Source: a virus
Length of the DNA stretch: 43,307 nt
Virus record (IMG/VR): IMGVR_UViG_3300046535_001348
Location: 1-43,307 of that record
Reading direction: 5' to 3' (one strand)
Under the pieces are notes generated by a model that ran no database searches, was not told where the DNA came from, and saw only the letters and a program-made list of their open reading frames with translations. This document shows positions 1-43,307 of this stretch, piece by piece (within the stretch, counting starts at the first letter, position 1; each line of letters begins with the position of its first letter). The position numbers and the translations under genes were made by a program.

Positions 1-36
1 GTCATAGGGCGAAGGCCCTGGACTTTTGACACCCCC
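1..36. other. Window left end, possible half of a cos region
   Basis: Noncoding bases downstream of the HNH gene. They hold a short hairpin (AGGGC, loop GAAG, GCCCT at about 6-19). If the two window ends are joined, only about 101 noncoding bases separate the HNH stop from the small terminase start. In HK97-like phages this is where cos usually lies, so the window ends may be the physical or assembly-defined ends. I cannot identify the nick positions. Confidence 0.35.
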
Positions 37-351
37 CTACCCCCACCGCCCGTCGGCCAGCGCCGTCTTGCGGTTGTGGCATGAGCTCGTCATCGGCTGC
101 CAATTGGCACGGTTCCAGAACAGTTTGCGGTCGCCCTTGTGCGGGCGAATGTGATCGACCACCTCGGCGACGAGGCCGCAACCACAGGCGCAGTAGCGAT
201 TGCCGGGCTCGGCAAGGAACGCCTTAGCGGCACGCTGCCACTTGCTGTCATAGCCGCGCGCCTGTGCACTCGGCCTGGCCTTGTCGGCCTCGGCCTTGCT
301 GCGCGCCCCGGGAGGTTTGAATTGTGGCGGTCGGGTTGGCATGACTGCCAT
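37..351 (-). CDS. HNH endonuclease, packaging-associated
   Basis: A 104-aa HNH nuclease. The core is visible: Cys54, Cys56, Cys58 and Cys91 as probable zinc ligands, the motif VVDHI around His67, Asn83 and the final His92. The RGYDSKWQ segment near residue 32 is typical of the short phage HNH proteins encoded beside terminase. Such proteins (HK97 gp74 type) assist the terminase in cutting concatemeric DNA at cos. In a circular reading this gene lies directly upstream of the small terminase gene on the same strand, which fits that role. The start is ATG at 351; a second ATG nine bases downstream is possible. Confidence 0.9.
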   Translation of the reverse strand: MAVMPTRPPQFKPPGARSKAEADKARPSAQARGYDSKWQRAAKAFLAEPGNRYCACGCGLVAEVVDHIRPHKGDRKLFWNRANWQPMTSSCHNRKTALADGRWG

Positions 352-397
352 TCACTCGACTGTGCCGCGGGCAAGGGTGACGCATATTTGGCCCATT

Positions 398-985
398 TCA
401 AGCATTTTCTTTTGCCCCCTCTTCCCAAGGCCGGAGCGGGGCGGCAAACCCGTTGATTTCCCAGGCCTCAAGCGTTCCCTTGAGGGCGATGCTCAAGACC
501 CTCATGGCCGCATGCCAGCGCTCATAGGTAGCCCTCGCCAGGCAAATCGCTTCGGGTGCGCACGGTTCCCATTGCATCTTTACGATCGGCCGATGCCCGC
601 CCTTGCGCCGGCCCTTGCGCCAGGACAGCACCACGGCAACCCGACGCGGCTCGATGCCGAGCATGCAGTCAGGCCTGATGCCCGCCCTGGCGCAGCTCAG
701 CACCGTCGCCGCAGCAGCCGGGTCAAGCCGACGGATCGCCGCCAGCACCCGGTCGGCATCGGGGCCAGGGTGCATGACGGCCTTGAGCGGGCGCCCCTGG
801 TAGGTAAGCCCGGCACACGCCTCGGCTAAGGCCCAGCTCCCCGGTGCCCGACGCTTTGGCCGCACCGTCAGCCCGCGATCAAAGCTCAATTCCTGGTCGC
901 GTGCATTATCCCACGGCAGGCGGCCCGAGCGGGCGACCGCCCATTGGACAACGACCTCGATGTCGGCGCGGCGACCCTGGCTCAT
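398..985 (-). CDS. Conserved phage protein of unknown function (195 aa)
   Basis: A 195-aa protein rich in Arg, Ala and Trp. No domain is recognised with certainty. The C-terminal part (about residues 150-180) contains a tyrosine/tryptophan-rich helical segment (ATYERWHAAM followed by LKGTLEAWEI) that I associate with short phage proteins of unknown function. The ATG at 985 overlaps the stop of the upstream gene by one base (TGATG), so the two are probably translationally coupled. Its place, at the end of the early operon just before HNH and terminase, is where many phages carry a late-gene activator or antiterminator. That role is only positional inference. Confidence 0.7.
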   Translation of the reverse strand: MSQGRRADIEVVVQWAVARSGRLPWDNARDQELSFDRGLTVRPKRRAPGSWALAEACAGLTYQGRPLKAVMHPGPDADRVLAAIRRLDPAAAATVLSCARAGIRPDCMLGIEPRRVAVVLSWRKGRRKGGHRPIVKMQWEPCAPEAICLARATYERWHAAMRVLSIALKGTLEAWEINGFAAPLRPWEEGAKENA

Positions 986-1335
986 CAGCGCGAGCCCTTA
1001 CGGCAGAAACACACCGGCACCCAATGCGGGCGCTTGTAGCGGCGCCGCCCCTTCGCCAGCGGCAGGGTCAGCATTAGGCCGTCGCACGCATAGACGAGCA
1101 GCGAGGCCGGCCGCAGCACAAAGTCGCCCTCGGCCAGGATCACCCGGATAGCGTCATAAGCCTCCCGGCTGAGCCCGGCCCACAACACCCGGTTGTCGCT
1201 CACCTCGGAGTCGAGCATTTCCAGATCACCGCGGAACCCCTCGATCTGCTGCGATAGCTCGGCAAAGCTGACGTAGTCGTAATCCTTCAATTTGGCGCGC
1301 AGGCCGGCCAGCACCGGCGCATCAACCTGGCTCAT
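985..1335 (-). CDS. Hypothetical protein (116 aa)
   Basis: A 116-aa protein starting at an ATG whose first four bases (ATGA) overlap the stop of the upstream gene. In-frame sequence upstream of this ATG has the composition of an out-of-frame shadow, so the short start is preferred. The N-terminal half (LRAKLKDYDYVSFAELSQQI) looks helical; the C-terminal half is basic and contains two cysteines. No known domain is recognised. It belongs to the early leftward operon, downstream of the helicase. Confidence 0.7.
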   Translation of the reverse strand: MSQVDAPVLAGLRAKLKDYDYVSFAELSQQIEGFRGDLEMLDSEVSDNRVLWAGLSREAYDAIRVILAEGDFVLRPASLLVYACDGLMLTLPLAKGRRRYKRPHWVPVCFCRKGSR

Positions 1336-1634
1336 TGGCCGGCCTCCTCGGTGGCGGCGGCAATCAGCCGATCGCCGAATTGTCGCGCGGCGACGATCGT
1401 CTGCGCCCAAACGACGAGGGCCTCGATCCTCAACCCGCCCTCGGCGCCGACAAACACCGTCAGCTTGGCCGTCCGGTCGATCGCGGCCGGCGCGGTATAG
1501 GTTGGATGCACGACCATGACGACCGGCCCCACCGCCTTGACCCATTCGGTCGGATTGGCGCGCTGCGTCCAATCAACCGCCGGCGCTTCTCTCGCCTTGT
1601 CGAGCGCCCGGTCTAGCAACCCCTGAAACCGCAT
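1332..1634 (-). CDS. Hypothetical protein (100 aa)
   Basis: A 100-aa protein with alternating hydrophobic strands (VGPVVMVVHPTYTAP, LTVFVGAEGGLRIEALVVWA), suggesting a small alpha/beta fold. No family is recognised. A GGGGGTGG stretch lies just upstream of the ATG at 1634. It is the first gene after the 145-base gap that follows the helicase gene, and it overlaps the next gene by ATGA. Confidence 0.65.
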   Translation of the reverse strand: MRFQGLLDRALDKAREAPAVDWTQRANPTEWVKAVGPVVMVVHPTYTAPAAIDRTAKLTVFVGAEGGLRIEALVVWAQTIVAARQFGDRLIAAATEEAGQ

Positions 1635-1660
1635 GGTCCACCCCCTTCAAAAAGCCGGCT

Positions 1661-1757
1661 GCGAAGGTTGCGAAGGTTTCAAAAGGTCATGCTCCATGAG
1701 GCGCACGTCTCTCGCGCGCGTGAAAACATAACCTTTCAGAACCTTCGCAACCTTCGC
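1661..1757. repeat. 18-bp perfect inverted repeat in the gap after the helicase gene
   Basis: GCGAAGGTTGCGAAGGTT at 1661-1678 is the exact reverse complement of 1740-1757. Each arm holds two copies of the 9-bp unit GCGAAGGTT, and weaker pairing continues inward (GGTTTCAAAAGG against CCTTTCAGAACC). The spacer is 61 bases. The region is transcribed with the early operon, so it could form a long RNA hairpin. The iterated units next to replication genes could equally be protein-binding sites or part of an origin. There is no T-run, so it is not a simple terminator. Confidence 0.75.
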
Positions 1758-1779
1758 AACCCGCGGTTTTGCTCGCGTT

Positions 1780-3366
1780 TTAGCGGTCATAGTCATCACC
1801 CGGATCGTCGATCGGCTCTAAGGGCACGTCGTTTGCTCGGACCTCGCGGCGGCCTCGATCGGGACCGCCCGACCGCAACAAATCGGGCTCGATCCCCGGG
1901 AGGTCCGGTGTCGAGGCCGGCAGCCGCAGCCCGCTAAATCCGGCGCGCCGGGTCCGCGAATGCAGCCCCCAGGTAATCCGCGGCATCTGCGCCAGCTTTT
2001 CGACAAAGAGGCGCTGCGGAATGACGAATTCGCCGACCTCTTTCGCCCACTCGACGAAATTGCGGTAGAGCTCGCGCTTGTCCGCCCAATAGAGCGCCGG
2101 GTCCTCGCCGGGCTCGGGCACCTGGCAGCGGTCATCGATCCAGCGGCCGAGGGTATTCTCTTGCTCAAAATATTCTTCGGTCGCCCGGGTCACGATCGCC
2201 GGCGGGTGGAGCCCGCCGAGGAGCCGCCATTCGGCCAGCCCTTCGAGCGCCCAGCGCAGGATTGCCCCCAATTCACCCCGGAGCTTCTCGCGCAATTGCT
2301 TGTCGGCGACCGCCGGCTTGTGGCTGAACGGGTCGAGGTGCAACCGGCGCTTCATCCCGTCATCGGCAGAGCGCATGCGGGGCCGGTGATTGCCGGCCAT
2401 CGCCAGCTTGAATTCCGGGTCGAAATCAAAGAAATCGGCGCGCATATAGCGTCCGGTCATCGTGTCGCCGCCGGTGATCGCCTTTAATTTCGCCTCATCC
2501 CAGCGCATCCCCTCCTCGACCTCGGAGGCGGTGACCAGGCGGGCGCCGCGCATCCGCGCGATCTCGGTCGGGTGCCGCTCGCCATGCGACACGGTAAAGG
2601 TGTTCATCGGGGCATTGATCGCGTAGCCGCCGAGGAGGTCCTGCAGAACGAGGAGAAACGTCGTTTTCCCCGAACCGCCCGGCCCATGAAAAAAGAAAAA
2701 ACAATGCTCCTCGATCGACCCGGTCAGGCAATAGCCGGCGACCCGTTGCAGATAGCGCTGGTAGTCAAGATCGCCGCCGGTCGCCTCGTTGAGGTAGCGC
2801 AGAAAGATCGGGCAGCCGCCCTCGGCGAGCGGCCCGGCCCCGGCGATCCGGGTCATCAGCGCCGCCGGGTCATGCGGCCGCAACTGCCCCGATTTTAGGT
2901 CGACGATGCCGTCCGGCGTATTCAGCAACCACGGATCGGCGTCAAACGCCGTGATTACGGTCGCGTGGCGCCGGTCGGCCTCGGCGAGCGAGACGGCGGC
3001 ATAGATCGTCCCTTTCGACGCGACCTTGAGCGCCAGCCTCGGGTCGGCAATCCCGACCGAGGCCTCGCGGCACACCTCGCGCGCGATATCCCAGCAGAGC
3101 CGGGTTTTCTCTTGCTCCCAGCGCTTGCCATCCCAGCGGAACCAGGCGCCGGCAGCGTGCCGCCACCCGTCATCGAGCCGCGTCGAGAGTTGCGCCGCAA
3201 GCGCATCCTCGCTGGCAAAAACCGGGACAATCGCGCCGGCGCCATCATCGCCGCCGGGGCCGCCAGGACCGCCCGGCGGCGCGCCGCCGCCGCCGTGAAT
3301 AATCTCAAGTTTGATGACATTGCTCGGCACCGAAGGCGCGTCGCTCGCCGGGTTTGGCTCGGCCAT
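1780..3366 (-). CDS. Phage/plasmid primase-helicase, SF3 (P4/D5 family)
   Basis: A 528-aa replicative helicase. Walker A is GPGGSGKTT at about 228-236, Walker B lies near 276-283 (ARLVTASEVEE), the motif C asparagine is in GNHRP at 325-329, and the arginine-finger region is DDGMKRRLHLD at 335-345. The region around 140-220 matches the D5_N segment that precedes the ATPase in P4-type proteins. A Gly/Pro-rich linker lies at 24-44. It should unwind the origin and replication forks together with the TOPRIM protein encoded just upstream. ATG at 3366 is preferred because GAGGGGGAG precedes it; a GTG at 3390 overlapping the upstream stop (GTGA) would add eight residues. Confidence 0.92.
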   Translation of the reverse strand: MAEPNPASDAPSVPSNVIKLEIIHGGGGAPPGGPGGPGGDDGAGAIVPVFASEDALAAQLSTRLDDGWRHAAGAWFRWDGKRWEQEKTRLCWDIAREVCREASVGIADPRLALKVASKGTIYAAVSLAEADRRHATVITAFDADPWLLNTPDGIVDLKSGQLRPHDPAALMTRIAGAGPLAEGGCPIFLRYLNEATGGDLDYQRYLQRVAGYCLTGSIEEHCFFFFHGPGGSGKTTFLLVLQDLLGGYAINAPMNTFTVSHGERHPTEIARMRGARLVTASEVEEGMRWDEAKLKAITGGDTMTGRYMRADFFDFDPEFKLAMAGNHRPRMRSADDGMKRRLHLDPFSHKPAVADKQLREKLRGELGAILRWALEGLAEWRLLGGLHPPAIVTRATEEYFEQENTLGRWIDDRCQVPEPGEDPALYWADKRELYRNFVEWAKEVGEFVIPQRLFVEKLAQMPRITWGLHSRTRRAGFSGLRLPASTPDLPGIEPDLLRSGGPDRGRREVRANDVPLEPIDDPGDDYDR

Positions 3367-3386
3367 TTTCTCCCCCTCGTCGTCGC

Positions 3387-4499
3387 TCACAACGCCGCAG
3401 CCCCGCTTTCGCGGGCGCGGCGCCATTGCGCATAGTCGTTTAGGTCTTTGACAAAGACCGGCGGGCGGAACACCCCGACCCGGTAGCCGCGCGCGCGCAA
3501 GCCATCGATCCCCTTGGCCTGCGCGCGCATCGCATCCGACCCGCGCGGGTCGTTTTGCCCGATGACGATCACGTCGGCCGCCCCGATCGGCAGCGCGACC
3601 CGCGCCAGATAGGCCAGGCTCGTCGCGCAGCATGCGACCCGCAGATCGGGCCGGTTGACGGCAAAGGTCAGCCCATCCTCGATGCCCTCGGCAAACCCGA
3701 CGACCTCACCCTCTGGCGCGCGCTGCCAGGGCTTGCCGCTTGCCCCGCGGGTCAGGTGGATCGCCGCCCCGACATGGCGGAACGGCCCCAAGGTCATCTT
3801 GGCGTCGTGGCCGAGCGGCGCCTTTATGACCCGCCCGTCGCCGAGCACCTGAAGCCAGGTGCGTTGCGTCGCGACATGCGCCATCCCGCCCTGGCCGTCC
3901 GGCCCCGAAAACGCCGCGACCATCGCCGGCCAATAGCGGCCGGATTTGTGGTGATAGAGCCCCGGGTGACAGCGCAGCGCCCCCGGCAGCCGCGGCAGCC
4001 GGCCGAGATCGATCGCCCGGCCGGCGAGGTAGCGCCACACCAGATCGCCCGGCCGCAACGGCGCCGCGGCGAGCCAGATCGCCTTGGCGTCCTGTTGCCG
4101 GGCCTGGCGCCGCCGCGCCTCCTCGGCGTCGCGCATCGCCGCGGCCTGGCGCGCCCGCTCGGCCTGGCGCTCGCGCTCCTCGGCGCTGAGGCTGCCAAGC
4201 CCCAGCCAATCGAGCGACCAGGCAAACGCCGCCTTGAGATCGCCGGCAAACCTGGTGCGCGCGACGAGGTCGAGCGCGTCACCGCGCAGCCCGCCATTAA
4301 ACTCGGCCCAGCGGCCGCGCTTTGGCCCGGCGACCCATACGGCGAGCGATTGCCCCTCCTCGCCGGCGAGCGACCCCCAGCGCCACAGATCGCCGTCACG
4401 CCAGGGCTTGCCGGCGAGGAGCTGCGGCGCCAACAGCTCGATGCGCTCGCCGAGCTGGCGCTTGACGTCGCCGGCGTCGAGCCGCTCGCCGCCGCGCAT
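3387..4499 (-). CDS. TOPRIM domain protein, primase-like
   Basis: A 370-aa protein. The C-terminal part (about 266-350) is a TOPRIM fold: the catalytic glutamate lies in VGFAEGIEDGL (Glu271) and the second acidic cluster is IVIGQNDPRG (315-318), with NDP instead of the common DND. The middle (150-255, PLRPGDLVWRYLAGRAIDL and later) resembles the region preceding TOPRIM in phage/plasmid DNA primases; the first 100 residues are undefined. It probably makes primers or cooperates with the SF3 helicase, whose gene follows directly. The start at 4499 has GGGGGAA just upstream and leaves 28 bases after ssb. Confidence 0.85.
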   Translation of the reverse strand: MRGGERLDAGDVKRQLGERIELLAPQLLAGKPWRDGDLWRWGSLAGEEGQSLAVWVAGPKRGRWAEFNGGLRGDALDLVARTRFAGDLKAAFAWSLDWLGLGSLSAEERERQAERARQAAAMRDAEEARRRQARQQDAKAIWLAAAPLRPGDLVWRYLAGRAIDLGRLPRLPGALRCHPGLYHHKSGRYWPAMVAAFSGPDGQGGMAHVATQRTWLQVLGDGRVIKAPLGHDAKMTLGPFRHVGAAIHLTRGASGKPWQRAPEGEVVGFAEGIEDGLTFAVNRPDLRVACCATSLAYLARVALPIGAADVIVIGQNDPRGSDAMRAQAKGIDGLRARGYRVGVFRPPVFVKDLNDYAQWRRARESGAAAL

Positions 4500-4527
4500 T
4501 TCCCCCGCGCCCCCGGCATCCTCGCCT

Positions 4528-5049
4528 TTAGAACGGGATTTCGTCGTCGAGATCGTCGCGGCCGCCGCGCCCGCCGCCGGCGGCGACGCGGGCCGCGGCC
4601 GCCGGGTTGTCGTGCCTGGCGCCATAGCCGGGCGAGGCGCCATAGCCGGGGCCGTCGCCATAATCCTCGGGGCTCGCCGCCGGCGGGCGGTTGCCGTCGC
4701 CGGCGCCGTCGAGGAGGATCAATTGCCCGTCAAACCCCGACAGCACGATCTCGGTTGCGTAGCGATCGGCCCCGGCATTGTCGGTCCATTTGCGGGTGCG
4801 CAGCTTGCCCTCGATAAAGAGCCTTGCCCCCTTGCGCGCGTACTGCTCGACGACCCCGACCAGCCCCGAATTGAAAATGACGATCCGGTGCCATTCGACC
4901 CGCTCTTTTTTCTCGCCGGTCGTCTTGTCTTTCCAACTCTCGTTGGTCGCGAGATTGAGGTTGGCGATCCGATCGCCGCTCGTCGTCGAGCGGATTTCCG
5001 GGTCGCGCCCGAGATTGCCGAGCAGTTGCACCCGGTTAAGGCCGTTCAT
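4528..5049 (-). CDS. ssb: Single-stranded DNA-binding protein
   Basis: A 173-aa SSB. The OB fold is clear from the start (MNGLNRVQLLGNLGRDPEIR), through ERVEWHRIVIFN and YARKGARLFIEGKLRTRKW, to about residue 115. A Gly/Asn/Pro-rich linker follows, and the protein ends in the acidic tip DDEIPF, which in bacterial SSBs recruits partner proteins. It protects single strands during phage replication. The ATG overlaps the stop of the upstream gene by ATGA, and the TOPRIM and helicase genes follow. Confidence 0.97.
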   Translation of the reverse strand: MNGLNRVQLLGNLGRDPEIRSTTSGDRIANLNLATNESWKDKTTGEKKERVEWHRIVIFNSGLVGVVEQYARKGARLFIEGKLRTRKWTDNAGADRYATEIVLSGFDGQLILLDGAGDGNRPPAASPEDYGDGPGYGASPGYGARHDNPAAAARVAAGGGRGGRDDLDDEIPF

Positions 5050-5375
5050 AGCAAAAGCTCCCGTTGTTGTGGCCGCGCCGCCTGGCGGCGCTCGATCTCG
5101 GCGACGGCCTCGATCGCGGCGCGCGCCGCGGCGAGGTAGTCGTCGCTCGGGTCCTTGCGGACTTCTTGGCCCGATCGATAAAGCCGCCACACCTCGCGGC
5201 GCAGCGGTTTCGGGCACAGGAACCAATGGCGCCGGCACATCAGCATCGCCGGCGGCACCTCAAGATCGCAGCCGATCGCGTGGCAGCGATGCGCGAGGGC
5301 GCGCGCGATATCGTCCTTGACGCGCTGCCGGAACGATCTTGGCCGCGGCCACGGCGCATCGCCCGCCTCGCTCAT
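5046..5375 (-). CDS. Small conserved phage protein with Cys/His cluster (109 aa)
   Basis: A 109-aa protein with a possible metal site: CHAIGC near residue 33, then MCRRHW and LCPKPLRREVW, followed by a helical tail (DDYLAAARAAIEAVAEIE). Short proteins of this pattern are common beside phage replication genes; their role is unknown. The start at 5375 is chosen because it makes an ATGA overlap with the tail of the upstream gene. The same frame stays open up to 5609 because of an apparent frameshift upstream (see next entry), so a 187-aa fusion could also be translated. Confidence 0.8.
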   Translation of the reverse strand: MSEAGDAPWPRPRSFRQRVKDDIARALAHRCHAIGCDLEVPPAMLMCRRHWFLCPKPLRREVWRLYRSGQEVRKDPSDDYLAAARAAIEAVAEIERRQAARPQQRELLL

Positions 5376-5609
5376 GGCCGCGGGATGCCGTCGACGAGGT
5401 TGGTGCGCACGACGAGCCAGCCAAACGGGCCGGGCTCGTATCCGGCGCTGCATCGCCAGCGCCCCGGCCATGCTGTGCGGGTCGAGCTCGGGGCCGGCCG
5501 GCGCCTGCCCGGCCGATGGCAACCGGCGATCCTGCGCCTCAGCGATAACGTCGGCGCCCTCGCCCGGCGCCAGCCAGGTCGCGCCGCGACCGGCGCCGCG
5601 CATTTTCAT
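5372..5609 (-). pseudogene. Short phage gene with an apparent +1 frameshift
   Basis: Coding signal starts at ATG 5609 (ATGA overlap with the upstream gene) and runs in one frame to about 5425 (ATWLAPGEGADVIAEAQDRR ... MAGALAMQ). It then continues convincingly one base over (AGYEPGPFGWLVVRTNLVDG, ending PRP) to a TGA that makes an ATGA overlap with the downstream gene. The 238-base span is one base more than a multiple of three, as a one-base insertion would give. Third-position GC supports the frame change. As written, ribosomes would read on into the downstream 109-aa gene. It could be a sequence error, a real lesion or recoding; no slippery site is obvious. Confidence 0.55.
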
Positions 5610-6055
5610 GGGGTTACCTCGGCGAGGCCCTCGGCGGCGAGCTCGGCGGCGACGAGCGCGCGGACCTCAGCGAGCTCGGCGGTGATATCGATGACCTCGC
5701 CGGCGAGACGCTGGCGGCGCCACACCTCGATCTTGCGGACAAGCGGGCCGTGCGCCGCCTCGATCTCAGCCGCGGCGCGCAGCGCCAGCACCATGACATC
5801 GGGGTCCTGGCATTCGAGGCGGGTCGCGTGATCGGCGGCCCGCGCCCCGGTGCGCAGATAATGCGAGGTCGTGATCGCAAACGAATGGACGAGACGCACC
5901 ACGGCCGGGATGACCTCGGCCTCGGGGTCGGCGAGGTCGATAAAGACCTCGATCGCGCGACCCTCGGGGTCGAGCCCGACCCCGACCAGCCAATTCGCCC
6001 CGGCCCATTTGATCGATTGGACAAAATGCGCGCGGCGGTCGGGGAGGCTCACCAT
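5606..6055 (-). CDS. Hypothetical protein (149 aa)
   Basis: A 149-aa protein. The N-terminal half is beta-rich (IKWAGANWLVGVGLDPEGRA, EVFIDLADPEAEV); the C-terminal half is strongly helical and acidic (AAEIEAAHGPLVRKIEVWRRQ, AELAEVRALVAAELAAEG), possibly coiled coil. No known family is recognised. The ATG lies seven bases inside the end of the upstream gene and the stop overlaps the next start by ATGA, so it is embedded in the early operon. Confidence 0.75.
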   Translation of the reverse strand: MVSLPDRRAHFVQSIKWAGANWLVGVGLDPEGRAIEVFIDLADPEAEVIPAVVRLVHSFAITTSHYLRTGARAADHATRLECQDPDVMVLALRAAAEIEAAHGPLVRKIEVWRRQRLAGEVIDITAELAEVRALVAAELAAEGLAEVTP

Positions 6056-6300
6056 TCGCCGCCGCTTTCGACAATGCCGGCGAGGTCGAGACCCCGGCCG
6101 GCCTCGGAGACGCGCAGCCGGCGCGACCCGTAACCCTCGACGAGCCCGAGCTCGATAAGGCGGGTCCAGGTCGAGCGCATAACCGGGGCGCGCTCGCCGG
6201 CGGCCAGCAAGACCTGGCGATCTGGTGTCGCAAAAACCCCGTCACCACCCCGGGCGCGGAGCCATTTGAGAGCCGATTTTTGCGCGCCGGTCGCGCTCAT
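6049..6300 (-). CDS. Small winged-helix-like protein (83 aa)
   Basis: An 83-aa protein. The segment QVLLAAGERAPVMRSTWTRL then IELGLVEGYGSRRLRVSEAG has the helix-helix-beta wing pattern of a winged helix domain, with a closing AGRGLDLA helix. It may bind DNA, but no named family is recognised. The start at 6300 is chosen for its ATGA overlap with the upstream gene rather than a more distal in-frame start. Confidence 0.72.
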   Translation of the reverse strand: MSATGAQKSALKWLRARGGDGVFATPDRQVLLAAGERAPVMRSTWTRLIELGLVEGYGSRRLRVSEAGRGLDLAGIVESGGEW

Positions 6301-6554
6301 GCCAGATGACCCGGCACCGCCTGCCTGTCGAGCCGCCACTCGTCGGCCGGGCCGCGCCGGACCCAGCTTTCGCCCGAGGTTTCGTGCTCGATCCGCACAA
6401 ATTCGACATATCGCCGCGCGATGGCTTTGGCGCCGGCGAGCGTCGCCATCGGGATTGCGTCACAACCCTCGCGGTGGATGCGCCAGGGCCGCATGATGCG
6501 CGGGTCCTCGGTTGCCGGCAGCCGGTCGCCGGCCGGGGCGCGGCGGGCTTTCAT
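6297..6554 (-). CDS. Hypothetical protein (85 aa)
   Basis: An 85-aa basic protein. The middle (AIPMATLAGAKAIARRYVEF) resembles the small phage proteins in which a helix precedes an Arg/Trp-rich strand (SWVRRGPADEWRL). No function can be assigned. It is coupled on both sides by ATGA overlaps with a 41-aa membrane peptide gene upstream and the winged-helix-like gene downstream. Confidence 0.68.
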   Translation of the reverse strand: MKARRAPAGDRLPATEDPRIMRPWRIHREGCDAIPMATLAGAKAIARRYVEFVRIEHETSGESWVRRGPADEWRLDRQAVPGHLA

Positions 6555-6676
6555 CGCCGCCAGGCCTCGCCCAGCGCCAGGCGCAGCATCAGCGCGAGAA
6601 CCGCGCCGCCGCCGGCGCCGAGGGTCAGCGCGATAACAAACCCGGCGCTGGCCTCGCCAAATTCAATCCCGAACAT
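6551..6676 (-). CDS. Tiny single-pass membrane protein (41 aa)
   Basis: A 41-aa protein starting MFGIEFGEAS. One hydrophobic segment (residues 11-34, AGFVIALTLG then GAGGGAVLALMLRLAL) should span the membrane, and the C-terminus is basic (WRR). The ATG is inside the end of the P-loop gene (14-base overlap) and the TGA overlaps the next ATG by ATGA, so the gene fits the operon exactly despite its size. No function is known. Confidence 0.6.
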   Translation of the reverse strand: MFGIEFGEASAGFVIALTLGAGGGAVLALMLRLALGEAWRR

Positions 6677-6965
6677 CGCCCCTCCCCGGCCGCAACTGCG
6701 GCGGTCGCGCCTCGATCTGCTGTTTTGGCCGGATCGGGCCGGCGGTTTCGGTTTTGATGATCTCGACCGAGAGCCCGCGGGCGATCAGATCGCGGATCGC
6801 ATCGCGCAAGTCGGCCGCCGCCAGCCGGTCGGCGCGCGGCGGGCCGATTGCGGTAATCCGCTCGGCGACGAGCACCCGGCGCAGCAATTGCGCGACGACG
6901 GTTTTCCCCTGGTTTTCGGCGCCCCGGATTTCGACAAAGAGCTGCGGCGCTTTGGTGCCGGCCAT
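6663..6965 (-). CDS. Small P-loop protein (100 aa)
   Basis: A 100-aa protein with a Walker A motif, GAENQGKT, at residues 15-22 (consensus GxxxxGK[ST]) after a hydrophobic strand (LFVEI). No clear Walker B is seen, and the chain is too short for a full ATPase. The C-terminal half (ADLRDAIRDLIARGLSVEII) looks alpha/beta. It may bind nucleotide as an oligomer or be a reduced NTPase. It is the second gene of the early operon, its ATG touching the TAA of the Cro-like gene. Confidence 0.75.
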   Translation of the reverse strand: MAGTKAPQLFVEIRGAENQGKTVVAQLLRRVLVAERITAIGPPRADRLAAADLRDAIRDLIARGLSVEIIKTETAGPIRPKQQIEARPPQLRPGRGDVRD

Positions 6966-7174
6966 TAGGCGGGCTCGCGCGCGGCCAGCGCCGCGGCATG
7001 GAAATCGTTTGGCGTGATCCCGGTAATCCGGCGCAAGGTTTCCGCCACTTTCGGGGTCGGCACGGCCAGGCCGCGGCGCAGCCGGGAGATCGTCGAGCGA
7101 TTGACCTCGGCCTGGCGGGCGAGCTCGCGATCGTCAATCCCTTTGTCCGCCATCCAGGCGGCCAGCGTCCGCAT
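6965..7174 (-). CDS. Cro-like XRE transcriptional regulator
   Basis: A 69-aa helix-turn-helix protein with little outside the DNA-binding domain: DDRELARQAEVNRSTISRLR is the HTH. Its small size and place as first gene of the early leftward operon, facing the repressor gene, fit a Cro-type regulator. ATG at 7174 is preferred; a GTG at 7201 would put the first codons inside the operator. There is no Shine-Dalgarno before 7174, and the mapped promoter would start transcription almost at the ATG, so the mRNA may be leaderless. Confidence 0.85.
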   Translation of the reverse strand: MRTLAAWMADKGIDDRELARQAEVNRSTISRLRRGLAVPTPKVAETLRRITGITPNDFHAAALAAREPA

Positions 7175-7181
7175 AAAAACA

Positions 7182-7212
7182 ACATTGTGCGTGTCACGCA
7201 CATTTAGTCAAC
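7182..7212 (-). promoter_or_regulatory. Putative early leftward promoter
   Basis: Read on the minus strand, TTGACT (7212-7207) is a good -35. The -10 region is weak (CAATGT at 7187-7182, 18-base spacer). The spacer is almost filled by the perfect palindromic operator, so repressor binding would block polymerase. The start site would fall at about 7175, next to the Cro-like ATG. Confidence 0.5.
7186..7202. promoter_or_regulatory. Immunity operator 1, perfect palindrome
   Basis: TGTGCGTGTCACGCACA is a perfect 17-bp palindrome (8+1+8). The half-sites TGTGCG and CGCACA with N5 between recur at 8173 and 18129, and with one mismatch at 7265. A lone half-site TGTGCG lies at 7220. It overlaps the early leftward promoter. 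The XRE proteins encoded on either side are the natural ligands. Confidence 0.8.
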
Positions 7213-7264
7213 AAGATATTGTGCGTCCCGAGGTCTTGCTCGACCAGGCTTGCGTTTTATCGTG

Positions 7265-7281
7265 TGTGCATGATACGCACA
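7265..7281. promoter_or_regulatory. Immunity operator 2, one mismatch
   Basis: TGTGCA-TGATA-CGCACA matches the operator form with one changed base. It lies 27 bases upstream of the preferred repressor start (7309) and covers an alternative ATG at 7270, so it could mediate autoregulation of the repressor gene. Confidence 0.65.
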
Positions 7282-7308
7282 GGCCGGAATAAACAGGGAT
7301 TTTCCCGG

Positions 7309-7602
7309 ATGCGGCGCGTCTTTTTGCGTGCATGGCGAAATCACCACAGACTGAGCCTTGAGACGGTCGCCGCCGAAATCGGCATGCACCATTCAAATCT
7401 GAGCCGGATCGAGCGCGGCTTGCAGCCCTATGACGAGGCCTGCCTTGAGGCGTTGGCGAAGGCCTACAACTGCACCCCGATCGATCTGCTCGGCCGGGCG
7501 CCAGGCGACCCCGAAGGCATATGGTCGATCTGGGATGGCTTGCGCGAGCCGCAGCGCCGCCAGGCGACGGCGGTCTTGCGCGCGCTGCGCGACGCCGGTT
7601 GA
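7309..7602 (+). CDS. XRE-family repressor (CI-like)
   Basis: A 97-aa protein with an N-terminal XRE helix-turn-helix (about 13-38: LSLETVAAEIGMHHSNLSRI) and a short C-terminal part containing DPEGIWSIWDGL and a closing helix (QRRQATAVLRALRDAG). This pattern is seen in small alphaproteobacterial phage and prophage repressors that lack a LexA-like autocleavage domain. It faces the Cro-like gene across the operators and is therefore the best lysogeny repressor candidate. ATG at 7309 has AGGGAT upstream; an in-frame ATG at 7270 would add 13 residues. How it would be inactivated on induction is not visible. Confidence 0.82.
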   Translation: MRRVFLRAWRNHHRLSLETVAAEIGMHHSNLSRIERGLQPYDEACLEALAKAYNCTPIDLLGRAPGDPEGIWSIWDGLREPQRRQATAVLRALRDAG

Positions 7603-7775
7603 GGCCCCGGCAAGCGCCTCGGGCATTATGCGGCACACCCCAAAGCGCCGGCGCATTAATCAACAACAGGTCTATGCGCAACCTCTGCGCGTCCTGTACG
7701 TTGCCGGACGCTCGGAAGGCCGGCCCGGTCGCGCCTCCCGCAAAATGCCACGATGCAAAGAGGTACGCGCCAACA

Positions 7776-8036
7776 ATGGCAGTCCTGCCGTTTGCCCGGC
7801 CAAAACCCAAGCCGCGGCGGATTAGCGAGCTCGTTGCCCGCGCCGACAGCACCAGCGCCGACGAGCTGCGCGCCGAAATCACCCGGGTCATGCGCGAATT
7901 TCTCGCCGACAGCGACGCCGCCGGCGCCGAGGAGGCCCGCCAGTTGCGCCGCCTCGTCTTTCTCGGGGCGCTGATTAGCCGGTTTCTCTTCTCGGCCGAC
8001 GGGCTGTTGCCGCGCGACCCCGATCACCGGATTTGA
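7776..8036 (+). CDS. Hypothetical protein (86 aa)
   Basis: An 86-aa protein with a proline/arginine-rich start (MAVLPFARPKPKPRR) and then two predicted helices (SADELRAEITRVMREFLADS, EEARQLRRLVFLGALIS). No family is recognised. ATG at 7776 has AAGAGG about 12 bases upstream; an in-frame ATG at 7674 (after ACAGG) would add 34 residues containing several cysteines. It lies between the repressor and the rightward promoter and could be co-transcribed with the repressor. Confidence 0.6.
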   Translation: MAVLPFARPKPKPRRISELVARADSTSADELRAEITRVMREFLADSDAAGAEEARQLRRLVFLGALISRFLFSADGLLPRDPDHRI

Positions 8037-8162
8037 CCGCGGCCTTAAATCGTTAAGTAACAAGGCGCGCCGCCCGATCGGCTGACGGCCGACGCACAGG
8101 TCGGGCCGCAACCGGGCGGCATTCGCGCTAATTCCGCCGTTATATGTGCGCAAAATCACCGC

Positions 8163-8193
8163 TTGCCATTGTTGTGCGTGACGCGCACATAAT
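8163..8193 (+). promoter_or_regulatory. Putative rightward promoter
   Basis: TTGCCA (8163-8168) and CATAAT (8188-8193, five of six to TATAAT), 19 bases apart. Operator 3 occupies the spacer and the first base pairs of the -10. It precedes the gene at 8223, which has AAGGA as Shine-Dalgarno. Confidence 0.6.
8173..8189. promoter_or_regulatory. Immunity operator 3
   Basis: TGTGCG-TGACG-CGCACA, with exact half-sites. It overlaps the rightward promoter. A lone half-site TGTGCG lies 28 bases upstream at 8145-8150. Confidence 0.78.
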
Positions 8194-8222
8194 TCGGGAG
8201 CACGTTCACTAAGGACGCCCCG

Positions 8223-8435
8223 ATGCCCCGCCGCACGCCGTACCGCCCCTATGCCGAAAGTCTCGCCGCCGAGCTCGCCCGCTTGCGCGCCGCCCCCGAC
8301 GACAACAGCGAAATCCCGACGGCCGAATTTTCCCGCCGCCTCGCCGCGGCGGCGACCCCTTTCCCCTGCGCCGCCGCGTTGGCCGAGCGGCGGCCGGACT
8401 TTTCCCCCTCGGCCGCAAAGGACCGCACGTTATGA
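8223..8435 (+). CDS. Hypothetical protein (70 aa)
   Basis: A 70-aa protein, first gene of the rightward operon, with AAGGA nine bases before the ATG. The sequence is arginine- and alanine-rich and mostly helical (YAESLAAELARLRAAPDDNS). No family is recognised. Its stop overlaps the HU-like start by ATGA. Confidence 0.65.
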   Translation: MPRRTPYRPYAESLAAELARLRAAPDDNSEIPTAEFSRRLAAAATPFPCAAALAERRPDFSPSAAKDRTL

Positions 8436-8725
8436 ACAAGGCCCAAATGGTCGCAACGATCCGCGCCGGCGACCGCGCAACCATCCCCCACGCCCAGGCC
8501 GAGGCGATCGTCGACGATCTCCTCGCCGGCATCGCCCAGGCCGTCGTCGCCGGGACAAGGGTCATCTTGACCGGGGTCGGCTATCTGACGACGCACCCGA
8601 CCAAAGAACAGCCGGGGCACAACCCCCGCACCGGCGAGGCGATCACGATCCCGGCCGGCCGGCGCGTCAAATTCAAGACGGCCGGGGCGCTCAAAGAGCT
8701 CCTCGCGGCCGAGGCCGCACAGTGA
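8432..8725 (+). CDS. HU/IHF-family DNA-binding protein
   Basis: A 97-aa HU-like protein. It starts MNKAQMVATI, has the dimerisation core VDDLLAGIAQAVVAGTRVIL, then the beta-arm region with RTGEAITIPAGRRVKFKTA, and ends in the usual helix (ALKELLA). The RNPxTG arm tip of HU is replaced by a Pro/Arg stretch (GHNPRTGEA). It should bend DNA and could assist integration, excision, replication or packaging. It is under the repressor-controlled rightward promoter. Confidence 0.93.
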   Translation: MNKAQMVATIRAGDRATIPHAQAEAIVDDLLAGIAQAVVAGTRVILTGVGYLTTHPTKEQPGHNPRTGEAITIPAGRRVKFKTAGALKELLAAEAAQ

Positions 8726-8892
8726 CGCTCGCCAAGGCGCGCCTCGTCGCCGCGAGCCTGCGCTACAAAACCCCGCGCACCCTGCGCGACGCAGCGCTCG
8801 CCCTCATCGAGCACGGCGAATGGGAAAAGGCGCAGCGCCTCGCCGACCGGGCGACCGCGATCGAGCGGCGCCTGTTGGCCCGCGCCGCATGA
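8722..8892 (+). CDS. Hypothetical protein (56 aa)
   Basis: A 56-aa helical protein (TLRDAALALIEHGEWEKAQR then LADRATAIERRLLARAA). The start is GTG at 8722 overlapping the HU stop as GTGA, the same coupling geometry as the ATGA junctions elsewhere. The two-helix pattern resembles a single tetratricopeptide-like hairpin. No function is known. Confidence 0.6.
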   Translation: MTLAKARLVAASLRYKTPRTLRDAALALIEHGEWEKAQRLADRATAIERRLLARAA

Positions 8893-9167
8893 CGGCCCAT
8901 GCCCTCGACCCCGCCGACGAGGCGGTCACCGCGATCATCGAAAGCCTGGTGCATGAGCTGCGCCGCGCCGATCGCCGGCCGATCGCCCTCGTCTGTCGCG
9001 GCCAGCTCGCCCCCTACCATGAGGCGGCGGTCGCTTGGGGCTGGCTCGCCCCGACGCCGAGCGACAAAAGCCGGCTGATGGTGACCCCGATCGGCCGCTC
9101 GATCCTCGGCCAGGCCGGGCCGGAACCAAACCATCTGCCGCCACCCTTGGCCGTCGGCCTCGCCTGA
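8889..9167 (+). CDS. Hypothetical protein (92 aa)
   Basis: A 92-aa protein. After a helical start (DEAVTAIIESLVHELRRADR), a segment with PYHEAAVAWGWLAPTP and SRLMVTPIGRSIL reads like a short winged-helix wing (compare transcription-factor-like YxxTxxG patterns), but the match is weak. It overlaps the previous gene by ATGA and is the last gene before a strong terminator. Confidence 0.65.
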   Translation: MTAHALDPADEAVTAIIESLVHELRRADRRPIALVCRGQLAPYHEAAVAWGWLAPTPSDKSRLMVTPIGRSILGQAGPEPNHLPPPLAVGLA

Positions 9168-9175
9168 CCCGCCAC

Positions 9176-9209
9176 CCCCTCGGGCCTTTTCCAGGCCCGA
9201 GGGGTTTTT
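9176..9209 (+). terminator. Rho-independent terminator
   Basis: A 12-bp perfect stem (CCCCTCGGGCCT / AGGCCCGAGGGG), loop TTTCC, followed by TTTTT. It lies nine bases after the stop at 9167 and should end the short rightward transcript before the ParB-like gene. Confidence 0.92.
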
Positions 9210-9246
9210 CGCATTTCCACTGCCACTTGACAGGAAATCCGCCCAA

Positions 9247-11673
9247 ATGCCCAGGAAAGCCGCCGCCAAAACCGCCGCCACAATTGCCCCCGCCGGGGCC
9301 GAGGACGAAGCCAAGGCAATCGCCGACATGGAGCGCGACATGCCGGCCGAGCTCAAGGCGATCAACACCGCGAGCATGGTCGCCGCCCCGCATGACGCCG
9401 GCGCCGACATTCAATACCGCGAGCTGCCGCTCGGCCGGGTCAGCCCGTCGCCGCTCAACCCGCGCCGCTCGCGCTCACAAGAGAGCATCGAGAGCCTCTC
9501 CCGCTCGATCGTCGACAAAGGCGTCTTGCAGCCGATCCTGGTGCGCCCCGATCCGCAGCTCGACATCGAGGGCGAGCACTTCGAGATCATCTTTGGCGAA
9601 GGCCGCTGGCGCGCCGCCGCCCTGGCGGTTGCCGACGGCCGGCTGCCGGCCGAATTCGCGATCCCGGCCCGGGTGCGCGACTGCACCGACGACGAGCTCG
9701 TCATCCTGGCGGCGATTGAAAACCTCGACCGCGAGGACATGGAGCCGCTCGACGAGGCCGAGCTCTATGCGGCGCTGAGGCCCCGCGTCACCCCGGCGGA
9801 CGGCGAAACCCGCGAGGCGGCGATCGGCCGGCTGGTGCATGTTTCCGAGCGCACGGTGTTCCGCCGCCTGGCGCTATTGCGCGCCATTCCCGAGGTCAGA
9901 GAGAAGCTGCGCGAGGGCGAGCTCGACCTCGGCCAGGTGCAGGCCTTTGCCCTGGCGGGCGAGGACCGGCAGCGCGAAATCCTGGCGCAGCCCGAGGATT
10001 ACGACGCCGGCGAAATCCGCCACCTGGCGCTGCAAAGCCGGGTAACGCTCGACCGGGCGGTCTTTGACCTCAAGCTCTATGAGGGCGAGATCGTCGACGA
10101 CACGGTGACCGGCCAGCGGTTTTTCGCCGACCAGGCGCAATTCGACCGGCTGCAATTGGCCGAGCTCGAAGCCCGCGCCGAGAAGCTGCGCGGCCGCAAA
10201 AAATGGGGTTGGGTCGAGGTTATCGCGCCCGACAGCGACCGCAGCTTTTGGCAGGACTATGCGGCGCAGGACCCCTCGACCTATGAGGAATATAAGCCGG
10301 GCGACCCCGACGCCGGCGCGGTCGTCTTGATCGAGCGCTATTCGCGCCCCGCCAAGATCACGGTCAAGGCCCCGGTGTTGCGCAAGGCCGACGCCGATGC
10401 GCGGGTCAAGGCGCGTCGCGCCGCCAACAGCGCCCCCAATGGCGATGGCGCGGCCGAGGCCGACGCCGCGCGCGACCCGCTCTCAAAGACGCAGCAGGCG
10501 CAACTGCATGCCGCAAAGACGCGCACCCTGCGCCGCATGGTTGCCGCCGACGACGCGCTGGCGATGGCGCTGGCGGTCCTCGGCCTCCTCGGCGCGGGCG
10601 AGGTCCGTCTCGGCGGCGAAGGCCTGCCGATCGGCCCCCTGGCCGAAAACCGGATCGACAGTCCGCCCGAAAATCTCACCGCGATCGACGAGCTCCTCGA
10701 CCTGGCGCGCGGCATCGCCCATCCGCGCGACAAAAAGCTGCTCGCCGGCGATTGGCGCTCCCGCGGGCTCGACCCCCAGGCCGACACCGCGCGCGCCTGG
10801 CTCGACGCGCTGATGGAATTGCCCGGCGCCGAGCTGCGCCGGCTCTTTGCCCTCCTCGTCGCCGAGCGGGTCGGGTCGTGGTATCTGCCGGACAACCAGG
10901 GTTGGCGCGGCCGCGCCGAGGTCGGCGATACCCCGCTCGCCGAGGCGATTGCCGGCTGGCCGGTCGAGGAGGGCTCGCCGCAATCCCGCCAGGTCGACCC
11001 CGCCGATTGGGCGCCGGTCATCGCCGCGGGCCGGGAATTTTTCAAGGGCTACCCGAAAGACCGCCTCCTCGACCTGGCGCGGCTCGCCGCGGTCAAGACC
11101 GGGCAACAACACAACCTCGCCGGCATCCGCAAGGGCGAGCTCGTCGACCTCGTCGCCGCCCAGCCGCCCGACACCTGGACCCCCGACCTCTTCCCCGAAT
11201 GCCGCTTTCAATCCGAGGAGGCTGCCAGGAAGGCCGTCGCCGGCGGCGGCGTGCCGCTCGCCGCGCTCTATCCGCACCACGCCGAAGCGGCGCCGGCAGA
11301 GGCGCCGAAGGCCGACCCCGATTGGGAAGAGCTGCGCCCGCTCCTCGCCGCCGGCGGCGAGTTGAAGCGCGACGGCAAGACCAAGCGCTATTACGTCGAC
11401 GGGAATGGCAGCTTTGCCGACGCGCAGGTTAGGCGGCTTGAGGGTAAGGGCCTCATCCGCCGCGTCGGGGTCGACACCTACGCGATCGCCGCGATCGCCG
11501 GGCTCACCCCCGAGCCCGAGCCGGCCGCCGAGGAGGCGGCCTCGCGCCACGGCGCGGAGGAGCGCCGGATCGGCCAGGTATGGCATGGCCTAACAGCTCG
11601 CCCGAAAAGACGCCACGACGACGCACCTCGCGCACCGGCCGGCGAGCCGGCCGAAGCGGAGGCCTCGGCATGA
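9247..11673 (+). CDS. Large ParB/Spo0J-like protein
   Basis: An 808-aa protein. The ParB N-terminal domain spans about 55-160: NPRR at 71-74, then GEGRWRAA at 118-125 in place of the classic GERRxRA box, and AAIENLDREDMEPLDEAE at 155-172. A helix-turn-helix region follows near 190-212 (VSERTVFRRLALLR). The long C-terminal part has no firm match; around 725-765 it looks like a winged helix (KRYYVDGNGSFADAQVRRLE). No ParA is encoded here. Phage ParB-like proteins can be CTP-dependent clamps, nucleases or regulators; which applies is open. AGGAAA precedes the ATG. Confidence 0.88.
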   Translation: MPRKAAAKTAATIAPAGAEDEAKAIADMERDMPAELKAINTASMVAAPHDAGADIQYRELPLGRVSPSPLNPRRSRSQESIESLSRSIVDKGVLQPILVRPDPQLDIEGEHFEIIFGEGRWRAAALAVADGRLPAEFAIPARVRDCTDDELVILAAIENLDREDMEPLDEAELYAALRPRVTPADGETREAAIGRLVHVSERTVFRRLALLRAIPEVREKLREGELDLGQVQAFALAGEDRQREILAQPEDYDAGEIRHLALQSRVTLDRAVFDLKLYEGEIVDDTVTGQRFFADQAQFDRLQLAELEARAEKLRGRKKWGWVEVIAPDSDRSFWQDYAAQDPSTYEEYKPGDPDAGAVVLIERYSRPAKITVKAPVLRKADADARVKARRAANSAPNGDGAAEADAARDPLSKTQQAQLHAAKTRTLRRMVAADDALAMALAVLGLLGAGEVRLGGEGLPIGPLAENRIDSPPENLTAIDELLDLARGIAHPRDKKLLAGDWRSRGLDPQADTARAWLDALMELPGAELRRLFALLVAERVGSWYLPDNQGWRGRAEVGDTPLAEAIAGWPVEEGSPQSRQVDPADWAPVIAAGREFFKGYPKDRLLDLARLAAVKTGQQHNLAGIRKGELVDLVAAQPPDTWTPDLFPECRFQSEEAARKAVAGGGVPLAALYPHHAEAAPAEAPKADPDWEELRPLLAAGGELKRDGKTKRYYVDGNGSFADAQVRRLEGKGLIRRVGVDTYAIAAIAGLTPEPEPAAEEAASRHGAEERRIGQVWHGLTARPKRRHDDAPRAPAGEPAEAEASA

Positions 11674-12203
11674 GCGCCACCCTCGCCGAGCAGATCGCCG
11701 CGGTGCGCGACAATGTCGAGCGGCTTGAGGAGATCGAGCGCAACGCCGGATTTGAGCCGCACCGCCTCGCCGGGTTGCGCGCCGCCCTCGCCACCTCGCT
11801 CGCCCGCGAGGCGGCCGAGGCGGCGGCCGCAAGCGGGCCGATCGCACTCGACGACGCGCGCAACCTCGTCCAAATGTGGGCCGCCTCGACCGCCTGGCGC
11901 TGGGGCGAGGCCGGCCGGGTCGCCAGCTTGATCGACGAGCTCGGCGCGGCCCGCCTGGTGCTGGCCGACGCCGCCCGCGTCGTCGAGCTGCTCGACGAGC
12001 TCGCCGCCGCCCGCCTGGTGCTGGCGACCTATCGCGACCGGGTGCGCGAGCTCGCCCCGGCCGAGGGCGGCGAGGCCGACGACTTCACCGAGATCGCTGG
12101 CGCCCGGCTCGACCTCGACGCCGCCGGGGCGCGGATCGCCGCCGCCCGGGAGGAGGTCGCCGCCGGCGCCGGGCCGCCGGGCGAGTTGAGGTTCAAGCTA
12201 TGA
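11670..12203 (+). CDS. Helical hypothetical protein with internal duplication (177 aa)
   Basis: A 177-aa, alanine-rich, almost entirely helical protein, probably coiled coil. A 20-residue unit is duplicated in tandem: LIDELGAARLVLADAAR and LLDELAAARLVLATYRD. The DNA repeats with a 60-base period at 11932-12025. No family is recognised. It starts with an ATGA overlap on the ParB-like gene and is followed by another ATGA overlap, opening the run of small genes up to the integrase. Confidence 0.65.
   Translation: MSATLAEQIAAVRDNVERLEEIERNAGFEPHRLAGLRAALATSLAREAAEAAAASGPIALDDARNLVQMWAASTAWRWGEAGRVASLIDELGAARLVLADAARVVELLDELAAARLVLATYRDRVRELAPAEGGEADDFTEIAGARLDLDAAGARIAAAREEVAAGAGPPGELRFKL
11932..12025 (+). 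repeat. 60-base tandem duplication inside a coding region
   Basis: About 34 bases starting TCGACGAGCTCG and ending GCCTGGTGCTGGC occur at 11932-11965 and again at 11992-12025, differing at only a few bases. The exact 60-base offset keeps the frame of the host gene. Confidence 0.75.
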
Positions 12204-12454
12204 GCGCCGGGCGCGCGATCATCCTGCCCGAGGAGCCGCTCGGGCCGCGCCTCGTTTGGGTGCGCCTGCCGAGCTGCGACGGCTGCCCGGCGCTGCGCCT
12301 CAAAATCTGGCGCGACGCCGCCGGCGTCCACACCAGCGCCGATTGCGATGCGGCGCCGAGCGCGATCGGGCTGCCGCGGCCGATCGCGACCTATTGGCGG
12401 CTCGACCGCCACCCGCCCGGCTGGTGCCCGGCCGATCAGGGAGGCGCGCCATGA
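12200..12454 (+). CDS. Small cysteine-containing protein (84 aa)
   Basis: An 84-aa protein with CDGCP near residue 27 and two further cysteines (ADCD, GWCP), a spacing that could bind a metal. Strands such as GPRLVWVRLP and a central RLKIWRDAAGVHTSA suggest a small beta fold. No family is recognised. ATGA overlaps join it to both neighbours. Confidence 0.65.
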   Translation: MSAGRAIILPEEPLGPRLVWVRLPSCDGCPALRLKIWRDAAGVHTSADCDAAPSAIGLPRPIATYWRLDRHPPGWCPADQGGAP

Positions 12455-12717
12455 CCCGGCAGACAGGGCAAACAACCACACAGCTCCGCAACGCGCCCGC
12501 GGGCGCAACCTTTGTCTGGCCGGTCGACAGCACCTATTACCCGCGCGCCCTGGCCCGCTATGTCGGCCGGCGCGATTTACGAATTGTCGGGCCATCAGCC
12601 CTTACCGATGGCCGTTGCCAAGGGCTTACGCCCGAGCGGCTGATCCTCGACCACGCCGTCCGGCTGACGCCTCGCCAACAACGCGAGGTCGACATTTTGG
12701 AGACGATGCGCCGATGA
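12451..12717 (+). CDS. Hypothetical protein (88 aa)
   Basis: An 88-aa protein. A central segment (TFVWPVDSTYYPRALARYVG then RRDLRIVGPSAL) is followed by a loop and a helical end (TPRQQREVDILETMRR). No family is recognised. It is joined by ATGA overlaps on both sides. Confidence 0.62.
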   Translation: MTRQTGQTTTQLRNAPAGATFVWPVDSTYYPRALARYVGRRDLRIVGPSALTDGRCQGLTPERLILDHAVRLTPRQQREVDILETMRR

Positions 12718-12917
12718 CCGCAGCCCCCGATCCGCTGCTCGACCGCATCCTTTACGATTGCAAGCTCTCGGCCGGGCTGATGCCGATCACGATCGTCGTC
12801 AAGGACGCCGCCGAGGCCGCCCGCGGCCGCCAGCTTTTGAAGGGCCGGCACAACAACGCCGCGATCGATTTCGCGACCGAGGCCGAGCTGCGCGCCAGGC
12901 CGGTGCGCAATGGCTGA
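12714..12917 (+). CDS. Hypothetical protein (67 aa)
   Basis: A 67-aa protein. LLDRILYDCKLSAGLMPITI precedes VVKDAAEAARGRQLLKGRHN, giving a helix-strand-helix look. No family is recognised. Its end overlaps the next start by eight bases. Confidence 0.6.
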   Translation: MTAAPDPLLDRILYDCKLSAGLMPITIVVKDAAEAARGRQLLKGRHNNAAIDFATEAELRARPVRNG

Positions 12918-13464
12918 GCCGGCGCTCCACTGGGAGCTCGCCCACCACTACCATTGCGCCGCGTGCGGCTGGATTGCCCCGCAATCCGATTTTGCCGTCG
13001 AGCCCGAGCGCTGCCCCTGTTGCGGCGCCAGGCCCGACGGCAGCGACCCCTGGCCGACGGGCACCTATCGCGCGCAACACGGCTGGACATGCTTTCATTG
13101 CGGCGAGACATTCCATTCGGAGGCCCGCGCGCGTGACCATTTCGGGGCCGACCCGCAGGCCGAGCCGGCCTGCATAATCAAGGCCGAGCTCGGGCTCGTC
13201 GTCGCGCTGCGCGAAGCCGAGGACCAGCTCGCCCGCTACCGCGACGAGGACAGCGACAAAGACCGAGAGCTCGCCCGCATGGCCGGCGACCACGCAACCG
13301 CGCTGCGCCGCGAAGAGGAGCAAGGCTATTCCCGCGGGCTGCGCGACGAGCGCGCCCGCGCGCTGCGGATCATCGCCAGGATAAAGGCCCCGATCAGGAA
13401 CGGCGGCGCCCGCAACGCCTGCGACCAGATCGCCGCCGACCTACGGATCGGCAGCGATGGCTGA
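12910..13464 (+). CDS. Zinc-ribbon-like protein with coiled-coil tail (184 aa)
   Basis: A 184-aa protein. The first 55 residues hold a CxxC...CxxC ribbon (CAACGW at about 17, CPCCGA at about 35). A second motif, WTCFHCGETFHSEARARDHF at about 59-78, looks like a C2H2-type finger that ends with an acidic Asp/His pattern. The rest is a charged coiled coil (VALREAEDQLARYRDEDSDK and onward). The GETF...A..HFG pattern recurs in alphaproteobacterial phage proteins of unknown role. It may bind nucleic acid. Confidence 0.75.
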   Translation: MAEPALHWELAHHYHCAACGWIAPQSDFAVEPERCPCCGARPDGSDPWPTGTYRAQHGWTCFHCGETFHSEARARDHFGADPQAEPACIIKAELGLVVALREAEDQLARYRDEDSDKDRELARMAGDHATALRREEEQGYSRGLRDERARALRIIARIKAPIRNGGARNACDQIAADLRIGSDG

Positions 13465-13658
13465 CCGGGTTGCCAAACAGGATGGCGGCCGCCGGGTCGC
13501 CGCGATCCTTGAACACCTTTACGGGCTCGGTCAGCTCGACGCGACCTCGATCCTCGTCGTCGCGCTCGGCGAAGTTGTCAGCCAGGCCGCCGAACCCCGA
13601 TGACGCATGGGACGCGATCCTCAAGGCGATCGACGCCGAACGCGACAAAGATGGCTGA
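13457..13658 (+). CDS. Small gene read across an apparent +1 frameshift (about 66 aa)
   Basis: From ATG 13457 the frame gives MADRVAKQDGGRRVAAILEH and continues through ILVVALGEVVSQAAEP, then ends at CGA-TGA (stop 13601-13603). One base over, the following bases read DDAWDAILKAIDAERDKDG to a TGA at 13656-13658 that overlaps the next gene by eight bases. A +1 shift at CCC-C just before the stop would join the two. The 202-base span is one more than a multiple of three. A C inserted in the CCCC run, or +1 recoding next to a stop, are both possible. Without a shift the product is 48 aa. Confidence 0.55.
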
Positions 13659-14034
13659 CCCGCTCGCCACCTTGGCCGAGATCGCGGCGCGCTACCGCTT
13701 CACCGAGCGCCAGCTTCGCCGGCTGTTGCGCCGTCATAAAATCCCGGTGTTGCACACCGGCCAGCAAATCCGCTTTGATGCCCTCGCCCTTCATGCGCTC
13801 GACCTGGCCTTGCGCCGATGCCCCTCACCGTCCGCCGCCGTCGCGACACCGGGACCCTTGCGATTAGCGGGGTCCTCGCCCTCCCCGACGGCTCGCGGGT
13901 CCGCGTTCGCCGACGCGCTCAATCTGACGACCCCCAGCTCGCCCGCGAAGAGGCCGCGACCTACGAGGCCCAGCTCCTCCGCGACGCCTGGCTCGGTCGT
14001 CGCCCTGTTCGCGCGACCTTCGGCGAGGCGGTGA
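13651..14034 (+). CDS. Excisionase-like helix-turn-helix protein
   Basis: A 127-aa protein. Residues 1-55 (LATLAEIAARYRFTERQLRR then LLRRHKIPVLHTGQQIRFD) form a MerR/excisionase-type winged helix, as in phage Xis proteins. The C-terminal tail is Ser/Pro/Ala-rich. The last 217 bases overlap the integrase gene in another frame; since the integrase N-terminus reads normally, both frames appear to be coding. The tail segment GSAFADALNLTT looks protein-like rather than random. It probably directs excision with the integrase. Confidence 0.7.
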   Translation: MADPLATLAEIAARYRFTERQLRRLLRRHKIPVLHTGQQIRFDALALHALDLALRRCPSPSAAVATPGPLRLAGSSPSPTARGSAFADALNLTTPSSPAKRPRPTRPSSSATPGSVVALFARPSARR

Positions 14035-14924
14035 AATCCTACCTCCTCGCCGAGGACCGCAACCCCGGCACCAAGGCCCGGCTGCGCCGCCTGTTGCTGG
14101 CGATCGGCGACATCGAGCTCGCCCGCCTCGACCTGGCCGCGATCGATCGCGCCAAGCTCGCGATGTTCCCCGGCAGAACGCCGGCGCCGGCGACGGTGTT
14201 GCGCGACATGCTGGCGCCGCTGCGCGCCGTCCTCAACCACGCCGCCCGGCGCGGCTGGTGCGAGGCGCCGCGCTTCGAGCTGCCGAAGGTGCGCACCGGC
14301 CGGACCCGCTACCTGACCCCGGAAGAGGCCGAGCAACTCGTCGCGGCCGCGGCGCCGCATCTGCGCCCCTTGCTCCTCTTCCTGATCGGCACCGGCGCCA
14401 GGCTATCGGAGGCGCTCGGCCTCGATTGGCGCCACGTCGACCTGGCGGGCGGCAATGGAGCTGGGCGCGCGATCTTTTGGGATACCAAGGGCGGCGGCCG
14501 CCGGGTCGCGGCGCTGCCGCCGCGGATCGTCGCCGAGCTCGCCGGGCTCGGGCACCGCGAGGGTGCGGTCTTTGGCTGGCGGCCGCGCGGCGCCGGCCGC
14601 GGCCCGCTGGTCGCCTATGCCGATAAAGAGCGCCAGGCCGGCGGCCAGATCAAGACCGCCTGGCGCGGCGCGCTGCGCCGCAGCGGCCTCGATGCGAGCC
14701 AGCCGGGGCTGACCCCGCACGATCTGCGGCACACCTACGCAAGCTGGCACTACGCAAGGCACCGCGACTTGCTGCGCTTGAAGGCCGAGGGCGGCTGGTC
14801 GTCGACGGCGCTGGTCGAGCGCTATGCGCATCTGATGCCGGCCGGGCTCGCCGGCGAGATCGAGCGGTTTCTCGGCGAGCTCGGCCCCCAACCGCTGACC
14901 GCGTCGGGAGGCGCGCCGCCATGA
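13818..14924 (+). CDS. int: Tyrosine-type phage integrase
   Basis: A 368-aa tyrosine recombinase. The N-terminus (MPLTVRRRRDTGTLAISGVL) is an arm-binding-like domain, and the core-binding helices lie at about 66-150. The catalytic residues can be seen: Arg195 in GTGARLSEAL, Lys224 in the DTKGG turn, His301 and Arg304 in PHDLRHTYAS, Trp327 in GGWSS (in place of the usual second histidine), and the nucleophile Tyr336 in ERYAHLM. It should integrate the phage at the tRNA-Thr gene, since the attP-like site begins about 220 bases downstream. Confidence 0.95.
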   Translation: MPLTVRRRRDTGTLAISGVLALPDGSRVRVRRRAQSDDPQLAREEAATYEAQLLRDAWLGRRPVRATFGEAVKSYLLAEDRNPGTKARLRRLLLAIGDIELARLDLAAIDRAKLAMFPGRTPAPATVLRDMLAPLRAVLNHAARRGWCEAPRFELPKVRTGRTRYLTPEEAEQLVAAAAPHLRPLLLFLIGTGARLSEALGLDWRHVDLAGGNGAGRAIFWDTKGGGRRVAALPPRIVAELAGLGHREGAVFGWRPRGAGRGPLVAYADKERQAGGQIKTAWRGALRRSGLDASQPGLTPHDLRHTYASWHYARHRDLLRLKAEGGWSSTALVERYAHLMPAGLAGEIERFLGELGPQPLTASGGAPP

Positions 14925-15073
14925 CCAAAGAGGAACACGATCTGATGGTCGCGATCGGCATCGCGCTCTATACGCTGCTCGGCCAGATGCCGGCGAGAGA
15001 GCGCCAGGCGACGCAGGAGGAGCTGTTCAACGCGCTGGCCGCGATCGGCGCCGAGCCGATCGAGGAGCGATGA
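14921..15073 (+). CDS. Small helical protein (50 aa)
   Basis: A 50-aa protein starting MTKEEHDLMVAIGIALYTLL and ending in a second helix (QEELFNALAAIGAEPIEER). The ATGA overlap with the integrase supports its reality. It has no recognisable family and is the last gene before the attachment region. Confidence 0.6.
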   Translation: MTKEEHDLMVAIGIALYTLLGQMPARERQATQEELFNALAAIGAEPIEER

Positions 15074-15299
15074 CACGCTGGCGACACGGCGATGCGCGCC
15101 CCGCGGCCAACCCGTTGACCGAAAAGGCCCGATCCGGCCCCACCCGCGCCCTTGGTAAGGGAGAGGTCGAAAGTTCAATCCTTTCCGGCAGCACCAGCAT
15201 TTCCGCCAGTTTCCAGCCCCTCGCGCCCCTCCCGGCATACCGTTGCGTGCCACGAAATGCCCGGGAATACCCGGTCGCGTGACACGCTGGTGACACGGC
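15071..15299. repeat. Direct repeats flanking the att core (candidate integrase arm sites)
   Basis: TGACACGCTGGCGACACGGC at 15071-15090 recurs at 15280-15299 with one mismatch. Each copy holds two GACACG units about ten bases apart, one helical turn. They lie 57 bases left and 83 bases right of the att core, the arrangement expected of arm-type sites bound by the integrase N-terminal domain. Confidence 0.65.
15148..15196 (+). other. attP: attP core: 3' half of a tRNA-Thr(GGT) gene
   Basis: The bases read as a perfect tRNA 3' half. Anticodon loop TTGGTAA has anticodon GGT at 15154-15156. The 3' anticodon stem is followed by the AGGTC variable region. The T stem-loop (GAAAG, TTCAATC, CTTTC) is intact, then acceptor strand CGGCAGC, A and CCA at 15194-15196. 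No D arm or 5' acceptor strand (expected GCTGCCG) lies upstream, so it is not a functional tRNA gene. It fits an attP core that restores the host tRNA-Thr 3' end on integration. Confidence 0.85.
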
Positions 15300-15313
15300 G
15301 CCAGCGCGGGCAC

Positions 15314-15346
15314 AAAAAAGGCCGGCGCGGGTCACCCCGGCCGGCC
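15314..15346 (-). terminator. Leftward terminator closing the late region
   Basis: On the minus strand GGCCGGC-CGGG, loop GTGA, CCCG-C-GCCGGCC, then TTTTTT. The stem is 11 bp with one bulged C and a GNRA loop. It would stop late transcription before it crosses attP and enters the integrase gene antisense. Confidence 0.85.
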
Positions 15347-15631
15347 GGTCGAAATCGCGTATAACCCCCCTACGGAGTCCGCCAGATGGGGTCAAATTTC
15401 CCAGGCAAAATGATACGCCGAATTTGCCGACCCCCAGCGCCTCGCCAGAACGCCGGCAAATGGCATCCGAAACGTAAGCCAGCGATACGATCGGGCGCTT
15501 TTGCGACCCCTCGAATATTGTCGAGGGCGGCCGCTAATTACTCGACGGCGGCGCTTTTAGCCTCTGCCGCGGGGTTTCCGGGGCGCCGCCGAGGCGTTTA
15601 GCCTATCCGGCGGCCGGGCGCTTTATTTGGC
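15347..15631. other. Noncoding stretch with hairpins between terminator and late genes
   Basis: No convincing gene on either strand. It holds a hairpin CCCTCGA-N6-TCGAGGG at 15508-15527, related short motifs GGCGCTTTTAGCCTC (15550) and AGGCGTTTAGCCTAT (15592), and GCCGCC/GGCGGC arms around the latter. It may be part of the att region or the untranslated 3' end of the late transcript. Confidence 0.5.
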
Positions 15632-15862
15632 CTAGTGTTGCGTCGGATCGCCGATCCGGCCGCCATCCGGCGCGAGCGGGATCTTGACCCGGTCGATATG
15701 GGTCGCGCGGCACCGCGGCGAGGCCCTGCCATGCGCGACCGCCAAGGCGAGGGTTAGCGTCCGCATCCACTCGGCCACGTCCTCGGCCGGGCCGCGCTCG
15801 CGCACCTGGACCCGGCCGCCCGCCACCCCGCATAGGTGGCAATCATACTCGACCTCGATCAT
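15632..15862 (-). CDS. Hypothetical protein with N-terminal CxxC (76 aa)
   Basis: A 76-aa protein starting MIEVEYDCHLCGVAGGRVQV. The CHLC pair near residue 8, with later His and Cys residues (HGRASPRCRATH), could bind a metal. AEDVAEWMRTLTLALAVAHG is helical. Short phage proteins of this layout are known without a function. It is the most downstream gene of the late region, after the lysis genes. Confidence 0.7.
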   Translation of the reverse strand: MIEVEYDCHLCGVAGGRVQVRERGPAEDVAEWMRTLTLALAVAHGRASPRCRATHIDRVKIPLAPDGGRIGDPTQH

Positions 15863-15871
15863 TCCCCCGCT

Positions 15872-16144
15872 CTAGCCTCCCTGGCAGCCGTGCTTGCGGC
15901 ACGCGAAATTCGAGCACTCGCGGGCCTTGTCCGCCCCCGGGCAATCGGTCCTGCGGCCGTCGAGGAGGGCCTTAAAGCGGCCCTCAAGCTCGCCGGCGGT
16001 CTGTTGCAGCTCGACGGCGAGCGCCAGCCATTCGCGAACAATGTGCGGGTTGAGGTCATCGAGCGCGGTCAGCGGGTCGCCGGCGCGCTCCCCGGCCCAT
16101 TGCGCCATGAGGCGCAGCCGGTCGGGCACCGCGGTCGGGATCAC
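15872..16144 (-). CDS. Hypothetical protein, start uncertain (90 aa or more)
   Basis: A protein of at least 90 aa from GTG at 16144, with helical IVREWLALAVELQQTAGELE and a cysteine-rich end (DCPGADKARECSNFACRKHG). The frame stays clearly coding upstream (TELRLGPDEKDPRARLDLER), but no ATG, GTG or TTG is found there. A CTG at 16207 overlaps the upstream stop exactly as the ATGA junctions do (CTGA), so the true product may be 111 aa with a CTG start. No family is recognised. Confidence 0.65.
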   Translation of the reverse strand: MIPTAVPDRLRLMAQWAGERAGDPLTALDDLNPHIVREWLALAVELQQTAGELEGRFKALLDGRRTDCPGADKARECSNFACRKHGCQGG

Positions 16145-16203
16145 CCGCTCAAGATCGAGGCGGGCGCGCGGGTCTTTCTCGTCGGGGCCGAGGCGCAGCT
16201 CGG

Positions 16204-16530
16204 TCAGGGCTTGACCCCGGCGAGCCTGGCGTCGCGGTCGCGATAGAAGGCCGCCAGGCCCTCATGGCGCCCGGCGCAGGCAACGAGCGCCGCGCGATCG
16301 CCAGCCCATAGGCGGGCTACGGCGCCGGCCGAGAGCGCCCCCTCGGCGATCTCAACGGGGTTGGCGCAGAGCTCGACCAGGCCCGCCGGCGGCTGCGCCT
16401 CGGGGAGGCTCAGTTCCGTCACCGGCTTTGCGTCCAATTTCGGCAATGCGCTGCACGAGGTCAGGATCGAGACAAGCGCGAGCATCGCTGCGCGACGACA
16501 AGCGGGCGATAACCTGCAACTGATCGGCAT
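16204..16530 (-). CDS. Rz1-like outer-membrane spanin lipoprotein
   Basis: A 108-aa protein with an N-terminal hydrophobic signal and lipobox LTSC (Cys26), then Pro-rich sequence. Its first 179 bases lie inside the 3' part of the Rz-like gene in another frame, the classic Rz/Rz1 arrangement. The lipidated o-spanin joins the i-spanin across the periplasm and fuses the membranes in the last step of lysis. A start at the internal Met16 (16485) is also possible. It is longer than most Rz1 proteins. Confidence 0.82.
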   Translation of the reverse strand: MPISCRLSPACRRAAMLALVSILTSCSALPKLDAKPVTELSLPEAQPPAGLVELCANPVEIAEGALSAGAVARLWAGDRAALVACAGRHEGLAAFYRDRDARLAGVKP

Positions 16531-16771
16531 TGTGCGTCTCCACCTTTAGAAGAGCGGCGGCGACGAGCTCGCCCTGTTTTTGCGAAGCGACGAGCTCGTC
16601 GCGCCGGCGCTCATGTTCGCGTGCGGTTTTGGCCTCGTACTCAGCGACGACCGCTGCGACGGCGCGATGCTTCTCGACCTCGATAAAGGCCGTCAGCCCG
16701 CCGGCGGCGAGGAGAAAGACGACGAGGCCGACCCCGAACTTTGCGGCGAGGGCGCCGATCATGCCCGACAT
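16352..16771 (-). CDS. Rz-like inner-membrane spanin
   Basis: A 139-aa protein. One N-terminal membrane segment (about 11-29, FGVGLVVFLLAAGGLTAFI) is followed by a charged periplasmic coiled coil (EYEAKTAREHERRRDELVAS and beyond), which is the i-spanin layout. The C-terminus ends Pro/Gly/Arg-rich. ATG at 16771 lies 13 bases inside the end of the transglycosylase gene. It works with the overlapping o-spanin. Confidence 0.82.
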   Translation of the reverse strand: MSGMIGALAAKFGVGLVVFLLAAGGLTAFIEVEKHRAVAAVVAEYEAKTAREHERRRDELVASQKQGELVAAALLKVETHNADQLQVIARLSSRSDARACLDPDLVQRIAEIGRKAGDGTEPPRGAAAGGPGRALRQPR

Positions 16772-17682
16772 GACACCGCCCCGCCCCAGCTCCGAAAGAT
16801 CGACTGGTATTGCAGCTCGATCCGCTTCGGATATTCGCGGTTTTCCCGGGCATTCGAGGCCGAGCGGCTGGTGTAGCGCTCGACGTGGCCGAACCAGCGC
16901 GACGGGTCGCACCCGGCCCGCTCGCGGCAGAGCGCGCGGTCCTTTGCAATCCAGCCCTCGCCGCCATTGTAGCCGGACAGCACAAAGGCCCAGCGGTCGC
17001 ACTCGCTGGCCGGCGGCACCGCGTTGACAAAGCGGCCCTTGTAGATGTCGCGGTCATAGCGGACCAGACCGCGGATCGCCCAGCTCGGGTTAAGCGGCGC
17101 GGCGCCGCCGAGCTCGGGATAGCGACGGCTCATCGCCTCGGCCGTCGACGGGATGAATTGCGCCAGGCCCGCGGCATAGATCGAATGCGCCGCCGGCCGC
17201 CAGGCGCTTTCGGCCTGGATTTGCGCGCCGAAGAGCGCCGTCGGCGCGCTCATGCCCCAAACGGCGCGGCTCTCGCGCAGCATCGTGCGCTGATAGGGCC
17301 GCGCCGGCGCCGGCACCAGCATCGGGTCGGGCTCGCCGGCGACCGGCGCGATCTCGCTCGCCGGCAGCCCGGGATCGGGCGGCGGCGGCGCCGGCAGCAC
17401 GACGACCGGCGCGATCGGCGTCTCGACGGCGCGCGGCGGCGCCGGCACCGCGGCCGCGGCCGGCGCGCCGCGGTAGAGCGGCGGCGTCGACCTGGCCGCC
17501 GGCGGCTTGCGCCGAGGCCGCGGCTTTTCGACAAACCGCTCGGGGATGATAAAGGCCGGCAGTGCGGCCGCCGGCAGCGGCCGCGACAGCGTCGCCGGCG
17601 AGCGCTCGGCCGCGGGCGGCGCCGGCCGCTCCCCGGCGCAAGCGGCGACGAGGAGCGCCGCCAGGATCAGGGCGCGGCGCAT
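16759..17682 (-). CDS. Lytic transglycosylase (SLT-like) lipoprotein, candidate endolysin
   Basis: A 307-aa protein. Lipobox LVAAC (Cys15) follows a short hydrophobic signal. A proline- and alanine-rich region lies at about 18-125. The catalytic domain starts at about 140: the glutamate in QIQAESAWRP (Glu158), then the GLAQFIPSTA motif at 172-181, and Gly/Tyr-rich SGYNGGEGW further on. It cleaves peptidoglycan glycan strands. Lying between holin and spanins it is probably the endolysin; a lipoprotein signal in that role is unusual. Confidence 0.88.
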   Translation of the reverse strand: MRRALILAALLVAACAGERPAPPAAERSPATLSRPLPAAALPAFIIPERFVEKPRPRRKPPAARSTPPLYRGAPAAAAVPAPPRAVETPIAPVVVLPAPPPPDPGLPASEIAPVAGEPDPMLVPAPARPYQRTMLRESRAVWGMSAPTALFGAQIQAESAWRPAAHSIYAAGLAQFIPSTAEAMSRRYPELGGAAPLNPSWAIRGLVRYDRDIYKGRFVNAVPPASECDRWAFVLSGYNGGEGWIAKDRALCRERAGCDPSRWFGHVERYTSRSASNARENREYPKRIELQYQSIFRSWGGAVSCRA

Positions 17683-18014
17683 CAGAGCGCCAGGGCAAGC
17701 GCCAGCATCGAGCCGACGACGACGATCGCGCGCCGGATCATCGAGCCGACAAAGACGTGCCCTTGCGGATCGTCCTTCGACCACATTCCGTCATTCACGT
17801 CGGCATCGAGCGCGTGCGGCCGCGCGTAGGGAAACAGCCAGCGGTCGAGCCAATAGCCGCCATAAGCCGCGGCCGCGACGAGCGCCGCCTTGTAGATCGT
17901 GACGACGAGCTGCGCCGGCGCGAGGATCGCGACGAGGACGATCAGCGCCACGGCGAGGGCGCCGGCGATCGCCATGCGGCCGTAAGTCTCCATAAAGGTC
18001 GGGGTCGGCGTCAT
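17682..18014 (-). CDS. Putative holin
   Basis: A 110-aa membrane protein with two or three hydrophobic segments: AIAGALAVALIVLVAILAP (about 15-33), VTIYKAALVAAAAYGGYWLD (about 37-56), and a C-terminal IVVVGSMLALALAL. The YKAAL...GYWLDRWLFPYARPH pattern is typical of a family of proteobacterial phage holins. ATG at 18014 is favoured (GAGG eight bases upstream); a GTG at 18023 has no usable spacing. Its stop overlaps the transglycosylase start by one base, so holin, lysin and spanins form one cassette. Confidence 0.85.
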   Translation of the reverse strand: MTPTPTFMETYGRMAIAGALAVALIVLVAILAPAQLVVTIYKAALVAAAAYGGYWLDRWLFPYARPHALDADVNDGMWSKDDPQGHVFVGSMIRRAIVVVGSMLALALAL

Positions 18015-18031
18015 CGAGGGCACCTCAAGCG

Positions 18032-18064
18032 AAAGGCGCCCGCCCAGCTCCGGGGTCGGGCGCC
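18032..18064 (-). terminator. Hairpin upstream of the lysis cassette, weak terminator
   Basis: On the minus strand GGCGCCCG (18064-18057) pairs with CGGGCGCC (18042-18035) across a 14-base loop and is followed by TTT. The stem is strong but the T-run short. It lies 5' of the holin gene and would separate lysis from upstream transcription, or act as mRNA structure. Confidence 0.45.
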
Positions 18065-18128
18065 GTTAAATGCCCGCCGGCAACCCAAGGCCGGGCGGTG
18101 AGCTGGCAGGGAAAGCGAGGCCCTTGAT

Positions 18129-18145
18129 TGTGCGGCGGACGCACA
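18129..18145. promoter_or_regulatory. Immunity operator 4, remote copy
   Basis: TGTGCG-GCGGA-CGCACA has both half-sites exact, as at the switch region 10 kb away. It starts at the end of a possible -35 (TTGATT, 18124-18129) and lies 39 bases upstream of the plus-strand gene at 18185. No strong -10 is visible (TCTAGG at 18151 is poor). Confidence 0.72.
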
Positions 18146-18184
18146 CGACCTCTAGGCGTGTTAAAGAGAGAAAGGGGAACCGAA

Positions 18185-18442
18185 ATGTTAAAGACGATCC
18201 TGATCGCGACGTTGGCGGCCGCATCGATCGCCGCCGCCAACGCGCAACAACAGCCGTGCAAGGCGTATTACCCGCTCGGCGAGACTGTGCCGGCCGGGTG
18301 CGCCCGCGGGCTCGGCACCTGGAACAACGGCGCCGCCGTCGCCCCCTCGCAAAAGGTCGACGAGATGGACGTCTACCAGCGGACCTTTTTCGACAAAAAG
18401 CCGGCGCCGGCGCCGATCCCGCACTACGGCATCCCGCGCTAA
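18185..18442 (+). CDS. Small secreted protein, candidate moron
   Basis: An 85-aa protein with a clear signal peptide (MLKTILIATLAAASIAAANA, cleavage after AxA near residue 20). The mature part has two cysteines (QPCKAYYP, PAGCARGL), enough for one disulfide, and a Pro-rich end (KPAPAPIPHYGIPR). AAAGGGGAA precedes the ATG. It is the only plus-strand gene in the late half and is flanked by hairpins. The immunity operator upstream suggests repressor control. Effects on the host envelope, or roles in superinfection exclusion or lysis, are possible but unproven. Confidence 0.78.
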   Translation: MLKTILIATLAAASIAAANAQQQPCKAYYPLGETVPAGCARGLGTWNNGAAVAPSQKVDEMDVYQRTFFDKKPAPAPIPHYGIPR

Positions 18443-18459
18443 AAACCCCCTTATCGGGG
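18441..18459 (-). terminator. Short terminator after the beta-propeller gene
   Basis: On the minus strand CCCC-GATAAG-GGGG-G followed by TTTTT. The stem has only four G-C pairs. It lies nine bases after the stop at 18468 and overlaps the stop codon of the opposing gene. Confidence 0.6.
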
Positions 18460-18467
18460 CAGCACTT

Positions 18468-19376
18468 TTACTTGTGCTTGCAGCGGGTGCAGCCGCCGCT
18501 ATTCATCTGATAGATGCACCCGTTTGCGTTGCCCTGAACGCCGCCGCCGCTGAAGCCATCGGTCGCCCAGACACCACTGCCATTCGGGTCATTGAAGTCG
18601 TAGGTGACGGTGCTGTCGTCGGATGAAAAAGCGGGGCTGTCCACATAGATACCCATCCCCGGCGCGACATCGACGACATGCCAGGGCGTCACCGAAACCC
18701 AGGGGCACCAGCGCGCGATCCCGTTCTTCCGGTACGAGGCGGGAATGTGCGGGTCCACAGCAACCAGGTCGCCGGTCGAATACGCCAGAATATACTGACC
18801 AGGACCGCCGAACTCGGTGTGGGAGAAGGCAGGGCGCCGCGCGTCCGGGTAGTCTTGCGCGCCGCTGTCGGTGCGCCCGTTCAGCCACCCGTAATGGGTC
18901 TGGTCGGCCCAACCGTAGAGCAGTTGCCAGTGGCCGCTGCACCAGCCGCTACAAACAAAGGCCAGCCCGTTCGGCTGCACGTCATAGCCCCATTCCAGCA
19001 GGTTCGCCATCAGGGTGATGTCGTACCCGCCATTGTGGAACTTGTAGAGTTGGTAGGTATTCGACGAGGGGTCGAAATGATTGACCCAATACCAGCCCGT
19101 AGCGAGATTTAAGGTCGGCTGCACGAGTATCCCACCGCCGCCCCCCGCAATGACGCCGAGATTATACAGCCCCGAGCCGTCCACATTGGCGCACCAGATT
19201 TGCTGGCGATCCAGGCTGAGGAAGATGATCGCCGCCCCATTCCAGGCCCAGGCCGGATCGCAGCCGTGGTAGGGGAAATCGACGCGATTGGACCCATCCG
19301 CGTCACAGGTGAAGATAGTGTAATTACCGTCGCCGGAGACGAAGCGATCCGTGCCCCGGAAAGATGCGTAGCTCAT
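18468..19376 (-). CDS. PD40/TolB-like beta-propeller protein
   Basis: A 302-aa protein with several blade-like repeats of the PD40 type: YTIFTCDADGSNRVDFPYHG (about 19-38), AAIIFLSLDRQQIWCANVDG then SGLYNL (about 48-74), and later PAFSSDDSTVTYDFNDPNGS. Tryptophan content is high, and the C-terminus is Cys-rich (GGCTRCKHK). No signal peptide is seen. It may be a receptor-binding or carbohydrate-binding virion part, or an accessory gene. Its base composition looks less GC-rich than its neighbours, which hints at recent acquisition. Confidence 0.72.
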   Translation of the reverse strand: MSYASFRGTDRFVSGDGNYTIFTCDADGSNRVDFPYHGCDPAWAWNGAAIIFLSLDRQQIWCANVDGSGLYNLGVIAGGGGGILVQPTLNLATGWYWVNHFDPSSNTYQLYKFHNGGYDITLMANLLEWGYDVQPNGLAFVCSGWCSGHWQLLYGWADQTHYGWLNGRTDSGAQDYPDARRPAFSHTEFGGPGQYILAYSTGDLVAVDPHIPASYRKNGIARWCPWVSVTPWHVVDVAPGMGIYVDSPAFSSDDSTVTYDFNDPNGSGVWATDGFSGGGVQGNANGCIYQMNSGGCTRCKHK

Positions 19377-19660
19377 TTCGCGCCCCTCCCTGTGGCGGCG
19401 GGCGGCAGCCCCTCGCCGATAGCCTCGCCGCGGTGGTTCGTGCTGTCCCCGCGGCCATGCTCCGCGTCGGGGCGGCGGCTCATAACCTTCAACTGGTCAG
19501 CAGAAAAATCCTCGCGCCGCGGCGGGTGCGCCGGGGTTTCGTGCGTGGCAAGCTGTCTCATAAGGCTGGCATCCTTCGGAAAGGCCCGGGCGCCGTCAGC
19601 GCCGGCCGGTGGATAGCGGAAGCGGCTGCGTCCGCTATAGCGAGCGCCGCCAGGCACCAA
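19373..19660 (-). CDS. Hypothetical protein, start uncertain (up to 95 aa)
   Basis: A hydrophilic protein. The best part is TPAHPPRREDFSADQLKVMS, followed by a charged region (RRPDAEHGRGDSTNHRGEA). The stop overlaps the beta-propeller start by ATGA. Candidate starts are TTG 19660, GTG 19657 and ATG 19561; coding composition appears to extend upstream of the ATG. No function is known. Confidence 0.5.
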   Translation of the reverse strand: MVPGGARYSGRSRFRYPPAGADGARAFPKDASLMRQLATHETPAHPPRREDFSADQLKVMSRRPDAEHGRGDSTNHRGEAIGEGLPPAATGRGAK

Positions 19661-19687
19661 AACGCGCCAGCGGGCTTCTATGAGGCT

Positions 19688-19894
19688 TTAATCGTCGAGG
19701 CGGTCGCGCAGCTTGCGGGCGGCGCGGACGAGCTCGTCGAGCCGGGGCTCGATCTCCCGACCAGGCGGCGGCGCCGCGGCCGGCCGGCCCGCCTTGTGAT
19801 AGTGATAGACCGGCGGCGCCGGGACGATCGGCGCCGGCGCCGGGGCGCAGCCGGCCAGGCCGAGCAACAGCGCCAGGCTAAGGGCGGCGCGCAT
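19688..19894 (-). CDS. Small lipoprotein (68 aa)
   Basis: A 68-aa protein with an N-terminal hydrophobic signal and lipobox LAGC (Cys16), then a Pro/Ala-rich linker and a charged helix (PRLDELVRAARKLRDRLDD). It should be anchored in the outer or inner membrane. It is co-transcribed with the membrane protein gene upstream (17-base overlap). It could be an accessory lysis or exclusion factor; the sequence does not decide this. Confidence 0.65.
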   Translation of the reverse strand: MRAALSLALLLGLAGCAPAPAPIVPAPPVYHYHKAGRPAAAPPPGREIEPRLDELVRAARKLRDRLDD

Positions 19895-20282
19895 CGCCCG
19901 GCCGGCCCTGGCTCGCGACCAAGGTCCGCAGATCGGCCAGCTTGTCGCTGATCGTCGAAAACCCCTGGCGCATTTCCGAGGTCGAGGCCTTCATCCCCTC
20001 GCGCAGCTCGCCGATCGCGGCCTCGGCGACGACGAGGCGCTGGCGCATAACGGCGACCTCGCCGTCCTGCCGGTCGCTCTGTTTGTTGACGAGCGCCGTC
20101 ACCTCGTTGATTTGCCGCTCGATCGTGAAATAGCCGACGATCGCCCAGCCGCCGACGCTCATCAGAATGACGATCGCCTGTAGGATATGGCCGAGCTCGA
20201 TGTTGGGCGAAAACCGGATCAGCGCGCCGCCGCGCGGCACCGGCTCGACAGCCGGCATCATGCCGTCACTCCCCTCGCTCAT
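19878..20282 (-). CDS. Membrane-anchored coiled-coil protein (134 aa)
   Basis: A 134-aa protein. One membrane segment (about 33-52, ILQAIVILMSVGGWAIVGYF) is followed by a long charged helix with heptad-like spacing (EVTALVNKQSDRQDGEVAVM to KLADLRTLVASQ). GGGGGAGGGGGAG before the ATG is a very strong ribosome binding site. The layout resembles small phage membrane proteins near tail or lysis genes. No function is assigned. Confidence 0.72.
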   Translation of the reverse strand: MSEGSDGMMPAVEPVPRGGALIRFSPNIELGHILQAIVILMSVGGWAIVGYFTIERQINEVTALVNKQSDRQDGEVAVMRQRLVVAEAAIGELREGMKASTSEMRQGFSTISDKLADLRTLVASQGRPGDARRP

Positions 20283-20331
20283 CGCTCCCCCTCCCCCGTC
20301 GCCTTTTTGGGATCGGCGCTTCGAGGCGCCC

Positions 20332-20739
20332 TTAGAAAAAGAACCAGCCGCCGCTGTCCATGATGACGTTGTAAGAGGCGCCGGCCGGGGTCACCGGGAG
20401 GCCGGTCACGTCGGCATCCTGAAAGGCGATCAGCCGCGAGCTGCCAGGCGAGCCGGTGTCGATAAACCACAACAGCGCCTCGGCGCTGACCGAGGTCACA
20501 CTCTCGAAGCGGGCATTCGCGCTCTGAAACGAGGCGTCATCGCCGACCGACTTGCCCGACAGCGCCCCCGAGATCGACAGCCTAGCGCCACTCGGCACGT
20601 CGGATAGGAATTCGTGCGAGACATCGAACGTGTAGGCGCCGGTGTCGATCAGCGCGATCTTGACCCCGCCGGTCAACACGTTGGCCGCCAGGCCCGTCAC
20701 GGCCGCCTTGCGAAATTTCGGGTAAACCCGCTTGGTCAT
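20332..20739 (-). CDS. Conserved phage virion-associated protein (135 aa)
   Basis: A 135-aa beta-rich protein. VKIALIDTGAYTFDVSHEFL then SDVPSGARLSISGALSGKSV and a central EALLWFIDTG are typical of a family of small phage proteins found in tail or head-decoration clusters. It probably forms part of the tail fibre region or virion surface. The C-terminus ends SGGWFFF. Confidence 0.72.
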   Translation of the reverse strand: MTKRVYPKFRKAAVTGLAANVLTGGVKIALIDTGAYTFDVSHEFLSDVPSGARLSISGALSGKSVGDDASFQSANARFESVTSVSAEALLWFIDTGSPGSSRLIAFQDADVTGLPVTPAGASYNVIMDSGGWFFF

Positions 20740-20750
20740 TTCACTTCCCC

Positions 20751-21512
20751 TCAGAGCATCGAGACGGCCGATTGCCGCACGCCGCCGCCGGCCGGCGTCG
20801 CGGCTCGGGCAAACAGATAGGAGCGGTCGGGCGGCTTAAATTCGCTGTAGTCGCTGCGGTACACGTCTTGAATTTCGCGGCGCAGCAACGGCCGGCGCCA
20901 TAGCCGGACCTCGGAAATCTGCCCCTGGAAAAAATCGGAGGCGGCGTTGATGCAGCCGATCTTTAAGGGGCCGATATCGTCGACCGTAAAATTCTGCGTC
21001 GAGGTCCCGTCGGGGAAGGTGTTGAGAAACACCGCGAGGGTCGTGCCGTCAAACGTGCCGGCGACAAAGGCCCAGCGGTTGAGGGTCAGCCCGGTGTTGG
21101 CGGTGAAGCCCTTGAACGTGCCGGCGCCGGTCGAATAGTAGAGCCGCAGCTTCCCCGAGGTCTGCTCGATGTCCATGTGCATCGAGCGTTGCGTCGCGGT
21201 GCCGCGGCACACGATCGTGCGATAGCCGGCAAACGAAGTCGGGTAAACCCAGGCGGCGATCGAAAATTTCGGCGCATAAATCCCATTGCTGTACATGCCG
21301 AGATTGAAGCTGGCGCCGTTGCAGCCCATCGACGAGCCGTTGCGCCCAGCTTCCCACGGCGCCGACGACGCCATAAAGCCGGGGTTGCGCGCCCGCACGT
21401 CGGCGACCCGCCGGCCCATTCCCTCGCTAAACAGCCAGGCCCCTTCGAGGCCGCGGTTGAGCGGATGCCCCGCGTTGAAATACGGGACCCGCGGTTTCTG
21501 CCCGGCGAACAT
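20751..21512 (-). CDS. LamG/concanavalin-like domain protein
   Basis: A 253-aa protein. From about residue 65 to 215 it shows a LamG-type jelly roll: FSIAAWVYPTSFAGYRTIVC, KLRLYYSTGAGTFKGFT, NRWAFVAGTFDGTTLAVFLN and FQGQISEVRLWRRPLLRREI. The start (FNAGHPLNRGLEGAWLFSEG) is the usual lead-in. Such domains bind glycans or proteins on phage tails, so it is a candidate adhesin or fibre-associated protein. Confidence 0.85.
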   Translation of the reverse strand: MFAGQKPRVPYFNAGHPLNRGLEGAWLFSEGMGRRVADVRARNPGFMASSAPWEAGRNGSSMGCNGASFNLGMYSNGIYAPKFSIAAWVYPTSFAGYRTIVCRGTATQRSMHMDIEQTSGKLRLYYSTGAGTFKGFTANTGLTLNRWAFVAGTFDGTTLAVFLNTFPDGTSTQNFTVDDIGPLKIGCINAASDFFQGQISEVRLWRRPLLRREIQDVYRSDYSEFKPPDRSYLFARAATPAGGGVRQSAVSML

Positions 21513-22040
21513 TTACGCCTGCGCCTTCCTGTAGACGCCGCGATATTTGACGTAATTCCCCGAGCCGGCGATCGTCATCCCGCTGTCGTTGATAAAGCCG
21601 AGCACGAGTTTCGCCGGGACCAGCCCGCCAAAGGCGGCCGCCACCGACAAAATCGGGCTGATGATCGCGACGTTTTGATTGATGTAATCGACCGCCCCGA
21701 TCTGCGGCAGGTTGACCGGCGAGGCGTCGACCGCCGGGAAGGTCAAGGTTCCCTCGCTGCCGTCGGGCGCGCCGCCCGACGCCGCGCCCGTCGTCGCGTA
21801 GTCGCTGCCGCTGTCGTCGAGGAGGCCCGAGGCGAAGAGGTAAAAGGTTTTGCCGTTGGCCGGCGCGGTGTTCACCGCGGCCAGCTTGAATTGAATGTGA
21901 ATGTCCATAAAGAGATCGCTGGTGTTGTCGATCGCCGCCGAGCGCCAGCCGGCGGTGACCGAGCGCGCCAGGCTGTTGAGGTTGGTGATCGTCATCGTTT
22001 GGACGGCGCCAAGCGCCTCGACGATAGGAATGTCGGTCAT
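21513..22040 (-). CDS. Tail-region structural protein (175 aa)
   Basis: A 175-aa beta-rich protein (MTITNLNSLARSVTAGWRSA, LFMDIHIQFKLAAVNTAP, KTFYLFASGLLDDSGSDY). It resembles phage proteins of unknown function next to tail fibre genes. It overlaps the upstream fibre-like gene by ATGA and ends where the LamG gene starts. Confidence 0.68.
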   Translation of the reverse strand: MTDIPIVEALGAVQTMTITNLNSLARSVTAGWRSAAIDNTSDLFMDIHIQFKLAAVNTAPANGKTFYLFASGLLDDSGSDYATTGAASGGAPDGSEGTLTFPAVDASPVNLPQIGAVDYINQNVAIISPILSVAAAFGGLVPAKLVLGFINDSGMTIAGSGNYVKYRGVYRKAQA

Positions 22041-23812
22041 GTCTGATAGCCCGCGATGGTTGCGTAAAAGCCGGCAAAGGTGCCGTCAGGCGAGGCCGGG
22101 GCGACAATCCGCATCCGGTCATTGGCGGCAAAGCTGATCGCGGCGCCGCCCGACGAGGCAAAGGTCGGGGTCACCGTGCCGACGGCAAAGGTGATCGTCC
22201 CGACCTGGCTAAAGGTGTTCGGCGTTGCCGCCGCCGCCTTCTCGACGCTAAAGACCGTGCTCGCCGCGGCGACGGCCGACCCGCCGGCCCGGCTCGATCG
22301 GCCGAGATAAGCCCCGAAATTCGCCGGGATCGTCGCCGCACAGGCGAAATCATGGTGCCCGACGACCTGGCTCGCGGTGTAGGCGGTTGTCTGCGGCGCC
22401 GAAAAGGCGAGCCCGTAATGCGGCCGCTTGTTGGTCCATTTGCTTGAGCTGTTGATATAGACCAGCACGTCGTTATCGGCCGGCGACGTCACCGCCGCGT
22501 CGGTCGCCGCCGCGATCGAGCTGGTGATCGCCGCGTCGCCGGCATCGGCATAGGCCTCGGCCGCGCTCTCGGCCGCCGACGCCGCCGCGTCGGCGTAGCT
22601 CTCGGTCGCCGTGCCGCTCGGCAGATCGGCCGCGACGAGGGCGCGGAACGTCGGCGGCGCGTCACCCCCGGTCGCCGGCCCGGCATAAACCGAATTGGCC
22701 GCCTGGTCGCCAAAGGCCGTGCCGAGCGGGACCCAGCGCGGGTCAACATTGGGCGGCGGGTTTTCGCTGGTCAGCGCATCGACCCAGGACAAGATCGCCG
22801 CCGCGCTCGACCCGACGAGCGACACCCCGACCTGTTGCGCCGTCACGCTGCGGCCGCTCGCCCCCATCTGCGCCGGGACATAGTCGCAGCTCTCGATGAT
22901 CGTGAAGCTCGTCGGGTGCGCCGCCGGGTTAAAGCTGATGTTGTCCGAAACATCGAGGTAAATGAGAAACAGGTTGGACCCGTCGGTCGTGCAATCGATC
23001 GTGTTGCCCGACACCGCCAGCGGCAGATGATCCGAATTGGTATCCCAGGCATAAACCGCGTTGACCGGGTTCGCGCCAAAGGCGACGACCGAGAAGTCGG
23101 CCGAGCCGCTCGGCGTGATCGTGATCGTCTTGGCGGCCAGCGGCGCCGCCGCCCGAGCGATAAATTCTTGAATGGTAAAGCCGCCGACGGTGTAGCGGAT
23201 CGGCGACCCGTTACCGTCGGCGCGCTCGGTAAAGGCGAGCCCCGAGGCCGTCGGCGCCGCCGTCTTACCGCCATTGATCGCGATCAACACGACGATCGCG
23301 TCGTCGGCGAGGCTCGTCGTCAGGTTGAGCGTGACCGGCGACCCGGTCGTCGTGCCGTTGTGTTTGGCGTGGCCGTCAATCGCCGGCGCCCCGGCCGGCG
23401 CCGCCGGGATCGGCTCGACCGCGACATAGCGCTGCTCGCCAAAGACTACCGTTGTGTTTTGCGCGATGGCGCCGATCGGGTCCCAATCGCCGGCATCGGT
23501 GAAATAGCTCTGCCCCGGCAGGCACACATAGACCTGGCTCTCGCCGACCAGGTCGATCGCCGCGTTGCCGTTGGTCGACCTGGTCGGGTTGCGGGTCAGC
23601 GTATTGGGCGAGCCGGTGTTAAAAATCGCCGGTTCGCCGATTTCAACGTCGACCCCGTTGCCGCTGATGATGCAATAGCGGGTCGTGTCGCCGTCGCTGA
23701 GCCCGTCGGCAAAGGTGAACTCAGAGGGGAAGATGACCCCGGCGAGATCGAGCGTGCCGGTCCCTGTCGTCAGGGTGCGCTCGCGCGTCCGCTCGGGCAG
23801 GCGATAAGTCAA
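22037..23812 (-). CDS. Tail fibre-like protein (591 aa)
   Basis: A 591-aa protein. The N-terminal region (RERTLTTGTGTLDLAGVIFP) and the strand-rich middle suggest a virion attachment domain followed by beta structure. Around 405-440 lies an alanine-rich helical stretch (ATESYADAAASAAESAAEAY), a common trimeric coiled-coil linker in fibres. The C-terminal 130 residues are beta-rich (TFSQVGTITFAVGTVTPTF), probably the tip. It is a likely host-recognition fibre. Confidence 0.75.
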   Translation of the reverse strand: MTYRLPERTRERTLTTGTGTLDLAGVIFPSEFTFADGLSDGDTTRYCIISGNGVDVEIGEPAIFNTGSPNTLTRNPTRSTNGNAAIDLVGESQVYVCLPGQSYFTDAGDWDPIGAIAQNTTVVFGEQRYVAVEPIPAAPAGAPAIDGHAKHNGTTTGSPVTLNLTTSLADDAIVVLIAINGGKTAAPTASGLAFTERADGNGSPIRYTVGGFTIQEFIARAAAPLAAKTITITPSGSADFSVVAFGANPVNAVYAWDTNSDHLPLAVSGNTIDCTTDGSNLFLIYLDVSDNISFNPAAHPTSFTIIESCDYVPAQMGASGRSVTAQQVGVSLVGSSAAAILSWVDALTSENPPPNVDPRWVPLGTAFGDQAANSVYAGPATGGDAPPTFRALVAADLPSGTATESYADAAASAAESAAEAYADAGDAAITSSIAAATDAAVTSPADNDVLVYINSSSKWTNKRPHYGLAFSAPQTTAYTASQVVGHHDFACAATIPANFGAYLGRSSRAGGSAVAAASTVFSVEKAAAATPNTFSQVGTITFAVGTVTPTFASSGGAAISFAANDRMRIVAPASPDGTFAGFYATIAGYQT

Positions 23813-23827
23813 ATCAGCTCCCCCTTT

Positions 23828-24310
23828 TTAGACCGGGCTGCCGCCGATCGGCCCGAAATCGATCGGGCCATAGCTGTCGTCGCCGGCGACCGGCGAGACG
23901 ACGTTGGCCCCGAAAACATCATCCTCGGCAAAGACCGAGGGGCGGATCGTGCCGTCGGCCGGCGCCTCGGCGACCTCGTTGTCGGCGCCGAAAACATCAT
24001 CCTCGGAAAAGGTCGAGGGCCGGATCGTGCCGTCGGGCGGCGCCTCGACGACGGCGTTGTCGGCACCAAAAACATCGGCCTCGGAAAAATTCGCCGGCAA
24101 CAGATCGACATCGGCCGGCGCCGTGGTAAACCGCACCTCGTTGTTGCCAAAGCGCTCGGCCTCGGCAAACCCAGCCGGGCGGATATCGCCGTCGGCGACG
24201 ACCCGGTTGCCGAGCGGCCAGGCCGGCAGATCGGCAAAGACCCGCGGGCGCAGCTCGTCGGCCCCCGAGGTCCGCGGGACCTCGGGGACGATAAAGACCG
24301 CAACGGTCAT
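23828..24310 (-). CDS. Tandem-repeat tail protein (160 aa)
   Basis: A 160-aa acidic protein built largely of tandem units of about 26 residues, for example FSEADVFGADNAVVEAPPDG followed by TIRPST, and FSEDDVFGADNEVAEAPADG followed by TIRPSV; a third, more diverged copy precedes them and a partial one follows. The DNA repeats with a 78-base period around 23911-24090. The repeated FGxDN-V and TIRPS elements suggest a beta-solenoid or elongated repeat structure in the tail tip region. Confidence 0.72.
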   Translation of the reverse strand: MTVAVFIVPEVPRTSGADELRPRVFADLPAWPLGNRVVADGDIRPAGFAEAERFGNNEVRFTTAPADVDLLPANFSEADVFGADNAVVEAPPDGTIRPSTFSEDDVFGADNEVAEAPADGTIRPSVFAEDDVFGANVVSPVAGDDSYGPIDFGPIGGSPV

Positions 24311-25068
24311 GCAACGATGCGCTGCGCCGCGAGCGCGACCGTCATCCCGGCCGCGGTCGCGTCGGTCGTCGCCGGCAGGCCGATGACCAGGTGATCGCCG
24401 ACGGCGAAGGCCTCGGCGGCCGCCAGGTCGACAACCCCGTCGTTTTCCCCGACCTCAAAGGTCACCGTGCCGATCTGCGTTGCGTTGTGCAGGATCGGCA
24501 AGACCTGAGCCTCGCTGACCGCCGGCACGACGAGATAGGCCAGATGCCCGACATCGGCCGAGGCCGGCAGCGTAAAGGCCCGCAGCGCCAGGAAATTGAC
24601 CGGCGCGATCTCGGCGTCGGCGAGGACCCCCTGATACTGAAACTCAAGGTCATAGACGATCGAACTGCCGCCATCCGGCGCAAAGCCGAACAGCTTGCGA
24701 TAGACCGGCGACGCATCGACGGCGAGCGCGGGATCAAACGCCACCCCGCTCGCATGCGCCAGCAAGGTCGTGAAGAGCCCGACCCCGTCGACGACAAAGC
24801 TGTCGAGCTCTTGATAGAGCGTCGCCGGCGTCCAGGCGCCGCGGAAATGAAACGCGACGACCGGCAGATTGACCGGCCCCAAGGTCGCGCCGTTTTCGAG
24901 GTTGAATGAAAAGCTGAGCCCGGTTTGCGTCACCGAGGCGATCTCGTTGGGCGCCGGCCGATCGCCGGCGAGTGCATCGAGCGCATCCGAGAGCGCGCGG
25001 AAATTGCCGTCGACCTGATCGGCCGTCAGGTCGACCGTCAGGTCGGCGCGATAGGTGATATCGACCAT
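24307..25068 (-). CDS. Tail tip or fibre-associated protein (253 aa)
   Basis: A 253-aa protein. Residues 73-105 (AFHFRGAWTPATLYQELDSF then VVDGVGLFTTLLAH) look like the small carbohydrate-binding-like module found in many phage tail fibres. The start MVDITYRADLTVDLTADQVD is also typical of fibre N-termini. It overlaps neighbours by one and four bases. Confidence 0.72.
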   Translation of the reverse strand: MVDITYRADLTVDLTADQVDGNFRALSDALDALAGDRPAPNEIASVTQTGLSFSFNLENGATLGPVNLPVVAFHFRGAWTPATLYQELDSFVVDGVGLFTTLLAHASGVAFDPALAVDASPVYRKLFGFAPDGGSSIVYDLEFQYQGVLADAEIAPVNFLALRAFTLPASADVGHLAYLVVPAVSEAQVLPILHNATQIGTVTFEVGENDGVVDLAAAEAFAVGDHLVIGLPATTDATAAGMTVALAAQRIVA

Positions 25069-26165
25069 TAGACGACAAACCCCTGCCGGTTGACCTTGAA
25101 GAGCTCTCCCGCCTGCTGATACGGGAAGGTTTTGCGCTGGTTGTAGGTCGCCGCCCGATCGCTCGCGATGTTGAGCGCCTCGACCGTGAACTTTGTCCCG
25201 CCGCCGAAAAGCTGAAAGACAAAGACCATTTCAAAGCTCGGCAGCATCGGGTCATCGCCGCCCAAATTGCTGACCGCCACCGGGTTCGCCGCCCCGGCCT
25301 CGACGCCTTTGTCGATCACCTCGAAGTCGAGGAAATAGATCAGCCTGACGGCCTTGCGCCCCGGGCTGCCGGCGCTCTCCTCCTCGCCGACCCCAAACGC
25401 CGCCACCCGCACCGGCTCGAAGATATTGAAGCCATAGGGCGCATAGCCGACGCTGCCGTCGGCGCGCAGATCGCGGTCGGCGAGGATCGTGTTGTATTGC
25501 TGCACCCCGAATATGTTGAAGCGCGGCGGCACATACGGGACGAGCGCAAAATGCGACAGATCGATCTGGCCGTAATTGAGCGCGGCCCACGTCTCGCCGG
25601 GGCCGAAATAGATTTGCGCGTCGCCCGTCGGCAAGGTGTCGGGGCCGAGCGAGCGCAGATCGGCAACCTCGATCCAGCGATGCCCCGGCTTTTCGAGGAA
25701 TTTAGCTTTCTGATCGTTGTAGAAATCCCGGTAGGCCTGCCAGGTGCCATTCGGAAAGCCGTTTGGCTGCAACCCCGTATCCGGCGGAAACGGTGACGGG
25801 CTAACATGAAACCCGGGGTCATCACCAAACCCGCGCACGATCTTGCGCACCGCCCATTTCTTGTCGCCCTCACCGTAGAGCGTGCCGAGCACCATCTTGT
25901 CGGTGACGAGCTGGCTGACCGGCGCCTTGTGCCCCGAGCCGGTCTCGTCGTCGAATTTGGCGAAATCCTTTCTGGCAATCACGTCGCCGGCGGCGTGGTG
26001 CTGCATCTGCGAGGCCGTAGGCTCAAACCGGGGCGATATTCCCTCGGGCAGATCGATGCTCAAGACGCCGATGCCGCGGCCGAATTGCACCTCGACGATC
26101 CGCTGAAACGGGTCGAGCCGCAGCGGGTGCGCCAGGGTGCCCTCGACCGGCAGGCCGTCACTCAA
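25068..26165 (-). CDS. Tail structural protein of unknown type (365 aa)
   Basis: A 365-aa protein with many aromatic residues (HFALVPYVPPRFNIFGVQQY, SVGYAPYGFNIFEPVRVAAF). No named domain is recognised. It lies between the hub-like gene block and the fibre genes and is coupled to both neighbours by short overlaps, so it is most likely a baseplate or distal tail component. Confidence 0.65.
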   Translation of the reverse strand: MSDGLPVEGTLAHPLRLDPFQRIVEVQFGRGIGVLSIDLPEGISPRFEPTASQMQHHAAGDVIARKDFAKFDDETGSGHKAPVSQLVTDKMVLGTLYGEGDKKWAVRKIVRGFGDDPGFHVSPSPFPPDTGLQPNGFPNGTWQAYRDFYNDQKAKFLEKPGHRWIEVADLRSLGPDTLPTGDAQIYFGPGETWAALNYGQIDLSHFALVPYVPPRFNIFGVQQYNTILADRDLRADGSVGYAPYGFNIFEPVRVAAFGVGEEESAGSPGRKAVRLIYFLDFEVIDKGVEAGAANPVAVSNLGGDDPMLPSFEMVFVFQLFGGGTKFTVEALNIASDRAATYNQRKTFPYQQAGELFKVNRQGFVV

Positions 26166-26710
26166 AGCGGGACCTCATTAGGCCCCGGTGGCGGCGTCAC
26201 GAATTCAAACCGCCGATCGCCGGTTTGCAGATAGATGTCGCCGGCCGGCCCGGCCAAATCCTGGCCGCGGACAAAGGCGAACTCGCCCGACCTGGTGACC
26301 GGAATATCGCCGCCGCCCCCGCCGTCGCCCGAAGGCGGCGCAACCGGGGTCGTCGTCGAGCCGGCGCCGGTGCCCTTGACCCGGACCTCGGGCTCTTTCC
26401 CGGCGTTGGCAAAGCTGACCGACTTCACCCGCTCGATCACGACGTAATTATCGGGGTTGCCTTCTTGCTGCACCTTGACCCGCTCGGTCTCGCGGGTTTT
26501 TTCCTTGAGGTGCTGATCCTCTTTTTTGGTGTTGAAGTTGATGCCCTGCGCCGGCTGGTCTGCCGCCGTCTCGATGGCGCTCGGCAGCGCGCCGGATTTG
26601 CCCCATTCGAGGTGCGCGGTTTCGAGCGGCGCCTTGGTGTTGCTGGTGACGATCCGGCGGCTGCTGATGACCGCCGGCGACTGAAACGGGCGGACGAGCT
26701 CCTCAAGCAT
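26162..26710 (-). CDS. Tail-region protein with Gly-rich linker (182 aa)
   Basis: A 182-aa protein. A charged central region (KKEDQHLKEKTRETERVKVQ) is followed by a Gly/Pro-rich linker (PSGDGGGGGDIP) and a short C-terminal strand region (GDIYLQTGDRRFEFVTPP). No family is recognised. It follows the large hub-like gene and overlaps the next start by ATGA. Confidence 0.62.
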   Translation of the reverse strand: MLEELVRPFQSPAVISSRRIVTSNTKAPLETAHLEWGKSGALPSAIETAADQPAQGINFNTKKEDQHLKEKTRETERVKVQQEGNPDNYVVIERVKSVSFANAGKEPEVRVKGTGAGSTTTPVAPPSGDGGGGGDIPVTRSGEFAFVRGQDLAGPAGDIYLQTGDRRFEFVTPPPGPNEVPL

Positions 26711-28854
26711 CAGGCGGCCTCAAGATCGATGGTTTTCGGGATGACCAGGTCGAGCACCGAAACGGCATAGACGGTCTGAAAATCGCCGCCGGTCACCGGC
26801 ACCAGGTCGAGCGCGACCGCTGTCGGTGTGTTCCGCAGCGTCCCGATCGGGTCGGGCACGATGCCGAGATCGCCGCCAAGCGGGGTCGAAATCCGCAACT
26901 GCACCCCGGTGCGGAACGGGCCGTTATTGGCCGCCCGGCTCAACGTGCCGCCGGCGGCGCCGTCAAAGGTCAGCGTCGTGTCGATCGGATGGCCGAGCAA
27001 CTGGACATAGCCGGTGCCGTAGCCGCGCGAGATGCCCGGGCCGTCGATCCGGTAGGCCCGGCCGGCGACAAGGTCCGTCACGTCGCCCAAATTGCTGACC
27101 GTCAGCCCATCCGGCGAATAGTCGCCGGTCGTCAGGATATCGACCTCGGGGAGGACCCCGGGGTTGCGCAGATTGGCGTCGATCGCGCCCCGCTGCGCGT
27201 TGGGGCCGCCCGAGACGGTGAGATTGAGCAGCATCGTCGCCGGGCTGATCTTGAAAAAATCGACCCCGTCATCGTCGACGACATAGCTCCCGGCGAGGCT
27301 CTGATAGTGCAGCGCGCCGGCGACGACCGCGACCTCGCCGCCGGCCCGCGCCGTGTACCCGGAAGAATACCCGGTCGCGTAAACATCAGCGCCGGCGGCC
27401 GCCTCGGCGAGCGCCTCGCCATAGCCGATCGAGCAGCCGATCGTCACCTCGACGAGGTTGTCGCCGCGGTCGCTGGCCGTCATCCGGTAATCGATGACCT
27501 TGCCCCGGGCCTCGCCGCTCGGCCCGATCCGCCGGTCATGGACGAGGATATTCTTGCGGCCGCTAATCAGCACCGCCAAGGTTTCCCAGGTCGATTGCAG
27601 CTTGATCGTCACGGCGCGCGCCCGGGCGAGCAGCCTGGCGCGCGCCAACAACATCAGAAATTGCAGGCTGAGCTCGCCGCGGTCGGTCGGGAAGTAGGCG
27701 TTGCGCCTGGCGTCGCGGATCGGCAGCGCGCCGCCCGCGTCGATCGGCTGGTCGACGACGGTCGAGCTGACCTCGATCGCGTCGGTATCGGCCCCCTCGG
27801 GCTCGCTTGAGATCGCTTGCGTGTTGGCGGTGACGCTAAAGGTCAGGATTTCGCTGCGCTTACGGCTCGCCGCGTAGGCAACCCGGAAATCAACCAGCAA
27901 TGGCTGACAGACAAAGGTCACGTCATAGTTTTTCCAGTTGATGAAAAAGGTCCGCGCGATCTCGCCGGGCAGCGGGTTGCCGCTCGCGTCGCGCTGCGCA
28001 AACCCCTCGACCGAGGTGTTGTCGGTCTTGTCGATATAGCGCACCGCAAATTCGGTCGAGGCGGCATAGGAAGCAACGGCGGCGCTCGCCCCCGGCGCCA
28101 TTGACCAGCCGCCCGAGAGGCTCGCATTAGGCTGCGGCCAATCGCTGAGCAGCCCGTCGCCGGTAAAGCTCGACACCATCGGATAGGGATAGGTCGAGCC
28201 GGCAGCCTGAAACGCCGCGACAAGCGCCGCCGTCAGGTCGAGCTCGCCGGCGGCCGCCTGCGTAAAGCTGATCGTCGCGGTAACGTCGACCCGGCGCAGC
28301 GGCGCCGACCCCGGCGAAGCGTCAAACCCATCATAAAAATGCTCGGCCTCGGTGATCTCGATCGTGCCGTCCTCGCCGTCGAGAATGTCGGAGATCGAGA
28401 GCTCTAAGGTCGTGCGATCGATATGCCAAAGCGCCGAGCGCGTCTCGAGTACGGTGTCGGGGTCGTCGACCGATTGCGCGAGAAATACCGGGTCCCAATA
28501 GGGCAGCACCCGCAGCGTCGCCGCCAGGGCGGCCTTGGCCGCGAGGTAATCCGACGACCTGGCGCGAAAGACCAGGCGCCAGGTCTCGCCGGCGATGTTT
28601 TGCGGGGCGCCGATGATCCGGCCATGAAAGAGCGGCTGCACCAGGGCGCCGTCAAACCAGGCGAACCAGCACCATTGCTGCCGACCGGGCGCGAGCAGCC
28701 CCATCCCCGGGCGCGCCACGTCGATCGTCAGTTGCGCAAAGGCGCCTTCCGACTGCGCGAGATCAAGCTCAAAGATCGCCTCGTCAAAGCGCAGGAGGTC
28801 GTCGCCCCACGGCGTCGCCTCGTCGCAATACGCGAAATAGAACGGCCCGGCCAT
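26710..28854 (-). CDS. Putative tail hub / baseplate protein (714 aa)
   Basis: A 714-aa protein. The first 110 residues (FELDLAQSEGAFAQLTIDVA, GRQQWCWFAWFDGALVQPLF then HGRI) resemble the domain by which tail-hub proteins of the gp27/VgrG type start. The remainder is beta-rich with no clear domain. Position (downstream of tape measure and a 143-aa gene, upstream of fibre genes) fits the central tail-tip protein to which fibres attach. Confidence 0.7.
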   Translation of the reverse strand: MAGPFYFAYCDEATPWGDDLLRFDEAIFELDLAQSEGAFAQLTIDVARPGMGLLAPGRQQWCWFAWFDGALVQPLFHGRIIGAPQNIAGETWRLVFRARSSDYLAAKAALAATLRVLPYWDPVFLAQSVDDPDTVLETRSALWHIDRTTLELSISDILDGEDGTIEITEAEHFYDGFDASPGSAPLRRVDVTATISFTQAAAGELDLTAALVAAFQAAGSTYPYPMVSSFTGDGLLSDWPQPNASLSGGWSMAPGASAAVASYAASTEFAVRYIDKTDNTSVEGFAQRDASGNPLPGEIARTFFINWKNYDVTFVCQPLLVDFRVAYAASRKRSEILTFSVTANTQAISSEPEGADTDAIEVSSTVVDQPIDAGGALPIRDARRNAYFPTDRGELSLQFLMLLARARLLARARAVTIKLQSTWETLAVLISGRKNILVHDRRIGPSGEARGKVIDYRMTASDRGDNLVEVTIGCSIGYGEALAEAAAGADVYATGYSSGYTARAGGEVAVVAGALHYQSLAGSYVVDDDGVDFFKISPATMLLNLTVSGGPNAQRGAIDANLRNPGVLPEVDILTTGDYSPDGLTVSNLGDVTDLVAGRAYRIDGPGISRGYGTGYVQLLGHPIDTTLTFDGAAGGTLSRAANNGPFRTGVQLRISTPLGGDLGIVPDPIGTLRNTPTAVALDLVPVTGGDFQTVYAVSVLDLVIPKTIDLEAA

Positions 28855-28860
28855 CAGGGC

Positions 28861-29292
28861 TTAGACCTCTTCGAGGTCGAGCTGCCACGGGGTCGTTGCA
28901 TCCCATTCGGCGACCGAGCCCGAATAGTCGCGGACGATCATCTGCATGCGCGGCCGGTAGAACGTAAAATCGCCCTCCTCGCGCGAGCTGCCCTCAACGA
29001 CCTCATGCGCCGGCGCGCCGGTCGCCGTCGCATAGGAGAATTCGACGACCCAATCGACGGCCAGCTCAAGCCCGAGCGCGACGCCGGCGAACGCCGGCGG
29101 GTTGACATCGGTGCAGGTGATCGAGCAGCGGAACTTTTTGAATTGCGGCGGCGCCAGGTTAATCGGGTCGCCATTGACGGTGCGCCGGAAATTGCGCGCC
29201 GCGTCAATGAGGCCCCAGCTCTGCGTCAAGCCGCGCGCCGAATAGGGCGCGATCCCGACGCCGGCGAGGACGAGGACGGTATCGGCCGGCAT
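28861..29292 (-). CDS. Distal tail-like protein (143 aa)
   Basis: A 143-aa protein starting MPADTVLVLAGVGIAPYSAR, with FKKFRCSITCTDVNPPAFAG then LELAVDWVVEFSYATATG. The position between tape measure and hub is where siphophages encode a distal tail (Dit) or minor tail protein. The ATG overlaps the tape measure stop by one base. No firm family match. Confidence 0.65.
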   Translation of the reverse strand: MPADTVLVLAGVGIAPYSARGLTQSWGLIDAARNFRRTVNGDPINLAPPQFKKFRCSITCTDVNPPAFAGVALGLELAVDWVVEFSYATATGAPAHEVVEGSSREEGDFTFYRPRMQMIVRDYSGSVAEWDATTPWQLDLEEV

Positions 29293-31715
29293 CAGATGCG
29301 CCCGCCGGTCATCGCCGTCGGCAGCCGGCCGGCGCTGCGGAGCTGCTCGCCGCGGGCAAAGCCGACAAGCCGCTCGGCGACCTTGCGCGGCGCCATCATG
29401 GCGCCGATCGGCTCGCCGCCGAGGCGCAGATCGACGACGACATGGCCGCCGGCGCTGGCGGCGCCGGCCTGGACCGAGCCGCCCTCGGCAAAATGCTGCG
29501 CCGGCCGGCCAATGAGGCCGCCGAGCTCGAAGCGCCGCGGCCCTCCCCGGGCACCGCCGTTGATCCAGCGCATAAAGCCGAGGCCGAGGCGTCGCACCGC
29601 GTCGACCTTCATAACGAATTCGCCGGCCGTCGCCCAAATCGGCACCCGGTCGCGGCCGCTCGGCCCGTTGACGACACCGCCGGCGGCGTGCCCCGGGGCG
29701 AAGCTGAAATCGGAGGCCTCACCGACGCCGCCAGGCGAAGCCGCGACATCTTGGGCGCGCTGTAGCGCGTTGTTGACGCTGCCAGCGCCGTTGACCAGGT
29801 TTTCAAACGCCACCTTGATCGAGGTAATCAGGTTGAAAACCGGGTCGAAAAAGCCGATGACCGCCTGCACCGCCTCATGGAAAGCGTCTTGCAGGTATTG
29901 CGCGGCCGACTTCACCAGGCCGACGAATTTCTCAAAGACGCCGGCGGCGTCGTCGCCGATGTATTTGCGGATAAAGTCAGAGACGGCCTGCGTATTCGCG
30001 ACGATCTCGACGAGTGCCGCCGCCACCAGGCCGACGACGATCGCCAGCGCCAGCCAGGGCGCCGAGGCGACATTGACCGCGACAAAGGCCGTCCGCACCG
30101 CCCCCAAGGTCGTGACGAGCAACTGAAAGGCGGCGACGATCGGCCCGACCAAGGCGAGGCGCGCGATTACCGCGAGGAGGAGGCCGGCCGCGACCTGGCC
30201 GTTATTGGCCTCGATGCCGAAGAGCGACAGCACCCGGCGGACCCCGTCGACGACGAAGGTGACCGCGGTCAGCGAATTTTGCACAAAGAGGATCAGATAG
30301 CGCACCGCCGGCGCCAGCACCGTGACGATCGTCTCGGTGAAGCTGCGGACGTTTTCCTTTTGGTCGGCGAGGCCCTCGGCAATCGCGGTGAAGAGCGGGA
30401 CAAAGAGCTGCGACAGGATATTGCCGACCGCCTGCTTCAACCCGTCAAAGATCGTTTCGAGCTTGCCAAAGGCCGCATTAAACGCCTTGGCAAAGCCGCT
30501 CTCGATCTCGGTCGGGCTCACGTCAAACCGCTCGAATACCTGGCGCAGCCGCTCAAGCTCCTCGCGCCCAAGCCGGATGCCCGGGGCGATCCCGGCAAAC
30601 CCGCGCGCGCCGAACACCTCTTTCAAGATCGCCGCTTGCTCGGCCGCGGTCTTGAGCTCGGCGACCTTGCCGATAAAATCGTCGAGGACCTCGGCGGTGC
30701 CGCGGATTTGCCCGCCGGTGTCGAGCACCGCCACCCCCAATTTGGTGAAGGCGTTGACGTTTTCGGTCGACGGCTTGATGACCTCGTTTTGCTTGAGGCG
30801 CAATTCGTCCTGCGCCAGGGTCAGCTTGGTCGCGGCGACCCCGACCCCTTCATAGGCCTGGCGCAGCTTGAGCCCCTCGCCGGCGACCGCATTGGTCGCG
30901 GTCTTGGCGTCGAGCGCGGTCTTTTGATATTTGAGCTGCGCCGCGGCGACGGCGTCGATCCCGGTGCCGACGGCGACCCCGGTGCGGCCGAGCTCGCGAA
31001 ACGCGATATTAGCCTCGCCGGCGGCAATCGTGCCCTTGGCGACGGCCTCGGCGGCCGAGGTGACGGCGACCCGCGAATTGTCATAGGCCTGGCGCGCGGC
31101 GCCGACGGCGATCTCGGCTTTCGCCGTCTCGATCCGCAGTTGCTCTTGCTTGTTGGCCGCCTCTTGCAAGATTTCGCCGCCCTTTTTGGCGCTCTCGGCG
31201 GCCTCGCCGAATTTCGCCTCAAAGCGCGACAGCGCCCGGGTTGTCGTCTCGGTCGACACCCCGGCCTGGCCGAAGGCGAATTTATAGCCTTCGAGCTGGT
31301 CAACGGTCAGGCCCAAGGTCGTCGCCTGGTTTTCGAGCTCGCGGGTGCTCTCGGCAGCCGATTTGGCGAGCTCAAGAAACCCGGCGGCGGTTGCCGCGAG
31401 CAACGTGACGAGCCCGCCAAACCCGGTTGTCAGCGTATTGAAGAGCCCGCCCAATGACCCGGCCGAGCCGACCAGGCGCTCGACATTATGGACGACCGGC
31501 TCAAGCTGCGCACCGGCGCCGCCAACGGCGCCGGCGAGCCCGGCGGCGGCCTGGCTGAGCGCGCCGATCCCGGTACTAGAGGCGGCCGACGCCTCGGCGA
31601 GGCGGCGGATTTCCGTCTCGCCGGCCTGGCCGACCTCGCGCAGCCGGGCCTTGACCTCGTCATAGCCCTGTAGGGTGATCGTGACGTCGGTCGCATTGCG
31701 CCCGCTCTGTGCCAT
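29292..31715 (-). CDS. Tail tape measure protein
   Basis: An 807-aa protein and the longest of the tail cluster. It begins with helical, Ala/Gln-rich coiled coils (RLREVGQAGETEIRRLAEAS), contains several hydrophobic segments in the middle and later half (APAVRYLILFVQNSLTAVTF, AGLLLAVIARLALVGPIVAA) and a Gly-rich C-terminus, all typical of tape measures. It sets tail length and is ejected with the DNA. Its place right after the chaperone genes supports the call. Confidence 0.92.
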   Translation of the reverse strand: MAQSGRNATDVTITLQGYDEVKARLREVGQAGETEIRRLAEASAASSTGIGALSQAAAGLAGAVGGAGAQLEPVVHNVERLVGSAGSLGGLFNTLTTGFGGLVTLLAATAAGFLELAKSAAESTRELENQATTLGLTVDQLEGYKFAFGQAGVSTETTTRALSRFEAKFGEAAESAKKGGEILQEAANKQEQLRIETAKAEIAVGAARQAYDNSRVAVTSAAEAVAKGTIAAGEANIAFRELGRTGVAVGTGIDAVAAAQLKYQKTALDAKTATNAVAGEGLKLRQAYEGVGVAATKLTLAQDELRLKQNEVIKPSTENVNAFTKLGVAVLDTGGQIRGTAEVLDDFIGKVAELKTAAEQAAILKEVFGARGFAGIAPGIRLGREELERLRQVFERFDVSPTEIESGFAKAFNAAFGKLETIFDGLKQAVGNILSQLFVPLFTAIAEGLADQKENVRSFTETIVTVLAPAVRYLILFVQNSLTAVTFVVDGVRRVLSLFGIEANNGQVAAGLLLAVIARLALVGPIVAAFQLLVTTLGAVRTAFVAVNVASAPWLALAIVVGLVAAALVEIVANTQAVSDFIRKYIGDDAAGVFEKFVGLVKSAAQYLQDAFHEAVQAVIGFFDPVFNLITSIKVAFENLVNGAGSVNNALQRAQDVAASPGGVGEASDFSFAPGHAAGGVVNGPSGRDRVPIWATAGEFVMKVDAVRRLGLGFMRWINGGARGGPRRFELGGLIGRPAQHFAEGGSVQAGAASAGGHVVVDLRLGGEPIGAMMAPRKVAERLVGFARGEQLRSAGRLPTAMTGGRI

Positions 31716-31722
31716 CGGCCGC

Positions 31723-32388
31723 TTATCCTTCCCGTAGCCGTTTGGCAAAGTTTGCCGAAATCCCTTGCTGCGCCCGGTCATAGACGCCGCGCAAATCCCA
31801 ACGCTTTCTAATCGTCACCGAGCTCACCCCATGAAAGACCGGCGTCGCAACGACCCCCTTCGAGGCGCGTCGCTGCCCGCCGCGGCCGCGCACCCCGAGC
31901 CGCGCCAGGGCCGCGCCGCGACGCAGCTTTGCCAGGTTGACCTTTGACCCGGCGAGGCCTTGCATGTAGGCGCCGAGCAGCGGCCCCTTGCCGGGCACCC
32001 GCATCGTGAATAAGGGGCCGATCAGCCGGACAAAATTGCGCGGCGTCATCTGCGCGTTGCTGCCGATCTTTTTCGGGACGGTCGGCAGCGGCAGCCAGAT
32101 AAGCCCGCGTTTCGCGGAGATCGTCCGGCCGGTTTCAAAGACCGTGGCAAACCCGCGGCGGTGCCGGGCGCGCAGCGAGCTACGCAGCCCGGTGCCGGTG
32201 ATCGTCGCGGTCAGCCCGTCCTGCCAGCGCCGGGAAAACCCGGCGGCCGCGATGTTCGCCCGGCCGCCGTCGAGGATTTCCTGGCGCGCGTCGCGCATCG
32301 CCGCGGCGGCCGCCCTATCGAGCGGGTCAACCATCCCCTGAAACGCCTCGGGAAACTGCCCGGGGCGCCCCCCGATCTTGAGGTGCAT
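31723..32388 (-). CDS. Minor tail protein, DUF6441-like
   Basis: A 221-aa basic protein. The region around 50-105 (FSRRWQDGLTATITGT, SLRARHRRGFATVFETGRTI then SAKRGLIWLPLPTVPKK) fits the pattern I associate with DUF6441 proteins: a Trp-containing helix, a virion-type hinge, and a beta hairpin ending in LPLP. Such proteins lie next to tape measure genes. The role is probably in tail assembly or as a minor virion protein. Confidence 0.72.
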   Translation of the reverse strand: MHLKIGGRPGQFPEAFQGMVDPLDRAAAAAMRDARQEILDGGRANIAAAGFSRRWQDGLTATITGTGLRSSLRARHRRGFATVFETGRTISAKRGLIWLPLPTVPKKIGSNAQMTPRNFVRLIGPLFTMRVPGKGPLLGAYMQGLAGSKVNLAKLRRGAALARLGVRGRGGQRRASKGVVATPVFHGVSSVTIRKRWDLRGVYDRAQQGISANFAKRLREG

Positions 32389-32613
32389 CTACGACCCGTA
32401 AAGCTGCTTTTGCTTTGAGGTGATCGCGCGCCCGTCGCCGCTCGCCGCCAGCGCCGCGAGCCCGAGCTCGTCGGCAAGCTCGCGCTCGCGGCGCAGCTCG
32501 GCGGCGAAGAGATAGGCGAAGAGACGACGCGGCGTGTAATGCCAGATATCGGCCTCGCGATGGCCGCCGGCGATCAGCTCGTCGACGGCGACTAGGAGCT
32601 CGAAGCCGGGGCC
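32389..32613 (-). CDS. Tail chaperone second frame (probable -1 frameshift product)
   Basis: A clearly coding frame of about 74 codons (GPGFELLVAVDELIAGGHRE, then ADIWHYTPRRLFAYLFAAEL, ending KQKQLYGS) that has no ATG, GTG or TTG near its beginning. It overlaps the end of the 142-aa chaperone-like gene in the -1 frame and precedes the tape measure cluster. In lambda and many tailed phages the corresponding gpG/gpGT pair is made by a -1 frameshift, and I infer the same here. No canonical slippery heptamer is visible; TGGGAAG and GGCCCCG near 32605-32620 are candidates. The start given is where the two frames meet. Confidence 0.65.
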   Translation of the reverse strand, partial: GPGFELLVAVDELIAGGHREADIWHYTPRRLFAYLFAAELRRERELADELGLAALAASGDGRAITSKQKQLYGS

Positions 32614-33020
32614 TTCCCAAGGGTTGCGGCGATCCTCCCGCCCGCCTCGCCGCCGATCAGCCCGGCGAGGCGGTTTACGAAAGGGGTCAGGCCCTCGGGG
32701 AAGCTGAGGCGCAGGATCGGGTCGACGAGGCTAAAGAGCTCGCCGACGACGAGCTTTGCAATCGCCGCCTCCTCGCCCTCTTTGCCGGCCGCATAGGCAA
32801 TGAGGGCGGCGCAAACCTCGCTGCCGAGCCCGATGATTGCATCGGCATCGGGCCGCGCCGGCGCCGCGGCCCCGCCGGCCGCCGGCAACAGCCCGCGCAG
32901 CTCGGGGAAACGATGGATCGCCAGCGCCAGGTGCTTGAGCTCAAGCCCCGTCACCTCGAAGTCGAGGCCGCGGATCGTCACCGTTTCCGATAGCGGCGCG
33001 ATGTCAAGAAAGCTCGCCAT
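32592..33020 (-). CDS. Tail assembly chaperone / pre-tape-measure protein
   Basis: A 142-aa protein. The N-terminus (FLDIAPLSETVTIRGLDFEV, TGLELKHLALAIHRFPELRG) is typical of siphophage pre-tape-measure or gpG-like chaperones: a short beta hairpin followed by helices ending RFPELR. It binds the tape measure during tail assembly. Located between major tail protein and tape measure, it probably also yields a longer frameshifted product (see overlapping entry). Confidence 0.82.
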   Translation of the reverse strand: MASFLDIAPLSETVTIRGLDFEVTGLELKHLALAIHRFPELRGLLPAAGGAAAPARPDADAIIGLGSEVCAALIAYAAGKEGEEAAIAKLVVGELFSLVDPILRLSFPEGLTPFVNRLAGLIGGEAGGRIAATLGKAPASSS

Positions 33021-33022
33021 GC

Positions 33023-33556
33023 TTACGTCACCTCATCGGTGATATTGGCGAGCGCGCGGCCGAACGACCCCGTATCGGGGTCGCCATAGACCTTGCCGGC
33101 CAATTCGAGGGCGCCCCAATTGTCGTTGAGGAGGTTGAGCGCCGACGACGGGGTTATCTTGACGAGCGGCAGATCGACCTGGATGCGCGGCCCGACATCG
33201 TTGGTCGGAACAAACCGCAGCGCCCCAAAAATCTCGACATTGGTGCCGATCTCGATCGCGATCGGCGGGCCGTCGGTCTTGGTCCCGAGGAGCGCAAAAA
33301 CCAGATTGTCGCTGGTGTGCTCCTCAAGCGAGAGTTTCACCTCGGCCGTCTTTTGCTCGGTCGCCGAAAAATTCTCAAAGCGTGTCCCATGCCGCTTGCT
33401 GACATGCGGCTTGACCGTGACGCCGATCGTCAGCTCAAAGGCAAGGACCTCGCCGAGATCGCGATAATCGTCGTCGTCAACGCCTTTCCAGCGCACAAAG
33501 CCGGCGCCGAGCAGAAGATTGTCGGTATTGGGCGAGATATCGGAGGCAACGGGCAT
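33023..33556 (-). CDS. Major tail (tube) protein
   Basis: A 177-aa beta-rich protein (ISPNTDNLLLGAGFVRWKGV at the start, later AEVKLSLEEHTSDNLVFALL). Size, composition and position, directly upstream of the chaperone pair and downstream of a tail terminator-like gene, fit the tail tube subunit. It should assemble as stacked hexamers around the tape measure. Confidence 0.8.
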   Translation of the reverse strand: MPVASDISPNTDNLLLGAGFVRWKGVDDDDYRDLGEVLAFELTIGVTVKPHVSKRHGTRFENFSATEQKTAEVKLSLEEHTSDNLVFALLGTKTDGPPIAIEIGTNVEIFGALRFVPTNDVGPRIQVDLPLVKITPSSALNLLNDNWGALELAGKVYGDPDTGSFGRALANITDEVT

Positions 33557-33568
33557 TTGGCTTGCTCC

Positions 33569-34012
33569 TCAAACGAGATCGGTTGGCCGAAAGACGTAGG
33601 TAAAGACAAAGGTCAGCTCTAGCCGGCCCTCTTTGCTCTCCGGGGTCGCCGGATGGCGCTCGCAGCCGTGGTAGCGAATTTCGCCGTTGCGGTTGACCAG
33701 CAACGAAAGCTCGGCGTCGCCGAGCACCGCCGGCACAACCCGCGCCCGATAGGTGTTGAGGAGCGAGCCGACATTGACCGCGTCGGCGCCGACGAGCACG
33801 AAAATCGCCGGGGTCAGCTCCATTCGCTGCGCCCGCGAGCGGCGCTCTTGATCGGGCTTGTCGAAAAACTCCTCAGAGCCGTCGTGCAGGATCAAGGCCG
33901 GGCGGGCGATGCCGGGCACGTCGAGGACGTTGCGGCCGACCGCCTTGACGCCCTCGACCCCGCCCAGCACAACGGCCAGGCGGGCGAGGATCGCTTCCCG
34001 AAGATCGGCCAC
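33569..34012 (-). CDS. Tail terminator / minor tail protein (gpU-like)
   Basis: A 147-aa alpha/beta protein. MADLREAILARLAVVLGGVE leads a helix; RPALILHDGSEEFF and LTPAIFVLVGADAVNVGSLL follow; FTYVFRPTDLV closes. The layout and the position just before the tail tube gene are those of tail completion proteins that cap the tube and join it to the head. Confidence 0.7.
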   Translation of the reverse strand: MADLREAILARLAVVLGGVEGVKAVGRNVLDVPGIARPALILHDGSEEFFDKPDQERRSRAQRMELTPAIFVLVGADAVNVGSLLNTYRARVVPAVLGDAELSLLVNRNGEIRYHGCERHPATPESKEGRLELTFVFTYVFRPTDLV

Positions 34013-34030
34013 GGCGCGCCCGCCCCTCGA

Positions 34031-34405
34031 TCAGGGCAGGTTGAGGATTGTGGTTTTCAAGAGCGGGTCGTCGACATCGATGTCGAGTTTCCCGGCATTC
34101 GACCACCCAGCGGTGAGAAACGGCCCGAGCAGCGCGATCTCACCGGGATCGAGCGAATAATCGGTGATCGTCCCGAGCCGGTTGACGCTGTCGGGCTGGC
34201 TGGTGATCGTGATCGTATGCGCGCTGTCGTCGCTGTTGTAAGCGAGGACGCAGGTTTTGCCGTTCGCCAAGACGACGTTGCGGTCGGTCTGATCGCCGCC
34301 GGCGGTAAAGACCAGGGTCAGCGCCCCCGGCGTGACCGGGGTCAGCGGGTAGAACGAGGCGGCAAGCTGTTTAACGGCGCTGCCGGAAATGATTTGACGC
34401 GGCAT
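34031..34405 (-). CDS. Conserved virion-associated protein (124 aa)
   Basis: A 124-aa beta-rich protein. VVLANGKTCVLAYNSDDSAH then TITITSQPDSVNR, followed by GEIALLGPF, is a pattern I recognise from small beta-sandwich proteins encoded near head-tail joining genes in many phages. A structural role is likely, the exact place in the virion is unknown. Confidence 0.7.
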   Translation of the reverse strand: MPRQIISGSAVKQLAASFYPLTPVTPGALTLVFTAGGDQTDRNVVLANGKTCVLAYNSDDSAHTITITSQPDSVNRLGTITDYSLDPGEIALLGPFLTAGWSNAGKLDIDVDDPLLKTTILNLP

Positions 34406-34446
34406 GGTTTAGCTCCCCTTCCTGACAATTGGCAGTAGCGGCGGCG

Positions 34447-34806
34447 CTATTCGCGCCATTCGATGTCGATGCGGACCAGCACCCCGGCCCGCCCCGAATA
34501 GGTCGGCGAGACGAGCACGATGTCGCCCTTGCGCCCGCCCTGAAAGACGACCCGGTCATCCCTGGCCGGGAGGCCCGGCCAGGCCTCGCGGGCGAGGTCG
34601 GTCGGCGATAGGATCGCCTTGCTGTTGGGCGCATCGCTCTCGCTCAAGGCCTGCGGCTGGTGCGCCCGCACAAAAGCGCGCAGCCGCGCCTCGTTGACGA
34701 CGACGAGGTCGCCCTCGGCGTCGGCGGCGAGACGTTGCAGGACGATGTATTCGCCCTCGCGCGCCAGCCAGCGATCATGCGCGGCAATCCAGCCCCGCGG
34801 CGTCAT
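34447..34806 (-). CDS. Head-tail joining protein (119 aa)
   Basis: A 119-aa protein. The start (RWLAREGEYIVLQRLAADAE) and the last strand (AGVLVRIDIEWRE) resemble head closure (stopper, gp16/HK97 gp10-like) proteins. Position between connector and tail terminator genes supports this. The ATG overlaps the connector stop by ATGA. Confidence 0.68.
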   Translation of the reverse strand: MTPRGWIAAHDRWLAREGEYIVLQRLAADAEGDLVVVNEARLRAFVRAHQPQALSESDAPNSKAILSPTDLAREAWPGLPARDDRVVFQGGRKGDIVLVSPTYSGRAGVLVRIDIEWRE

Positions 34807-35456
34807 CCGACGCCGAGCCGGACATAGGGAAAGATCAGCTCCTCGATCTCGGGAGAAAACCGGCCGTCACCGCCGGGGTTGGTGTCCTCGTAAACGATGC
34901 GGCCGAGCCCCTCGACGAGCTCTTGGCGAACCGAGCGGTCGCGGTCGCGGGCCTGCCAGCGCTGGCGAACCAGCGCGACACAAGCCTCGTTAAGTTTTGC
35001 CGGCACGTCGCAGCCGGCCTCGCCGGCCGGGATATAGCCGGCGATATACTCGATGACGAGGGCCGGCGAGCCGCACCAGCGGCGCCGATAGGCGCCATCG
35101 AGCCGCCACAGGCGAGCGACCCGCGGGTCGGCAGTGCCGAGCTCATAGTCGGCCTCGACGAGGGTGCGGCCGGCCTCGACGACGCTGTCGATCGAGACGA
35201 GCGGGGCGCGCGCCAGCGACACCCGCTCATCATGGAATATCCGCCAGGTTTCGCGCACCCCCTCGCGCACCAGCGGCCGGCCGCAGCGGTCCTCGATGTC
35301 GGCCGAGGCGCGCGCAACCAGGGTCGCGACGAGCGTCTCGTCGCCGGCGGCGAGCCCGAGCTCGGCCACAACCTCGGCCGGCTGCGCGAGCAGGCGCGAG
35401 GCGGCCGGGGTCAGGATCGTGACGACCGACGGGCTGACGTTGAGCGGGATCGACAT
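34803..35456 (-). CDS. Head-tail connector (gp6-like adaptor)
   Basis: A 217-aa protein. ELGLAAGDETLVATLVARAS then ADIEDRCGRPL is the typical N-terminal helix bundle of gp6/gp15-like adaptors. The middle has strands for the central domain (APLVSIDSVVEAGRTLVEAD, ALVIEYIAGY), and the C-terminal helices (LNEACVALVRQRWQARDRD) follow. It should form the ring below the portal. Confidence 0.85.
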   Translation of the reverse strand: MSIPLNVSPSVVTILTPAASRLLAQPAEVVAELGLAAGDETLVATLVARASADIEDRCGRPLVREGVRETWRIFHDERVSLARAPLVSIDSVVEAGRTLVEADYELGTADPRVARLWRLDGAYRRRWCGSPALVIEYIAGYIPAGEAGCDVPAKLNEACVALVRQRWQARDRDRSVRQELVEGLGRIVYEDTNPGGDGRFSPEIEELIFPYVRLGVG

Positions 35457-35741
35457 TTATCGGCGCGCGCCGCCGCGGCGCTTCGTCGAGGAAAGGCCGC
35501 GCTTGATCGCCGGCGGTATTGCCCGCTCCGGGGCCGGCGCCGTCGCCGTCTCGGGCGCCAGCGGCGTCGCCGTCTCGGGTGCCGGCGCGTCGGCCGTCCG
35601 GGGCTCATCGGCCGCCTCGGGCTCGTCGGCATAGCCGGCGGCGATCAGCGCTCGCGCCTGCGCCTCGGGAAGGTCCGGCGTGTCACCGATGGCAAAGCCG
35701 CCGGCCGGGCCAGCCATGATCGTCTTGAGCAGAACGCGCAT
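35457..35741 (-). CDS. Small head-region protein with Pro/Ala linker (94 aa)
   Basis: A 94-aa protein. The first 40 residues (MRVLLKTIMAGPAGGFAIGD, PEAQARALIAAGYA) follow the pattern of small proteins next to connector genes in HK97-like phages. The rest is low-complexity with short repeats (APETATPLAPETATAPAPE) and a basic tail. The function is unknown. Confidence 0.65.
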   Translation of the reverse strand: MRVLLKTIMAGPAGGFAIGDTPDLPEAQARALIAAGYADEPEAADEPRTADAPAPETATPLAPETATAPAPERAIPPAIKRGLSSTKRRGGARR

Positions 35742-35755
35742 CGACGCCTCCGGGG

Positions 35756-36286
35756 TTAAGTGAACTTGCCGACCGCAATCGCGGTCACATTGGCGCCGGT
35801 CGTTATGTGCCAGGCGCCGGCGAGGCTGCGGATGCCGAGCTCAACAAAAAACGGCGCCAAGGTCGGCAGCGCCGTGACACCGCCGCCGACAAAGATCGAG
35901 ATCGCCGACCCGCCGCCGTCCTTGATCGAGACGGCGCCGGCGGCCGCGGTGCCCGGCACGATCAGGACACCGGCGAGGAGATCGCCGGCGGCGCCGGTCG
36001 CCCCGATCGCGACATTGTTCGCCGAGGCGGCAACGGTCTCGTAATCGCCGCGCACCGCCTCCTTGAGGAGGCCGCGCAGGATCGAGGGGATAGTCGCCGA
36101 GGCGGCGGCCGGGTCGCTCTCCGGGTCGTCGCCGAGCGTCCCCAAGGTGTCGACGACCAGGTCGCCGGTCAGGGTGATCGGGACCTCGTCGCCGCCGATG
36201 ACGACGACCTCGGCCCAAGTGCCGTCGCCCATGTCGCGCAGGCGCTTTGTGGCGCCGCCGGCGACCGGAAAGGTTACATCGGCCAT
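35756..36286 (-). CDS. Head-region structural protein (176 aa)
   Basis: A 176-aa beta-rich protein (TWAEVVVIGGDEVPITLTGD, DLLAGVLIVPGTAAAGAVSI, SAISIFVGGGVTALPTLAPF). No named family is recognised, though the sequence resembles accessory head proteins. It lies between decoration-like and connector genes and is a likely virion component. Confidence 0.65.
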   Translation of the reverse strand: MADVTFPVAGGATKRLRDMGDGTWAEVVVIGGDEVPITLTGDLVVDTLGTLGDDPESDPAAASATIPSILRGLLKEAVRGDYETVAASANNVAIGATGAAGDLLAGVLIVPGTAAAGAVSIKDGGGSAISIFVGGGVTALPTLAPFFVELGIRSLAGAWHITTGANVTAIAVGKFT

Positions 36287-36325
36287 TCGGGCCAGCTCCT
36301 CGTTTGTGGGGTTGCCTGGCCGCGA

Positions 36326-36841
36326 CTAGCGGGTAATGACGACCGAGAGATGGATGCGCGGCGAGCCGCCCGAGCCGCCGCCCGAGACGACAAAATTCAT
36401 CGCCTGGCCGGCCGTCACGGTGTTGGCGGCGCTCGGGGTCGAGCTGTCAACGTCGCCGGCGCCCGAGGCCGCCGTCGCGATCGTCACGACACCGTCGGTC
36501 ATGCCGGTCGAGCCGATCTTTGGCGTGATCGTGATATCGGCGGTCGAGACGGCCCCGTCGATCACGCTATAGATTTTGTCGACGTCGCCGGCGTGCGGCG
36601 CGACCAGGAAATAAGTCGCCTCGGCCGAGCCGTCGGCAATGTCGAGGGTCAGCGTATATTGATTGAGCTCCTCGGCGGTCGCCGTCAGATCGGTCAACGC
36701 GAGCGTCGTCTCGTCGACCGTCACCCCGCCGACGACAACCTGGCCGCCGGCCTCGACGGTAATCACGCCGCCGCTCGCGACGACGAGCTCGTCGCCGCCC
36801 TGTTTCATGTAAACCTTGGTGTCGTAGGTCTGATCGGGCAT
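36326..36841 (-). CDS. Head decoration-like protein (171 aa)
   Basis: A 171-aa protein. The start (VYMKQGGDELVVASGGVITV then EAGGQVVVGG) is an N-terminal beta arm of the kind found in head decoration or cement proteins. The rest is beta-rich (AEATYFLVAPHAGDVDKIYS, DITITPKIGSTGM). It lies three genes after the capsid and is preceded by a terminator that could lower its expression. Confidence 0.7.
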   Translation of the reverse strand: MPDQTYDTKVYMKQGGDELVVASGGVITVEAGGQVVVGGVTVDETTLALTDLTATAEELNQYTLTLDIADGSAEATYFLVAPHAGDVDKIYSVIDGAVSTADITITPKIGSTGMTDGVVTIATAASGAGDVDSSTPSAANTVTAGQAMNFVVSGGGSGGSPRIHLSVVITR

Positions 36842-36869
36842 CGCGAGAGCTCCTCAAATTTTCGAGGTC

Positions 36870-36905
36870 AAAAAGGGCCGGCGGCGAGGCGAGCCCGCCG
36901 CCGGT
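36870..36905 (-). terminator. Leftward terminator after a head gene
   Basis: On the minus strand CCGGCGGCG, nine-base loop, CGCCGCCGG, then CCC and TTTTT. It lies between the genes at 36955 and 36326 and would terminate part of the transcripts from the capsid side. Confidence 0.78.
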
Positions 36906-36954
36906 CGCGCCCGCCAGGCCGCCGGGCGCGCAAATTCCGCAGGGTGGAATTGCT

Positions 36955-37407
36955 TTAGGCGGTGCCCTCGGCCGGCGAGGCATGGACCTCGCGGGCGATG
37001 ACCGTCGCGTCGTCGGAGATCGGTTGCAGCTTGACGCCGTATTTGATGGCGAGCTGGAAATCGACGACGGCGTTTTGCGTGCCGCGGTCGATGACGGCGC
37101 GCAGATAGCGCTCGCGCGGCCGGTAGATGTCATGCACGACGATGCCGTCGTCATCGCTGTCGGCGACGGTGATCGAGCTGCCTTCGAGGTCAGCCATGCC
37201 CGAGGTGCTGTTGACGCTGTTTTGCTGCACCTTGACCGAGGTGACGGCGTTGGTCGTGATCGTGCCGAGGCCGGTGACGATAATCACCCCCTCGCAATCA
37301 GCGGTGTCGATGATATCGCCGCTGCAATCGGAGGTGCCGGCGGCGACCGCAAAGGTCGACCCGTCGGGCTTGACACGGACGAGCTTCAAGGCGTCGGAGA
37401 GGTTCAT
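36955..37407 (-). CDS. Head structural protein (150 aa)
   Basis: A 150-aa protein. The start (MNLSDALKLVRVKPDGSTFA) precedes beta-rich sequence (CEGVIIVTGLGTITTNAVTS, SVKVQQ) and RYLRAVIDRGTQNAVVDF. Proteins of this type follow the major capsid gene in HK97-like phages of alphaproteobacteria and probably decorate the head. GGAAGGAA lies before the ATG. Confidence 0.7.
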   Translation of the reverse strand: MNLSDALKLVRVKPDGSTFAVAAGTSDCSGDIIDTADCEGVIIVTGLGTITTNAVTSVKVQQNSVNSTSGMADLEGSSITVADSDDDGIVVHDIYRPRERYLRAVIDRGTQNAVVDFQLAIKYGVKLQPISDDATVIAREVHASPAEGTA

Positions 37408-37429
37408 AACCGAGGTTCCTTCCTTTCGG

Positions 37430-37477
37430 GAAAAATCGAAACCCCGCCGCCCCTGCCAATTGACAGCGGCGACGGGG
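37430..37477 (-). terminator. Leftward terminator after the capsid gene
   Basis: On the minus strand CCCCGTCGCC pairs with GGCGGCGGGG (one U-G pair) across a 16-base loop, followed by TTTCGATTTTT. It lies 20 bases after the capsid stop. Partial termination here would make capsid mRNA more abundant than downstream genes. Confidence 0.72.
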
Positions 37478-37497
37478 AAAACGCGCGCGGCGGCTGC

Positions 37498-38703
37498 TTA
37501 GCCGAGCTTCACCCGGGCAAAGGCCTCGGGGAGAACCGGCGCGCCGTCGGTCTCAAGCCGGCCGATAAAGCCGTCCTGATTGGTCTCGGCGTAGAGCTCG
37601 ACGAGGCGCTGCATCTGCATGTCGAGCGCATCGACAATCCAATAGTTCGACATATCGCCGAACAGCCCGACATAGAGCCCCGAGGTGAAGGTGTTGGGCG
37701 CATATTCCGAGACGTCGATCGGGTGCCCGAGCAGGCGATCGGGCTCGCCATCGCGCACCGAGGGGCGCCACAGATATTGCCCCTCGCCGTCCTTCAGCAG
37801 CGAGATCGACTTCATCGCGTCACGGTGAAAGGTCCAATTCGCCGCCGGCCAGTAAGCCGCCTTGACCGCGTATTTCGCGGCGATCAGGCCGTCGAGCTTG
37901 ATCTGCGTCGAGCTGTTGCCGGTCGAGATATCGCGGCTCGACGGAATGCCGTCATCGGAGAGCGTAAAGACCCCGAGCGGCTGCAAATTGCCACTGCCGA
38001 TCATAAAGGCCTTTTCCTGCGTGATCCCGAACTTGTAGCCCATGCGGGATTGCACCAGGCCGACGATGTCCATCGTCGAGGAGCGGACCAGCTTTTTCGA
38101 GATTTTGATCCGCTTGGCGAGCGGGTGCGGCCGCATTTCGCGCTTGCCGAACGCCATAGTGCCATCTTCGCCGCCGGTCGCCAGCTCCGAGGTCCAATCG
38201 GCGTCGGCCGGGTCGGCGGCCAGGGTCGGAATGCCGATGCTCTCCGCCTTCGGCTGGCGGTATTTGGTCGCCCGGCCGCGGATAAAGACCAGGTCGTCGA
38301 CAAACTTGATAAGCCCGTCGACGATCTCTTGCGGCATGACGAGGTTGCCGCCGGCGGTGCCGACATCAACCTGCAAGGCGCGCAGCTCATCGCTCGACAG
38401 CGCCGCGGCGCCGCCGAGAAGATAGTTGCGGAAGGCGCGCAGCTCGGGCTTTTCATCGCCGCGGGCCGCCGTCCGCTCGCTCTCGGCCGCGCGCTCGGCC
38501 ATGTCCTTGTCGAGCTTTTCCTGGCGCTCAAGCGTCTCGATCTGGCGGCGCAGCCCCTCTTGCTTGTCGAAGAGGGCGCTATGCTTCTCGCCCTCCTCCG
38601 CGGTCGGGGCGCGGTTTTCCTTTTCCGCGCCATCGATGATCGCTCGCATTTCGGTCGCCACTGTCATGCGCTCGTCGCGCAGCACCCGCAGCCGGTCACT
38701 CAT
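37498..38703 (-). CDS. Major capsid protein, HK97 fold
   Basis: A 401-aa protein. The first 75 residues are a charged coiled coil (the delta-like scaffold: RVLRDERMTVATEMRAIIDG, LFDKQEGLRRQIETLERQEK), to be removed by the protease. The rest is the HK97 core (RAFRNYLLGGAAALSSDELR, ALQVDVGTAGGNLVMPQEIV, SSTMDIVGLVQSRMGYKFGI, LLGHPIDVSEYAPNTF). The chain should form the shell of the icosahedral head. Protease and portal genes lie directly upstream. Confidence 0.96.
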   Translation of the reverse strand: MSDRLRVLRDERMTVATEMRAIIDGAEKENRAPTAEEGEKHSALFDKQEGLRRQIETLERQEKLDKDMAERAAESERTAARGDEKPELRAFRNYLLGGAAALSSDELRALQVDVGTAGGNLVMPQEIVDGLIKFVDDLVFIRGRATKYRQPKAESIGIPTLAADPADADWTSELATGGEDGTMAFGKREMRPHPLAKRIKISKKLVRSSTMDIVGLVQSRMGYKFGITQEKAFMIGSGNLQPLGVFTLSDDGIPSSRDISTGNSSTQIKLDGLIAAKYAVKAAYWPAANWTFHRDAMKSISLLKDGEGQYLWRPSVRDGEPDRLLGHPIDVSEYAPNTFTSGLYVGLFGDMSNYWIVDALDMQMQRLVELYAETNQDGFIGRLETDGAPVLPEAFARVKLG

Positions 38704-38823
38704 CGTTTTGGCCTCCAATGCCAAGGGTTGCCGCTGGCGGGCCGCCAGGGCAGGAAAGGGCGGGCGAGCCGCCAGGGCGCCACCCCCCAACCGAGGGGCG
38801 CGGCGGTCGTCTTGAAAAGGGGT

Positions 38824-39459
38824 CTAGGCGGCCTCGGCCGCCTCGGTGCGCATCTTCATGCGCAGGCGCCGCGCCTCGCCGGCGGCGAGCTCGGCCGCGG
38901 CCGCGGCGAGCGCCTCGGCGTCGCCGCCGGCGGCGTCGACCCAGGCGCGCAATTCGCGCAGCGCGACATCGGTCGCCGGGTAGGCCGGGAAGGTCACCGG
39001 CGACACGTCAAAGAGCCGGACCCGCTTCAAGGTGCGGATAACCCGGCCCTCGTCGTCTTTCGCCCAATCCTGGCCGCCAGGCCGGATTGAAAAACCAAAG
39101 CTCATCTGGCTCACGTCGCCGCGCTCGATCGGCGCCAGCACCAGGTCGCGCACGGTTTGCGTGTCGGGCGCGTCGATCTCGATCGCCAGGCCCCGCGCAT
39201 CCTCGCGCAGCCGCAAGGTCCGCGACACGGTGCGGCCGAGGATGAAATTCGGGTCGTGATTGAAGAGGGCGCGGACATCGTCCTTGCCGATCGCCTCGGC
39301 AAAGGCGCCGGGCGCGATCTGCTCGCGAAACCCGCCGAGGTCCTCCGATAGCGTGTTGAACACCGCGGCATGACCGCGGATCAATGCCGGCTTGCCGTCG
39401 CGCTGCTCGACGAGGAGGCCCTCGACGGTAAAGCCGCGCCGTTCGATTTCGGTCGTCAT
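38824..39459 (-). CDS. Prohead protease, HK97 type (S78)
   Basis: A 211-aa serine protease. Motifs are GHAAVFNTLSEDLGG (about 29-43), the catalytic His68 in LFNHDPNFILGRT, and Ser120 in SQMSFGFSI. The C-terminus is a helical Ala/Glu-rich tail. It cuts the capsid N-terminal domain during maturation. The ATG at 39459 overlaps the portal stop by ATGA. Confidence 0.95.
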   Translation of the reverse strand: MTTEIERRGFTVEGLLVEQRDGKPALIRGHAAVFNTLSEDLGGFREQIAPGAFAEAIGKDDVRALFNHDPNFILGRTVSRTLRLREDARGLAIEIDAPDTQTVRDLVLAPIERGDVSQMSFGFSIRPGGQDWAKDDEGRVIRTLKRVRLFDVSPVTFPAYPATDVALRELRAWVDAAGGDAEALAAAAAELAAGEARRLRMKMRTEAAEAA

Positions 39460-40910
39460 GCCGCCAGCCTCTTCGTAAAGGTTTCGAGCAAGTCCTCGGC
39501 CGAGGCGCCGCGCTGCAACAGGTCGATCGCCGCCGAGGTCAGAACGAGGCCGCGCTCGCCGCCGGCGCCGAGCTCGGGTGAAGCGGCGAGGAGGGTTTTC
39601 AATTCGCCCCATAGCCGGGCCTGCGATGGCTGGCGGGTCGACATCAGGATTTCCAGGGCCTTTGACGCCGGCACCATGTTCAAGGGCTGTAGCAGCTCGT
39701 CGCCGCCGGCGACGGCCGGCCAGTTTTCGAGGCGACGGATTTGGTTTGGCGTCGCGATCGACCACTGGATCATCAGCGCATAGGCCTCGATCCGCGTCTT
39801 GAAGTCGCCGCGCAACAGCCCGGCGACGTTGTGCTCGATGCAGAACCGGCCGCGCTCCCTCGGCAAGAGCAGCATTTTCTGCATGCGCTGTTCGATCAGC
39901 TCAAGCCAGGCGCGGATCACATAAACGACAAAGCCGATCGATTGCTGCTCGATCCCGGTGCCCCAGCTCGTCGAGCTGCTGGTTTCCCCGACCATGTGCG
40001 GCGGCGTGCCAAAGAGGCGGGCGATGTCGGTGATATCAAACCGGCGATTTTCGAGGAATTGCGCCTGCTCGTTGGTCATGCCGATCGGCGCATAGGTAAA
40101 CCCGGCGTCAAAGATCGCCAGGCGATGCGCGTTGCCGGCGCCGCGGTGCCGGCGCTCCCAATCCTCGCGCAGCGCCGCGCGGGCCTCGTCGGTCAATTTC
40201 CCCGGCACGGTCAGCGCCCCTTTCGGGGTCGCGTTGTTGCCGTAAAAGGCGGCGCCGTATTGCTGGGCGGCGAGCGCCAGGCCGATCGTCTCGCGGTGCA
40301 GATCAATCGGCGAGGTGCCGCGCAACCCGTCGGCGGTAAACGGGCGCCGGCGAAAGTGCAGGACCTCGCGATCGGTCAACACCATGCGCGGCCCGTCGAT
40401 CGGCTGATAGTCATAGCCGACCCGGCGCGCGCCGGCGGCGTCGACAAAGCGGAACGGGCGGGTCCGGTCAGGGTGCAGCGTAACCAGCGCCTCGATCTCG
40501 CCCGAGCGCGGGTCCTGTACGATCGCGCTATAGGCGTTGCCGCGCAGCGCCATATGGATGACGAGCTCTTGGCGCCACTCCATTGACGTGTCGCTCGGGT
40601 TGGGGTCGTCGTGCAAGATGCCGTCGAGCGAATGATCGGTGGCGCGCCGCTTGCTGCCGTCCGGCATCTCCTCGTAAAGATCGAGCGGCAGGCTGGCGAT
40701 CGTGTCGGCGAGGAGGCCGACGCAGGCATAAACCGCGGTCTGCCGCATCGCGGTCGTCGGGTTGACCGCGACCCCGGCGCTGGTGCCGCCGCCGCCGAAC
40801 CATTCGGCGAGCGCCGGATCGCGCGGGTGCCCGAGCTCAAGCGCGCTGCGCTGCTCGGGCCGCAGCCCGGCCAGCGTCGCCGCCGAACAATTGAGCGAAT
40901 TCAGGCGCAT
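39456..40910 (-). CDS. Portal protein, HK97 family
   Basis: A 484-aa protein. TTAMRQTAVYACVGLLADTI then ASLPLDLYEE is the family N-terminal signature; ELVIHMALRGNAYSAIVQD, REVLHFRRRPFTADGLRGTS, RFDITDIARLFGTPPHMVGE and TGIEQQSIGFVVYVIRAWLE follow in the usual order. It forms the dodecameric ring for DNA entry. The gene starts directly after the terminase stop. Confidence 0.96.
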   Translation of the reverse strand: MRLNSLNCSAATLAGLRPEQRSALELGHPRDPALAEWFGGGGTSAGVAVNPTTAMRQTAVYACVGLLADTIASLPLDLYEEMPDGSKRRATDHSLDGILHDDPNPSDTSMEWRQELVIHMALRGNAYSAIVQDPRSGEIEALVTLHPDRTRPFRFVDAAGARRVGYDYQPIDGPRMVLTDREVLHFRRRPFTADGLRGTSPIDLHRETIGLALAAQQYGAAFYGNNATPKGALTVPGKLTDEARAALREDWERRHRGAGNAHRLAIFDAGFTYAPIGMTNEQAQFLENRRFDITDIARLFGTPPHMVGETSSSTSWGTGIEQQSIGFVVYVIRAWLELIEQRMQKMLLLPRERGRFCIEHNVAGLLRGDFKTRIEAYALMIQWSIATPNQIRRLENWPAVAGGDELLQPLNMVPASKALEILMSTRQPSQARLWGELKTLLAASPELGAGGERGLVLTSAAIDLLQRGASAEDLLETFTKRLAA

Positions 40911-42683
40911 TTAGGCAAAGCCTCCGCGGCTCAAAATCAGCGCATTGATGTCGATCGTCGGCTCTTCGGCGCAAGCCAGGCCCAGCGCCATGATCGTCGC
41001 GACGATGCCGTCGATCCGTTTCGCCGAGCGGCGGCGATCGGGCTTCACCGGCTTGATGTTGTCGGCGCCGTCGGTCTTGACCGAGACGACGCGCGCCATC
41101 CAATCCAAGACCGGGTTGCCACCGTGGTTGAGCGTGCCCTCGACGACGAGCTTTTCAAATTCCTTCGAGGCGGCCGACATCGAGGCGTAACCCTGGCCGA
41201 AATCCCGAATTTCGACCCCGTCGCCCATCAGTTGCGTCGTCAGTTGCGTCGCATTCCAGCGGTCGCGCGCCAGGGCGAGGAGCTGCACCTGGTTGACGAT
41301 CGCCGCGGCTCGCGACTTGGCGAGAAATTCCGCGTCGGCACCCGGCGCCTCGCCGGTAATCTGCCGGCGGATCACGTCATAATCGACGACATCGCCCTCG
41401 GTCAGCGTGATAAACCCGGCCTCTGACCATTGGTCATAAGGCACCCGGTCGCGCCGGCAGCGCTCGGCGAGCCCCTCCGCGGGCATCCAGAAATGCGCCC
41501 AAAGATCAAACCCCGGCGGGCTGTTCTGCCCCGGCGCCGCGACCCGCGGGAAGAGCAGGGCGAGCGCCGTCAGGTCGGTCGTCGAGGAGAGATCGAGCCC
41601 GGCGTGACAGGCCCGGCCGCGCAGCGCCTCTAGCGTGACCGTCTCGGGGCCTTGGCTGCATGCCCGCCATTTCTCGATGTCGAGCCAGATGGTTTCTTGC
41701 TCGGTCCAAATGTTGAGATAATAGCGCTTGAAGGCGTTGAGGTAGCGCGGCAGCTTGCGAGCCCGCGCCGCCTCCTCGGCGAGAGCATCGAGCCGCACGG
41801 TCGAGCCCATTGACGGGTTGGCCTTGGCCCAAGTCGCCGGCGCCTCCCAATCGTCGTCTTTGTCGGCGGCGAAGATGCACGGCAGAAAGCCGTGATCCTC
41901 GATCTGCCCGTCGCGCACCCGCTCGGCGTGTTCGTGCATTTCGCCGCCGAGGGTCGCGAGCTCGGTGCCGGCGGTCGTTATCAGGAATTCGAGCGGCTGA
42001 GCCCGCGCCCCCTCGGCGGTGTGCAGGACCTCGTAAAATTCGCGGTCGCGCCAGGCGTGGACCTCGTCGCCGATCAGGCCTGAAAGATTGAGCCCGTCCA
42101 ACGTGCCGTAATCCGAGGCGATGACTTCGAGCTTTGAGAACGTGTCGGGCCGGTTGAGGTTGAACTTGAAAGCGTTGGTCAGCTCGCGCAGCTTCGGGCT
42201 CTGCCCCCTCATCCTCAGCGCCTCATTGAAGGCGATCGAGGCCTGTTTTTTGACGCTGGCGGCGCAGTAGACCTCGGCGCCGGGCTCGCCGCTGGCGAAT
42301 GCCAGGTAAAGCCCGACCCCGGCGGCGAGCGCCGTCTTGCCGTTTTTCCGCGGCACCTCGCACCACACGATGCGAAAGCGGCGGGTCCCGTCGGCGCGTT
42401 TCCAGCCAAAGATCGCGCGGATTAGCGAGCGCTGCCAAGCGAGGAGGAAAAACGGCTGCCCCGACCAGCGGCCCTTGGTGTGCCGCAGCCGCGGAAAAAA
42501 CGCCTCCGCATGCGCCGCGGCGACCTCGTTGAAATAGTCGCCGGGCTTGGCGGTCGCCGCGGCCCAGGCTTCGGGATCGAACAGCGTCGCAACCGGCGGC
42601 GCCGCTTTGGCCGGGCGCCGCGCGCGGCGAACCGGCCGGGCCGGCGGCGCCTCAGTGCGGAGGGCCGTCGAAATAGTCGTCAT
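40911..42683 (-). CDS. terL: Terminase large subunit
   Basis: A 590-aa packaging motor. The ATPase has a Walker A at about 109-118 (EVPRKNGKTA) and a Walker B at about 203-208 (LIGDEVH). The nuclease half starts near 360, with Asp364 and Asp370 in GLDLSSTTDLTAL. Motif order and length match the Terminase_1 family of HK97-like phages. The start at 42683 lies 32 bases inside the small terminase gene. Confidence 0.97.
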   Translation of the reverse strand: MTTISTALRTEAPPARPVRRARRPAKAAPPVATLFDPEAWAAATAKPGDYFNEVAAAHAEAFFPRLRHTKGRWSGQPFFLLAWQRSLIRAIFGWKRADGTRRFRIVWCEVPRKNGKTALAAGVGLYLAFASGEPGAEVYCAASVKKQASIAFNEALRMRGQSPKLRELTNAFKFNLNRPDTFSKLEVIASDYGTLDGLNLSGLIGDEVHAWRDREFYEVLHTAEGARAQPLEFLITTAGTELATLGGEMHEHAERVRDGQIEDHGFLPCIFAADKDDDWEAPATWAKANPSMGSTVRLDALAEEAARARKLPRYLNAFKRYYLNIWTEQETIWLDIEKWRACSQGPETVTLEALRGRACHAGLDLSSTTDLTALALLFPRVAAPGQNSPPGFDLWAHFWMPAEGLAERCRRDRVPYDQWSEAGFITLTEGDVVDYDVIRRQITGEAPGADAEFLAKSRAAAIVNQVQLLALARDRWNATQLTTQLMGDGVEIRDFGQGYASMSAASKEFEKLVVEGTLNHGGNPVLDWMARVVSVKTDGADNIKPVKPDRRRSAKRIDGIVATIMALGLACAEEPTIDINALILSRGGFA

Positions 42684-43242
42684 CGGTCCATTGCCCGGCC
42701 GCCCCCGCGGCGATCGCCGCCGCGGCCGGCGCCGTCTTGCCCGGGTCGGCGCGCGGCTCGTCGCCGAGCGGCAGCCTGCCCTGACCGGCGCCGTCGCCGG
42801 TAACGTGGTTGACCCGGGCGCGAGCCGCCGGGGTCAGCCCGAATTCGCCGTCATACTGGCGCATCTGGCGCAGGCAATCCTGCGCCAGGCGGACCTCGGG
42901 GCGCTGGCGTTGCAGCCCCTTATGCTCGTAGCAAACGCCGTCGGTTTGCACGACGAGGGCGCAGCGCCGCCAGGTCGCATAGAGCTCGCAGCGCGCCTCG
43001 AAGCTCGATTGATCGAGCCGGCGTAGGAGGCCGAGCCTCACCAGGTCATGCGCCAGGCGGCGCCACTCGTCGGCCGCCTCGGCCGAGAGATAGTCGGGCG
43101 CCGGCGGCACCGGCAGGCTGGCAATCCCCATCGCCTCGGGCTCGCCCTCGGCGAGCGGCGCCGGATCGGGCTTGCGCCGGCGCTTCCCGGGATTGCCGGC
43201 GAGTGCATGGGCCGAGGCCGGCTTTGGCTTTCGCCCGCGCAT
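42652..43242 (-). CDS. terS: Terminase small subunit, P27 family
   Basis: A 196-aa protein. The N-terminus MRGRKPKPASAHALAGNPGK followed by a Lys/Arg-rich stretch is a hallmark of P27-family small terminases. The helical core (EAADEWRRLAHDLVRLGLLR, SSFEARCELYATWRRC) follows. It recognises the packaging site and recruits the large subunit. It is the first gene of the late operon, 65 bases from the right window end. Confidence 0.93.
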   Translation of the reverse strand: MRGRKPKPASAHALAGNPGKRRRKPDPAPLAEGEPEAMGIASLPVPPAPDYLSAEAADEWRRLAHDLVRLGLLRRLDQSSFEARCELYATWRRCALVVQTDGVCYEHKGLQRQRPEVRLAQDCLRQMRQYDGEFGLTPAARARVNHVTGDGAGQGRLPLGDEPRADPGKTAPAAAAIAAGAAGQWTDDDYFDGPPH

Positions 43243-43307
43243 CCGATCGAGCCCCCCAGGGACAACAGAAAAAATAAAGTCGAATTTCGCGGCGATGCTT
43301 CCAAGAC
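43243..43307. other. Window right end, possible half of a cos region
   Basis: Sixty-five noncoding bases upstream of the small terminase start, AT-richer than the surroundings (CAGAAAAAATAAAG at about 43266-43279). With the 36 bases at the other end they make up the HNH-terS gap. A late promoter or the cos site could be here; neither can be located with certainty. Confidence 0.35.

Follow-up and report, generated by a model that had tools for sequence, protein, structure and literature searches.

Candidate operators of a lambda/N15-type switch, with a putative remote operator, in a temperate phage whose operator word covaries with two repressors

In phage lambda, the operator OR3 lies at the start of cI, the cI transcript from PRM is leaderless, and CI loops the DNA between OL and OR. 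In the immB region of the telomere phages N15 and phiKO2, three operators separate cro from the gene of the prophage repressor, two more lie on the far side of the latter gene, and the Cro protein of phiKO2 binds OR3 only (PMC4997575). In mycobacteriophages, the repressor also binds stoperators, asymmetric sites that recur in large numbers along the genome (PMC9283540). Homologues (36–42% identity) of the repressor described below, XRE2, occur in Rhizobium phage RHph_I1_23, Acetobacter phage phiAP1, and Synechococcus phage Ssp-JY42. These phages have the same divergent pair, labeled "cro-like repressor" and HTH regulator, in records that consist of annotation only, without operator features. 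In the literature covered, which was mostly open-access, no published description of the operators of this family was found.

The DNA analyzed here (the window, 43,307 bases) is one IMG/VR virus record that represents, by gene content, a temperate HK97-type phage. A transposable, Mu-like phage was considered and rejected, as HK97-type head genes and an integrase are present instead. The rightward arm encodes the repressor XRE2, an HU-type protein, a ParB-like protein, and the integrase; the leftward arm begins with xre1, with primase/helicase-type genes further left. At the other end of the record, the minus strand encodes the terminase, portal, major head protein, and tail proteins, then the holin, endolysin, and spanin; the two sets of minus-strand genes could form one long leftward lytic arm if the genome circularizes. 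The features of the switch and of the rightward arm are as follows:

6965..7174, minus: xre1, 69-aa Cro/C1-type HTH protein, Cro-like (HTH_3, E=4e-7)
7184..7211, minus: leftward promoter of xre1, TTGACT-N16-CACAAT; O1 covers its spacer and -10
7186-7202: O1, exact dyad, perfect 8+1+8 palindrome TGTGCGTG-T-CACGCACA
7220-7225: O2, half-site TGTGCG, 34 bp from O1 and at the same position in relatives
7258..7263, plus: -10 element of xre2, TATCGT, 6–7 nt before the ATG
7265-7281: O3, one-mismatch dyad spanning the xre2 start codon
7270..7602, plus: xre2, 110-aa HTH protein, CI-like (HTH_31, E=3.8e-12 for the 97-aa version)
8145-8150: half-site TGTGCG upstream of the second operator, at 28 bp instead of the usual 34–35
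8163..8168, plus: TTGCCA, -35-like box of the second (rightward) promoter; TTGAC at the same place in relatives
8173-8189: O5, exact dyad of the second, OL-like operator
8223..8725, plus: first genes of the rightward operon, a 70-aa ORF and the HU-type protein
9247-11673, plus: ParB-like protein, following the HU-type gene
13818-14924, plus: integrase

The ParB-like protein of this early rightward operon has 808 aa and a ParB N-terminal domain. Among viral contigs, no relatives were found for it, for an 85-aa gene described below, or for the stretch 18468-19376.

Judging from sequence, these sites likely serve as operators in a lysis-lysogeny switch of the lambda/N15 type, and a further dyad at 18129 likely belongs to the same regulon as its third operator, remote from the rest. 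The first-pass annotation had described three exact copies of TGTGCG-N5-CGCACA (7186, 8173, and 18129), one copy with a mismatch (7265), and isolated half-sites at 7220 and 8145, and had judged the recurrence to be far beyond chance. A scan reproduced the four dyads at these coordinates, and both half-sites are present. No other site with zero or one mismatch exists in the 43,307 bases. With half-site frequencies taken from the rest of the window, 0.0007 exact dyads would be expected outside the switch and 0.05 one-mismatch dyads by chance; the exact dyad is absent from 1,209,864 bases (1.21 Mb) of other DNA, and the pattern read backwards has 0 matches in the window. These figures bear out the judgment that the recurrence exceeds chance. 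The 18129 site also falls within the non-coding share of the window, which is roughly 8%. Repressor sites away from the switch are a likeness to the stoperators (PMC9283540), but an L5-type stoperator system was rejected, since only four palindromic sites occur here.

At the switch itself, an independent promoter scan recovers TTGACT-16-CACAAT on O1. In nearly all relatives a TTG-type -35 box likewise stands a few bases before O1 (leftward) and O5 (rightward), which places the operator over the promoter spacer and the first bases of the -10. The promoter overlap that had been noted earlier stands; two points had been missed: two operators flank xre2, and both XRE proteins are probable readers of them. 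The site at 7265 is indeed a one-mismatch dyad, but it covers the likeliest start codon of xre2 (ATG at 7270, inside O3 and in frame), and the protein is probably 110 aa long instead of the 97 aa given earlier. In the -10, A stands at -11 in 23 of 25 aligned family members, and T at -7 in 20 of them. Because this element ends about 7 nt before the ATG in the aligned members, the xre2 mRNA is probably leaderless.

Members of the XRE2 family are recognized by a C-terminal DPEGIWSIWD signature and occur in viral contigs, alphaproteobacterial genomes, and one betaproteobacterial MAG, as well as in named phages of Rhizobium, Sinorhizobium, Acetobacter, and Synechococcus; a class-wide search around Methylobacterium gave two matches only. 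A divergent small HTH gene (xre1) adjoins xre2 in most relatives. The 17-bp operator word is particular to each phage (e.g., TGTGCC, GTTGTA, GTTGCC, TGTACA, TATGCG, or GTTTGC): when searched for their own word, most phages have the switch sites and a second cluster behind xre2, whereas the words of other phages give almost no sites. The geometry is conserved. O1 lies approximately 10–30 bp from the xre1 start, O2 is usually a half-site 34–35 bp beyond it, and O3 lies over the xre2 start codon, 77–81 bp from O1 wherever it can be recognized as a dyad. The second operator consists of two dyads 34–35 bp apart in 17 of 22 relatives; that of the window has one exact dyad (8173) and a half-site 28 bp away.

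Some members depart from this scheme. In two Caulobacteraceae MAGs (L011 and L012), xre2 and operator-like dyads are present, and an HTH xre1 neighbor was not found. In Sinorhizobium PBC5, Rhizobium RHph_I1_23, and one viral contig (L086, L087, and L020), TTTCAGTC-type direct repeats lie between the repressor genes and replace clear dyads; RHph-type members have direct TTCAGTCA repeats and differ in this from the window.

Which of the two repressors reads the word was addressed by covariation. XRE1 and XRE2 of one and the same phage have recognition helices that are much more alike (similarity 14.1, 26 pairs) than those of shuffled pairs (6.4 ± 0.96). The excess is found at helix positions 3, 4, 5, 7, 8, and 14 (z 5.3, 3.9, 2.9, 2.4, 6.5, and 4.3), the remaining positions reaching a z of at most 2.4; the match is thus mainly at base-contacting positions. 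The similarity of the operators correlates with that of each of the two helices (Mantel r 0.52 and 0.60, p=2e-4), with p-values that are optimistic because the phages are related and because the O1 choices and helix registers were partly set by hand. These correlations hold after one helix is partialled against the other. Covariation of Cro recognition helices with operators reportedly has a precedent in the work of Hall, Lefevre and Cordes in 2005. As the helices match each other and covary with the operator, XRE1 and XRE2 probably both read the same sites. Sharing is not to be assumed, since Cro of phiKO2 binds only OR3 (PMC4997575), in contrast to the look-alike helices found here. The sites, their conserved layout, the promoter overlap at O1 and O5, and this covariation are properties of the sequences themselves.

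The AlphaFold2 model of XRE2 (pLDDT 84) comprises an HTH domain and two C-terminal helices. Foldseek matches it best, mainly through the HTH, to SinR, arbitrium-phage repressor complexes, and P22 C2. Neither the domain search nor the model of the 110-aa protein revealed a C-terminal domain for cooperativity or S24 self-cleavage. A self-cleaving peptidase domain would not fit into this structure, and induction would therefore more likely proceed through an antirepressor than through cleavage stimulated by RecA.

Compared with lambda, the locus has a similar divergent pair of HTH repressor genes with operators between them, shared insofar as the covariation indicates; operators that, by sequence, overlap the lytic promoters; an OR3-like site at the leaderless start of the cI-type gene; and a second operator past that gene (8173) for the other arm, where the integrase lies. 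It differs in the absence of a large C-terminal or S24 peptidase domain from XRE2, in an O2 that is generally no more than a half-site, and in a putative extra operator 10 kb away. With the immB region of N15 and phiKO2 it shares short operators (16 bp in those phages and 17 bp in the window), a repressor without a self-cleaving peptidase motif, and the count: 3 + 2 operators there and in the relatives, 3 + (1 full + 1 half) in the window. The likeness is one of layout, as XRE2 matches general HTH families only. In addition, the N15 prophage is a linear plasmid whereas the window phage has an integrase, and the remote operator has no counterpart mentioned in the part of the N15/phiKO2 account considered here (PMC4997575). 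In topology the switch corresponds to lambda and in its 3 + 2 operator count to N15/phiKO2; the putative remote operator is an unusual addition.

Binding, the division of roles between XRE1 and XRE2, and the function and direction of the remote site are what we infer from this arrangement. The Cro-like XRE1 would be the first product of the leftward lytic arm, and the CI-like XRE2, made from a leaderless mRNA, would be encoded between two operators, with TTGTGCG as the common word of both proteins. O1, O2, and O3 (7186, 7220, and 7265) would control the divergent xre1 and xre2 promoters, and the second operator (8173 with the half-site at 8145) the rightward operon from 8223 through the HU-type and ParB-like genes to the integrase. 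In the lysogen, bound XRE2 would shut both outward promoters, and after induction XRE1 would compete for its sites. The 18129 operator would block a promoter in the gap that separates the lysis cassette from the 85-aa gene, most likely the promoter reading rightward into that gene. The features around it are the following:

16204-16530, minus: spanin (phrog_456, E=1e-6)
16759-17784, minus: endolysin (phrog_669, E=2e-42)
17682..18023, minus: holin, first gene of the leftward lysis cassette (phrog_1528, E=5e-28)
18123..18128, plus: CTTGAT, -35-like box touching the remote operator
18129-18145: putative remote operator, exact dyad, intergenic, between two divergent units
18185..18442, plus: 85-aa lone gene with a signal-peptide-like start and no family match

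The dyad ends 39 bp before the start of the 85-aa gene. Its inner spacer, GCGGA, is unlike those of the other sites, and for this reason a recent duplication of a switch site was rejected. In the plus direction there is the -35-like CTTGAT and no convincing -10; a promoter scan at 18129 found nothing, and the promoter scores of its flanks are within the range of random positions. The 85-aa gene has no match in phages or plasmids; a weak match in 1 of 397 genomes lies in a frame with stops and was not taken as homology. The available stretches of holin relatives contain neither the switch nor the 85-aa gene. No intergenic remote own-word dyad occurs in the long relative phage contigs (30–80 kb). 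A one-mismatch remote dyad at 13778 in one of the relatives (L008) was discounted because it lies inside an open frame, and a DNA pattern match to the extended remote site came from one contig without significant similarity to the window. One bacterial contig (L074) has a remote own-word dyad candidate.

On this evidence the first-pass proposal of a small repressor regulon is strongly supported as regards the operator set, through promoter overlap, the architecture of relatives, and helix covariation; the inclusion of a remote accessory gene is plausible, although either of the divergent units beside the site could be the target and no complete promoter can be recognized in either direction. 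The first-pass proposal had taken only the plus-strand gene into account. We lean slightly toward a third operator having been recruited at 18129, with the 85-aa secreted-like gene of the late region, or the adjoining lysis cassette, answering directly to the CI/Cro-type pair. That the site controls the 85-aa gene in particular has roughly an even chance.

Control of the leftward holin-endolysin-spanin cassette instead, silencing lysis in the lysogen, is unlikely but deserves consideration, as the dyad begins approximately 106 bp upstream of the holin start (18023) and ends on the minus strand in CACAAT, identical in sequence and place to the -10 of the xre1 promoter. However, this strand has no -35 at the expected place and a flank score near random, the CTTGAT box lies on the plus-strand side, and none of the long relative phage contigs has an intergenic own-word dyad outside the switch. 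The stretch from the holin to 18129 folds no better than shuffles. It is distinctly improbable that the site binds repressor without controlling a promoter, as a looping partner or titration site for the switch operators. No complete promoter can be recognized there, and the two operators 0.9 kb apart already resemble lambda OL and OR; but XRE2, at 110 aa with a short helical tail, offers no obvious higher-order cooperativity, the site sits precisely in the divergent gap, and relatives manage without it. A functionless chance match, with operators only at the switch, is very unlikely: the site is unique to this phage among the relatives examined, off-geometry with respect to the usual -35 box, and the product of a large scan, which selects rare coincidences, yet the 0.0007 copies expected per window fall to about 6e-5 with the intergenic condition, and none occurs in the 1.21 Mb.

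If the preferred reading of 18129 as a working operator holds, the switch would directly time a gene otherwise read as an autonomous accessory gene. The more general result is the in-step divergence of two repressors and their operator word across the family. With it, immunity words can be read off in a family of temperate phages, mostly alphaproteobacterial and for the most part undescribed, in which the operator and the two recognition helices make immunity groups predictable and testable. The matched helices in about 26 phages also form a natural data set for studying how a pair of repressors holds on to a common word as that word changes.

Finally, the leader behind O5 in the window (8190-8225) folds better than shuffles (z -3.0). 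In relatives, the leader directly behind the second operator mostly forms a small hairpin with the ribosome-binding site in its 3' arm, and the sequences differ; examples are L006 (10363-10391) and the stretches behind O5 in L031, L021, L009, and L014.
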